Positions 1 through 64,000 of a DNA stretch of 64,000 nt are shown piece by piece. Source of the stretch: Chytridium lagenaria (Eukaryota > Chytridiomycota > Chytridiomycetes > Chytridiales > Chytridiaceae); NCBI GenBank assembly GCA_025449115.1, contig JAHLKC010000178.1, positions 1 through 64,000 on the forward strand, read 5' to 3'. The notes under the pieces were generated by a model that saw nothing but the letters and a program-made list of their open reading frames with translations, searched no databases and had not been told where the DNA came from. The translations under genes were made by a program, and so were the position numbers. The first letter of the stretch is position 1, and every line of letters starts with the position of its first letter.

Positions 1-555
1 GGGCCGTTTAGAATTGGGGAGGGTTCCTCCATGCACTCCGCCACGTGAATTCACCAACGGATCCTGTGAAAGATGTTTGCTCCTCCCAGTCTCCTCGTCG
101 TCTTCATCGAAAGCAACAGTACCCTGATGCCTCCGATTAAAATGCGGCTCCCTCGCACCACTTGGTTTTTTAACGAAAAAGCCAAGCGAGTTTCTAAACA
201 CTGATGCACCTCCAGCTCCACCTCTCGCCAATGATGCCTGACGATCAAATGTGGCGGCAGTGTCAGGCAGGTTGATGACGGCTTCCTGTTGTTGCTGTTC
301 TTGCTTTGCTACATTGGTGGCTGCACCTTCTTTCACTTCTTTAAACCATGCAACTGGATCTCTGAAAGCTGTGGAGGGTTTGTTCATGGGGGAGGTGTCA
401 AAGGGAAGACGGAGTTCAAGGTCACCAGAGTAGCGAATTTTGCCGTCTTTGGAAACTTCGGTCTTGGATGAGGAGGCATCATGTGTGGTGGTGTCTGATG
501 CTGAGGGATCACCTCTGAGATAAGGTTGTTTCCTTGGATCAAGAGAGGAGGACAT
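1..555 (-). CDS. Unknown protein, N-terminal 185 residues (runs off window start)
   Basis: An open frame starts at ATG 555-553 and stays open for 185 codons to the first base of the window, so the gene continues outside it. The start MSSSLDPRK is followed by a hydrophilic, Ser/Thr/Asp-rich stretch, a more ordered segment with RYSGDLELRLPF and DPVAWFKEVKEG, a short Gln run (EQQQQE), and a basic and acidic part near the edge (DEDDEE). I see no signal peptide or membrane span. The frame is longer than expected by chance and its codon use resembles that of the neighbouring genes. I do not recognise the family. A TATA-like ATATAG lies about 270 bases upstream, too far to be convincing. The next gene starts on the other strand at 1695, so the two share a divergent upstream region. 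Confidence 0.6.
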   Translation of the reverse strand, partial: MSSSLDPRKQPYLRGDPSASDTTTHDASSSKTEVSKDGKIRYSGDLELRLPFDTSPMNKPSTAFRDPVAWFKEVKEGAATNVAKQEQQQQEAVINLPDTAATFDRQASLARGGAGGASVFRNSLGFFVKKPSGAREPHFNRRHQGTVAFDEDDEETGRSKHLSQDPLVNSRGGVHGGTLPNSKRP

Positions 556-1694
556 TTTCTGAAATGTTCAATGAGTAATAACACTCTTCTTGAGAGTGGA
601 ATGAGGATGTAGGTAGGTAGGCAGGTAGTGTAGTCAGACAGATATGAAGGGATGAAGGGATGAAGGGGGGGACGATGGTCTCCGCTAGAGTCCTCGTATA
701 AAAAAAAAAAAAAAGATGAAGCAACGATTAAGCTAAACGGCAAGACGCCGTGTAACACAAGGTGACAAAGATTACACAAGAAAGAAATCATCTTTTTTTG
801 GTTCTTGTGAATTAAAATTATATAGTGGTGGTTGGTGCGGCACACACAAAGAGAATTGTCAAACGAAATATTTAACAGTAATAAATTCTAACAAATATTT
901 ACAACATCACATCTACAAATACCTTATAAAATACACTGCTAAATGCGAATAATAATACGTAACCATATACCTAATAAATAGATAGTATGAATGTATGTAC
1001 ATGGAGCATAGATTGAACTATCAACCTATTTATTTTCATTGTTATTACATTGAACAAATCATATCTATTACGCGTGAACAGTAAAAGTGATATAGATAGA
1101 TATGTACATGCGTAGATGAGGACATCAAGTTTTACCAACTCATCATCTGTAAGTTTCTCCATGTAGCTGCCTACCTACCTCCATGTAGCATGCATGCATG
1201 CATACCAATAAGTTGATGGTTGATGTGATAACTATGTATTTAGTATTAGACCGTAGTAACGTATTAATACAAAATACTTGTTACCTAATAATAGTTTATT
1301 ATTGTAAATGTATACTGAATCCTGCAATGGAGTATTTACTTTTAGTAACGTAATAAGATACTATGTACATAGTTATTTTATATGTACAATTTGAATAAAT
1401 AAATAAATACCTAAAAATGTCGCATGACATCACTAATGGTATGTGCTCTCTGGGTCATGTGCAATAATTAAATAATTAAAATAAATAAAACTCCTCCTTT
1501 TCTCTCCCCCCCAAAAAACATTCATTTCTGTTACACAAGATTCTATAACCGCCCATCCCCAACAAAACACTGTATTATATATTGATTAATTAAAATTTAA
1601 TACACGTTCAAAACGTATGTCCTAAATAGATGGAAGGATATTAAATTATAATTAAAAACTACTTCTAATACCCCACACCTTTTCACTCTCTGCA
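556..1694. other. Divergent AT-rich intergenic region
   Basis: This 1.1 kb separates two divergent genes. It contains a 14-base A run near 700, several TTTATT/AATAAATA blocks, and a short GCATGCATGCATGCATAC repeat near 1187-1204. Short frames here lack protein-like composition. I see no RNA gene. Confidence 0.6.
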
Positions 1695-4092
1695 ATGACG
1701 GCCTCCATCGACACCTCCCCTGATTTCACTCCTACCAACACTACTACCAATACCACCACCACCACCACCACCACTACTACTACTACTGCCAATACGATGG
1801 TCAACTTGAAACAACAAGTAGCAGCAGACTTTATTCAAGATGACCCTCTTCCCTCCTACGCATCCTCAATAACTGATTCTGTCACATCTCACTCGAACCG
1901 TCGTCACAAGTCTTCTTCATCCTCATCCCGTCGTCATGCAAAAGCTCCTTCTTCCTCTTCTTCTCCTCCTGCCATGACTCCCATTGAACACCACCATCAA
2001 CTCTCTAGAAGAAAGTCGGACAGGAAAAGAAGCATCGTCCCACCTCCCCCCATCAATGTCATCAAAAAAGTCGACCATCTGGACTTGAAATCTCAATTCA
2101 ATGAAAAGGCCATGTTTGACATGATGGAACATGGTGGTGGTGCTGGTGTTGGGCTGGGTGGTGTTGGCCTGACGGATCCAGTGCAGGTGAGATTATTTTT
2201 TTATAGTGTGATTGAGGAGGTTTACGTCATCGGATGAATGGGATCTGTGGGACCCCGCAAGAGCGGAACTTGCGAAACCGGACGAGGTCTATGCTGTAAA
2301 ACAAGTGATAAACATTGCCGTGAAGCATCGCGAACCGCTTCTTTATTCCGCGCAAATCGAGTCCAACCATCTTGCGTTAGCAGGATTTAGCTGATTTAGT
2401 GGTCCATGCATAACATACTGCCCATACACGATGGCCACTACTTTCTTCATATCGTTTTGTTCTTTTTCATACTCTATTCTACCCATACATCATATTTCTA
2501 ACGCGGATACTATCCAATCTAGCTCGACACTGTCATGCAGAGAATATCTGCAACGCAACAACAACTGGCATCCATGATGGAAGACCTAAAACTCGTCGCA
2601 AGAACAGTCGCCGCCAGCTCCGCTCCTCAACAACAACAGCAACAACAACAACAACAGCAACTCCTATTACAACAAAACAACCACCACCACCCTTTAACCA
2701 CATCCACTTCCTCTACTTTAACCCCAACAACTTCAACACTATCATCATACCCCCCACTCCATCGCCAACTTAACCGTCCCGCCTCCATGCATTTCCCAAC
2801 ACCCCCTCATCACCACCACCACCACAACAACGACGACTACCATCACCCTCCCGACATGCACCGTCGCCTCTCTGTTTCCTCTTCCACCTCGCTCCCCTCC
2901 CGTTACACCACCACCCTCCCACAAGGCGGTACCGTCTTTGTCGACCCAGACGACGAAGTCACCATGAGCCCTCACACACCCGTCTCACCCTGGCACCATC
3001 GCACCTGGACGCCCCCCACCCGATCTCGATGTTCCACGTCGTCACAACTCTTACACCCCATCCTCCTCCCCTTCCTCCTCCTCCGACACCGACTCCTACA
3101 CCCCTCGTCGTCGAATCCGTCGTCTCGAACACCCACGTCCCCGATCCTCAACCCCTCGAGCAACCCCATCCCGTCCCTCCACGCCCCGTCTCGCCTCCCC
3201 ACACACAGACGACGATCCCCCGGCGTCATCACGTCGTGCGAAACGCCGAGACGCCCAATTCGACCAATCCTTTGATAAAGTCTCCACCATGCTTCAGAGT
3301 CTCATCATGGAAGCGAAAATGGCTGTCAACGAACCCACACCCATTCTCAACCTCTCTGATGAGGAGCTTGTTGAAACACCTTCTTGGACTCTACCCACTG
3401 GCGCCTCTCTTTCTCGAACCACTGTTGCGCCACCCCCCGACGCGTTAGAGGACGGATTCAACCTGTGACGGTGGATGTTGGAGAGTTTGGGGTGGAGAAG
3501 TTGGGGTTTTCACCTGATTCCCTTATTGCGTTGGGAGGGAGGATGATGAGGATGTGTTTCATGTTGCTGAGAGTGGGAATGAGGAGGAGCGTGGGAGAGG
3601 GCGAGGTTTGGACCGACTTTGGAGAATGTGTCGTCGGATGAGGCGACAGAGTCTTTGGAGGAGGAGGAGGAGGAGGAGGTGGAGGAGAGTGTGGAGAGTA
3701 TTGTGAAGGGTGTGGAACGGATGGGGGAGGGAGGAGGAGGTGGTGCGAAGCCTTGGGAGGAGAAGGTGGTGGTTGTACCGAATCGTGTGGTGGATTCTTG
3801 GGAGTGAATGGATCGTCGGCGGTATGTATTTTTCTTCTCTTTTTTTTGGGGGGGGTCTGTGATCCTTTTATTTGTTCTTCTTCTCTTTTTATGATATGGG
3901 TATATGTATTGACGGTGCTTTTTTTTTTTTTTTTAGGCGTCAGCTTTACTGCTTACGCAGGTGTCGCTGTTGTTTATTATGGCGACGTCTGTGTGGACGG
4001 TGGCGAAATCGGCGTTTGGGACGGGAGTTGGGGGGACTATGTTTGGGTTTTCGGGGAAAGAAGAAGAGAAGAAGAAGAAGGCGGGCAAGTGA
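1695..4092 (+). CDS. Low-complexity tail-anchored membrane protein of unknown function
   Basis: Exon 1 (1695-2186) starts MTASIDTSP and has a poly-Thr tract, a Ser-rich block and basic clusters. It splices in phase 0 to exon 2 (from 2523) at LTDPVQ|LDTVMQ, giving a Gln/Leu-rich coiled-coil-like segment (SATQQQLASMMEDLKL), poly-Gln, His runs, and then Arg/Ser/Pro-rich disorder. Protein-like sequence changes frame in a C run near 3013 and again near 3465-3640, reading DKVSTMLQSLIMEAKMAV, then an acidic EEEEEEE segment. The last exon (3937-4092) encodes a hydrophobic helix (LLLTQVSLLFIMATSVWTVA) and ends GKEEEKKKKAGK before TGA 4090. A C-terminal helix with a basic tail suggests a tail-anchored ER or outer-membrane protein. 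This is inference; no known family is recognised. The frameshifts sit in homopolymers and look like consensus errors. Confidence 0.6.
2187..2522 (+). other. Long intron with an unexplained GC-richer insert
   Basis: This 336-base intron is several times longer than most here. Its flanks are AT-rich, but 2235-2395 is GC-richer and holds a 53-codon open stretch (reads DEWDLWDPARAELAKP and further) with no ATG. It could be an alternative exon, an exonised mobile-element piece or a non-coding RNA. Nothing in the sequence decides between these. Confidence 0.4.
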
Positions 4093-4717
4093 CGTGTAAC
4101 TTTTTTTTTTTTTTCTTTTTTTTTTTTGTGAGGGTTTCTGTATGTGAGGAAGCGAGGGCCGTTTATTGTTGTCGTAGAATGGGTGGTTGGGTGTTCATTA
4201 TTTTCTCATTTTTTTGTTTCTTTTTTCCTTTTTTTAATGTGTTTTGACCGGTTCAAGTCTTTTTTTTTTATGTTTGTTTTGTGAGGTTGAATCTTTTTTT
4301 TTCATTTCGTTTTTGTTTGGTATGGAAACCTATGAATCTTTTTCCTCTATTATTATTATATTCTGTTGTTATTTTTTTTTTCTTTCGGACTGCTGTAAAA
4401 GTAAATGAGTTTTCTGTTATGTTTTGTTGTTGTGGGTAATTCATTTCCTATGTTTCTTTATCGTTCCCAAGTTATTTTGGGTGTTGGCGTTTGTTGTTCT
4501 TTTTCCTTTTTTTTTTTTGCGTGTCCTGTTGGGACGCTTTTTTTTCATTTCTGTTTTTTGGAAAACGATACCATTTTTTTTTAAAAAAAAATAGTTGGAA
4601 CGTTGTTTTATACTGTCTTTCTTTGTCTGGATTGTGCATTTGATGCCAACGACAAGAAAATGATAAAACGCCGAGTATAAACAGTCGTGATTACACTTCA
4701 TCATCCCATGTTTCTCT
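4093..4717. other. Convergent intergenic region, T-rich
   Basis: This lies between two converging genes. It is dominated by T runs of 8-14 bases on the + strand (4100-4570). The frames here are by-products of those runs. It probably holds both 3' ends and poly(A) signals. No RNA gene is seen. Confidence 0.6.
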
Positions 4718-5927
4718 TTAAAACCCATACACGAACGTTCCAATCACCCATATAGCGATATCCAACACCACAACCCCGACGTACGAGATTGACGATACGA
4801 CGTCAAGTTCCCGGTATGTAAGCCTAATGCGATCAATGATAACACACCACCGAGGATATCGAAAAGGAGGAAAAGTCGTGATATTCCGTGACATGTTTTG
4901 GTTTCTATCAAAAAATCAACAGGGGGTTGTAACCAAACAAAAAAAATAAAAAAAATAAAAAAAAAATAAAAAAAAAGGAACACGGTTTTCCGTGACTTAC
5001 TGTATATCTCAATGAATTGGGGTACGAATCCCCGACGATCAAAAACGCAGCAACGGATACCACCACTGTTGAAAAACGCTGTACGGTTTCATTCAAAGAC
5101 GCATCCATGGTCTTTTTTCGTTAGACATGTGAACATGGATGCTGTGTACCTTTAATAAATAGACGAGGGATACTTCCATTCCACCGAGGATGAGGAGACA
5201 TGGGAAGAGGGCGAGGAGGAATTTTGGCCAAAAGTTTGGAGGAAGAGGGGGTGGGGAGACGGGGAGGGTGGGACTTTTGGTGGATGGTGTGGTGGAAATT
5301 GGGTCTGAATTGTTTAATGTTGATGTGGACGTTGACGATAACCATAATCCTTTGTCTGCATTCTTCGTAACCCATCTTCCTGATCCTTCAAAACCACCTC
5401 CTCCTGATGATTCAAAACCCTATCCCTCTCAATCCTCTCCTCTCCCCTCTCCTCCGTCTCCTTCACAACCCTTTCCCCGGATCCTTCACAATCCCATCCC
5501 TCTCAATCCGCTCCTCTCCCTCTCCTCCGTCTCCTTCACAACACTCTCCCCCGTCTCCTTCACAACCCATCCTTCTCACTCTCCCCTCCTTCACCCTTCC
5601 ATCCCCCAACCCCCTCCACCACCAAATCTGCACAAGACACACCCCCCAAAAAACCCAAACACATTCGGCTGCACACAAGCGCAACCGCAAGTCCCGATCG
5701 TATGGCACCCGCTGCAAATATCGGCGTCCATAACGTCCACAGCAGCATCATGAGTGGTGATAGAGTGCCGGTGCTGCGGGTACGGTGGTTCTGAATGGCT
5801 GGAATGGATCAGATGTGACCATATAGTGAATTACTTGTGGGAGGAGTTGGAAGGACCAGAAGAGGAGACCGAGGTTGGAGAAGACTTGTTCGAGGATGTA
5901 CCTTGTTGAGGGGGATGGGGAGGACAT
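4718..5927 (-). CDS. PQ-loop repeat family membrane protein
   Basis: The start is ATG 5927-5925 (MSSPSPSTRYILEQVF). The first PQ-loop repeat reads LGLLFWSFQLLPQ, then, after a short intron, RTRSTGTLSPLMMLLW and TLWTPIFAAGAI. A second hydrophobic block (FGFLGG, QIWWW) is followed by a long low-complexity hydrophilic loop (5200-5590), a helix (FWPKFLLALFPCLLILGG), and the second repeat: VAAFLIVGDSYPQFIEIY, KTKTCHGISRLFLLFDILGG, and VSSISYVGVVVLDIAIW before TAA. Both repeats and the helix pattern match the PQ-loop (SLC66-like) family of transporters and organelle membrane proteins. The substrate is not predictable. At least three one-base shifts occur, each explained by a short homopolymer (CCCC before CAATTC; TT before GACGTC). 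The loop between the halves is longer than I would expect. Confidence 0.75.
5405..5590. repeat. Degenerate pyrimidine-rich tandem repeat inside the PQ-loop gene
   Basis: Units of the kind CTCTCCTCCGTCTCCTTCAC recur about four times with drift, separated by CAATCC-type blocks. On the minus strand the tract encodes a Gly/Glu/Arg-rich loop. It is a low-complexity expansion rather than a mobile element. Confidence 0.6.
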
Positions 5928-6390
5928 GGTGGAGGGAGGAAAGAGAAGGGGTTGGTTTGCATGGGGTGAAAATAAATATTGTATATTGAATGACAAATTC
6001 AGGAGGTCCATTTAAGTTGTTTTACGATGACTTGCGATGAAATGGAACTTTTAGAAACGCTTCGGGTGTTTATGGGTGAAATGAGGTGATGGGTGAAATG
6101 AGGTGATGGGTTCACGGCGTTTCCTCCCAAAGATGTCATTCGAGATTGTAAAGGGATGTGGTCATGATCGGAATTTTTTTTTTGTTTTTTGGGCCTGCAC
6201 TGTGGGATGGCTGGTTAATTAATACAAACTAAAGTCCTGTTGGTTGTTTGTAAAAAACGTTATGATTTTACAGCTGTTCAACAATTATTATTAATGTCCC
6301 TCCTTAAGGGAAGAGAGTTTCGGGTATATTCTAATGTAACATCCAGCAACACACGTAAAAACCTTGTAACCCAGAACCCAAAGCAAGGCC
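5928..6390. other. Spacer between two minus-strand genes
   Basis: This is promoter space for the PQ-loop gene and the 3' side of the EF-hand gene. A 19-base unit (gggtgaaatgaggtgatgg) is duplicated in tandem at about 6073-6111. I see no further gene. Confidence 0.55.
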
Positions 6391-6989
6391 TCAGTAAAAG
6401 AATTCCGGTAAACTGCTATCCAACCCAGACCCAAACAAAATCTTTCTCCGCGTCAACACTCTATCTCCTCCATACCCAAACCAACTCCTCATATCCCTCC
6501 CCCTCCTCCAAACCTCACTCGCCCAATAAATCTCCCACCTCGTCACATTATAAAAATTCCCCACATCCGTCCCATTACCCCCCATCGCCTCCCCATCCCA
6601 CACCCAAGTGTGAGTTCTCACAATCTCAGGCCACCTCAACACCCCATCCCGATCCACATCCAACGTTCTAAACACCTCAAACCTCTCCACACGGGTCATG
6701 AGATTCAAACCCAATATATCGAAAAGAGAATCCGCCGTGTCTGGTGTGAGGTAGCAGAATTCAGCCTTGATTTTGTCCTCTTGGAGAGGGAGAGCCGGGT
6801 CTGAGGGATGACAGTCTGGGGAGAGAGCGTGGAAGTAGCGGTTGAGAAGGGTTGGCCAGAGGGATGGGGTGATACGGATTCCTGAGAGGATGAGGAAGTA
6901 GTATTGGAGGAGGATGAGGATGAGGAGGAGGGTGTTGAGGGTTATTGCGGCGAGGTTACCGCGCAGGCGAAGAAGAGGACGTGGAGCAT
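6391..6989 (-). CDS. Signal-anchored protein with one EF-hand
   Basis: From ATG 6989-6987 the protein begins MLHVLFFACAVT. After a one-base shift near 6950 it continues ITLNTLLLILILLQYYFLIL, a strong N-terminal membrane helix or uncleaved signal. A soluble domain of about 160 residues follows, with LSPDCHPSDPALPLQEDK, then RVERFEVFRTLDVDRDGVL. DVDRDGVLRWPE fits a canonical EF-hand loop, with Asp at positions 1, 3 and 5, Gly at 6 and Glu at 12. The C-terminal part is rich in Trp and aromatic residues (TRWEIYWASEVW) and ends LPEFFY. A secretory-pathway calcium-binding protein is a reasonable inference. I recognise no specific family. The next gene upstream is divergent (+). Confidence 0.6.
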
Positions 6990-7354
6990 TGTGGGGTTGG
7001 GTGGTTTGAAGGTGGATGATGGTTGGTGTATGTGATGTGGTGATGGAGGTCAGGTATTGTTGATGTGAGTTGCGTGAGATGATGGCTGTTGACGAGGATG
7101 CACAGCCTGCGCAGATGGATGATGGTCAATGGATGATGACGTCCGCACCCAAAACACCACTCTTTGACAAGACTCTTTGTTGTTTGTCTTGAAAGCAATA
7201 AGAATTGTCACTGACTAAACCTGAAACAACTGACAAACCCTCATCCAGTTGATGGACCTCTCCTCCGTCATCAGCAATCGTCTCATTTTTCTTCTTCAGC
7301 CCCCCCTCTTCCGTCCTTCATCCCTTCAATCCTCAAAAAAACGTTCCACACCTA

Positions 7355-10300
7355 ATGACGCCTCTCAACCTCTTCCTCTCCTGTCTCGCCTTCCTCCTCT
7401 CTCTCACTGTTCTCTGGATACACCTCCCAACTCGAAACATTGCCCTCCTCCTTCTCTGCGCTGTATGCAATTTAACCCAGTTGATCATGATCCTGGGGGG
7501 GTCCGTGTTTCCGTTCTTCTTGGATGGGAGGGAGATTGGTGGGAAGGGGGTCGGCGTGAGGGTGCTTTGTGAGGCGCAGGTGAGTGGGGGTGATTTGATG
7601 GGATATGGGGAAACCTTTTGATGGGATGGAAATGGTGGATGAAGACGCGATTTGTAGGTTGGAGTTGGAAGAGGAAAAATATGATGGAGTAGTTGATAAG
7701 AAGATGTTTAGTCGAATGGTGTTCTTTGGTTTGTTCTTTGAGTATGCAGGCGTTACTGGTATGGCATTGGAAGCCAAAGGATGGAGGATTTCTATTTGAC
7801 GTGTTGAACTCCTGCAGACTTCTCCACCTCACTTCCACGCGTTTTATCCCCTCCCAAACCCATCACATCCTCCCATCCCTATGAACAACACTAACCCGCT
7901 TCCAGGCCTTCCTCCTCAACGTCTCGGTATCTCCATATGTAAGCCCCTCAACAGCCACCTCACCACTCACCTCCCGCCCTTTTAGATGGCAGCTGTCTCT
8001 CCCTAGCGATTGAGCTCTCCTTCCGCACAAGATCAACAACCCTCATCCATTCCGACGCTGAACGTCATGTGTGGAAACAGAAACGGAATTGGGTGTACCT
8101 TGCGTTGGCTGTTGGGTTACCGGTGCTTTTGGGGTTGTGGGCGGTGGCGTTTAGAACTTCGAGGTAGGGTGTGTTGAGGAGATATGACGTTGGTTTGTAG
8201 ATTTTTTTGGTGGTAGTGAGGGTTGGCGTGTTGTTATTGTTTTGAGTCGGTCATTGCGCTTGTGTTGTTATTGTTTTGTGTCGGTCCACTGCGCGTGTGT
8301 TGTTATTTTTTTTTCCTCAGTCACTGTACGTGTGTTATCGGTCACTGCGGCGTGTGTTTTTATTTTTTTTCCTCGGTCACTGCACGTGTGTTATCGGTCA
8401 CTGCGCGTGTGTTTTTATTCTTTTGCGTCGCCGGAGGTGAAAATCTGCTAATCACAGGCAAACACATGCCATGTTCTTCATGTAGCATCTATATTCACGA
8501 TTCCTAACGTTACCCTTTCAGCCACGCTTTCTACATTCAATCCGCCTACTGCGACAACGAGACCTCCAAATCGTCTTCTTCATCGTCTTTGTCCTAAGTC
8601 TCGGACTTTACACCATTGGGGGTTCCATCTTTACAGGTTTTGTGATTTCCTGCAACTTGACACCAAAAAAACTCTAATGTGTTTTTTAGTTATGGCTGTC
8701 GTCACTTATGCGCGTCGTCGAAACGCTATCGTGAAAGCGTTGGGTGAGTATTCATCGTCGTTGCCACAGGCTAGACTTGTGAGAGATGCGGCCGTGAATT
8801 CGAGTCATGTGTTGTGCAGATGTTGAAAAGAATGGCGATTTGGAGCGTGTATGTATTCTCTTTCTGGTTTTTTAATATAACGCGGCGTCTGGGACATGAG
8901 GGGGAAGGTTTTCTACGAGTAGACTGATACGATTCTCCTCTCGTTTGATTTTTTCGTTATGAAAAGTCTCCGCGTATTTTTTGTTTCATGTCAAACCTCT
9001 AACCTCTTTATAATTCAGCGGCTACCACCTCCTCGCCCTCGCCTTTCTCTTCCAAACCGCCTCCGCATCCGTCCAGAAACTCCTCCGCTCAAGAGACCCC
9101 ACCTCCCCGCCCTCTGATGAATCCGATTCTCGCGCTCCAACGGTGCAGTTTGGGACCGCAGGCGTCGCCGTTCTACTCTTCTTCTGTTTCGGGATGGTGA
9201 GGTCTAAAACAGGCATGTGTGTTTGATATTTATGAGTGTGATTTAGGGAAGCACGGCGATGACTAGAATGAAGGTGCTGTTCCATGTTTACCCAAAAAAC
9301 AGGAAGAGGGTGACCATCGAAGTGGAAGGCCGACGCAACTCTCTGTGAATGTGTTTCGGGTGAGTTGTGTTGATTTTTAAGGTTGTGTTGATTTTAAATG
9401 GCGTAACGTGTTTTTTTGGTAGCAAGGAACCGTCACCACCCTTTCTCGACATACCACCAACTGCGCTTCACCCACTGACGTTCATCCGCCTGAAGTCATC
9501 TTGCGTCGTCCTTCTAATGCGACAACGATACGGTATGGATGGATGAGGATGAAACGGAGACGGTGTTTGAGGTTGCGAGGAGGGGGAAGTGGGAGGGGAG
9601 GGAGGATTGCGCGTGTGGAGCGGGTGGGTAGGAAAGTGAAGATGAAGTTTATACCAAAGGTAGATAGATGGTTCTATGACCTTGATATACGCTCCTTTTT
9701 AATTTTTTATTGTTATCTTCTTTGATACTTCCTTGTGTTTCCTTATTTCTTTATATATATATATATATATAAATTTTTACCGTCAAAGTTTGCATATTTC
9801 TTTGTATATCTACTTTGTTATTTTCCTTATGTTTTTTTATTTCTTTTTATATATTACTTTATATTTAAATTACTTTATATTGAGAGTTTTCTTTGTTTTG
9901 CTTTAATTGTTTGAGAGAAATCATCACTTACAACCTTCTCGATTAGCCCAAAATCCTTCAAGTCCCACCCACCACCGACATTTCATCACTATCCAATGAC
10001 CCCCATTCCCCTCTCACCCCCTCCTACCTTTCACCTCCATCCACACTTTTTGCATCATCATTCACATCAGAAGATCCTCCGCTCACCCCCAACGCTCCTC
10101 CCTCATCATACACCCCCCAAACCTCCACCTACACTTTCCCAACGCCATCACACCCCGTTCGTCCCGACACATGGTGGGATCGCGCCACGGACGGCGTGAC
10201 GATCCGTACTTCCCATGATACAGAGGGTGTGCCATCACTCCCACGAACAGCTTGGTGTCCACGATGGACGTATTTGATGCAGGTGATCCATTCCCCCCAT

Positions 10301-11257
10301 TCCCGTGCAATTAAACTCCCATCCCCCTCTATCCCGCCCCACCATCCCGCCCCGACTGATTATTTTTGTTAGGTTGTAGAGGATTCGTCAAAAGTCGATA
10401 TCAAGACTTTGACGTCGAGTTTGAGTAGTTCACCGAGTTTGAGGTTGTCGTTGCCTGGCGCTAGGATTTCCGCGGTGTTTGAGGAGAGGGAGGAGGAGGG
10501 AAAGGAGACGAGGAGATGGTCGGATCCTCTTGGAGAGGTTGAGAATTTCAAGAACGTACGTATTATCTTTGTTTCTTTTGTTGTTGTTTTTTTATACCTT
10601 ACCCGTCGCATGGATTTACGACGGCAAATTAGTCTTTTTTCAGCAACGCGCGTGGAATTGAGGTGATTTTACGCTAACGTTGTGTGTAATTAAAAATAGG
10701 CTCAACCAAACTTGGTTATTTCATCCCCGGTATTCACCCATCCCCGTCGTCCACCCCCTCGCCCACCCCTCCCCGTCCCTGTCCACATTTTTCATAGAAC
10801 CGTTAAACGATCGATCGACACCACCTCCCTCGACCGTCCCCCTCCCATCAACACCAACATCCACAACGACACCAATATAAAATTAAAACCATCCCCACCA
10901 TCCACATCAACACCTTGTCTCACCGCCTCCTCAACAACATCCTCCATCCCCATCTCCCCGCCAGACTGGTCAGCCAAGGTCGAAGCCTCATCTCCCACCA
11001 CCACTTCCCCAACGTTACATCACGACGCGGCATCCACCATGTCCCCTGTGACGGCTTACATCCCTGGTGCTTCGCTTTATCGACATCATGAGAGTTTGGA
11101 CGTTGAGGTTGGGGATTGGGATGTTGGTGGGAGATGTGAGAGACGCGTGAGAGCTTGTGATGCGGGGGGATGGTATGCGCCGCCTGTGACCTGGAAAAGG
11201 GGTGATAAGAGACCTTATTGGGCGGAGGCTTGGTATACGGAGAAACGAATGATGTGA
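7355..11257 (+). CDS. Putative seven-helix receptor (STE3-like) with a long cytosolic tail
   Basis: About ten exons read MTPLNLFLSCLAFLLSLTV, TRNIALLLLCAVCNLTQLIM, then LCEAQ|AFLLNVSVSPY, a helix with CLSLAIELSFRTRS, WVYLALAVGLPVLLGLWAV, IVFFIVFVLSLGLYTIGG, VMAVVTYARRR, YHLLALAFLFQTASASVQ and VQFGTAGVAVLLFFCFGM. This gives about seven membrane helices within 350 residues. The helix spacing, the Cys before the third helix and the basic third loop recall STE3-type pheromone receptors, but no diagnostic motif is certain; other fungal receptor classes remain possible. The tail (exons at 9302-9660, 9947-10279, 10375-10557 and 10700-11257) is long, Ser/Thr/Pro-rich and disordered. It contains PDTWWDRATDGV and ends YWAEAWYTEKRMM. 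Single-base shifts occur near 7990, 8565, 9020 and 9290. The helical part is well supported; the receptor class is not. Confidence 0.55.
8225..8425 (+). repeat. Intronic minisatellite
   Basis: The intron 8164-8521 of the receptor-like gene carries diverged tandem copies of a GGTCACTGCRCGTGTGTT core joined by TTATTGTTTT or TTTTTCCTC linkers, about five to six copies. The array explains why this intron (358 bases) is much longer than the others in the gene. Confidence 0.75.
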
Positions 11258-12800
11258 ACGGTTCTATATCATTTTGATATATTTGAGGTCTTTTTTCAGT
11301 TTACTTTCTTTAGTTCTTTTCAGTGACCTCCTTTTTTTTTTTTTTGTTTTTTTCGCGTAACCCCTTTTCTCGGTTACAGTTTGTTTTTTCTGAAAGATGT
11401 TTGTGCAAGTGTTTATGTTTTTATTTTGTGTAGAGATATACACCTTTTGTGCCTTTTCTTAGAGATTTCCTTATTTTCGTAACATACCTTTTTATGCACA
11501 TTTTGCAAAAGTAGTTGGATGGATGGACGGACACCCTATGATAATTTTAGACTACTATTTTACATCGCCTCTTGCATTATTGCAGATTCCCCTGTATAGA
11601 AATAAATCAATAACATTTGTAGTTTATTGATTATTCAATGCTACTAATATAAAAATAAATATTTGAAATGCTTATTTCAGCAGCAGAAGCAGAGTTGCTG
11701 TGTTAAAAAACTATTTATTACCTAATATAGTAAAATAAAGAACCTCTCAAGTATATAATAGAGCATTTATCCACTTTTGACTTTACTATTCTTTGATTGG
11801 ACAATCGGAAAACTGACGTCATGTTACACAACGATTGGAGGCTTTTTTTTATATTTTTATTTATTTCGGATATTTGGGGATAATCCGAGAGTATTAATAT
11901 TTATATAATTAGAATTCCCTCCATGGTGATAATGCTGAGTTAAGTGTGGCGGATAAACACCTTGAGACGAGGCAAGGGAAAGAAGGAGGATTATTAGATA
12001 AAGAATATGGTAAACCCATATGGGTTCATCCGTGGTGAGGTTGATGGGATTCATGGCTAACGTATATACGCTTGTGTGTGTGATAAGTATGAGGGGGATG
12101 GATTTTATTATTCTCAGATACTTTTAGGTAGTAGTAGTAGTAGTATCATTCAGTCAGCAGTTTTGCATCTATGTATCGCTTTCAAACGCTAAACAAGTTG
12201 TATTTATTTCCATTCCTTTACGATTATTAGAGCATGACGGACGTTATTGAGGGTAAACGGCCGGGTTATTATCCTCCCATTTCCACAATTATTTATTTAT
12301 TTAAAATATGACGATCCTCAGCCTTGAGCTGCTAATTGAGCAGTCAGGAGTGTTTGGGTTTCCCCGCAGATCGAAACAAAAGAAAAAAAATTATTATTAT
12401 AATTTATTTATTATTATTATTATTAATTAATATTAATTAATATTTTCCTTTGGTTTTTGGGTGGTGGTGAATGTGGTACACAAGAAGGGGACAAGATAAA
12501 AACCTAATAATTAATTATTATTTTATAAATTATTATTTTTTGGTTTAAAAAAGGGCTTGCTGCGTTTGACCGTTCCTCATCCTCAACGACAGTACTCTTG
12601 AGATCATCATCATCATCATCTTCATCATCCACCGTCTTTCTCCTTCATCCCATCAAGTATATCTCTCCTTGAGCTTCATCTCATCCATCACCACCACCAC
12701 CACCATCAACAGCTCTTTCTTACCGTCCATTCTGTACAGCTAGAGACCCATCACTAGCTCCATCCCTACCACGTCATCTAACACCCAACAACATCCAACC
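11258..12800. other. AT-rich intergenic region with one doubtful small ORF
   Basis: This 1.5 kb holds T-runs after the upstream gene, AATAAATA blocks, (TAG)n near 12128-12145 and ATT/TTA repeats at 12390-12445. A 65-codon frame on the minus strand (12054-11857, MNPINLTTDEPIWVYHILYL) has a hydrophobic stretch and could encode a tiny membrane peptide, but support is weak. The last 200 bases are a CT/CATC-rich 5' leader of the oxysterol-binding gene. Confidence 0.5.
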
Positions 12801-14366
12801 ATGTCCGCCGTCACAAAACACAAGGACGTTCCCGTCGACGCAGACTACTCCAAAGAAACCCAAAACATTGACATGGAGGACGGCAACTCGAAACTCTCGT
12901 TTGTCTGGGTCTGTTACGTAAACTCTCCAACGTCAAGGACATTGCTTCTGTCAGAATGTCCCTCCCCGCGAATCTGATGGAGCCATGTCCAACCTCGAGT
13001 TCTGGATTACAATGATAGACCGGATCTCTTTGCAACGTGAGTATCGAGTTTCCCTAGAGTGGATCAGAAGTATATAGTTGAGATTTGGGATCCCGAAGCG
13101 GATCATTCGTCTTATTATAGACGTTATTCTACAACTTATTTCATAGTCACCATTAATTAACAAAACTATTCTATTATAGAATCGGCGACCCAGAAGACCC
13201 TGTGGAACGCATGCTGAGAGTAGTCCGGTGGTTCTGCTCCAAAGACACCAAATGGAAGGACAACAAGCTCCGCAAGCCCTACAACCCATCATTGGCGAAG
13301 TTTTAAATGCCACTGGCTCGTCGACCGCACTCCCGTCCCCACCTTCCTCGACTCCTCCTCCGAAACCCCCTCCAGATCATCCACCACAAACCCACCTCCC
13401 CAGCATCCGTCTCTGCCCTCCGCAACGCCTCCACAGACGCAGACGCAGTCTCCATCAAATCTGAACGTACCCTCGTCGACTCCACCCGCCCCGCCTCCTC
13501 CACCGGCGCCATCCGCGTCGCCTGTCTCACAGAACAAGTCCTCCACCATCCCCCCGTATCCGCCTTCTACTACCGCTGCGAGGAAAAGGGCGTCGTCGCT
13601 CGGGGCGTCGATCACGTCACTGCAAAATTCACCGGCACTTCCATCAAAGTTGGTGCTGGCGATCACAACGCTGGCGTCTACGTTCTCCTGGAACAACGCG
13701 ACGAAGAATACAACATGACGTATCCTTGGGCATCCATCAACGGCTGGCTATCAGGTCGTCCCTACATCACCGTCTCAGAAACAACCGTCATCACATGCCC
13801 CAAAACCAAACTCAAATGCGTCCTCCTCTACAAGGATGAACCTTACTTCACCGCCCCAAAATTCGCCGTGGAGGGGAAAATCTTCCGCTACGATCCTGAA
13901 GCCGACGCTTTGAAAACCGACAAGGAACGTCGGGAATCCGAAAAGCTCAACAAGATCCCTGACGCGGCTGTGGTGGCCACATCTGGGGAGCTTGGAACGG
14001 GAAAATTCATGCTAAAATGACCTCTGCGCCATCCACACGTCCAACCCTTCTCATTGATATCGCTGAATCCGTGGCCGCTGAGAAACTCGTCCGTCCTATT
14101 GATGAGCAGGAGGAGAATGAGTCGAGAAGGTTGTGGGAGCCTGTCACACAGGCTATCATTGATAAAGATTATAATGCGGCGACGAGGATCAAGAGGCAGA
14201 TTGAGGATGCGCAGAGAAAGTTGGCGGGGGAGAGGGAGAAGGGGTTGGTACCGGAACATCAGGTTCGCTATTTTGACTTTAAGACGCCGTTGGGGGCTGC
14301 TGGGTCGGCGGGAGATGCGTTGAGAGGGGAAAACCGTACTTGAAGGAGGGAGTGACGTGTGTTTGA
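12801..14366 (+). CDS. Oxysterol-binding protein family (ORD) lipid-transfer protein
   Basis: Exon 1 (12801-13036) starts MSAVTKHKDVPVDADYSK and, across shifts, reads LGLLRKLSNVKDIASVRMSL, PANLMEP, SNLEFW and NDRPDLFA. It splices (intron 13037-13179) to IGDPEDPVERMLRVVRWFCS, KWKDNKLRKPYNPIIGEVF, a Pro/Ser-rich insert, and the family signature region EQVLHHPPVSAFYY. It then reads KFTGTSIKVG, SINGWLSGRPYITVSE, WNGKIHAKM, SRRLWEPVTQAI and KPYLKEGVTCV. This is the complete ORD core of the OSBP/Osh family, which moves sterols or phospholipids between membranes. No PH domain or FFAT motif is seen. The usual Ser in EQxSHHPP reads Leu here. At least five one-base gaps sit in runs (AATTAC to ATTAC; CCC to CC), typical of consensus error. 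The first in-frame stop after the last conserved block is TGA 14364. Confidence 0.85.
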
Positions 14367-15237
14367 ATTGGATAAACGTGTCCCCCCTCTATTCTCCTTT
14401 TTTGATGCTCCTTTTTTTTTGGATGTATGGGAGTCTCGTGTTTATTTTTTGGGTATATAGTTCATTATATCTTTTGTTTTGGTGGTGATGGAATTCATCT
14501 CTCTCTTTTTATCTCAAACCTTGAAGCACCTTTAATTAATCGTGTCGCCATATCTCTGATGTTAAAATATAAAAGCTTTAATTGCAAGTCTCCCTTTTAC
14601 ATTCTTCTTGTTATTCCAAGAACGCAAGGTTATTAACTCTCAATTATATCTTTATATTTTTGACGTAGTTGTTCAAACATTCATCAATGTATGTGCCGTC
14701 TTACTAAAACTACAATGAGTTTAGTTGATTAGTATCCAGCTCCGTCATGAGCAGTATTTAAGTAAGGCGAGTAGACATATCCCCCGAAAACCAAGTATAT
14801 ATTGACCCCCTAGCCTGAAAGTCCTTGCATTTAGTGGCACCGCTTTACACCTAACGTACCCGGACCCTATCCTGCGCTTTTAAACTTAAGAAAACCATAA
14901 TAAAAGAGGTCCACGTCTTCTTCGCAACACAACGAACGCCTGTCTTCTATACGTAGCTTACAGTGAAAACAGCAACGACAATAACGTTCAACAGCGTTTA
15001 ACAATAATATCCTCTTTTCCCTCAACCACCAAGTCTCTACAAAACCTCCCTAACCCGGTCGTCTTAACCTCGCCCAGCAACCAATTCGATGTGAGAGGAG
15101 GACGCTCAGAGTTGGGAAGAGTGGGGAGAGAGTCGAAAGTAAAGGGATGGTTACGGAGAATGATGTTGGGATTGTGGCGACAAGGAAAGGAGGGGATGAG
15201 AGCGCTTAATAATCATTTTTTCCTCGCTTCCATACAT
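14367..15237. other. Intergenic region
   Basis: No protein-like frame is recognised. The first part is T-rich 3' flank. 14740-15060 has mixed composition with CT-rich patches that could be an old promoter or leader. It ends at the left terminal repeat of a transposon relic. Confidence 0.5.
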
Positions 15238-16379
15238 ACACATACCGTCATTTCGTTTGCCGAAGCACCAAATTTAAGAGCGTATGTCGAAGCACCAGGC
15301 TGTTTTATTAGCTGCAAGATTTTATTAATTAAACCTAGAAATAAATTTTTTTTTGATCCATGTAATACCTAAGTGACAAATTCTTGCGAAAATTGATGTT
15401 AGGACCTATCCATCCTGTCCTCAACGAACCGATTCCATATGAAGGCCGAATCCTCATCGTTGGCCTTCACAAGCACACCAACGGACGATTGTGCAAATCC
15501 GCGAATGCTTTCTTAGCACTTCCCCCTGATATTCGTAACGCTCCGACCCCACCAATGGTACCACCAACCCACCCAACGCTGCCACCGCATCACATTCTGG
15601 AAAAGAACTTTCTTCCTCTAAAGGCATGTCTTCAGGTGAGACGTGACTAAGGTGAGACGGAAGAGGAATGTTTTCTTGATCGTGATCTTGACGAATGGTG
15701 TTTCGTGTAGATGTGGCGAGAAAAGAGGGGTCCCGGTGGGCGAGGGCAAATGCGAGGTATGCCACACTGCAGTACTCCTGCAGTTGAATCTTGTTTTCAA
15801 CTTGATCTACCAAATAAATGATGTTTAGCGCATGGTATTTCCGATCTAATTATTTTAACCTACCTAAAATAAACTGTACATGCCCTTGTTCATGACCAAA
15901 ACGCCGTCTACCCTTATGCAAAGTCATACTATTTCCTTTTCCGTCTCTGATGGCATCCTCCTTCTTCTGCCACCGTATTAGGGAGGAATGGTGAACATCA
16001 TTTTTCCCTTGCGAATTCCCTGATGGACTGTCCCCCGAAAGCTTGCGCAGCAGCCAGCCTATCCATAATGAGTGCTTTTTTCTTGTTGGATAGTCGTCGT
16101 CGGGTCTTTTTGATGGCTCCGTGAACGGAAGCTTCATCATCACTGCTTACCATCATGCAGTTTCGGACAAAAAACTTAAACTTGAAAGTTCTCCCCAACC
16201 GTTTAACCCACAGCCACCATACTTTGGGAATGCGCTTTTCTTCATGGATGAAAGCTATTTCCCTTTTTTATTAATTTATTTATTAATAAAAAAAAAAACA
16301 AGTTTCGTATGTCGAAGCACCAGCAGATTTAATTAGCTGCATGATTTGGTGCTTCGGCAAACGAAATGACGGTATGTGT
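15238..16379. mobile_element. TIR transposon relic (pogo/CENP-B-HTH type), about 1.14 kb
   Basis: Inverted repeats of 36 bases match exactly: 15238-15273 begins ACACATACCGTCATTTCG and 16344-16379 is its reverse complement. Just inside each end lies a related block starting cgtatgtcgaagcaccag and ending in tagctgca (15281-15317; 16307-16341), in the same orientation at both ends. The interior keeps only a helix-turn-helix remnant of the transposase on the minus strand, so the copy is a deletion derivative. The target duplication is obscured by a CA/TA-rich flank. Confidence 0.75.
15850..16198 (-). pseudogene. Transposase DNA-binding domain remnant
   Basis: Two overlapping minus-strand frames join at an A run near 16012. 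The first reads RLSNKKKALIMDRLAAAQAF and GGQSIREFAREK. The second reads NDVHHSSLIRWQKKEDAIRD and continues to MTLHKGRRRFGHE. The Ser-Ile-Arg helix, the HHSSLIRW recognition helix and the LHKGRR element resemble the N-terminal HTH of pogo/Jerky-like (CENP-B type) transposases. The catalytic DDE domain is absent; only low-quality frames remain down to 15384. Confidence 0.55.
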
Positions 16380-16543
16380 GTTTGTGTATAGTTTCCTTCT
16401 GTCCAATTTATTTGGCGGATCTTCATTTGTGGGCTGAGGCAGGGAGCTGTACCATAAGGTCCATGACCAGTTGATGGCGGTGCCACATATCGCACTCTCA
16501 ATGAGTCAAGTTCAACCTTTTGAAAAGTTGGAGATATCGCAAC

Positions 16544-16981
16544 TAGGGGTGCCACCCGTATCCGAGATCTCGGATAAAAACACGTTGTTTTATCCGGCCG
16601 GGTACGGATACGGATGCCAAATTCTTACCAACACGGGTTTCGGATAGAAACCCGTGTTTATTTTCTATTAATTAATTTTGTATTTATTTATTAATTTATT
16701 AATAAAAAATTGATGGAATAGTTATAAATATTGCAGACTTTCATTAATTTTACTTTTTTGCAGAGGGATTACGGTTTATAATTGTTAGCAATAAGGTATA
16801 TGGATGTTAATTCTAATTCATCGATGAGAAAATGGGAAGAAGTGGGTTAGAGTCGGACTTTAATTAGAGGAGTAATAGTCACCCGAAAAACACGGATAAA
16901 CACGTGTGCCCAAGAAAATTTTCGGGTCCGGATGCCGGATAAGACGGAATCCCGTATCCGAGATCACGGGTGGCACCCCTA
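16544..16981. mobile_element. hAT-like MITE (438 bp) with 8-bp target duplication
   Basis: The element starts TAGGGGTGCCACCCGT and ends with the inverted copy ACGGGTGGCACCCCTA. It is flanked by a perfect 8-base direct repeat ATCGCAAC (16536-16543 and 16982-16989). An 8-base duplication and a YAGGGGTG terminus are typical of hAT elements. Both ends also carry TATCCGAGATC blocks in subterminal position. There is no coding capacity, so it would move only with a transposase in trans. Confidence 0.85.
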
Positions 16982-17220
16982 ATCGCAACAAGCACCTGCA
17001 GAGTTCGACATGGTGCACACCTTTCAGTTCTGCGCTTCTATTCGCCGACGCTTAATTTCGAGTTCCGCAGTCAAGGGCAGGCCGTCGTACTCGACGTACT
17101 TTCTTTCCTAATTTGAAGTTATTGATACTAAGGTGGATTCTTATTAAATCTTGCGACGATAAAGAGCGAGTCGCAACTCCCTGAAGCATTCACACAAACA
17201 ACAACCTTTCACTCACAACA

Positions 17221-17828
17221 TGTCGTCCATCCCAACGTCCACCATCTCAACCATCTCCTCCGTTACTCCCCCGCCACTCCCTAAAACCTTAACATTCGCA
17301 TTTGATCCCTTTCCGAAGCCAAACCCCACCATCAGGTTTACCTTTCGTGGTCAGAACCCCAACCCCAACCTTCACTTTTACACGGTCTCCTTCTTCAGAC
17401 TCCTCACCATCACCCGACGTATCCGGTGAAGCCATCTTTGGCATCGTTTTCGCCGCCATAATCTTCATCACCGTCATCGCATGCTCGATGGGAAAGAAGG
17501 ACAGAATCAAGGAAGAGATTCAGAGACGAAGGGAGATTAGATCTACGCAGGTGTTGGAATTGGAGGAGGTTTTGGTGAGTCGCCCCCCCCCCCCTTTTTG
17601 TATCTGTTTTTCCAATTTAGAAAGTTTACGTTTGTTTCTAATCGCTTCTCTTTTTAGCCTGTCTATACTCCACCCTCTGCACCCTCTGGACCCGTTTATC
17701 AAGCCTCCACTCGCGCTTCTTCGCCTCCACCTCGTGTTGAGACCATGACGGTTAGGCAGTTGGAAAGAATTGATGGGACGGCGATTGAGGCGATAAGCAA
17801 ATCACCCGCGAACCCCTCATATGTTTGA
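17221..17828 (+). CDS. Small single-span membrane protein
   Basis: The start MSSIPTSTISTISSVTPP begins a Ser/Thr/Pro-rich N-terminus of about 70 residues without a signal peptide. After one shift near 17335 come SPSPDVSGE and a membrane helix (AIFGIVFAAIIFITVIACSM), followed by a strongly basic stretch (GKKDRIKEEIQRRREIR), so the C-terminus should be cytosolic. The intron is 17575-17657. The last exon reads PVYTPPSAPSGPVYQAST, then TVRQLERIDGTAIEAIS, ending PSYV before TGA 17826. The architecture and the PVYT motif after the intron match the next gene (18325-18711), suggesting a small family of receptor-like or adaptor membrane proteins. The function is unknown. Confidence 0.65.
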
Positions 17829-18271
17829 CCCATGGATATCACAGCACTTTTTTTTTTCATTCCCCATCAAGTTCGAAAATATGTTGATACCTTTGTTTGG
17901 CCTCATTGGTTTTTGTACTCTAATTGCATACGTTCTGTTCCATTTCTTTGTATCATCCCCCCCCCTAATTGAAACTTACAACATTATCATGTCCCCTAAT
18001 CGTAAATATAATGAACGGCATAGTCACCCCTGCGCGCTGCTTTTCTTTTTATTTGAATGATCCTTTTTCGTATATAAAGTATACCCTAATTTTTAAGTAT
18101 ATCGTCTTAGCATCAGACATTTTGGCGTAACCCCCAAGCCACTTTCCACTTTACCAGATTAACGTTACGTTGACAGGTTCGACAAATTAAATAACTACTG
18201 TGGCGCATTCTTATCTGATCCACTGGTGACAGGGTTCAAAATCATTCCCAATGTTAGCTGAACTTCATTAA

Positions 18272-18279
18272 TATAAATA
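18272..18279 (+). promoter_or_regulatory. TATA box (TATAAATA)
   Basis: TATAAATA lies 46 bases before the ATG of the small membrane protein gene at 18325, a position consistent with the other TATA boxes in this window. Confidence 0.55.
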
Positions 18280-18324
18280 GGTAGCGAAAAGCAGTTCTTC
18301 AATACGAAAAAAAGAAATTCAAAG

Positions 18325-18711
18325 ATGCACCTTCCTTCCACCCCCAACTCCACACCCCTTTTCGTTAACCTCTCCAAAAGATCCTCATCGTCTCTCAAAT
18401 ACTACGACACCACAACCATGATCGCCGTTATCGCCATCACCCTCTTCAGTCTCTTCCTTTTTTGCTACGGTCACTATTATTGCGTTCGGTGGATGAGGAG
18501 ATGGCAGAACGCTAAAAGGGAGACCCCAAGTGTGGGGATGGTGGAGGTAATGCTTTGTTTTTTTGCTACTTTCAATAACTACGAAATGATATTGATGTTG
18601 TTCTGGTAGGCTGATAATTCAACGCCACATATCGCGCCTCCTGTATACACCGCCTACGGATATGTTGTGGAGTCGTCCAAAGAACCACCCAAAAATCTAC
18701 CTTCCAAGTAG
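18325..18711 (+). CDS. Small single-span membrane protein, relative of the upstream gene
   Basis: MHLPSTPNSTPLFVNLSKRS is followed by YYDTTTMIAVIAITLFSLFL and FCYGHYYC, a membrane helix, then a basic WMRRWQNAKRE. The intron starts at GTAATGC (18547) and ends in GGTAG (18610). The last exon reads ADNSTPHIAPPVYTAYGY and ends KEPPKNLPSK before TAG 18709. This gives 107 residues in two exons with no frameshift. As in 17221-17828, a short Ser/Thr-rich outside part, a single helix, a basic stop-transfer segment and PPVYT after the intron are seen. I take the two as paralogues or convergent small receptors. No known family is recognised. Confidence 0.65.
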
Positions 18712-20640
18712 TCTGCGGCCTCTTTTCGAAGACCCGGAGATTAAAGTCTTAAGAGCATCGATGAAAGCATTACATTGATTTTGATTTTCTTGACGAATGT
18801 ATTTTTGAACCTGGAACTCTCATGGTTTATTTTAAAATGTATATAAATGACTCTCATGTTTTATTTGATCATGTAAATAATTGAATGACACACGTTATTG
18901 CTATGAAAACCCCTTTTTTAAATTTAATGACTTTGGGTCAATTCAGGTGCGTCACTGCTGTTGTCCGTTGCTGCAGCTTGTTAAAGTACATTAAAATAAA
19001 CTAATAATGAATCATACACGGCGAGAGAGTGCTCTCGGGTCAGGCAGATTCTACATACCTAATAAAATGTAAAATTAAAGTCAGTTAGGGGCCGACCAAG
19101 GCAAATGGAAGAGTCCAAACAAGTACAAACAAATAATAAAGAATTGTCTTAAACAAATGAACGTCAACAAAGCTGCGTTGATGTCCAGATTCGCTACATC
19201 AACTCGAGCTTTTAAATGTTTCTCGCCGCAACCAGATTTACTCGTCGCACATGAATGCGCGCTATATGGGTCCATCGAGGTGCTATCAACCCATCTGTCA
19301 TGTTGAGATTCACTCTCGGAGAGCCTTGGGCGTCACAAGCCTAAAACCAAACTGACGGTACTCAGCTGGTGATCCACACTGGCGAGTTCGTAGCGGTATG
19401 ATTGTTTATAGCAGGATACGCATCATACCTAACGCTGGATTATCGTCTCCTCGAAAAGACAATTACTGGTCATCTGTACATCTCTCCACCGTATGAGGCT
19501 ACGAGACCTCCTGGCCCTCTGCTGTAATAATATCTGACACATACATAGGTCTCCTCGGAGACCGTCATCCTTCATTGAGTATTCCACTGTCGCTGCTCTC
19601 CCCCTCGACAAGCGCTGTGCATTCTCTGTAAGGTACTGTATCTGAATTCAGTAGACTTTAATACCTCTCATTGTTATCGTCGGTCATTCAGTAGACTGTG
19701 AACAGGAACTGGAGAAAAAATGTATGTGATCAACACTCTTCAATGACTCGTTGATGAGCCCCTAAAGCAATTGAGCATAGCTCCAAGGCTCATTTTCGTA
19801 GATGGTGGCCTAATTCTATGACAAAATATTGTCAGGGGCGATAGCAATGTGGTGACAAGACTGGTGAGGAGATGAGAGAAGCTAGGGAGGTGATGCGGTC
19901 ATCATCGTTGCTGTTGATGAATGGGGCAATATGGATGAGACAGGATGAAAGGTTGGAGAATAAAGAACTCTGATGCGGGACTAAATCGCCCCCCCCGCAA
20001 ACTGTGTCAAAATTCCCTATGGTCAGGTATCGGATTGCACTCATTCCTTGCTGCCAAAGTCCAACATCAAAAGTACACTCCCGCAACGTCTCAAACGTGC
20101 AATGCCCGCTCGTGCTATAAGGAAAGGTTCTTGAAGTTTCGTGCGAAAATCGGTACAGAGCAGATCACAGCATAGGGGCAGTAACGGGCTTCCTAGATGG
20201 ACCTCTGGAGCGGCGTGACAGTGGACGGCGTGGTCACCAAAGAACGGCCGAAATGTGTGGGCAGAAGCCAAGGTCTTGCGGCTCTCAATGTTGAAGGGAC
20301 AGGACAAATTTGTCCGGAAAAGGCAAGGTCATTTGTTTATCTGTACCACTTTAGTCACCTAGTGCAAAAACCGAGGGGAACAACACGTGCAGTTTAGTGC
20401 TGAGCTGCCCTGACAAGAAAAGTTCTTTGTTTCCGTAACCTTAAAACTCAACATCCATGGACTTGTTTTTTTTTTTGTTTTTTTTTTGTCTACATATGTT
20501 TTTTTGTTTTTTTTTTTGTTTTTCTTTCACTTTTAATAAATATCTGTAAACCTTATTTGATAAATATCAATTGCTTGACTACCCTTACAACTTCCCTTTT
20601 TGATCGCATGATTTGTTCATCGTTGACGCGCGGGTAACAA
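18712..20640. other. Long region without a recognised gene
   Basis: 18712-19100 is AT-rich 3' flank. 19300-20400 is more GC-balanced and has several short frames on both strands (for example 20307-20041 minus, MSCPFNIESRKTLASAHTF), none convincing; it may be the eroded remains of a gene or mobile element. A 7-bp hairpin GGTCTCC/GGAGACC lies at about 19550-19565. 20464-20530 is made of T9-T12 runs broken by G. Confidence 0.5.
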
Positions 20641-20663
20641 AGGCCTTTAGTATATAAAGGCCT
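20641..20663 (+). promoter_or_regulatory. TATA box within a small inverted repeat
   Basis: AGGCCTTT and AAAGGCCT flank AGTATAT, so the TATATAAA box (20651-20658) sits in the centre of an 8-bp inverted repeat. It lies about 110 bases upstream of the Vps62-like ATG at 20768 and is its likely core promoter. Whether the arms bind a factor is unknown. Confidence 0.6.
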
Positions 20664-20767
20664 ACCCACCTTCTCGTTTTTGTCTCCCCACCGACTCACT
20701 CTTATCTTGCTCGGCACCCACCCTCCCTAGTACAAACAAGCGCATAGACAATCAAACCTCATACACC

Positions 20768-22655
20768 ATGCTTTTTTCCTTGAAAAAGTCATTTGCTCTC
20801 TTATCGCTGCTCTCATCTGCAGTCGTTCATGCTGCTCCCATTCTTGAACGACGCCAAGCTCCTGGCGATCTCGAGCAACTTGCGAAGACATTCGCACCAC
20901 TCATGCGCTTCCAGTGAGTTCTCTATTCATACCATCAAGCGGAAGCTAACATAAACCAACAGCCCTCAGGAACAATACTTCTCTACTTCGGTCGAGTACT
21001 TCCTTTCAAGAGCGTACCTCAAGGTAGGGTTCTCACCATACTCATTCATCTTAAATTCATCCATTGCTTACAATTTTGTAAAGGACGATGCCGGCAATCG
21101 CATCCCCGATCAGCCAGCTCTTACTCTCTCAAACCTGGACTTTCTTCAACGCACTCGCAACACAGATGACAGCGGCACCTGGATCTCTGTCGATGGAAAC
21201 CTCGATGCAGACCCAAACCTTGCCCCTGAGATGAGATTTTTGGAAGGAAGCCGCAATATGAATGGTGTACCAATGTACGCAGTTGTGGTGCCAAAGGCGA
21301 ACGGTGTTGTGGACATCTTCTAGTGAGTAACAATATCCTCTTCTTTCTTTAAAAAGTTGTTGACTAGAGATAGTTTACTAATATATCATTATCTCCTTCC
21401 CATTTTCCCCGCAGCTGGCATTACTCTCCTTTTAAGTAAGTTCCCACCGATTCTACCGTCACTCTATTTTTTACTACATATTCTAACCTACATCCCCAGC
21501 CTCGGAAAATCTACTCCACTCGGCCGTGTCGGCAACCACGTCGGCGACTGGGAACGTTTCGTCGTCCGCACCATCAACGGCCGGGCAGTCTCCTTTGACT
21601 TCCACGCCCATGGCAGCGCCGGCGTCCGAGTTGTCCCGGCCAACGATCGCCGAGTCCAGTTTGTCGGCACTCATCCGGTCGTGTACGTTGCTTTGGGATC
21701 CCATGGGAGCTGGCCTCAAACTGGGAGAAACACTTACAAGACTGTGGCCCTTGTCTATGATCTTGTGGATGAGGCAGCGGGATGGAGGTGTGCAGTGGGA
21801 GAGTTGGTTTGAACCTAAAGACGATTCCTTGTAAGTACTTTTGTTTGTGATGTTGAATGTTGAAGTCCCGTTGCTCAATGATTGTAAGGGGCAATATTGA
21901 AGTAGTGTGGCTTTCAAGGAATACTTTGCGTTGTTTTCGTTACTTACACACATTAATATTTCCTCATTAGACAAAGGATTCAACCCTCAATTCACTGGTG
22001 ATCTCTCTTGGATTAACTACCGCGGCAAATACGGCAACAAAGGTGTCAACGACTGCTGGTTCTACGATCTCACCGACACCTGCAAAGTACTCCACCTCTA
22101 TTTATACCTCCTCCTCCTTTCCGCTTACTTATACTATCTATCTTTTTAGCTCGGTGGTGGCCCCAGCTCTCTATACCGCCCTTCTTTACTTGAGGCCCCA
22201 CCCGGTCAAATTCTCGCAACGCCCGGCGGCGATCGCTCCACAGTCTCATTCTTCCTTGACGCATCCACCCGCGCAAACGCACCAGGAGGGTTTGGGTTCG
22301 TCGCTGTTCACATCTACTGTCCCGGAACCGAGATTTTCGGTGATTCCGGCGACGTTGAGAGATGGGGAGTTGTCCCCCTCAAGCCCTCCAACGATCTCGC
22401 TTACACAATCGTGAGTACCTTCTCTATGGATCACCTTTTGTTTCTGACAATGTTTTCTCTTTTTAGACGACCGACCGATGCCGCACTGGTCGCAGTCGAC
22501 GTGTTGATAGATATGAAGTTGCATTCTGTACATCGTCTGACCAGAACTCTTGTTCAAGACGCTCGGGATACCGTACAATCCGTGTGTTCAACAATGGAGC
22601 GCAGACGGAGGCATTGGGTGTAAATGTGTCTGATGTCGATCCCTGGAGGTTTTAA
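20768..22655 (+). CDS. Secreted Vps62-like protein, copy 1
   Basis: MLFSLKKSFALLSLLSSAVV then HAAPILERR|QAPGD gives a signal peptide followed by a Kex2-type RR site. Exons continue DLEQLAKTFAPLMRF|HPQEQYF, VEYFLSRAYLK|DDAGNRIPDQPALTLS, PEMRFLEGSRNMNG, YWHYSPFN|LGKSTPLGRVGNHVGDWE, THPVVYVALGSHGSWP, TYKTVALVYDLVDE, INYRGKYGNKGVNDCWFYDL, LGGGPSSLYRPSLLEAPPG, HIYCPGTEIFGDSGDVERWG and TTDRCRTGRSRRVDRYE, ending DVDPWRF. The LGRVGNHVGDWE block and the following segments match the Vps62 family. Its molecular role is unclear; yeast Vps62 is linked to vacuolar delivery, but this copy is built for secretion. Cys pairs in the C-terminal half suggest disulfides. One shift lies near 21776. All eight or so introns sit at the same codons as in copy 2. 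Confidence 0.82.
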
Positions 22656-23206
22656 GAATGTCTTTATTTTCAAGATATGCTTTTATGTAATAGTATTTAC
22701 CTCATCAAATAAATAAAAGATATATGTACAATATTAAAATAAATGAAATATTTGTTTTTTTCTTTTTATTTTAATATGTTGTTGCATGAAAATAAAGAAT
22801 AGATTAATAAACAAATAAATCATGTCGACAAACTTTCCTCATTATATTAATTTTTGGATCCTCAAAACACCATTTCCTGGGGCGTTCTGTCATGTGCACT
22901 AAGCCATTTGTACCACATGTAGTACCACTGCCTTTCGCACCGCAACGGGCTGAACCAAGCAAAAGTTTGTCTCTTAACTTTCGATCCCACCCAAGAGGGA
23001 ATGGACTTATCGATTTTTTTAAAGCTATAAAAAAGACAGCTCAGATTAGCGTAATACAGCTCACAAGAAACGGCCATGCGCTGGGATCGCCTGACTGACT
23101 GTATTTTTATCACTTGAAGACGCGCCGTCCGTGTCTGGTACGTTCAGTCAAGCAGATCATATTTTATTATTATTTTAACCTCAATCAAAAAGACCCTCAT
23201 CATAAA
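22656..23206. other. Spacer between the two Vps62-like genes
   Basis: AT-rich 3' flank of copy 1 (AATAAATAAA blocks 22708-22830) followed by a more mixed promoter stretch for copy 2. The short frames in 22860-23110 overlap on both strands and show no protein-like pattern. Confidence 0.55.
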
Positions 23207-23214
23207 TATATAAA
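23207..23214 (+). promoter_or_regulatory. TATA box (TATATAAA)
   Basis: TATATAAA lies 60 bases before the ATG of the second Vps62-like gene, matching the spacing seen for the other secreted genes. Confidence 0.65.
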
Positions 23215-23273
23215 AACAAGAAAGACCTCCTCATCCTTATCTCATCCCCGTCTCAGCTCCTCACCTCATAGCC

Positions 23274-25243
23274 ATGATATTCACATTCAAGACATCCGTT
23301 GTCCTGTTTTCAGCGATCGCTTCCGCTGTCAACGCTACACCTCTCTCCTCGAGGTCTAGGTATCCCGCTATAGATAGACGTCAAGCACCTGGCGATCTCG
23401 AGCAACTCGCTAGGACGTTTGCCCCATTGATCCGGTTCCAGTACGTTCTCTACCCATCCAACCCCTTTCTAATCCATTTTCCAGCCCAAAAGAAACCTAC
23501 TTTTCAACTTCAATCGACTACTTCCTCTCAAAGAGTAACCTCAAGGTACCAAACCCTTCCCCTCCCCATTTTTACATATCTCTCGTCGTGTTGTCTCACA
23601 TTACTGCAGGACAACGCAGGAAACCGCATCCCGGATCAACCGGCGCTCAAACCCTCCAACCTTGATTTCCTTCAGACCACTCGCAATCAGGATGATTCGG
23701 GCACGTTTATTTCAGTCGATGGTAATCTGGAAGCAGACCCGACTTTGAAGCCGGAGATGAGATTTTTGGAGGGAAGTAGGGAGATGAATGGGGTCCCGAT
23801 TTACACCGTGGTGGCTCCAAAGGCGAATGGAGTTGTGGATCTTTACTAGTGAGTTCTTTGGTTTACCTCTGTTGGCCTCTTGGACCTTTTTTTAACCGAT
23901 ATTACAATCTATTTAAATAACTTAGCTGGCACTTCTCCCCGTTCAAGTAAGTCTTTTTTTTTCTTTCCGTGTCTCTTTCTTTCATTATGCCCATATCATA
24001 TTCAATTTAATCATACTAATCATCCAAAACCCCCCCAGCCTCGGGAAATCCACCCCCTCGGCCGCGTCGGCAACCACGTCGGCGACTGGGAACTCGTCAT
24101 CCTCCGCACCATTAACGGCCGTCTCATCTCCCTCGACTTCTCCGCCCACGGCGATTCCGGCATCCGCGTCATCCCCGCCAACGACAACCGTCTTCAATAC
24201 AGTGGCACCCACCCCATCGTGTACACTGCTCTCGGGTCCCATGGGATGTGGCCATCGCAGGGCAAGAACACTTACAAGACGGTGGCTCTTGTTTATGACC
24301 TTGTGGATGAGACTGGGGATGGCGTGCAGTGGGAGTCGTGGAGGAATGTGAAGACGATTCCTTGTAAGTCATGTTTGCCTTTTCTGGGGTTTGTTAACGA
24401 GAGATGTAGACCAAAATTCCAAGTTTAAGGGTGATCTTGCATGGGTCAACTTTCGTGGAAGATTCGGAAACAAGGGTAACGATGATTGCTGGTTCTACAA
24501 ACTCACCGGTTCATGTCAGGTAAAACTCGTTAAACCTTCTCCTTTCTCTCGTTTCTCTTTTCTTTCCTCTTTTCACCTCCACTGGTGTCGTCTGCTACTC
24601 TGTTTCATAAAGCCGGGGGCATTTGTGTTGTCTGCTACTATTTTCATAAAGCCGGGGGCACTTGTGTCGTCTGCTACTTCAAAATGGCCAGGGCAATTCT
24701 AAAAGGTTTCCTTTTTCGTTTACTCACATATCCATCTACAATAGCTCGGAGCTGGCCCTGGTACCCTTTACCGCACTTCCACCTTTGACGCCCCACCCGC
24801 CCAAATCCTCGGCACCCCCAACAACGACCGCACAACCATCTCCTTCTACCTCGACGCCTCCACTCGCAACAACGTCCCCAATGAATTCCGTTACGTCGCC
24901 GTCCACGTCTTCTGTCCCGGAACCAAGATCTTGTGGGATTCAGGAGACGCTGAACGCTGGGGATTCGTTGGGATCAAAGGAGGGAACGATTTGGCATACA
25001 CTATTGTAAAGTTTCATCCTTTTGGTAAAACTTGCTGATTATTTTTTTTTTTAGAACACCGACCGTTGTAATAGTGGGAGGAGTCGCCATGTTGATCGTT
25101 ATGAAGTTGCTTTTTGTACGGCTGCGGATGCGAAGAGCTGTACTAGGAGGTCGGGATACAGGTCTGTTCGTGTGTTCAATAATGGTGCTGAGACGGAGGT
25201 GTTGGGAGCGAGTGTGTCTGATGTGGATGTTTGGAGGTTTTAG
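23274..25243 (+). CDS. Secreted Vps62-like protein, copy 2
   Basis: MIFTFKTSVVLFSAIASAVN is a signal peptide, followed by a propeptide ending IDRR|QAPGDLEQLA. The exon order and sequence parallel copy 1: ETYFSTSIDYFLSKSNLK, NAGNRIPDQPALKPS, PEMRFLEGSREMNGVPIYT, YWHFSPFN|LGKSTP, then after a C-run gap GRVGNHVGDWELVILRTING, THPIVYTALGSHGMWPSQG, TYKTVALVYDLVDETGDG, WVNFRGRFGNKGNDDCWFY, LGAGPGTLYRTSTFDAPP, HVFCPGTKILWDSGDAERWG and NTDRCNSGRSRHVDRYE, ending DVDVWRF before TAG 25241. The pair clearly arose by tandem duplication and then diverged. The frame gap near 24058 (ACCCCCTCGG) needs one more C to keep the family frame, so I read the gene as probably intact. Confidence 0.82.
24582..24690 (+). 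repeat. Intronic tandem repeat, about 43-bp unit
   Basis: In the intron between TGSCQ and LGAGPG of Vps62-like copy 2, a unit containing TTCATAAAGCCGGGGGCA and GTCGTCTGCTACT is present about two and a half times with few changes. Copy 1 lacks it at the same intron, so it arose after the duplication. Confidence 0.75.
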
Positions 25244-26060
25244 ATGATAGATATATGGGGGATGCTGCAATTCATATTTGCATGCATCGGAGGTCAATAA
25301 AGATGTTGGAAACTCGTTTCGTAGTTACTTATGAATCAGCATTATTCTCTTACGGTTTATACCCACTGTGATTTTACTGTACTCAATCGATGCAGCAACC
25401 AAGTGATGGCATGCTAAATTAATTTCCAGTGAATTTCCAAGTATCTGTATAGTGATAATAAATTATATGGTTTTTTTGGTGAAACCAATGGTATTTTATC
25501 GCCAAAGATAAAATTTCCTTTCATGTCAGCTCGGATCCCACTGTATTTTGTTTTAAAAAAGATCGTCAAAGCATCCCAGAGTAGTCGAACTTTACGTTAT
25601 GTGTGAAACGTCATTATAACTTTTGGCTTGTGTTTCGTCCCAAGCCTTTCTTCCATAAATCAGCAACTAATACTCTACTCAGCCTAAATCGTAAGGCTTC
25701 ATGCGTTTCAATCGCGTTCGTACTGAAACGGTGAGTCGAGGTGGATATTTATTTTAACGACCTTTGAGATTTGAACATTTGAGATATACTTTTGACTCGT
25801 TTCTTTTATTTTTTGTTGATCGTCATAACAAAGTTTATTAGACGTACAGATGCTGACAGAGTGACGACTATGATTGAAAAAGGGAGATCAGAGTCAAGTT
25901 TTTTGATAAAGCATATTTTTATTAAAGCACGGCTATCATTTGCTATTGGCATATGTGGTAGAGATACAAAAACATTAAGAAAAATAAGAGATAAAAGAAT
26001 GAGACGCACGATTTAGAAAAACTCAGGGAGGGGGTGGGTGGGGCATCAACTTTACAACGT
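25244..26060. other. Convergent spacer, no gene recognised
   Basis: It lies between the 3' ends of the Vps62-like copy 2 and the minus-strand membrane gene. Overlapping frames on both strands at 25792-26016 look like chance. Nothing else is seen. Confidence 0.55.
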
Positions 26061-26602
26061 TCAGCCATACACAGTGAAAAGCGGGATGACTCTCGTAGGC
26101 GGCGCCTGTTGAACAGGCATCAACTCACCCGCCTTTTGCTGAGGCTGGGGTTGCGCGGCTTCCCGTTCAAGTCTCTCCTTGTTCCGAGCCAACCATTCAG
26201 GGTCATCCCGGTGGTACCATTCTTCTTTGTACATGGGGGTTTGCTGTTGACCCTTGTAAAGAGGACGACGGAAGAAATCGCGTATGGGGATGTAAAAGTA
26301 CCAGGTGAGGACTGAGAGGATGACGAGGACGACGGCGAGCGTGCAGTAAATGATGAGGTTTCTCTGTGGGGGGTGGTGAGTGTTTTTTGTTTTGGGGGTG
26401 GGGATGGACTTACGGTTGTTGTGGATTCGTCGGGGGCTCGGATGAGGGCGCGGCGGGTGGAGGTTGCGGTTGGGGAAAGGGAGGTGGTGGTTGGGATTAG
26501 AGAGGTCGTGGTCGCGGTAGACTGTTGAGGCATTGCTATCGCGGTATTGGCGTTGAAGAGGAGTGCGCCGGCGGCGATGAGGAGAGTGGATGGGGTTATC
26601 AT
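26061..26602 (-). CDS. Type I single-span membrane protein, Ser/Thr-rich ectodomain
   Basis: Exon 1 (26602-26414) encodes the signal peptide MITPSTLLIAAGALLFNANT, then a Ser/Thr/Pro-rich ectodomain (ATTTSLIPTTTSLSPTATS) likely to be O-glycosylated. The intron 26413-26364 is GTAAGT...CAG. Exon 2 begins RNLIIYCTLAVVLVILSVLT, a membrane helix, then IPIRDFFRRPLYKGQQQ and a charged, Gln/Pro-rich cytosolic tail (EWYHRDDPEWLARNKERLER) ending IPLFTVYG before TGA. It has no frameshift. The layout resembles fungal cell-surface sensors and other one-helix receptors but is much shorter. It is similar in plan, not clearly in sequence, to the two small membrane proteins at 17-19 kb. Confidence 0.7.
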
Positions 26603-26676
26603 GTTTTTTTTGATTGTTTGTGATGATGGTAGATGGTGTTTGTTGCTGTTGAAGGGGAAGTAGTTTTAGGAGCTGC

Positions 26677-26684
26677 CTTTTATA
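26677..26684 (-). promoter_or_regulatory. TATA box (TATAAAAG)
   Basis: On the minus strand TATAAAAG lies 75 bases before the ATG of the membrane protein gene at 26602. Confidence 0.65.
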
Positions 26685-29339
26685 TTGAGAAATCTCTGCC
26701 TTTTTAATAGCTTGACACCATTATAGTATTACTTAGCCTTTAAAATTTTAGGCGTTGTTTAATGGAAACCGACCTTTTCGTGAAGGTTCAAAACCTGAAC
26801 GTGAATATGCGCTTTGGGTGTACTGTGATCCGTACTCTATACCCAGCATGGTACATCGCGACTATAATAGAGCCACCGACAATATGAAAGATTTCACAAA
26901 CTCTTCAAGGCAAACCTTTACACAAACGACTGCGGATGGTGGAACCAAGCGACCGGATACAATCGTTTTTTCGTAAAGTGGAGGTATAGGCAAAAGAAAA
27001 AGTAATAAAAAATCACTGAAAAGTGGAGTTTAGTGATGATCTGACATACATTCAAAACCCTAAACCATCCATTCTCATTCAGTCATTACCTGTGTCTATT
27101 GAGCTTTTCTCTTTCTGCTTCAATATCTGATCTGTCGTATCATGAGGGGTTCAAATCCTCTCTCAAGCACACTTCGCACACCACAATGTCAAAGATGCGT
27201 AGGTTCGAATGGATACCAATGAGAGAAAGAAGAGGTCAAATATTGGATCACTGACTACTCATGCAAGCATGATTACTCAATGGATGTAGAATTGGACCGA
27301 TGAGATGATGGAATGGCTCCCCTTCCACGATTCTTCTTTCTTTATATTCTCACTCCATAATTCGTCAACAGCGACCCTCTCGCAACCCTCTCACAACCCT
27401 ATTGCGTCCATTGTAAATAATTGATGTAACAGATGTAGAAGGTCCTTTAATTTCTCACTGTTTCCATCTAGAGACCGTGCAGATATATTCACAGAAACAA
27501 AATCCCAAAGATTGAAAGCCTAGGACCATGAGAGTTCCCAGTAAGCCAGTAAGCCCGACTGGAGCCCTCCAATCACTCATACAATTGTCAATTTGACAAA
27601 TGGACAAGTTACTGCCCGCAATGTCAGCTGAATTCGAAATGGTGCGTTTTGGAACGGTCTCTGCAGCTCAGCTGGGCAGGAGCGCCTCGTGGACGGTTGC
27701 TTTCTTGGCAAGCATCAACGTGTATGTGATAGTTGGTACCTTTCTTTGGTCATTGACAGAGTGTTACAGCATTGTCGTCGTTTGGCTATTTACAGTAAAG
27801 AAAAAGGTGGGTCGTGACTGCTTTTGTTTTATGAATTAAAAACATGCTGGTCTGCAGCAGCAGCATCAACTCTAATGAATAGGTAAAATACTATTAATGA
27901 ATAAATAAATAGCATAGCCAGTGTAGCAGTCAACATTCATCAATGATATCAACAATAATGGTTATTTTATTATTTATTATTGTCTCAATGAGTTGGAGAA
28001 GGTAAAATTATAAAGCACTGCCTTTGTTTATTGTTATGATGATGATGAATAAGGTTGTCAGTATCATGATTTACAGTATTATTAGATAATAATAAATTTT
28101 AAATACTTGAGGACGAATCGACGATGCACGATTGATAAAGGTTAACAAGGAAACAGAGAATGAAGGAGGGTGTAAATAAATAAATATAAATATGTAATAC
28201 TTATTTGTGTTTATCTATATCTATGGAAAGAATTCATAATAATAAATTTTTATTATCCAATTTGATTTGATTTGATTTATTAATATATATTTTTATTTAT
28301 TTTTATTTATTAACTGTTATCACCAAATAGATAGATAATAATATAATTAGGATTTAAGGTTTTTATCACCTCAGTCTTGTACTCTTGTTGCTGGTGTGAC
28401 ACTCCACATTTTCCGCCCGAACCTTAAACAAAATAATTATATTAATATTTAATACACAAAGAGAATGATTTGTGAAACCACCGCCTATGAGATGAGAGAA
28501 GAGAAGAGAAGAGAATTAAAAATAAAAATAAAAATAAAAATAAAAAATAAAGAAATTAAAATAAATGGAAATGAAATCAAATGATTGCCTATTTTGTAAT
28601 AAATTAATATGACCCTTTATCAAAGTAAGGAGTGAAAAAAAGAAAGGCTTCACTCTTTGGGCGCGGCGTTAGAGGTGGTACTAGGTAAATAATACTATGA
28701 ACTATGATTATATAATCATAATAATAAAATCAATCCTGATCCTTGGTAATATGAACTGGTAGTAATATATACTAAGAGCCAGACAAGGCAGGGGCCCAAA
28801 GCCAAGCATTTGTATTTTTGAATGTTACCTATTAATTAAATACATAATCAAAACACACCAAACAAACAAACCAATGAACTATAAATATACATAATACTAT
28901 ATCATAGGTACATATATAGGTAATGAATACGCAAAGCAAAGCAAGCAAAGCAAGCACACTATATACTGACACATAAATATAATATTTATATTATTATTGC
29001 AGTGCTTATCAAAGAAGAACAAGAAGAAGAAGCGCCTTTTTTCAAGTTAGTTTTATATTGAATACATGTACAAGCAATCATATTAAAATATTATATTACT
29101 TATTTATTCATTTATTTTTAATGTAAAATGGAATAATAAACCATAATTAATAATAAATATAAAAGAAGAAAAAAGAAAAAAAGAAAAAAAGAAAAAAAGA
29201 AAAAAGCAGAAATCATAAACATGAAAGGAAAGAAATGGAATATTAATGGAATAATGGAAATGGAAAAACCCAGAGATAAAACTCAATTCCCGATATAAAA
29301 GAGAAAAAAAAAGTTTAATTATACTTATGATAAGCGTAA
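26685..29339. other. Large gene-poor AT-rich region
   Basis: This 2.6 kb has no convincing gene. Weak frames at 26755-26976 and 27600-27839 (+, with one hydrophobic stretch) lack introns or family resemblance. 27840-29340 is very AT-rich, with AATAAATA blocks, an AAAAT repeat array at about 28516-28550, GAAAAAAA repeats at 29162-29205 and AAGCAAAGC repeats near 28933-28955. A T-arm-like GGGGTTCAAATCC at 27145 has no tRNA around it. Confidence 0.55.
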
Positions 29340-29347
29340 TATAAAAG
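29340..29347 (+). promoter_or_regulatory. TATA box (TATAAAAG)
   Basis: TATAAAAG lies 75 bases before the ATG of subtilase copy 1; a second TATAAAA is at about 29294. Confidence 0.65.
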
Positions 29348-29421
29348 AACCCACCGCTTGCCATTCCCCAGTTCTCTACCTCTTGTTCACCCCCCTTTCC
29401 CCCCCCCCCGCACGAGTCACC

Positions 29422-32400
29422 ATGCTCATCAAATCTATCCTTGCCGCAGTTGCATGCGGTCTCGCTCTCACCACTTCGGCTGCACCCCTCCTTGGACCCA
29501 AGGAGGACCGTATCGACAACGCCTTCTTGTTCGAGGTTGACCAAGGTGAGTCCTCCATTCTACGCGATCGCGCGATCATCCATGATTTCCTTGATAAAGA
29601 CTACAAAAAGGAACAAATAATAATAAATGCTCTCCTCTGAACTGCTGCAGCCGTCGAGAACCCCCAGGAGTTTGTCATCGCTGAGCTTGACAAAGTCGGC
29701 GTCCCTGCCGCTGATGTCAAGATCCGTCTCGTCATCAAGACGGATCTCTTTACGGGTGTGTCTGTCCAGCTCCCAACCGCCGATTCTGCCGATGAGATTG
29801 TCCAAACCATCCCTGGTGCCAAGCAAGTCTTTAGGATCAACTCTCGTCCCTTCATGAAGCCCTTGATCACCAACACCACCAACCTCCCCTTTGAGGTGAG
29901 TCTCCTCTATCATCGACATTTGTTTGTAAGAAAATCCGTTCATGGATATCTAATGGTATCATCTATACAGAGCTTCCACTCCCTTACTGGTGTGAACGAC
30001 GTTCGCAAGCAGTACAACCTCAGCGGAAAGGGCATCAAGGTCGCCATCATCGACTCTGGTGTCTTTTACAGTCACCCTGCCCTCGGCGGTGGCTTTGGTT
30101 CTGGATTCAAGGTGATTACATTCATTTGAAGAATGTTTATCAAACATCTTTCTTAAACTAAAAATTTCTTTTCTAGGTTGGCTATGGTTACGATCTTGTT
30201 GGAGACGCTTACGGTGTCGAGTCACCCATCCCGTCCCGGACTCTGACCCCCTTGACAACTGCTCGCCGTCAAGGTACTATAAGTTTACCTTTGTTTTCCC
30301 ATTCTCGATGTTTTCATCCGTCTACGTATATTTATACTTTATTTCCCTCCCTTCTTCGCTTAGTCACGGAACCCACGTTGCCGGTATTGTTGGTGCCGAG
30401 GCTATCAACATGCCCGCCGGTGCCAACCGTCCCGCTACCGGTATGTGTCTTTACTACTCCATGTCATATGTTTCATTTGTTGCGCTATAGCTCACACAAC
30501 GATTATCATTAGACTTTACCGGTGTGGCCCCAGGCGTCACCCTTGGTGCTTACAGGGTTTTCGGATGCCCTGAAGACTCTACGGCTACCGACGTTATTGC
30601 CGCCGCCATCTACATGGCTGCTGTGAGTCACCTTTTTCCTTTTTTTTCCCCCTTTTTTTGTCTTTTGTTTCCGTGAAGGCAAGTGTCCTTACTCTTCAAC
30701 TTTCATACAGCGCGACGGATCAGATGTTATCAACTTGAGTCTCGGTGGAGGTCCCGTTTACGCAGACGGAGCGGATTGTACGTCATTTCCATCTACTTCA
30801 CTCTACTTACTTGCCTTTGTTACCTTTTACTCTAAGATGTTTCTAACACAATTGCTTTCATCATACAGCCTACGCTGCCGAAGTCGTCGGCAAAGCCGGG
30901 TAAGAAATCTCTCCTTCATTTCCACTCCCTTTCCTTCATTCCACCCCCTTTCCTCCTCACTAACCTTCCACTCCATCAGTCACCTCGTCGTCGCCGCCAA
31001 CGGAAACTCCCAGGCTTCCGGTCTCATGACCGCTGGATCTCCCGGTGTCTCTCGTGGTGGTTTCGGTATTGCGTCATTTGATAACGCTGCGGTCGCTCAA
31101 CCCGCTATCTCTGTGGAGGGACAGATCTTCCCATATTTCCCTGCGCAAGCTAATGCGCGGTTTGTCTTTGATAGACAGATTGATGTGATTGCTAACAGTG
31201 AGTGCTTTTGTTAAACTCTACTTGATCTCTTTTCGTGGATTTTCGAAACGCAACATCGCTTTTTTCGTGTATTCACATTTCCACAACTCAACATCTCTCT
31301 TTTCGCGTATACACAACTCCACTTCGCTCTTTCCGTGTATTCACATGTCCCCAACTCCACATCTCTCTTCACATACTCACATTCGTCTTTCCCACAGACA
31401 TCAACGCCGACGACCTAAACATCCAAGACGACGCCGTCACCGGTCCCTCCGCGTCAACGCCACCGGCAAAGCCCTCCTCATCCGTTGGGGCAACGGTGGA
31501 GGTTCCGCCGTTCGTTGTCGTAACGCCTTTGCCGCTGGTGCCGCTGCCTGTATCATCTACTCCAACACCGAGTCCATCATTGGTATTGCGGGTTTCGCGT
31601 CTCTCCCTGGTCTTTCTACTACGAACGCGGCTGGGAAATTGTTCTTGGCGGCTTTGAAGGCGGGGAGAGTGCCGAGGTTTACTATTGGAAGTAGGGCTTC
31701 GGATTTCCCGCTTCCTACTGCTGGTACTGTTTCTGATGTGAGTCGCGTCCGACCTTCCCTCTTTTTGTGTGGATCACCCTCCCTTCTCTCTTTTTGTGCT
31801 TCTCTCTTTATGTGTGCATCACTCCGCCCTTCTCTCTTGTTGTGTGCATCACCCCGCCCTTCTCCCTTTTTGTGTGCATCACCCGTCCCTTCTATCTTTT
31901 CGTGTGCATCCCCCCTCCCTTCTCTCATTTTGCGTGCATCCCCCCACGAACACCGATGTATTCTAACCTTAACAACAATCAGTTCTCCTCCCCCGGTCTC
32001 GACCCCGAGCTCTTCATCAAGCCCGATCTCGGTGGCATCGGAGGTCAAGTCCTCTCCACCATCTCCACCTCTGCCGCCGCCGGTTCCGGCTCTGCCACCA
32101 ACTACGGTGTCTACTCGGGTACCTCCATGGCATCCCCTTACTTTGCTGGTGCCCTCGCTCTCTTCCTTGAGGCGAAAGGAAAAGTTGGATTCGAGACTGC
32201 TAGGGCTTACCTTCAGAACACTGCGAAACCGGCCAATATCTTTGGATCAAAGATGGTTGACTCTGTTGTTAGACAGGGGGCGGGGCTTGTTAATGTTTAT
32301 GATGCTATTACTACCAAGACACTCGTTACTCCGTCTTCCCTTAGTAGGTTTTTTTTCGGTTATCTTTGTGTCTGTTTTATCCTTCATCACTTGTGATTAG

Positions 32401-33983
32401 CGTTAATCCGCTATCAACGATGACCACGTTTCGACCCACACTCTGCCGTTATTGCTTCTTTGTTACATTAATGTCATCCTTTCTTTGTTTCATCACCGTC
32501 ATCACTTCTGAATACCTTCAACCATCTCTGAGCAATGACTAACCATACCGTTTCTCTACCCACACCTCAATCAACAGGCTTGAACGACACCCAATACACC
32601 AAGCAACACTACACCCTCACCATCCAAAACTTTGACACTAAGGAAGTAGGGTACACCCTTACCACCGTCGGAGCCGCCATGGCCACCGGTTTCCTCCCCG
32701 GTGACGACGCTCTCCAAATGCTCCAACAAACCTCCTTCACCGCCGACTACGCCGACGTCAAATTCGCCCGCAACAACGACCGCGTCTCCTCCCTCAACAT
32801 CACCGTCCCCGCCGGTGGATCCCGTCGCGTCAATGTCCACTTCGCCCCCCCCTCCAACGCAAGGATGGCGTTGTACCCTGTTTACTCTGGTTACATCTCT
32901 ATTGCGAATTTGGGGGAGACTGAAGCCGTTGCTACTGTTCCGTATGCGGGTATGGTTGGGAGGTGGAGGGATGCCCCTATTTGGGCGAAAAAGTCGGATG
33001 CTTATGGTGCCGGTTTCTTGCAGCAGTATCTTGCTGTGCCGTATGCTAACTTGACCTCGCTCACCGGCGCTTACTCGATTACCCCTGCTGGAAGGATTTT
33101 GCCCGTCTCTAGCACTAGCGTTGTCAACTCTACCACTGATGGGCTTTACGTTCTTCCTAGTAAGTCATTCTTCCTCGTCACCTCCTGTCACATCCATGTA
33201 CCTCTAATTCCTACCCTCACTTCCTTTTCACGCCCATCTCCTCCCCCCTCACCTCCTATCGAATGCATGTACCTCTACCTCCTCCCCTTCATCTCGTTGT
33301 CACGTCCACGCGCCTTTAACTCCTCCCCTTCACCTCCTTTTTTCACGTTCATTCTAACGCATCTCCCCAGTCGCCGCCACCACCTCCCGTTACGCCAAAG
33401 TCGAGGTCGTGTTTGCCGGTACACCCGAAGAAAAAAGGACTCTCCCCGGTGCCATCCGTCACAAAACCCCTCTCGGTTACGGTCTCGTCTACGCTGGCAC
33501 CAGCTTCCTCCCTGCCGTCTTCACTGAATTCCCTCGTCACTCCCCTCAAGCTGGTCCTAACGCATCCCCTTCATTCTACTTTTGGGCTGGAGAGATTGTC
33601 ACTAATGCTACTACCGTGGATGAGGGGACTTACTTTAACCTCCCTCCTGGGTCTTACCAGCTCAAGTTTTCTGGTTTGAAGCATTGGGGTCGTGTTGGAG
33701 CTAAGGGGGATTCAAACTATGTAAGTTTGACCTTTTTTTTTTATGGCGATGGCCGTGTTTGTGTGTGAACCGTTGACCTTGCCTTTCTTTTAACATTTGT
33801 TAACCTTCCATTTTTATTACCTCCCAATTTCTTATTGAACATTTCTTTTCATTTTTTTCATTGAACATTTTTCTTTTTTTAATCAAAATTTCCTTTACTC
33901 AAAAATTCCTTTACTTTTTTATTAACCATCCTTTTCTTTAATAGGACGTAGTCACCACCCCCACCTTCCGTATCGTGAAATAA
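29422..33983 (+). CDS. Secreted S8 subtilase with PA insert, copy 1
   Basis: MLIKSILAAVACGLALTTSA is the signal peptide. An I9-like propeptide (VENPQEFVIAELDKVGVP to KQVFRINSRPF) precedes the peptidase. Catalytic Asp is in VAIIDSGVF (GAC 30052), His in SHGTHVAGIVGA (CAC 30365), oxyanion Asn in VVAANGNSQAS, and Ser in VYSGTSMASPYFAG (TCC 32124). A PA domain (ALLIRWGNGGG, CRNAFAAGAAACIIYSN) is inserted before the Ser block. The C-terminal half has a Fn3-like domain (LNITVPAGGSRRVNVHF) and a final module ending TTPTFRIVK. About 14 short introns, some with minisatellites, split the gene. This is the Vpr/C5a-peptidase-like branch of S8 used for extracellular protein breakdown. One shift near 31445 lies in the PA domain at CCCTCC. 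All catalytic residues are present, so I read it as functional. Confidence 0.88.
31225..31397 (+). repeat. Intronic minisatellite in subtilase 1 (first)
   Basis: The intron between IANS and DINADD holds about four diverged copies of a unit like CTCTTTTCGTGTATTCACA followed by a CCACAACTC-type spacer. It ends in CCCACAG, the acceptor. Confidence 0.7.
31752..31955 (+). repeat. Intronic minisatellite in subtilase 1 (second), about 30-bp unit
   Basis: The intron between TVSD and FSSPGL contains about six copies of a 30-base unit resembling TTTTTGTGTGCATCACCCCG followed by CCCTTCTCTC. The homologous intron of copy 3 (40212-40288) is short and lacks it. Confidence 0.8.
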
Positions 33984-34826
33984 GCGCTGCTGCCCTTTCG
34001 TCATTTACAAAACGAGCCTCTTTATTTTCTTTTCCATAGAAAAAACACCAACACCTCTTTATTTTTTTTACAAATGAAAGAACGTTTGGAACATTTGAGT
34101 GTTTCCCGTTTCTTTCTGTCGTCTTTTGTTTATGTGATCCTCATTCACTTTTTTGGCTTTCTTTTCGTACCTTTAATTATAATAAACGTGGATTGAAAGC
34201 TGAAAGATTCCTTTGTTGTTTCCGTCATCAAGCTTATGATAATAAACGTATGATTTTTAAACGGTAAAAACGGGCGTTTGTGGCGCGCATCTTTGCTTGG
34301 AAATGCCTTATAACCTTAAAATTGTCGGGTGCTCACTGATAAGCGCCTTTTGGACTTTTTGTGGCAAAAACCTTAACCTTGTCCGAAAAAGGCTGTAAGG
34401 GTGTAAAGTTATGGTTTGTGATCATGTGTGACGTTTATGAAGTGCGGAAAGGTAAAGTTGTGAATGTGGGATGGTCACGAAATTGCCTAAATTGAGACAC
34501 ACTTTTTTTTTTGACTTTTGTTGACATTGAACGTCAAGAGAGTAGGAAGAAAGGAATCATCGAGTTTGATACCTGTGATGATATATGCATTACTGAGAAA
34601 TGGAAAACCGTCAACTGGAAGAAAAGAATGTAAAACGGTAAAGAAGACAAGGTTACTTAGGAAAAAAAAGATAAAACGATAAAGAAAACAAGGTAACAGA
34701 GTACAAAAAAAATGCCTAAGCCCAAGTTTGTCAATGTCACGACTCTAACTCTATTTGACTGGTAAGCAACCCGATTCATCCATATTCATCATCCGTAGGC
34801 ATCTGATTCACGCTCTTTTCTTATAA
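33984..34826. other. Spacer between subtilase copy 1 and the pseudogene
   Basis: T-rich 3' flank, then a stretch with no gene. The propeptide and signal sequence expected upstream of the pseudogene are not found here. Confidence 0.55.
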
Positions 34827-37245
34827 GGTGTCAACATTAAGGTCGCCATCATCGACTCTGGTATCTACTGCGTACTCCCATCCTGCTCTTTGGTCAGTCA
34901 CGGAGCTCATGTTGCTGGTATTGTTGGTGCTATGGCTTATGGACTCCAAATCTCTGCCGAGAATCTTCCCCTCACTGGTGAGATGCTCCTTCAAGTGATG
35001 TTTGATTGCGTTTTCTTTGCTCAGTCATTTCTTTTATGCAGATTTCACCGGTGTGGCTCCTAATGTTATACTCTGATACCGTGTTTTCGGATGCCCTGAA
35101 GATTCTACGAATACCAATGTTATCGCTGCCGCCATCGACATGGCTGCTGTGAATACTTTTTATTTTGTATCGTTTAATTAACGGTGAATCTCTCACGCAA
35201 CGCGATGGCTCAGACATTTTATTAATCGGAGTCTCTGTGGAGGTGCAGTTTACGCAGACGGAGCGGATGGTCAGCCATTCCCTTCTCCTATTCTTTCCTC
35301 CTCCATGTTTTTAACAAGAATTTGGTTTTCATATAGCCTACGCTGCCGAAGTTGTCTCCAAGACTGGTGTGATTGTCGTGGCTGCCAATTACGGGCTTCC
35401 GGCCGGTATTATGACTTCCGGAGCTCTCGCCATCTCGCGCCGGAGTGCTTTTGGCGTGACCTCATTTGATAACTCGGCCGTCATGCAACCATTCTTGACT
35501 GTGGATGACGCGAGGTTTCCTTTCGGGCTGGCTCAAGCTAATTCTAGGTTCAACTTTGACACTGCTTACGAGATTATTGCCAACAGTGAGTTTTCTCCGG
35601 ATCCGCTATGGTACCAATGATCATTTATTAACTTTGAATTTGCTTTTTTCAAAGACATCAACGCTGATGAGAACGACGTTAACGATGATGGTCTTGTTGG
35701 TCCCTTCCCTGATGCCACTGGCAAAGCTCTCCTCATCCGTTGGGGTAACATTGGTCGATCCGTCGGTTGTCGTAACGCCTTTGCCGCGGGTGCAGCTGCC
35801 TGTATTATCTACTCCAACTCTACCTCTATCCCCGGTATTCTCGGTTTCGAATCCCTCCCTAGTCTTTCCACCTCCAACGAGGCGGGTAAAGCCCTCATTG
35901 CTACTTTGAAGGCTGGGAAATCGCCCAAGTTTGTGGTTGGAACCCAACCCACCGCTGGCACTGTTTCTGACGTGAGTTGGGACTTGTGAACGTTTTTGAT
36001 GCCATCACCACCAAGACACTCGTCACTCCCTCCGCCATCAGTGAGTTCGCCTAAAATTGCTTTGGCGTCGTTCTTATATTTAATTCATGGTTATAAACGT
36101 TGTTACTGATGTTTTTTTCTTGAATTAATGTGCCGTGCTCAATGACACAGAATTCACCAAGCAATCATACATCCTCAATGTCCAAAACCTCCACATCAAG
36201 GAAGCCAAATACACTCTCCGCACCATCGGCGCCGCTATGGCCACCGGTTTCAAGCCCAACGATGATGCTATGCAAATGATTGATGGCACTTCCTTCACCG
36301 CCGACTACACCGACGTCAAGGTTGCCCGCAACAATGACCGCGTCTCCAGTCTCAACATCACCGTCCCTGCCGGTGGATCCGGTCGTGTCCATGTTCATTT
36401 TGCTCCTCCCGCCACGCCATTCCAAGACTCTCCCCCATCTACTCTAGTTACGTTGCCTTGAGCTACCAGCGTGAGGAGGAGGCTGTGGCTATCATTCCTT
36501 ATGCTTGGTATGGTTGGAAGGTGGAGGGATGCATATCCAGATCTCAAACTGGTATTGTAAGGATAATGTCGATAGAGAAAAGAAAAAAAAGGGAAAAAAA
36601 AGGAAGACAAAAGCGGGCATAAGAAAGGAGGCCATGAAAGTAGCTTCAATGGACAGGGAATCTTTCATCTGTTTTTGAAGTTCCTTACATGAACGTTACC
36701 TCCCTCACTAAGCTACACTACCGGTCCACTCGGTGGGTTTCATCCACCGTCTTTAATTCCACATCTGAGGAGATGACCCTTATCTCAGGTATGTTTGCAT
36801 TCCTCACTGACCATGATCTGTTTCTACGATTCTAACCTTGAACTATTATTAGTCGCCACACTCCATCTCGTTAATACGCCAAAGTCGAGGCCGTCTTTGC
36901 CGGTACCCAGCCCCCAAGAGTAGAAGGCTCTACCCGGTTCCATCCGCTATAAAACCCCCCTCGGATACGCTCTCCTTTTACAATGGCGATCGAGTTCGCC
37001 TCCCCGTTCCGTCAACGAAGTTCCCCATAACTCCCCCGTGCCGGCCTTGACAGCACCCCATCTAATCGCAGCTGGCATGGAGAGATCGTCACCAACGCCA
37101 TCACCGTTACTAAGGGTAATACCTTCAAACTCCCTCCCGGATCTTATCAGCTCAAGTTCTCTGGTTTGAAGCACTGGGGTCATGTTGGTGCCAAGGGTGA
37201 CAAATACTACGATGTCGTGACGTCTGCCGTTTTCCGTATTGCTAA
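34827..37245 (+). pseudogene. Subtilase copy 2, 5'-truncated and lacking the catalytic Ser block
   Basis: Similarity to copies 1 and 3 starts abruptly at NIKVAIIDSGIY, with signal peptide and propeptide absent. It includes His (SHGAHVAGIVGA), but the segment between them is deleted. The exon after NLPLT reads DFTGVAPNVIL then a stop. The Asn motif has become AANYG. The PA domain is readable (GKALLIRWGNIG, CRNAFAAGAAACIIYSNST). At 35971 sequence equivalent to TAGTVSD plus the donor GTGAG joins directly to GLVNVFDAITTKTLVTPS, so the whole segment with GTSMASP is missing. The C-terminal domains are present with many stops and gaps (36135-37245). Unlike the one-base shifts elsewhere, these are large deletions and stops, so this is a true pseudogene. 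Confidence 0.88.
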
Positions 37246-38114
37246 CACCTCTTTTGGTTTGTTGATGCCTCTTATTCTTTATGTGGGTGTATGGTGTGGA
37301 TGTTAAAATGGACGTTGTGGATCTGCTCATGGTTGATCATCATCATTATTGTTGCTTTACACGCTCATCTTTCCTCATAATGTCGTATTTTTTTACGTCA
37401 TAACCTATTTTTCCATCACATTACCAATAGTAGATTGAATGTGATTACACAAATAATAAAATAAATAAAAAAATAAAAAATAAAAAATAAAATAAATAAA
37501 AATTAGGGGGAAGAATAAAGATTCCGCATTTTTCTTTTTTGGGAATGATTTTTAATTAAAAGTTTTACCCTTTTTTTGCCCTTTTCTTATCAGTTGTTTG
37601 GCGCAAAAAGCTGTTTCAGAGTTTAATGGTGTAATTGTGTCACATACATTGCCATGAATCGATGATCCTGAAGACATCAGTGGATGACTAATAATTGACA
37701 TTTAAATTCATGGATTCGCACTGTAGTACGAATTGAGCGTTGGTTACTCAAGTTCCCGCTCCTGACATGTAATCTGTACTACACCCACGTTGACACTTTA
37801 CCAAATTTAGAAACAGCACTAGTCATTTAAATTTTTAAATCAAAAAAAAGTCATTTTTGCACCCAGTTCATCCTTGGACCTTGACAGTTTTAATAATTGA
37901 AATAGATATTTATATTTAAAAAATTAGAAATAATTTTGCTGGAACGAAAAATGGAACGTTGAATTGATGATGAATCAAAGGGCCAACCGCCGTTTAGGTG
38001 CCATGAAGATTTAGAGGACAGGCGTCAATTACTATTATACCACGCGCCAATACAGAAAAGAAGACAGAAAGGACAAGAAAATTAGAAAGGATTAAAAACA
38101 ACAATTAAGAAAAT
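37246..38114. other. Spacer upstream of subtilase copy 3
   Basis: AT-rich region with AAATAAAAA repeats (37456-37503). No gene is seen. The last 100 bases are the promoter of copy 3. Confidence 0.55.
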
Positions 38115-38122
38115 TATAAAAA
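38115..38122 (+). promoter_or_regulatory. TATA box (TATAAAAA)
   Basis: TATAAAAA lies 65 bases before the ATG of subtilase copy 3. Confidence 0.6.
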
Positions 38123-38186
38123 GGAAGGACAAGGTTGATCCCCTTTCCTTTCTCACCACCATCCCCCTCTCCCCTCCCCCCCCATC

Positions 38187-41100
38187 ATGCTCGTAAAACT
38201 CGATCCTCTCGGCCGTGGCCGTTTTGGCGCTTGCGGCTTCGCAAGCAATGCTGTCAAGCTCCAAGGAAACAAGGAAAGCTTGATGGCCAACACCTTCATG
38301 CTTGAGGTGGAGAAGTGTGGAGTGCCCCATTCGTGTTATTGTTCTCTTTATTGATAGTTGTTTTTCCATTTCCAATACATCTAATGTTGATATAAAATAG
38401 CTGTTGCAAACCCCAAGGAATTTGTTTTGGCCCAGCTCGCCAAGGCTGGTATCCCAGAGAAGGACGTGCAGGTCCGTCTTGAGGTTAACACTCACAACTA
38501 CAAGGGAGTTTCGTTCGTACTTCCTCGCGGAGACTCTAGTGAGTGTCGTAAACTATTTTTTAACGACTCCCACTCTTTCATCGATAAAGAATACTGACTC
38601 AATCTCCACAGCTGAGGAAGTCATCCAGTCTCTCCCTGCCATCTCTGCTTTCAGGGTCCAAAAGAGGTCTTTCCTTAAGCCCAAGATCAGCGAATTCAAC
38701 ACCACCGCCTTCCCCTTGGAACAATTCCACGCTCTCACTGGTGTCAACGAAGTCCGTCAAAAGTATGGCCTTAGCGGCAAGAACATCAAGGTCGCTATCA
38801 TCGACTCGGGTGTTTTACTACAAGCACCCTGCTCTTGGTGGGGGCTTCGGACCTGGATTCAAGGTTGCCTACGGTCACGATTTTGTCGGTGACGCTTACG
38901 GCATTGATGACACTACCTCAACCCGGACTCTGACCCCATTGACGACTGCTCAGAGTCAAGGTACTTATTGATTTTGTGTTGACTACAGAGTCTGACCTAT
39001 CATGTCTGTATGCTAATCTTCTCTTCCACTTTTTAGCCACGGAACCCACGTTGCGGGTATCGTTGCTGCCTACGCCAACAAGCTTGACACTACTGCCGCG
39101 AACATTCCTCCCGCAGGTATAAAGCTTTACCCATGATTCCCTTCGATTCGGTAATTAGATGCTGACATTTTCTCTTATAGACTTCACTGGTGTCGCACCC
39201 AACGCGATCATCGGAGCGTACAGAGTGTAAGTGAATCGAAGCTACTCCAATAATGTTCTAACTCCATACATAGTTTGGATGTCCCGCTGACAACACTGGT
39301 ACCGACGTTATCGCCGCCGCTATCTACAGGGCTGCTGTGAGTACATCTTTTTCCTCTCTTCTCTTGTCATATCGACGTTTTATGAAACCAAGTGTCCTAA
39401 CGATTCATCTCTCGCACAGGAGGACGGCTCACACGTGATTAACTTGAGTCTCGGTGGAGGTGCAGTCTACAATGACGGCGCCGACGCGTATGCCGCGGAG
39501 ACCGTCGCTAAGTCTGGGTATGTGTATTTCATTTTCATATTTTTGTTTTGAACGCGGTTTCTCATGTCCTTTAATGTAGGCACATTGTCGTCGCCGCCAA
39601 CGGAAACTCTCAGTCTTCCGGTATCATGACCGCTGGGTCCCCTGGTATCGCTCGCAAGGCTTTCGGAGTGGCTTCATTCGACAACGCGGTTGTGGTTCAA
39701 AGCATCTTGACCGTTGATGGACAGAGGTTCCCGTACAGTACTGCTCAGGCCAACAGCTCCTTTGCCTACGACACTCCCTATGAAATCATTGCAAACAGTA
39801 TGTGTTACTCCCAAGTATCCGACGATGTTATCAAGTGAACCCATGATGCTTACCCACATTTTTTTTTACTAGACATTGACGCTGAAGCCAACGACGTCAA
39901 CGATGACGGTCTCGTCGGTCCCTTCCCCAACGCCACTGGCAAAGCCCTCCTCATCCGTTGGGGTAACATCGGTGGATCTGGTGGTCGTTGCGGCAACCGC
40001 TTTCGCCGCTGGTGCCGTTGCGTGTATCATCTACTCCGACTCTGCGTCTATCCCTGGTATCCGCGGATTCGCCTCCCTCCCCGGTCTTGCCACCTCCAAT
40101 GACGCTGGTAAGGCTCTCATTGCGGCTATCAAGGCTGGTCAGAAGCCCGTGTTCGCTGTGACCACCAACGAGGCCCTTTTCCCTGTCCCCACTGCCGGTA
40201 CCGTCTCTGATGTAAGTTTTGTTCCTTCCTAATTTATTTTCGGCTCGTCCCTATCCTTTCAAATGCTAATTTACATTCTACATCCAGTTCTCTTCCCCTG
40301 GTCTCGACCCTGAGCTCTTCATCAAGCCCGATATTGGTGGTATCGGTGGTGAGGTCCTCTCCACCATCTCCCCCTTCGCCGCTGCCGCCGCCAAGAAGCC
40401 CTACAACTACGGCGTCTACTCTGGTACCTCCATGGCCACCCCCTACTTTGCCGGTGTCCTCGCCCTCTTCCTCGAGTCCAAGGGTAATCTCCCTTTCGAG
40501 ACTGTCATGACCTACATGCAGAACACTGCCAAGCCTGCCAAGATTTACAATTCTGACCTTGTCGACTCTGTCACCAGGCAGGGTGCCGGTCTTGTCAACG
40601 TGTTGGCTGCCCTCTCCACCAAGACCCTTGTCACCCCCTCTGCGCTCCGTAAGTAGACACTTTTCCTTCTTTTCATTACCTGTGTTTGTATTATCATTTC
40701 TCTGACTCTGTTGCAGACCTCAACGACACCGAATACGCCAAGCTTACCCACGTCATTACCGTGAAGAACCTTAACACCAAGGAAGTCAAGTACACCCTCT
40801 CCTCCCTTGGCGCTGCCATGGCCACCCCCTTCATCGCCGGTGACGATGCCATGCAAATGATCTCCAACACCCCCTTCACCGCCGACTACGCTGAAGTTAA
40901 GTTCACCAAGAACAATGGCCGCGTCGACACTCTCGACATCACCGTCCCCGCCGGTGGTTCCAAGGAAGTCAGAGTTCACTTCAATGCTCCCTCCAACGCC
41001 AACCCCAAACTTTACCCTATCTACTCTGGTTACGTCGCGGTGAGCTACCAGGGCGAGAAGGAGACAATTGCTACCATTCCTTACGCTGGTATGGTTGGAA

Positions 41101-41761
41101 GGTGGAGGGATGCTCCTATCTGGGCTCAGAAGTCTGATGCTTACGGTCAAGGCTACTTTAACGGTCTTTTGGATGTTGACTACAAGACCATCGAGTCGCT
41201 CACCGGTGCTTACATTCCTGGCACTACTGAAGATACTATTGTTCCCGTCACCTCTGACACCGTCTTCACCTCCGGCTCTGACATGACTCTCATCCCTAGT
41301 AAGTCATCTTTCACGTTCACCATATCCATATAATACTTTCCTTACCACCATGTATTAACCCAACTCGTCCTCTAGTCCCCGCCACCTCCTCCCGTTACGC
41401 TAAGGTCGAGGTCGTGTTTGTCGGTACCGCCGACGAGAAGAAGACTCTCCCCGGCTCCATCCGTCACAAGACTCCCCTCGGCTACGCCCTCGTCTACACC
41501 GAAAAGGAATCCATCCCGGCCTCCTTCTCTGAAGTCCCCCGTGTCACCCCTGGAACCGCCACTGAGGCTCCCTCGCAGTACATCTGGCGTGGAGAGGTCG
41601 TCACCAACTCTACCAGCGTTGAAGAGGGTAACACCTTCAAGCTCCCCACCGGATCTTACCAGCTCAAATTCTCGGCGTTGAATCACTGGGGTCGTGTTGG
41701 AGCTAAGGGTGGTGACAAAAACTATGATGTTGTCTCAACGGCGACGTTCCGTCTTATTTAA
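38187..41761 (+). CDS. Secreted S8 subtilase with PA insert, copy 3
   Basis: ATG 38187 gives MLVK; after a one-base shift the signal peptide reads ILSAVAVLALAASQA, and a second shift restores MANTFMLEVEK. The propeptide is ANPKEFVLAQLAKAGIP. Catalytic Asp is in VAIIDSGV (GAC 38803), followed by an extra T at TTTT before YYKHPALGGG, His in HGTHVAGIVAA (CAC 39038), Asn in VVAANGNSQSS and Ser in VYSGTSMATPYFAG (TCC 40429). The PA domain (GKALLIRWGNIGGSG) has a shift at TGCGGCAAC. The Fn3-like and terminal modules are clean and end TATFRLI before TAA. Introns match copy 1 in position but are short. It is closely related to copy 1. I read it as functional, with probable consensus errors in the 5' half. 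Confidence 0.85.
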
Positions 41762-42861
41762 ACGATTGTTTTTCTTTTCGCTGTTTTACTTTTTTTCAAA
41801 ACCTCTTTATCCTCTCAAAGTTCTTGTAGAGCTAGAATAACTGGACTGTATTTTTCGTTGGTAATAATACCCAACAATACAATATCTTGGTTTGTGTAAT
41901 AAATATATGGACCTTACATTCTTACATTCTTCTCATACCATATGACATGAACCCATAAAGTCTCATAAACATGAAATAAGACTCGTCAAGCAGGATCTTT
42001 GACCTTATGGCTGCCTGCCGTAGTATCTTTACGAGCCTTATGCCGTAATATGATCACTTCATATTTACAGTTACATCGTCTAGTGATACTTACCACCAAA
42101 AGCCCCTTTCTTATCGTTGTTACAAAGCCTAGTCCTCAGTAATCTTATTCGTTCACTGATATTGGCATACTGGATACGGCTCTGCACACTTGCAAAACCT
42201 TTATCCTCGATGATCCAGCCGTCATGCAAAACATTTATCCTCGATGATCGAGCCGTATAAGCTATTGCAACGAGCCTCACCTAAAAGACCGTACTTCCAT
42301 CTGATGGGTTTCATTTAGCTAATGTTTGTCTCCTGGCGGAGGCGTTCGTCAAAACTTCATCCCGACGGATACGTTCAGCTTGATGCCGTCTGAAGGTGTC
42401 GCTTCTGTCAAACGGCATCTCTTGTGTCAAGGGCAGTGCACCCTTGAGACGAGAAGAGAACACAAAAAAACAAAAAAAGCACAAAAACCCAAAAAAGGGG
42501 AAAATACGGCGCGCCGATGTCCAAAAAAATTTGCGAAAAAAAAGGATTACACAACGAGGAACTTGTCAAAACAACCCACCAAGCTTTTCTTAAGATTTTT
42601 GAAAATCTCGAGTTCAAAAGCAAAACTCAAAAGACACCGTTATGTCCATAATAAAAAATGAGCAACGTTTTTATTGTTCGTCGAAAGATTAACTGTATAA
42701 AAAAAAGAGGTTTTTCGTTTAAAGTAAAAGAGCGAGCGCCGACGTATCAGGCCAAACAAATCAACAAAATGAGGCATGCAAATAAAAAGAAAAAAGGCGG
42801 GTAAAGACTCGAATCAGTCTCACATACCCCCACTTTCAGAAAGAGAAACAAAAAAAGGCGT
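41762..42861. other. Convergent spacer between subtilases 3 and 4
   Basis: 3' flanks of two converging genes. A 25-base unit with TTTATCCTCGATGATC is repeated at about 42196 and 42235. A Lys-rich frame at 42326-42661 has no family resemblance and comes from A-rich sequence; I do not call it a gene. Confidence 0.55.
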
Positions 42862-45800
42862 CTAGTAAACAATGTTGAAAACAGGGGAAGTGACGGAATC
42901 CCAATCGTTTCCACCAATAGGGCTGTTAACACGTCCAAAGAACTTGAGCGCAGTGATACGAATCTGGTAAGGTCCAGCAGGCAAACTCACAAGCTGCGCA
43001 GCAGGGTTGTTCACGTCAGCAATGACACGACCCCTCCACCTGTACATGGTAGGACGTCTAACGGAACCACCTTGGACGGGGTAGCACGGGGAGACCGGAG
43101 CTGAAGAAGAGACGGGCACCACCGCCTTGGGTGAGTTGACCGGTTGCCGCGTCAGGGTTGAGGAGGATGGAGTTGTCGGCGAAGGCGATGAGCTTGGATT
43201 CACGCTTGATGCCGAGGGGTTCGAGGGCGGTCCAGTTGGAGCCGCGGTAGAAGACCTCGACGCGGGCGATACGGGTGTTGGTGGCGGCGATGGGAGGATC
43301 AAGGAGAGGTGGCGGCGTTGGTGAGGTTGAAGGTGAAACCAGAGGGGAGGGGTTGGAAGGCGTTGGTGGGGTGTAGACACCGGTGGCGAAGGTGGCGTTG
43401 GCGGGGGCGACGTTGACACCGATACGGGTGAAGAGGGGTGAGAGCGCGGAGTTGGGTGTTGAGGGCTGGGGAAGAGCGGACCATTTGGGGGCGTCGCGCC
43501 ATGCTCCGACGACACCGGCGTAAGGACGGAGACGGCCTTGGAGTCTTCACCCTTGACAGTGAAGAAGATGTAGCCAGAGTAGATGGGGAAGGTACCGGCA
43601 ATGGCGGTGGAGGGGGCGGTGACGTGGGCTCTGACGGTACGGGAGGCGCCGGGGGCGAGGGTGAACTCGAGGGTAGGGACGAGGGCGCTGTTGCGGCTGA
43701 AGAGAACGGTGGCGTAGTCGGGAGTGTAGCGCTGGCTGGAGGCGACTTGCATCATGTCATCGTTGGAGACAAAGGGGGAGACCATGAGAGCGGGTTGGTG
43801 GGAGGCAATGTAGGTGACGGGGGTGCTGCCCTTGTTGGTGATGGTGAGGGGTAGTGTTGGTCGATTTTGGTGGTGTCGTTGAGGGAAAGACGGAGGGGGT
43901 GACGACGGTCTTGATGGTCAAGGCATTGAGGGCGTTAACAAGACCAGCGCCTTGGTAAGCGACAGAGTCGATGAGGTTAGTGCCGAACTTCTTTTGGGGG
44001 ACCGCAGAGTTTTGGAGGATGGTGAGTACTTCCTCAAACGAGGGACGGTCCCTGCCGTAAGCCTGGAGGACGAGGGCAGCAACACCGGCAACGTAAGGGG
44101 AAGCCATGGAGGTACCAGAGTTGACGTTGTAAGGGAATCTGAGGGGAGCCGAGGGGACGTTCTGGACAAACTTGGTGACGGTGGAGTAGACAAGACCACC
44201 GATACCACCAAGGTCAGGCTTGATCAACAACTCCTGGTCGAGACCGGGGGAGGAGAAGGAAGAGACGGTACCAGCGGTGGGGACGCCAAAGTTGCGGAGA
44301 TCGTTCTTCACAGTGACACGGGGAACGGTACCAGCAGAGACGGCGGCGAGGATGCGACGACCAAAGGCATTAGGGGCGATGAGGGAGGGGATACGAGTGG
44401 CACCGGCGATACCAAAGAGGGACTCGTTGTCAGAGTAGAGGAGACAGAAGGCGGCACCACAGGTGGCGGCCCACTCGCAACGACTGGCGGAACCGAGACC
44501 ACCGTTAGGACCCCAACGGATCAAAAGAGCCTTTCCAGCGAGAGCGGCTGGATAGAACAGACATACAATGTAAGAATCAAGATACTAAAAAAAACAAAAT
44601 GAAAAGTGATCAAAGACAAAGAAGAGAACTCACCAGGGGTAGCAGGGCAAGCACCGGATCCATCGTTCTGCTTGTTCGTAGCCTCGGCGTTGACATCGGC
44701 GACAACAACCTCAACGCTCTGACCAAAGGGGAACCTAGCGTTGTTGTTTCCGAAACCGTGCTGGAAGTCGACACCGTCAAAGGTGGTGAACGCAGAGGGG
44801 TTTCGACGTTGTCGAACGAGGCAATACCGAAACCCTTAGCGGCGTTACCGGGAGCAGCACCCGCGAAGGAACCAGAGGCACCGTCGTTACCGTTGGCACT
44901 GATGACAATGACGCCACGGTCAGCAACACGGTTGGCGGCAACACTGGAAACCTAGCAACGATGGAAGCATGCAGTGTTAGAAAATAAAGTTTGTAAAAAG
45001 ATCGATGCTGGAGGTTGAAGGAAGTTGAACGTACCCAGTCTCCGAAAACGGGTCCACCTCCGAGGGACAAGTTGATAATGTCGGCCTTGTCTGTAAAATA
45101 GTATGATGGTTAGCAATCCGCCCAGGGAAAATAATAATTTTTGTAATGCATCATTAGTAATAGTTTACACACCATCAGCAGCACGGTAAATGGCGGCGGC
45201 GATAATGTCGGTGGCAGTTCCTCCAGCAGGGCAAGAGAAGACTCTGTAGTGACCCAAGGTCGCCTCAGGCGCAACTCCGGTCCAGGGGAAAGGAGGAGCC
45301 CAAGCAGGGTCGGTAATGTTACGTGCATCTCCAGCAACGATACCGGACACGTGAGTTCCGTGAGCGCTGGCACCACAGCCGTCAAAGGGGTCAGAGTCAG
45401 GTGTGATGGAGGTGGGGTAGTTGTCTCCGACGAGATCTATATGACGCAATGAGCATTGATTGAAATGTGTCGCAAACGAAGAAACTCCTCTGAGAACTCA
45501 CCGTAACCAAAGGACACTCTGCAGTTGGGTCCAAAGCATCCACCAAGAGCGGGGTGGTTGTAGTCGATACCGGAGTCAACGACGGCGACCCTGATACCCT
45601 TTCCAGTGAGACCAAGCTGAGCACGGGCGGCGACGACACCGGTGATGGTGTGGATACCCTCGGGAGCCGCAGCGCCAGTAGGGATGACCTCTTCAGACTG
45701 CTTAATAGGCTCGGGAATCTCGACAGTGTGGACGGCGAAGATGTCGTTGAGGTTGGGGATCTGGTTGAGCAGGTCGACATCTGATAGTTGATAATGGTGA

Positions 45801-46205
45801 GATCATTGTGGAAGGTTGATTTCCGAACATGACAATTTGGCATGGGACAATGAAAGGAGATGGATGGATGGATGGATGCTTTACCGTATTCGCCAGCAAG
45901 AGACACGGAGATGGAGTTGGTGAGATCGTTCTTCACGGTCAAACGCACGTTGGCCTCGACTCCCTTAGAAGCAAAGAACTGAGTGACGGTCTCGGTGGCA
46001 TCGACGTCTGCGAGATTGAGTTAGAAGAGAAACCAAAGAACGAGATTGAGAGCATCATGTTGAAGATGAGATGCTTACCAGGGGTGAATTCAAAAACAAA
46101 AGTGTTCTCGATGGCATTAGGTGCCTCAGCTCCACGAATGCGGAGTCTTGCAGCGGCAGCGCTTGCAACGAGTGCAGCAAAGGTGATGATGCGGGTGACG
46201 AGCAT
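42862..46205 (-). CDS. Secreted S8 subtilase with PA insert, second subfamily (copy 4)
   Basis: MLVTRIITFAALVASAAAAR is the signal peptide (ATG 46205). The propeptide reads VDATETVTQFFASKGVEANV. Catalytic Asp is in VAVVDSGIDYNHPALGG (GAC at 45577), His in AHGTHVSGIVAGDA (45362), Asn in VISANGNDGASG, and Ser in VNSGTSMASPYVAG (44110). The PA domain is GKALLIRWGPNGGLG with CEWAATCGAAFCLLYSD. The C-terminal Fn3-like region reads LEFTLAPGASRTVRAHV and the last module ends SPVFNIVY. It differs from copies 1 and 3 by a longer segment around WAPPFPWTGVAPEA and extra Cys (CFGPNC), so it belongs to a separate Vpr-like branch. Frame changes occur near 44800, 43865, 43500 and 43250. Since the conserved blocks are all present, I treat the gene as probably intact. 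Confidence 0.85.
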
Positions 46206-46278
46206 CCTCAAGTTATCTAATGGTTAGAGTGATGGATGAGGAGATGAGTGAAAACGGAGGAAATGGGCGCCAAGCGGG

Positions 46279-46286
46279 TATTTATA
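46279..46286 (-). promoter_or_regulatory. TATA box (TATAAATA)
   Basis: On the minus strand TATAAATA lies 74 bases before the ATG of subtilase copy 4. Confidence 0.65.
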
Positions 46287-48608
46287 GTCATCGGAAATAA
46301 TAATATTAAAAAATAAAAAAAAATATGCAGAAATCACGCTATTTTGATTTTAAAAAAAGGTTTTCATATTTTATTTATTAACGGAATGAATGATGAATGA
46401 CTGACTAATGACTGACTGACTGATAGCCCGCGCATGGCCGGCAATAAACTTTATGTATTTAATAATGAATTAAATAATAATAAAGGTGTATAACAAATAC
46501 GTGATTTCAGTATTATAATTTTATTATTAAAATAATAGGTGATGCGAGAAGAGAAAGGAAAAAGGAAAAAGAAAAAGAACTGAAATAGGCTCATATTTTT
46601 TACATGGTAAATATTAGTTTTTGACAGCATATGTACTATTATAATTTTATTTATTAATCATTATTTCTTTATTATTATTATTAAATATTATTGCCTATTT
46701 ATGTAATAGTTATAGCAAGTGCAGGTACCACAAAGGCATGCATCATGAATCGCCGTTTCTCATCAAAGAAAGAAAGAAAAGAAGATAAATATTATGTACT
46801 ACTTCAATTATTACCTAATATGTACATACTAGTGATTATTAATTTTAGAAATGATAATAATTTAACGGAAGGAAAAAGAAATAAAAAAAAAAGGCGCCTT
46901 TTTTTGTACTTGCCAAGCACGCACTTGAAAATGGTGGGTTTGTCATGTATTCATTTTTAATATATTTTTGGTAACACTTCAAGCAATTTACCATAATTAA
47001 TAATGCAGTGGGTCGTGGTATGAAGAAAGAAAAAACAAGGAAGGAAGGAGATAAAAGAGCGTTGGTGTCTCCTCCTCCTTCCTTCTCCTCCCTCTCCTTT
47101 CCTTTTTGAGGCAATTTGAATACACAAGAACTTCCCGAGATTAAATCATGCAACTGTGGTACAGATAAAGAACCAAAACCTAAAGTATTTGTACCACATC
47201 AACTTTAAATTTTAATACTTTTTTCTTCCTTCTTCCTCCTTCTTCTCCTCTTCTCCTAAGACACCTCTCTTGTGTCATAATAGTGAGGTGTGGTATCCAA
47301 ACACTGTTTTTCCGTCAACCTAATAATAAAATTATCATCAGATATTTTATTACTTTTATTTATCTCAGGAGGAACGGAAGGAACATCATGCATCCAGCCA
47401 GCATCGAGATCAATAAAAAGTAATAAGGTTCTGCCTATCATAAAATACAAACCATAATACATGCCATTAGTGACCAGGCGGAAAAAATAGAACGCATGCA
47501 TGATAAAACATAAAGATAAACTGTCCTCACTGTCCACTTGCCGGATTCCAGTCAACGAACAGTAGCGTCCCAAATTCTTTTACTAATAACTTAATGAATG
47601 GATGCACTTGACATCTCGTTGAATGAGGTTGTTCTACAGTTCTTTTGGATGATAATAAAGAGCAGCTATTGCGATGCGAGAGATATGGGTGGTGGTTACG
47701 CTGATATCGAATATCGGGTTGAGCCATGGGAACATTAATGAGCGAGGATGTTTGTTATAGGTGTATTTGTTGTGTTTCATTAAAATGACGGTGAAATACT
47801 ATCCACATCATTGTGAAGAATGCACTCGGAAAAAGAAACTTGTGAAATAAATAATGATTCGGAAATGAAAACCACTGGAAAATAGCTTGCATGGAGACTA
47901 TTGAGTCAGAGTGGTTTTGAAAGGCGGCGGGTGCTTCAGGCGTTTTCGTTTTCAAGGAGGACCATATTGAGAGTCCTGTTGAAATTTGGAATTTGGCGAA
48001 GTCCTTTGTGCTACCACATAAAGAATGTCCACTAATTATTTCTAAAAATCTGGACTTGTCATCTTAGTGCAGAGGATGAGGAGCCTATCACTACTTCACG
48101 GAGGAAATCATGTATTAGTCTTGCGGCGGAGAGTTGGCCCGCCGGACTCCAATTTTGCTCAGTTCCCGCAATATTATTTATTAAAAAAACAAACACATCA
48201 TCAGATGTTATATGTTGTCACCAAAGGAAGAACGGCTCGCTACACACAAGTATATTTGGCTTTTTTTATTTTTTTATTTTTTACTAATTCCTTCAGAAAG
48301 GCGAAAAGTCAGAAGATGAGCATATTTGAATCAAATCCCAAATCTTGAAATTTCACGTCAATCGACAACACACGAAGATTCGCGATGAAGTTAATAATAA
48401 TATTCTTTAAAAGCTATTAAGATAATCAGGGGAGAATAGCGCGTCTATTAAAACATAATTCCAAATAAGAGGTTTTCCCTTTTAAAGAAACAATACGCCT
48501 CACAACAAATATGAGACTTCAAACAACAAAACCAAGAAAATGGATGAGAATGCATGCCAACACTTAAAGTCAGCAAAAAAGCAAAATGAGGAGTGTAATT
48601 ATTTTTCG
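46287..48608. other. Gene-poor spacer between subtilases 4 and 5
   Basis: Very AT-rich to about 47250 (AATAATAAA blocks, GAAAAAGGAAAAA near 46555). Minor frames at 47256-47727 (minus) and 48067-48348 (plus) show no family resemblance. No RNA gene or repeat of note is seen. Confidence 0.5.
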
Positions 48609-51600
48609 TCACTTGCCGGTCACAAGGTTCAAAACAGGGCTAAAGCACAGTATCATAATCAGTTCCGCCACAGGTGCATTGATACGACCGAAATGCCTCA
48701 AAGCGGTGAAACGAATTGATAAAGTCCGACGGGAGTTTAATTTTCTGGGCATTCGCGTCGGTTCGTTGGTGACAATCTCCCTTCCATTTGTAGAGATAAG
48801 GACGTTGGACTGAGGCGCTTTGGAGGACGGATGATGTTGATTCCTTCGCCGAAGAAGAGAGTGGATGGACCGGTGGAGGTGATGGTATTTGTTGCGGGTC
48901 GGGTTGGAGGGAGTAGGTTTCTTCGGCGTGGAGGAAGAGCTTGGTCTCACGTACAATAGGTTTGATGGAGTCCCAGTCCTTGCTCGGTAAAGGGCTTCAA
49001 CGCGACCATGCGGGAGTTGGTAGCGGCGATGGGAGGATGAGGGCTCCGTCTCTAGGTCGATGGTGGCTCTTCAGAAAGGGGTTGGAAGGCGTTGGTGAGG
49101 GTGTAGATGCCGGTGGTGAAGTTGGCGTCGGCGCGGGAGAAGGTGATACCGTTGCGACCGAGTTGGGGGCCGAGAGTGCGGAGGGCGTTGTTCATAGTGG
49201 GTGAGTTCTTAGTCCAGATCGAGGCGGCTTTCCAGTTGCCGACGAGACCAGCGTAAGGGACGGTGACGGACTTAACATCTTCGCTTTAGCAGTAACAGTG
49301 ATGTAGCCAGAGTAGACGGGGTAGAGGTTGGGATGGCGGCGCCGGGAGCGGTGAAGTGGGTCTGACGGTACGGGAGGCGCGGGGGCGAGGGTGAACTCGA
49401 GGGAACGGACGAGGTCGTTGTTGCGGCTGAAGAGGACGGTGGCTAGTCTGCGGTGTATTTTTGGGTGGCGGCGGTTGGTAGGTGTCGTCGTTGGGATCAT
49501 GGGAGTGACCATGAGGGCGGGTTGATGGGAGACAATGTAGGTAAGGGGGTAGTTCCCTTGTTGTGATGCTGATCGGGTAGTGCTGGCCGATTTTGGTGTG
49601 TCGTTGAGGCGAGACGGGAGGGGGAAACGAGAGTCTTGCGTGACGGCTTGTAGGCGTTGACGAGACCGGCACCTTGTAGGCAACAGAGTCGATGAGGTCA
49701 GTGCCAAACTTCTTTTGAGGGTTAGCAAGTTCTGGAGGATCGTGCGGAACTCGTCGAAGTAGGGCGTTCCTGCAAGAGCCTGGAGGACAAGAGGCCGACA
49801 CCGGCAGCGTAAGGGGAGGCCATGGAGTACAGACTTGGTGTCGTAAGCTTCTGATGGGGTTTGCTGGGTTGGTCTGAGCAAACTTGGGATGGTTGAGTAG
49901 ACAAGACTCCAATACCACCAATATCAGCTGATCAAGAGATCCTGGTCGAGACCAGGAAGAGAACGCTGAGACGTACCACCGGTGGGCACGCTGAAAAGAC
50001 GGAGATCACGGCTCACCACAATCTTGGTGGGCTGACCGGCCTTGGCAGCGGCGATGATCTGTTGACCGAGGGCGCGAGGGGCGAAGAGGGAGGGATACGA
50101 GGAGATCCAGCGATGGCAGTAAGGTCAGCAGTGTCAGAGTAAAGGATGCAGAAGGCAGCGCCGTAAGTGGCGGCCCAGTTGCAACGGGCAGCGAACCGCC
50201 GCCGAGAGCAGTGTCACCCCAACGAATCAAAAGACCCTTTCCAGCGAGGTTGGCTATGTTAAAAAGAAAATGAAAGTGTGAATACCATGAGACGCATGTG
50301 AACTTTGATTAATAAGGAATCGTACTCACGTGCAGCACGGTACCGGGTAAGGGCCAGATCCATCGGTCTGCTTGTTGGTAGCATCCGCCTCAAGGTCATT
50401 GACGACGACCTCAATCTCCTCCCGAACGGGAACCTTCCGTTCTGAGTTCCAACACCGTACTGGAAGCTAGAAGAGCAAAGCCAAGAACGTCGGGTGTCTC
50501 AATCGAATCGAACTTTATTTTTAAATAAAGAATGAATAAAAGATTAGCTTCGTGTCTTTCACGATAAATAACAGAGATGGACAAACCTGGCGACTCCAAG
50601 ACTCCGGGTGCGTTGGCGGGAGAGCTGGACGCGAAGATACCGGAACGACCATCGTTACCGGAGGCGAAATGACAAAGTGTCCTGAAAGTAAAGAAGGCGT
50701 TTAATGATGGAGCTTAAAATGAGAACATGGAACAAAATTATACAAGAAAAACGCTTACCCTTCTCTCCAACACGAGTGCGGCAACAGCGTCGGGGCCTTT
50801 GAAAATATCAAGTAGTGGAATGTTTGGAAAAATGAATCAAAGGAACTATTCCGTCGAAAATAGCCACTTACCGTCATTGTAAGTGGGACCTCCACCAATG
50901 GACAAGTTAATAATATCTGAGCATCAAGAGCGGCTCTGTAGATAGACTGAGCAAGAATATCATGGTAGTGCTGCCTCCGCATCCAAACCTATATATATTT
51001 TTGTCAACACACAACGGAATAAAACTCGTAATACTCACACTCTGTAAGCGCCAAGGTGACTTCGGGGGCGACACCGGTGAAGGCGACGGAAGCAGCCCAA
51101 GCTGGGTCGGTGATATTACGGGGCTGATAATTGAAAACAAAATAACGGTTAGGGTTTTTGAATAAATGAAAGGGATGAAAATAAAATATCTTACGTCAGC
51201 TCCAACGATTCCGGCAACATGGGTACTGAAAAGTGGGTATGATTAGAAATGCGAGATTAGAAGATGGTTGAGAATTGAGATTCGAGGTGAAGGAGAAGAA
51301 TATCTCACCATGCGCACTCTGAAGAAAAAAATCAAGTCAGCGATAAGAATATATGAATGAAGTGTTACATGAAAAAAAGAGGCATACCGGAGCACACTCA
51401 TCCAACGGGTCATCATCCGGTCGAATAATATTATTTACACCGTTGAACTGTTCCCAACAAATCGTAACCATAAGCGACCCGTTTTCCTGGTCCAAAACCA
51501 CCTCCAAGCGCCAAATGGTTGTAGTCGATACCAGTGTCGATGATGGCAACCTTGATGCCCTTGCCAGTGAGACCCAACTTGGAGCGAGCTTCGTTCACAC

Positions 51601-52174
51601 CAGTGATAGAGTGGATACCTTCGGGGGCAAACTCTTGGATGCCTTCGGAGGAGACGGTTGGGGGAGATCGATGGTGCGGACCTGGTGGGAAGGGTTAGGT
51701 TGTGCTTTTTCAGGTTGGAAGAGGGAGTGGGAGAAGGAGATGATTACTTACGGCAAAGACCTCTGTAGCTTGAGGAATGTCGGTGACAAGGCTTTTGTCT
51801 GGAAGAGTGATGACAGTCAGAGATCACGAGATGATGGTGGGATCGAATCACGGGCAAGAAGAGAAAACATACCGTGGTCACCGCCGATGGAGAAAGATAC
51901 AGCGTTAGTGTACTCGTTAGAAACGGTAAGACGGATGGTCGCCTCAACGCCAACTTTCCAAAGTATGTCTTCACAGTCTCGACGGCATCAACGCCTGCAC
52001 AGCTAACGGTCAGCAAATCCAGTCAAGAGAAAATAATGCATCATCGGACTCACCTCCGGGAACTCGGTGTAGTAGGCACCTCGAGGGTGTTGGAGATGAG
52101 GCATCACGGATTTGGAGCCTGCCGGCAGAGGCACCTGCGACGAGGGCCGCGATGATGATCTTTCTAATGAACAT
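48609..52174 (-). pseudogene. S8 subtilase, second subfamily (copy 5), heavily frame-broken
   Basis: MFIRKIIIAALVAGASAGRL is the signal peptide (ATG 52174). Asp is intact in VAIIDTGIDYNHLALGGG (GAC at 51538). The His motif is split by an intron (SAHG|THVAGIVGA, near 51310 and 51220). The Ser region near 49832 reads AAGTCTGTACTCCATGGC, which becomes SGTSMA only if one G and one C are restored. The PA domain (GKGLLIRWGD) and the Fn3-like part (LEFTLAP) are recognisable, and the gene ends LNLVTGK before TGA. Nearly every exon has one or more one-base losses, far more than copy 4, and all I checked shorten a run of identical bases. It is either a young pseudogene or an intact gene in a poorly polished stretch; I label it pseudogene with that doubt. 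Confidence 0.65.
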
Positions 52175-52250
52175 GGTTTAACGACCTCTATTAGATAATA
52201 ATAAAGGAGAGAGAAGTTGTGTGAAGAAAACGTGGCAATGGAATCGTGGT

Positions 52251-52257
52251 TTTTATA
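52251..52257 (-). promoter_or_regulatory. TATA box (TATAAAA)
   Basis: On the minus strand TATAAAA lies 77 bases before the ATG of subtilase copy 5, as for the other copies; a kept promoter argues against old decay. Confidence 0.55.
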
Positions 52258-55200
52258 TTTTTTTTTTGATTATTAGAAAAAATAAAAAATGCTAATATTA
52301 TTTATTTTATTTTTATTTTTATTTTTTTACATATGTTTTTTTAATTTATAATATAATACATTTTATCAAATTTTATTTTTTTAAATAATCATAACGTCTG
52401 ATTGCGACACCCTCCGACTGTCTGTCAGTCAGCACTTAAATCCCCCACAAATTTGGCACTTGGCCTAAAATGGTTAAAAGGAACTAAACCTTAAAACTTC
52501 TGATAAGGTAACGTTACTCAGACACTCCATTTGTATTAATTGAAAACCTTAAAATTTATGTTAATAATTACTATTAAAAATATGTCAAAGAGAATTCGCA
52601 ATAATATACGTCATACTTGACTCTATGATGACAGGCTAAAATAAAAATAAACTTTACCTTTTAGAGGTGATGCCGTTGTCATACGAGAAAAGCTCAACTG
52701 TCACATCCCATCATCCGATGAGCACTCATTCTCATTCTCTTTATAAATCCGGCGGCTTCGAATCCATATATGCATCCACCCTTTAGTAATAATGACTGCG
52801 GAGAAACTCATAAAATACCGTATTCATAAATGGTCCGTCATCTCCCAGATGTCAATGCAAGTCATGCGTACCCTGCCTCCAGTCGCGCAGATAATTTTTT
52901 AACAGTATGGGGTAAAAACATTGAAGGCAGAAATGGTGGTGGTCTCGTGGCGGACAGGATGAAGAAATTACTACGACTTCTATGCAATGAACGAACGGTA
53001 TGATCCACTATACCAATGTAAAGCTGAGATCAAGGATGTAGCTGACGATCAATGACAGTGAGGGATGATGTGAACAGCAACTTGCGATGGTTGCCGCTAA
53101 GATTTATCGAATCCACACAAACATTGGAAAGCACAATGCAAAGTCTAGGTTTGATGCGTACTTGAAGCATCTCGAACACTATAAATATTTAGGGCGGTGC
53201 CTTGAAAACACTCACTCTAGTTTCCGCAGCTTTTGCATTGTTTGTTCTCCTGAAAGCCTGTCATTATTTCTTCAAAGCCATACTAAAATTGATGTTAGCT
53301 AGTACACTGTTCATTTACACGATGCATATAGCTTATATAACTTTACATAACGTTCAACTATTCAACCATGGTGGCGTCTTTGAGGCCTGCATGTCGATCT
53401 TCAGCGAAAAGTAATCACATACCTGTGTCAGCGGATTGTGCTTGCCTTTACTTTCCGTTCAGCCATGCTTAAAACCCGTCTCTCCCCGGATAAACATGTC
53501 GATTAACGGAGTAGTGTCAAGTCATTATTATTATTCATAATCCCCCGATGTCGTCATACTTTGTGCCAGTCCAGGGACGATGGGTGTTGATGTTTAATTT
53601 CAAGTCATTGTCGTTGATATTCTCCAGCAATGTGTTGTGGTTCAGGCTTGCCTTACGTTCGGTCATACTTAACAACCATCTCCTTCTTCGATGATATGAC
53701 CATCATAGAACGTGGAGTACCACCGTCTAGCATCTCCCAATTCAGCGTGGTTCACGCTGGCTATATGTTCGGCTATGGCATCTCCTTCTTCATCAACGTG
53801 ATGGTCTGAACCTCCCCATCGCCAGCACACTACGCCAGCTTAGTTTGCAGGTCATGTTTAACAATCCATCACCGCTGTTCATCGGATGAGAATCCAATGA
53901 AGGAGGTCCATCCTGTTAGAGGTGATCTCAACAGCTTTCTTAACGCTTGCTAGTTTTAACTTTATACATAACCCCTATGAAAAATTCTCGCTACATATTA
54001 GAGAGTCCCCTCGGGGGTTTCAACCCTGAGAGCAGTCGTGAGCGAACTATTCTCACCGTGACATTCTGCGGAGTTCTCTCGGGGTGAAACTGTTGTGGAG
54101 GAAATGGCATACTGCGGAGTTTGAATGACGCGGAACATTGGCGAGGTGATTAATCTCATTTGGGGGAAAGGGTGTGGGGGAGGGGGAATAAACGGAGTAT
54201 AACTGCAAAACCATTTCCAGAGGGAGGAGGGCACATCTTCTCGGGGGTTTACGCGTTTTAATTCCCAGTTTTTTCAGCTCCTCACGCATGCTGGCTTGTC
54301 AAAAGGTTTCATAGTTCTGCAGAGGCATTTATTGGTATTTGTGCGATAAAGGGGTATACATGCTCTTATTTTTCGCAATTGGCATAAACTGTATTTTTTA
54401 CGAAAATATCAGAAGTCGGAGAAATTGGCTCGGGATGTTGGAGAGTAGTCTTTGCTGTTGTCGTCCAGTCGCGAAATTGACAATTACTTCAAGATGTTTG
54501 CGTACGCGCAAAAGGTTGAACCTCCGCTTTGACAATACCCAGCTTTGTACGTCAACCACACAACCGTAACTGCTTGGGCAACTCTTGGCTTAACAAAGTA
54601 TGCAAAAAATCGTTTCTACAATTAAGAACTTCCTGAAATGTTCACAACACTATGGCGTTCATGAGGACACTACCTTCATTCGCTCCTTTGCATAAGCTAC
54701 TGCCTCCATAACTGCTGTACGCAATTTTCGCACTCTTGAACAAACAGGTTCCACAAGAGAATACAGTTAAACCTTCAATATATCTCTTGGGACGCTGGAT
54801 TGTCTGGGCTTAAAATTCGACGAAAACGTTAAAGTCTACCGCGGGAATCTCCAACCACACATTGCCCTTGATGACAGTGTGAGGCAAGGAACCACGCTGG
54901 TTGAAATTTAATGTGTTGCAGAATAGTCTGTTGAACTTCAATAAGGGAACTTCAATAAGGAGGACATTCCAACAACCTACCCAGCCATTTTTTTCGGAAC
55001 TCCAACACCTCCTCCAGCCAAAACTCACGGTAACCAATGGAACTCTCCAACGTCGGCGCGCGACCTCGCCATAGAAGCAGATCTCGCACCAATGGTGGAT
55101 CAAGCAACCATTCCAACCGCGCAACTGTTGAAGCACGGACCTTTTCTCGTCCGAATGTTTGTTAATTTCAACTTGTCTTTTATTTGTTATTTGTTTGTAC

Positions 55201-55972
55201 TCACTCGCCTTGTGAGTTTTGCTACACAATGTGATAACAAATATGCATGGGACCGCTGGCGGTTCGTGCATAGTAAGTTATACATCAGGCACCTCTGATA
55301 AGAGCAGGTGGGCAATTGATTATTTCATTATATTTAACCTCTACTTTATTATGCTTGGGAAGGTACATGTGTTGGGAACGTGCGGCTAGGGGAGGAGGGA
55401 TGCATTGTGAGGAGGAACGAGGTTGGTCAAGTTGGCCAGCAATTCATGCGATGAGTGCATGAATGGGATGATTCATGAGGGGATATTAGAACGGCTATAA
55501 AAGGCAAAGGTTTCTCTATATGTATTTTTCTGGCCCCTTTTCATGGTATCTGTTTGTGAACAGCAGTTTTTCGCTTTTGAGGACACTCACTAACCTTTGA
55601 TCAACTGCAATCCGGGCCATATTTCCACAGTACATCTTTTACCCATAGACTGCGTTTCAGAAGATGGTATTCACGATTTACCACTATGGAGAAAGGCGAA
55701 GACGCTAAATCATTTACTCATATGGTATCTATGGTATCATATCTATGGTATCACCAACGAATCATTTTCGACCATTGAAGCCAACGTCGCCAATAAAGCA
55801 AATATTTCCCCATTTATAGACCCTCCGGTGGAACATGTGTGTAGCGGATTACGCATCAACATTGATCGCAGCCTTATTTATATTCACTTGAAAAAACAAA
55901 TACCTCCAGAAAGTGCTGCGCGGGGCATCTGAGTCTGGACAGTGGAAGAAAAAGCTTCTCTAGAGTGTAGGG
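52258..55972. other. Long gene-poor region
   Basis: No confident gene lies in these 3.7 kb. A 153-codon minus frame (55271-54810) has scattered Trp and Cys but no recognised domain and no clear promoter. Frames at 53998-54289 (minus) and 55597-55932 (plus) are weak. Short direct repeats occur at 54933-54961 (GAACTTCAATAAG twice) and 55721-55752 (TATCTATGGTATCA). The stretch is less AT-rich than the spacers around the subtilases and may be eroded mobile-element DNA. Confidence 0.45.
53430..53835. repeat. Three degenerate direct repeats
   Basis: Related blocks at about 53435, 53638 and 53748 share a pattern of GTGGTTCAGGCTTGCCTTAC-like sequence, then TTCGGTCATACTTAAC-like sequence, then CATCTCCTTCTTC. 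The copies are diverged and of unequal spacing. Origin unknown. Confidence 0.35.
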
Positions 55973-56033
55973 TTAGGAATTGTCACCCAGTATTGAGCTC
56001 ATTTCATCGCAATGCACCCATGTTTTGACAAAA

Positions 56034-56492
56034 TCAGAAATATACCGGGACCACATCCCATGTATAAAATCTTGATATCTTGTTATAGTCACAAAGGTAA
56101 AAAATAATAATGTCCAACGGGTTGTGTTTTGGTACCATGGATGGCCATAGCTGTTCAATGTTTTGAACGACCAAGTCTACTTGCGTTCCAGCAAACGGAA
56201 CCACAAGACCAAAACGTAAAGCCGGCTTGTGCCGCTCCAGTGAGCCTTTTTGGAGTACTGTTACAAGAGATGGGTTTATGTGAGCAAGGGATACAGTGAT
56301 GGAACAACCCTCAGCATGTATCATACCTATAGTCTGGCATTGTTTGATTCCTTGTGAAGAAAAGAGAAAAATGACAGCGAGTTGAACAGTGGATACGATG
56401 AGAGTAACGATGAGAACGGTGTTGAGGTGTAGGGGCCGTGGGCAACTCCGCAGCGTTAACGTTGTTGTTGCCCTCTTCCCCAAAATGCCCAT
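56034..56492 (-). pseudogene. Truncated type II membrane protein, possibly glycosyltransferase-like
   Basis: ATG 56492 starts MGILGKRATTTLTLRS, followed by a signal-anchor helix (LNTVLIVTLIVSTVQLAVIF) and a luminal part with KPALRFGLVVPFAGTQVDLV, NIEQLWPSMVP and LDIIIFYLCD before a stop at 56034. Further family-like pieces may continue in shifted frames to about 55880 (CFGGIFVFSS-like). The layout recalls fungal Golgi enzymes with a luminal sugar-transfer domain, but this resemblance is from memory of the pattern only and weak. The start codon lies 10 bases from the left end of the 5.6-kb transposon, so its native promoter has been separated from it. Probably a disabled gene. Confidence 0.35.
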
Positions 56493-56502
56493 GCCTTTTT
56501 TT

Positions 56503-56526
56503 GGCCCCTTACCATACCGTACCACG
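56503..56526 (+). repeat. Left terminal inverted repeat
   Basis: GGCCCC followed by TTACCATACCGTACCACG. It pairs with 62073-62100 over an 18-20 base core with two mismatches and a 3-base gap. Confidence 0.7.
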
Positions 56527-57015
56527 CAGTAATCAAAAATTAAAGAATCAAAAATTCGGAGGTAGGGGGGGGGGTTCAACTGGGTATCGATGGGGAAGGG
56601 GAAGAAGGAGAGGTTGAAGGAAGGGGAGAAGAGACGGGAAGGGACAGGACGGATCTAGGTAAGACTGATTGCGTTGTATTCTAATGGATGATAACTATCT
56701 ACAGCCTAGCATACCTTTCGATCGCAGTTGGGAATTAACGGTGAGTGTTGCGAGCTGATATAAAAATGATGTAAATCTTTATTTATGTTTAATTAACGTT
56801 ATTCGTCGACCAATTATTTCTTCATTTCGGCTGCAGCGTGCGGCTGCCGAGAAGTAGCCATCGACATTTTTGGCCTTCTCAGGAAAAGGTCAGTAGCTTT
56901 TCCACACATCCAACTCGATTGCTAACCTTTTTTTGATCCCTTTCCTGGACAATCCTCTTCTCTACACTTCTCGCATTTATTCACACAAGATCCGCGGGGT
57001 GTTGCACCTTGGAAG

Positions 57016-60000
57016 TTAGGTAGGCAAGAATATTCTTAATTTACCTTTGCATTTGGCCAACCCGCATATTTTACACTCCCTTACTTTTTTTCCCGCTGCT
57101 CTTTGTCTTTCTGGCTGTTCCTCTCGCGTTATCGAGGGCACTGATGCTCTAACTGTTTGCTGCGCGATTTCAACAACAGATTGCGCAGTAACATCTTCCA
57201 TAGATGTACTTCCGATTGATGGGATATAAGGGATTCGAAAGGGTACGCGAGCTTGAGGCGAAGAAGGGGGAAGGATTGTATGGGATGGAGATGTGGAAGG
57301 CGAATTTAGGTCAGTCTCCATTTGTATGTCATCTCCTTCCGAGTTAGTATTGACCTCGTCTTCCCCTTCTCTCTCCTCAAAGTAGTGCATTATCTCGCCA
57401 TAATCAGGGAGAAGCTCTTCGGGCTCTTGGAACACGGTAGACCCTTCAATCATTTCTCCCTCCACTGTTTTTCTAATATCCTCCGCTCGGCGGTCCATTA
57501 TTTGAACTGCACCTTTTTGTTTCTGCTCCTTGAATCGCTTCTGCCACCTCTCTACATATATCTGAACTTGTTAATAAATCACTTTTATAACTTAGTACCT
57601 TATAGTATTGTTCGAGATGATCAGGCAATTTCTGGAATATTTTCGCGGCAACATTTGGTTTAGCGGATCCAACTTCCCGTGCAAGCATAACTTTCCGATA
57701 TTCCAGTCCGCCGCCATTCGCTTCCAGTCTCCCCCCTTCCCCGCAGCTTCACCAGTCCCAAAGCGAGTTATTTCGTAGTGAGGTATGAAGCGAAAAAATA
57801 AAGCTCTCTCCTGTTCCGACTGTATTGGTGTATGTGGCACGACTGTCCTCATCTTCTTTGCGAGAAACTTTTCAGAAGTTGAGTATCCCTTAAACTCGGG
57901 GGCATTCTCAACATCTTCAAAGTCTTTCCGTTCAACAACGGGAACAACTCCAAAAGGCTCAAAATCAAGACTCGGTGAAATTCTTGTAAACTGCTCGTAA
58001 TAAAATCCTTGATGTCGACGACCATACAATTTCTCTTTGGTCAATATAATCTGATCATACAGCCAATTCGAGTAATTTCCTGTTTTTGGATAGTGAGGCC
58101 GGAGTTTTTGAGATGCACGAACGTTGTAACGATGCCTGTGAACCATCGTAGCATAGTGCAAAAGTTGAGGGCTGGCATTCCAAGGTTCCATGTGCATCTC
58201 CAGCTTTTGATGGTAGGTCTCGACTGCGTTAGTTCCGCGGATAGTTCGATAAAGTTGAAGCCCACTCTTTTTGTCAATGCCCGTCTTGAAATAGAGGTTT
58301 ACGCCAGGGGGGTCGGAAATGCAGCCGTTCCTCACATGAATAAGGAGCTTTTCATAGGCAGCCAAAGCCTTCTCGTCCAGCAACTTTTTGGCGTCGACCG
58401 TATATTCTGGCTTTGAGAACTCTCTCACTACATTCTCAAGCAATTCCTCTAGCTTATCTGGCGGAGGAACCCGGCGTCGAACACGTTCAAAGATCCATTG
58501 CGGCTTGCTCCGCAGCAGAGAGTCAAATGTACATGGCGTCCAAAATCATCCCTTTGTTCCGCAATGTAGTCTTCAACTTTTTGCTTATCGTCGTCATTGA
58601 ACAGAAAGAATGCATCCCTTAATTTTGCGCAGAAGATGCCGAGAAAGGATGCTTGCTGGGTATGAACTTGGTGATTCGTCTCATGGCATGAATATATCAA
58701 GTAAGACGCGAGTCTTTAATCCCCGTCTGTAAACAGGAAAGTTGGATTGGTGACGGTCGGAATGCTGAGATTCGTTTGAAACCGGTCTAGAGAAATTCGT
58801 TGGAGATGGGTGAGCTTCTGCCGCGTCGTCTGGCTCTGGAAAAGCTAAGTCATGAGGAGGGATCACTACGGAGTCGTCGGCATTGGCAACCGCCTTTTGC
58901 ATTGTCTCGTAAACAAGTAGTGAAGCCCAAGCGTCTCGAGCGGCGTAACACTTTTTAGCCTCTGACAGATCCCCTGACCAAGAAGTCTTTCGAAGGTCCT
59001 CGCCTTTGTCCAACGTAAAACCCAGAAAAGTCTCTGCCATCATCTGCAATGACCAGCGACGTCTATCCCCGTGGAGCAGGTGGTGATCACGCGCGTATTC
59101 CTCGAGAGCAACAACATTTCCCATCTTGATGGCGTAATCATCGAGTAAGTTTTTGGCATCCTGCTTTGCGCTCCGTCCAGAAGCAATAAGCGACGATGTT
59201 CCAATAACTCCTTCAGGACCTCTGGCACTGTTGGCTTGTCAGGATTGAGCTGAATCAAAAGCACGTATCTATGAATAGGTTAGAAAACGGCATATGTAAA
59301 AGTTACAGCAATAATGCATTACCGTTTGGAAAGACGCGCTCTGTATGGTATCCGCTAAGTTTGCGAAATGCAATTTGAATGAGACAGACGCGGGAACGTT
59401 GTGGCCGCGCCGTTTGGGCATATTCCACTCAGTATCAAATCCAACAACCAGATCCACTCCATTATCCATGAATTCTAAGAGAGGTTGCAAAACTGTAACA
59501 AGATTTCCGGTCTTTGAGATAAATCCGGGGCTCCCCGGCAAGCTTAGGAGCGGGGAATAGCAAGGCCGTCCTTCAACGATGGAAAAACACTCTCCAAAAA
59601 AGGTCGGTCTCCCCCCATGCCGCAACACTTATCGGTGTAGAAAAACTCTACAGGGGCTCGCTGATCAGGGTTGTGTCTTGCTATAGAATCAGCCAGCGCT
59701 CGGAACGGAGGTCCCTTACGTCATGCGAACCCGACTGCAAAAACATCGAGGTTTTTATCTCGCCGTACTTTGTCATTATAGTGCAGTATGCACTGTGAAG
59801 AGACTGTCCGCCTTTTTGCTGAGAGTGTTTGACTATCTATACTTTATGTGAATAAAAAGACAATCAGGTTGTAACATACCTTAAAACTATCATCACATTT
59901 ATATATATCACTTGTAAGGCGATGGCATTCTGCGTTATAAACAGGTTCCGAGAGTTCCATTGTTTTAACAAACACCTTTTGAAGGTAGGTACCTGAAGCG

Positions 60001-61896
60001 AATATTTTTAGACAAAGAAGGAAAACGGAAATTGCGAACCTGATGGAAATCGTCCATTATAACCACTCCGATCAAAGAAACTTGAGAAGTCAGGTATCGT
60101 TCTTAGGTCGCGTTTAAGCACATAGCTCAGAGCAGGTCGCGTCGGAAGCTTTGAAAAAGCCAAAAGCAAATCCCAGTATCGTAACATTTTCTTCGCATAT
60201 GCTTCTGTATAGTTTTCCTTGCAGATTCCGCTAATTTGCGTTGGCCCCAAACCCTTCTCACACCCTTGACATAGCAGCGCCAGAATATCGTTATCAACTC
60301 CTATCTTTTCGTCAATAGAGCAGGGAAAGCTTCTTGAATCGCTCGAGGTAAGGTTCGAATAGCGGAAGGTTGCGTTCCGAGGAAGCAAGAGGCTGTTTTT
60401 TGGTTTGGGTTTTTTGGGCACTTGTGACATTGTAGCTGGAATTCAATATAAATATATTTTATTAGATAACATAAAGGAGGAAGTGAAAGTCTTTGAAAGG
60501 AAACACTTACTGGCATGTGAATATATAGTAGCAGCCGTCTGTCAAGCTGTAAACTTTTCTGAACGAGCGCTTTGGCCGACGACGCTTCACATTTTCCGAG
60601 CTCTGACAATACTGGCACGAGAATCTGCGGTTTAATTTAATTATGTGTTTTGTTATTATGTTCGAAAAAAAAAAGACTTACTGAAACGGTGCAAAAGATA
60701 TGTCGGGGAACCACAAAAAAACGCGGGGTAGGTAAAATACGCTGGGATCTGGCTTAAACCCCTTTTTGAGCGAATTGTTTAGGTCTGCACAGGATCCGGT
60801 GGGTCTACCCAAAGCTTTCCGTCCAAAAGTGCCTTATAAAGGCTCGAGACATTCTGCTTTTTTTCGATATGTCGTCCATAAGCCTCGTATAAAGTCGGTG
60901 AAGGTAGTCATCCACCGGCCCATTTCCATCAACTTTCCGCAGCATCGTCTACATCATCTTCTCTAAAGTTGTTAAGTAAAGAAGTTTTTGAAGATACCCA
61001 CAACTCATTATCGTCAGCAATCTTCGTCATCTTCTCCCTCGCCGCTCTCAAAATCATCCACCGCAAGTCGTTCGTCACTAAATTGCGTTCGCTCATCCAT
61101 CCTATTGCCTCCCCATCGTTTTGTTGTCATTTACTGCTTCCCCACTATTGGCATTTCTCACTCTCCTGGTATTCTCATCGGTCATGACTCCTGCTTCCGC
61201 ATCACTGCCATTCGTGATAGCTCCCCCACCAACACAGTCTTGTTCTAAAAAGGTTCCGTTCGTCATTTCTTCATCATGAATAAAAGAATCTTCATTTGCG
61301 ACCCGTGTTCCTTCTGTGACTTTTCGTTCTTCTTGTGAAGCGGTCCGATCAAGATTCATGCATTCCAGACTTTTTTCATATTACTTTTAAATATAAATAT
61401 TTCTTTAATTACCTTTGAAATGACCCCTCCTCATCAAAGAAAGTCGTTTCCGTCGATTTCGAACAAGCGGAATCTCGTCCTCCTCATCCGTCGGTAAATC
61501 TGGTGGAAGTGTCGGCAATGCGAGACTATTTTTATGATAACAAGATTTTTATGTTAAATGCATGAGCTCACCGTGATGATGTTCCAGCTTTCTGGACAGG
61601 TTTGCTTCCTCCTGCAGGTCGTCCAGCGTTTTTTCTGACACCTCCTGCTTTGTGATTGGATGCATTTTTACTTCCTGCCTTCCTCCCTCGCTTTGATGTG
61701 GGGGATCCGATGCTCGCGGCGCCTGGGTGTTCAGAGGAGGCAGTATGGGGATGGAACTTGAACTTGCGCTTGCTGATGCCGTATCGGAACGAGTTGCATT
61801 ATCAGCAACAACAAAGTAGTCCATGATTCGTTGCCTCTTGCGGACCATCCTTCCATTGGTTTCCTCGGTGTAATCCTTTATAGATTCTGACGACAT
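57016..61896 (-). CDS. Zinc-ribbon (DUF6729-like) + DEDDy 3'-5' exonuclease + transposase-like protein
   Basis: ATG 61896 starts MSSESIKDYTEETNGRM and a disordered, acidic N-terminus. Around 60600-60400 a zinc-ribbon-like unit has CQYC and CHKC, then LPRAIQEAFPALLTK, GVDNDILALLCQGCEKGLGP and GYNGRFPSGSQFPFSFF, the pattern I know as DUF6729. A WRN-like exonuclease follows: motif I DLVVGFDTEWN (59450), motif II LLLDGAQS..DAKNLLDDYAIKMGN (59190), motif III KKCYAARDAWASLLVYE (58940). The tail has RTIRGTNAVETYHQKLEMHM (58220), recalling the TNxxExxH block near the end of several transposases, and a CKICGLAKCKGK knuckle near the stop. The length is about 1,200-1,300 residues in several exons. Shifts at AAAA (60313) and C (59160) sit in runs. 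Alone between inverted repeats, it is the likely mobility protein; an exonuclease active in host DNA repair is the alternative. Confidence 0.72.
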
Positions 61897-62072
61897 GATG
61901 GATGGATGGAGATGGAGTGATGGTAGGGCGACGGATGGTAAACAAAAGGAAACAAAGAAACAAAAGTTGTTAATAAACGGTCTGCAAAAGGTTATTGGCT
62001 GTTTTAGATTACTTATAGAAAGAGCGCTCATTGGCTCTTTTACATCATTGGCTGTTTTAAACTATATAGAAT

Positions 62073-62100
62073 CATGGTACGGTATGGCAAGTGGGGGCCC
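62073..62100 (-). repeat. Right terminal inverted repeat
   Basis: The reverse strand reads GGGCCCCCA then CTTGCCATACCGTACCATG, the counterpart of 56503-56526. It is followed on the + strand by T8. Confidence 0.7.
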
Positions 62101-62339
62101 TTTTTTTTGTTGTTTTGTTAACAAATTTGTCACTTTTGACACAGTGACAACGACACCGTGCGAGTAAGTTTAGGTTTCAAAATGTTTTATTAAGATTAGA
62201 ACACCGATAACATGAGGGTTCTCCCTCTTAATCAAAAGGCTTTATGAGAATACAAAGTTGCATAAAAATTACGATAAAGGGAAAAGTAACAAGGCTGTAT
62301 ACGCTAGTAATTGAGATTCCGTCATTTGGCTGTGTGAGA
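62101..62339. other. Spacer between transposon and satellite
   Basis: No gene is seen. It contains a small inverted repeat around GTCACTTTTGACACAGTGAC (62129-62148). Confidence 0.5.
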
Positions 62340-64000
62340 TGTGCTTATGCATATCAAGTTGAAGCTTTGTGTGGTTGCGTGTGGTTGCAACTTTGTGTGG
62401 TTGCAACAGAGGGTTCCTACCCCTAGCCCAAGGGCGGATGCACTGCAACTTGAAGTTACAACTGTGTGTGATCGCGTATGGTTGCAACCCTGTGCTATAG
62501 TAACGCAACTTCAAGTTGCAACTAATCTGTGTGTGGTACAATGCAATTTAAAGTTGCAACTGTGTGTGTTTCTGTGTGGTTGCAACTGTGTGTGGTTGCA
62601 ATAGACACAGCATTTGTGTGTAACCGTTTTCATTGTATATTGCAGATATGCACCGCTGTGTGGTTGCGCAAGTATGGGTTGCAACACAACTTGAAACTAG
62701 TTGCAGCTGAGTGTGGTTGCGTGTGTGGTTGCAACCAAGTTGCATATCAGCATGTGTGCGTATGGTTGCAACACGCATATCATCTGTGTGTGGTTGCAAT
62801 GTAAATTGCAGTTGCAACTCTGTGTGGTTGCGTATGTGGTTGCAACGCAACTTGAAGTTGCAACTGAGTGTGCACAGTTGCGTGATCTGTGTGTAATTGC
62901 AATGATATTGCAGTTGCAACTGTGTGTTGTTGCGTAAGTGGTTGCAACGCAACCTGAACTTGCAACTGTGTGAGGTTGCGTGTGGTTGCAACTGTGTGTG
63001 TTTTTCTGACTGGTTGCAACTGTCTGGGGTTGCAACAGACACATCATTTGCGTGTGGTTGCAACCAAGTTGCATATCAGCATGTGTGCGTATGGTTGCAA
63101 CTGTCTATGGTTGCAAACACACATATCATCTGTGTGTGGTTGCAATGTATATTGCAGTTGCAACTTTGTGTTGTTGCGTAAGTGGTTGCAACGCAACCTG
63201 AACTTGCAACTGTGTGAGGTTGCGTGTGGTTGCAACTGTGTGTGTGTTTGTGACTGGTTGCAAGTGTCTGTGGTTGCAACAGATATATCATTTGCGTGCG
63301 GTTGCAACCAAGTTGCATATCAGCGTGTGTGCGTATGGTTGCAACTGTCTATGGTTGCAACACGCATATCATCTGTGTGTGGTTGCAATGTAAATTGCAG
63401 TTGCAACTCTGTGTGGTTGCGTAAGTGGTTGCAACGCAACTTGAAGTTGCAACTGGTGTGCACAGTTGCGTGATCTGTGTGTAATTGCAATGTATATTGC
63501 AGTTGCAAATGTGTGTTGTTGCGTAAGTGGTTGCAACGCAACCTGAACTTGCAACTGTGTGAGGTTGCGTGTGGTTGCAACTGTGTGTGTTTTTCTGACT
63601 GGTTGCAACTGTCTGGGGTTGCAACAGACACATCATTTGCGTGTGGTTGCAACCAAGTTGCATATCAGCATGTGTGCGTATGGTTGCAACTGTCTATGGT
63701 TGCAAACACACATATCATCTGTGTGTGCTTGCAATGTATATTGCAGTTGCAACTGTGTGTTGTTGCGTAAGTGGTTGCAACGCAACCTGAACTTGCAACT
63801 GTGTGAGGTTGCGTGTGGTTGCAACTGTGTGTGTGTTTGTGACTGGTTGCAAGTGTCTGTGGTTGCACAGACATATCATTTGCGTGCGGTTGCAATCAAG
63901 TTGCATATCAGCGTGTGTGCGTATGGTTGCAACTGTCTATGGTTGCAACACGCATATCATCTGTGTGTGGTTGCAATGTAAATTGCAGTTGCAACTCTGT
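62340..64000. repeat. Higher-order satellite array (589-bp period) rich in GTTGCAAC
   Basis: From about 62340 to the window end the sequence is built from 15-40 base units of the form GTTGCAAC plus TGTGTGTG-like linkers. GTTGCAAC is its own reverse complement. The block GCAACCTGAACTTGCAACTG starts at 62949, 63193, 63538 and 63782, so 62949 pairs with 63538 and 63193 with 63782, both 589 bases apart. A shorter unit with GTGCACAGTTGCGTGATC recurs at the same 589-base spacing (62870 and 63459). Thus one higher-order repeat has two about 244-base units plus one about 101-base unit. Left-edge copies (62340-62700) are more diverged, as at satellite borders. Cys/Val/Leu-rich or Gln/His-rich frames on both strands are by-products, not genes. 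The array runs off the window. Confidence 0.88.

Follow-up and report, generated by a model that had tools for sequence, protein, structure and literature searches.

A degraded transposon copy in Chytridium lagenaria that probably belongs to an exonuclease-bearing Dada lineage

A segment that is bounded by inverted ends and holds a single gene, the protein of which carries an exonuclease, raises the question of whether it is mobile and, if so, which catalytic centre moves it. Such a segment spans 56503..62099 on the minus strand of contig JAHLKC010000178.1 (C178) of Chytridium lagenaria, in a window of 64,000 nucleotides, which is the whole stretch of DNA that was analysed. The first-pass annotation had put it forward as a candidate mobile element of a new kind, in which the exonuclease could be the nuclease of transposition or a helper that trims ends.

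Both ends of the segment have GGCCC and the core CTTRCCATACCGTACCAYG in common, with a 3-base offset between them, and form an imperfect terminal inverted repeat (TIR) of ~24 bp (Table 1). In the 42-Mb genome, the core is found at 13 sites when at most one mismatch is allowed, and all 13 coincide by position with ends of family copies or with related end fragments; a reversed control pattern gave 1 match in the same scan. The inverted ends at 56503 and at the right border are real. With regard to the borders initially drawn, 56503..62100, the left one is retained, while the right end is placed at 62099.

Table 1. Features of the window element and its target site duplications (TSDs), in window coordinates
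Feature	Position	Strand	Basis or remark
Whole element	56503..62099	-	One copy among family members
Left TIR, GGCCCC-TTACCATACCGTACCACG	56503..56528	+	Genome-wide end scan, end comparison
Right TIR, inward GGCCCCCACTTGCCATACCGTACCATG	62074..62099	-	Genome-wide end scan, end comparison
Left TSD, CTTTTTTT	56495..56502	.	Identical to 62100-62107; empty site on C115
Right TSD, CTTTTTTT	62100..62107	.	T-run extends one base beyond
First coding exon (MSSESIKDY...)	61572..61896	-	End set by proposed splice site
N-terminal zinc ribbon, CxxC-x34-CxxC, part of DUF6729, two exons	60409..60617	-	PF20499, spacing
SDIYKCDDSFK, proposed first catalytic D	59880..59912	-	Place and spacing only
EFFYTDKCC, proposed second catalytic D	59622..59648	-	YTDxCC kept in P0004
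DEDDy 3'-5' exonuclease: FDTEW, KQDAKNL, YAARDAW	58921..59442	-	PF01612, WRN match
LLDIFHAMRRI, DxxH motif	58673..58704	-	Motif places and homologue alignment
RGTNAVETYH, proposed catalytic E	58210..58239	-	Kept in homologues
C-terminal Cys-rich finger, ECKICGLAKCKG...	56930..57078	-	Continues across proposed short intron

A search of the genome with the whole element returned four two-ended copies (the window copy on C178 and those on C60, C57, and C148). Truncated copies lie on C98, C93, and C181, and there are end fragments as well. The TSDs of the two-ended copies (CTTTTTTT, CAATTCTC, TTTTTTTA, and AAATGTT) are perfect and 8 bp long in three cases and 7 bp long in the fourth; the insertion sites are A/T-rich, and the flanks are unlike from copy to copy. 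For three of the four, the window copy included, an empty site exists within the same genome. That of the window copy (C115:65531-65875, 96%) has a single unbroken CCTTTTTTG with a shorter T-run, and those of the C57 and C148 copies are on C13 (96%) and C123 (98%), respectively; a search of the same genome found no empty site for the C60 copy. Copies with exact common ends, TSDs, and empty sites indicate a mobile DNA transposon. The mobility that had been claimed from the ends is therefore borne out, with several copies and three empty sites in the genome.

The element has one multi-exon gene, on the minus strand, which is broken by frameshifts in the window copy; the LLDIFHAMRRI motif, for example, is interrupted there and intact in C60 and C148. 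In the first exon, the reading frame of the later part differs between C60 and the window copy, and only C60 has GRP repeats, which we take to be AT-hook-like. In an exon-joined C60 translation, with X at two frame breaks, DUF6729 (Pfam PF20499) scores 58.6 bits and DNA_pol_A_exo1 (PF01612) 63 bits, and WRN exonuclease is matched at E 1.5e-12. Consequently, both the zinc region and the WRN-type exonuclease with all its motifs are as first described. The exonuclease region has an intron inside it and is frameshifted in the window copy.

When dN/dS was counted region by region, the main comparison (C60 vs C148) gave 0.08 over 1027 codons. For the exonuclease, the ratio was 0.11 in that pair and 0.23, 0.23, and 0.33 (46 codons only) in other pairs; the element gene was under purifying selection. 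Such selection would also suit a duplicated host gene that is no transposon, as would the presence of DUF6729 at other loci of the genome (C15, C14, C18, and C32), but exact common ends, TSDs, empty sites, and flanks that differ between copies leave that explanation with practically no chance. At the four DUF6729 loci, tblastn at E <= 1 over ~1.5 kb on each side found no Dada-like segment, so DUF6729 alone is no marker of a Dada element.

What catalyses transposition is less evident from domain models. On the 905-aa C60 translation, Pfam recognised the exonuclease as the sole catalytic domain and matched no transposase model. With FDTEW, KQDAKNL, and YAARDAW all in place, it might thus be thought that the RNase H-like fold of the exonuclease is itself the nuclease of transposition and that there is no DDE core. 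We consider this very improbable, as the second D, DxxH, and E lie outside the exonuclease and are kept in distant homologues. With the proposed first D, they make up a D, D, DxxH, E series like that of DDE transposases, interrupted by the exonuclease, which sits between the second D (FFYTDKCC) and DxxH (LLDIFHAM). Thus, the exonuclease appears to be set inside a putative DDE transposase rather than to be the whole of it. The spacing is 73 for D1-D2, 295 for D2-DxxH, and 161 for DxxH-E. A layout of this type is known for Dada, where, in the available text of PMC3706591, an exonuclease is reported only for families of Laccaria and Ectocarpus.

The homologues bear on the proposed residues one by one. 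The 905-aa exon-joined query had no match at E <= 0.001 among the 7993 scored candidates, which were those with most words in common with it. A narrower query gave 1 match among 1141 candidates; with a two-sequence profile there were 8, the former included, among 7999 scored candidates. They include the nearest relatives that come from a named organism, the Ectocarpus proteins P0003 and P0008, neither of which is named Dada. RGTNxxE is found in six of the seven aligned sequences that extend to the motif; in the seventh, P0004, the motif is RGTPQLE and the sequence stops after two more residues. This protein also keeps YTDxCC (D2) and has an exonuclease followed by LDIFHAM, and P0008 can be aligned to the last part of the exonuclease and, beyond it, has LDIFHA, with no exonuclease in its Pfam listing. 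DxxH and E are thus kept in the homologues and D2 in P0004; D1 is kept in none of those found, all of which have a coverage that lies outside the first-D exon. RGTNAVETYH, judged by its conservation, is likely to hold the catalytic E. Its transposase-like character was therefore well seen, although it is not a tail: more than 300 codons follow it and end in the Cys-rich finger. In viral contigs, 1 stretch fit a pattern, and tblastn found no relative.

Structure prediction with AlphaFold was attempted for the C148 open frame without an alignment (mean pLDDT 34) and for P0004 with a 9-row alignment (mean pLDDT 48), in which a helical stretch at ~511-630 is fairly confident. Fold searches returned EXD2 for the exonuclease, otherwise common helical arrangements, and no transposase fold. 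Given the poor models and no transposase among the folds, we can only infer that the split DDE core adopts an RNase H fold.

In 2013, an exonuclease within a DDE transposase was described for Dada of Laccaria and Ectocarpus (PMC3706591). As the layout had already been published, a new kind of transposon is not supported. Instead, with good probability, the window element is a copy, now degraded, of a cut-and-paste DNA transposon that is autonomous and belongs to the exonuclease-bearing Dada lineage. This kinship is drawn from layout, spacing, and the Ectocarpus homologues, published Dada being compared by description. At the motif level, the family has the DDE triad, DxxH after the second D, and Dada-like spacing. 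As in Dada-1_LB and Dada-2_LB (Laccaria bicolor) and Dada-1_ES (Ectocarpus siliculosus), from species reported with the exonuclease (PMC3706591), a DEDDy domain, here with all its catalytic residues, lies between D2 and DxxH, and there are introns and an N-terminal CCCC finger. The length of the element is inside the 4666-10979 bp range given there for complete Dada. The Dada-U6, Dada-U1, and Dada-tRNA families of fish, Daphnia, Capitella, and Perkinsus (PMC3706591 and PMC8869645) likewise have DDE and DxxH. In Dada-U6_DR, D1-D2 is 68 and D2-E 176 (PMC3706591), similar to the distances here once the insert is removed, and its zinc spacing, C-x4-C-x34-C-x2-C vs C-x2-C-x34-C-x2-C, is identical in x34-C-x2-C. 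The C-terminal finger is of CCHC type in the Dada superfamily; here it is all-Cys, with no H along the stretch read across the proposed short intron.

Other features are unusual for published Dada. The U6, U1, and tRNA families have 6-7-bp TSDs and small-RNA targets, and TIRs are stated to be absent from the U6 and U1 families. Many Dada, not all, are target-specific according to the fish paper (PMC8869645); PMC3706591 places Dada with clearly definable termini in small-RNA genes, and Dada-1_LB, Dada-2_LB, and Dada-1_ES have no target gene in their names. Unlike those Dada, as far as descriptions can be compared, the present family has defined ends with TIRs, mostly 8-bp TSDs, and A/T-rich insertion sites at which no small-RNA gene was detected. 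At 13 loci (copies and flanks), ARAGORN in its bacterial setting found no tRNA gene and Rfam gave no match at gathering score, both without a positive control. A position of the C170 copy behind a tRNA gene was considered and rejected, since neither ARAGORN nor Rfam found a tRNA there.

These differences might point to a superfamily in its own right, related to Dada without being part of it, and perhaps nearer to KDZ (Kyakuja, Dileera, Zisupton) through a CxC-type zinc cluster. KDZ elements have a Cys cluster near the N-terminus, and a CxC5 (KDZ) model was matched at E 0.04, but its 14.5 bits are below the cut-off of 26.9, and no KDZ transposase model was listed for the 905-aa translation. To our knowledge, no description of KDZ includes an exonuclease. 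Moreover, motif order, spacing, and zinc spacing fit Dada, and the exonuclease is at the published Dada position, which makes a separate superfamily unlikely. The 8-bp TSD is also shared with hAT, in which TSDs range from 5 to 8 bp (PMC12730594). Since TSD length varies within other superfamilies such as this one, 8 bp is a difference from Dada and not an exclusion. A BED finger and a hAT dimerisation domain were unlisted by Pfam at E 10 for the 905-aa translation, which lacks the first exons and the C-terminus, with HMMER filters that drop weak matches. KolobokD is similarly a DNA transposon lineage with an exonuclease, in a superfamily with a C/DxxH motif (PMC9587614), but its domain is DnaQ-type, DEDDh vs DEDDy, and Kolobok has a 4-bp TTAA TSD, found in none of the four two-ended copies.

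For an element of the exonuclease-bearing Dada lineage, a single protein would carry out transposition. The DUF6729 zinc ribbon and the C-terminal Cys-rich finger would probably bind DNA, and a DDE core of RNase H type would pair the inverted ends and cut them. The freed 3' ends would then be joined to A/T-rich DNA at positions staggered by 8 bp, and gap repair by the host would produce the 8-bp TSDs. The exonuclease would probably trim 3' ends that remain at the donor site or that arise from faulty cutting. Trimming of ends by a helper exonuclease, the second option of the first-pass annotation, is the proposal made for Dada in PMC3706591. For this step only, it could alternatively be that the exonuclease acts against the host by degrading repair or silencing intermediates. 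An exonuclease of another type in a different superfamily (KolobokD, PMC9587614) would agree with this, but the insertion of the present exonuclease within the catalytic core speaks for action at the ends, and it has stayed constrained along with the rest of the protein; thus, we regard an anti-host function as quite unlikely. More broadly, it is conceivable, if on balance doubtful, that the exonuclease-bearing Dada branch, or a sister superfamily, comprises general A/T-targeting transposons that carry true TIRs and 8-bp TSDs, in which the exonuclease would be an ancestral end-processing module of the DDE core, comparable to the GTPase domain of P elements. Targeting of small-RNA genes and loss of TIRs would then be later specialisations of the exonuclease-free branch.

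In the literature text available, we found no description of the ends of exonuclease-bearing Dada elements. With its defined ends, TSDs, and empty sites, the family lends itself to a transposition assay, by which it can be tested what an exonuclease does when it is nested in a DDE core. In addition, part of Pfam DUF6729 is now linked to a transposase, so that some uncharacterised eukaryotic exonuclease proteins, albeit not every DUF6729 gene, would need a corrected annotation.

In this analysis, the element at window positions 56503-62099 is found to be a real transposon: several copies share its ends, all four two-ended copies carry target-site duplications (TSDs), and empty sites exist for three of these copies, as expected for the mobile element proposed in the first-pass annotation. 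A whole-segment search of the genome (41.9 Mb in 356 contigs, with introns that point to a eukaryote) returned 15 matching pieces, including the window copy on contig C178. By position, the two-ended copies are those on C178, on C60 and C57 (both about 98% identical to the window copy), and on C148, where the copy is in two pieces of 95% and 91% identity with about 10 kb between them. Three copies are truncated (C98, C93, and C181), and short fragments are present on C86, C128, C170, C12, and C21. The terminal inverted repeats (TIRs) are likewise real, as a scan for their core at up to one mismatch gave 13 genome sites, all 13 at family copies or fragments, against one site for a reversed control pattern.

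The outer G/C run varies in length among copies, with GGCCCC or GGCCCCC on the left and GGCCCA, GGCCTA, or GGCCCCCA on the right, which either slippage or imprecise processing of the ends would explain. The stretch interrupting the C148 copy includes a 397-aa frame that looks like a reverse transcriptase/RNase H of DIRS type; this is probably a transposon nested within a transposon.

Coordinates and sequences of the element ends, duplications, and associated loci
Feature	Position	Sequence
Left end of element	starts at 56503	GGCCCC-TTACCATACCGTACCACG
Right end of element	62099, read inward	GGCCCCCACTTGCCATACCGTACCATG
TSD, window copy (C178)	both flanks	CTTTTTTT
TSD, C57 copy	both flanks	CAATTCTC
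TSD, C148 copy	both flanks	TTTTTTTA
TSD, C60 copy	7-bp repeat	AAATGTT
Empty site of window copy	C115:65531-65875	
Interruption of C148 copy	C148:67944-77972 (L035)	
Left end on C170	L038, ~3990-4060	GGTTCGAATCC (B-box-like motif ahead of the end)
Tandem arrays	window 62782-63994	GGTTGCAAC-type units
Other DUF6729-matching loci	C15:98803; C14:394417; C18:14353; C32:146111 (marginally under cut-off)	

The TSDs of the window and C148 copies sit inside T-runs, and that of the window copy is weak if taken alone. Empty sites were sought by joining the flanks of each copy without the element and matching them against the same genome. The window copy has such a site on C115 (96% identity, with a shorter T-run). 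C57 has matches on C13 (96%) and C53 (86%); the C13 site reads ACCACAATTCTCAAAA, with the C57 duplication present once. For C148, a site on C123 (98%) is accompanied by 19 others at 85-87% across the full query, because this copy inserted into a repeat. The joined C60 flanks found no empty site in the genome. The uninterrupted sites matched by three copies are direct evidence that the element has inserted.

In the flanking 7-8-mers, 61 of 71 bases are A or T, against a window-wide 54.8%; a binomial test that takes the bases to be independent, which those in T-runs are not, gives p ~2e-8. The nine 7-8-mers counted comprise the four duplications and five single flanks, the latter assuming an 8-bp target. 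At 13 loci, ARAGORN recognized no tRNA and no Rfam family reached its gathering score, both searches being run with no positive control. On C170, the left end directly follows a motif that we take to be B-box-like and an oligo-T run; no tRNA was recognized there. Complex tandem arrays with nested periods of 28, 46, 81, 102, 244, and 345 lie about 700 bases from the window copy.

The element contains a single multi-exon gene on its minus strand, disrupted by frameshifts in the window copy. The gene is best read from C60, which has two breaks in the stretch taken, and from C148, which offers an open frame of 580 residues. In the joined C60 exons, Pfam detects DUF6729 (58.6 bits, cut-off 27) and DNA_pol_A_exo1 (63 bits, cut-off 23.6), with a KDZ-associated Cys cluster under its cut-off (E 0.04). 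The exonuclease resembles WRN structures (E 1.5e-12) and EXD2 (E 3.2e-8) and has the motifs FDTEW, KQDAKNL, and YAARDAW; the Pfam scores and WRN match bear out the domains initially assigned. Four other loci match DUF6729, those on C18 and C32 looking like mutual paralogues, and none has a segment like the Dada superfamily of DNA transposons within about 1.5 kb on each side (tblastn, E <= 1).

Upstream of the exonuclease are SDIYKCDDSFK and, 73 residues later, EFFYTDKCC; downstream are LLDIFHAMRRI and, 161 residues later, RGTNAVETYH. We read these, from sequence, as the putative D1, D2, DxxH, and E motifs of a DDE transposase whose core is interrupted by the exonuclease after D2 and before DxxH. 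Homologues back this split core in part. A protein search gave P0001 (33% identity, E 1.1e-19), from which seven further homologues were reached, including two Ectocarpus proteins (P0003 and P0008). In P0004 (673 residues, carrying PF01612), YTDxCC, exonuclease, and LDIFHAM follow the same order as in the element; the P0008 alignment covers the exonuclease end and continues into LDIFHA, with no exonuclease detected in P0008 by Pfam. The RGTNAVETYH sequence, earlier considered a transposase-like tail, would be the E motif: RGTNxxE is kept in six of seven aligned sequences reaching it (L034, P0001, P0002, P0003, P0005, and P0006), while P0004 has RGTPQLE with just two more residues before its end, and P0007 and P0008 stop short. 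None of the homologues found covers D1. The suggested structural check for a second RNase H-like core did not yield one, as both predicted models were poor and fold searches recovered only the exonuclease and common helical arrangements.

The C60-C148 comparison spans 1027 codons, with 59 changes at 680 synonymous sites and 18 at 2401 non-synonymous sites. This gives a dN/dS of 0.08, with regional values of 0.14 (DUF6729), 0.04 (D1-D2), 0.11 (exonuclease), 0.05 (linker and DxxH), and 0.08 (E and after). The pair with C181 (706 codons) gives 0.16 overall and a higher 0.23 in the exonuclease, that with C93 (428 codons, lacking two regions) 0.12 and 0.33 (the latter from 46 codons), and that with C178 (1013 codons) 0.07 and 0.23; gapped codons were dropped, as was one stop-containing codon against C181. 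The exonuclease is therefore constrained together with the remaining protein, perhaps somewhat more loosely. In addition, dS is uneven along the gene when C60 is compared with C178, C148, and C93 (for C178, 0 in D1-D2 and 0.19 across linker and DxxH), which suggests recombination or gene conversion among copies.

Judged by layout and motif spacing against published descriptions of Dada elements, this kind of transposon is already known. According to PMC3706591, Laccaria and Ectocarpus Dada contain a DEDDy exonuclease that follows the second D and precedes DxxH; the paper proposes that this domain processes cleaved 3′ ends. Thus, both layout and trimming idea are already published: a new kind of transposon, as first proposed, is not supported, and the end-trimming role had been suggested before. 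Dada-U6_DR is described there with zinc cysteines x4-34-x2, D1-D2 of 68, and D2-E of 176, whereas the element has x2-34-x2, 73, and 161, the last measured from DxxH. In the published accounts, Dada TSDs are 6-7 bp (PMC3706591; the later fish study PMC8869645), the U6 and U1 families had no TIRs found (PMC3706591), Dada with clearly definable termini sit within small-RNA genes (PMC3706591), and many are target-specific (PMC8869645). By contrast, the element has TIRs, TSDs of 8 bp (7 bp in C60), and loci with no small-RNA gene detected. Other reports describe one Dada family of 15 copies in Ectocarpus (PMC12477816), a Dada search in Marasmius oreades without multiple well-supported hits (PMC8290104), and a DEDDh exonuclease in KolobokD (PMC9587614); DUF6729 is named in none of the open PubMed Central papers. 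As far as that open literature goes, the element differs from all Dada described in its ends, in how long its duplications are, and in its choice of target. The main use of the element would be as a defined system in which to ask what an exonuclease does within a DDE transposase.
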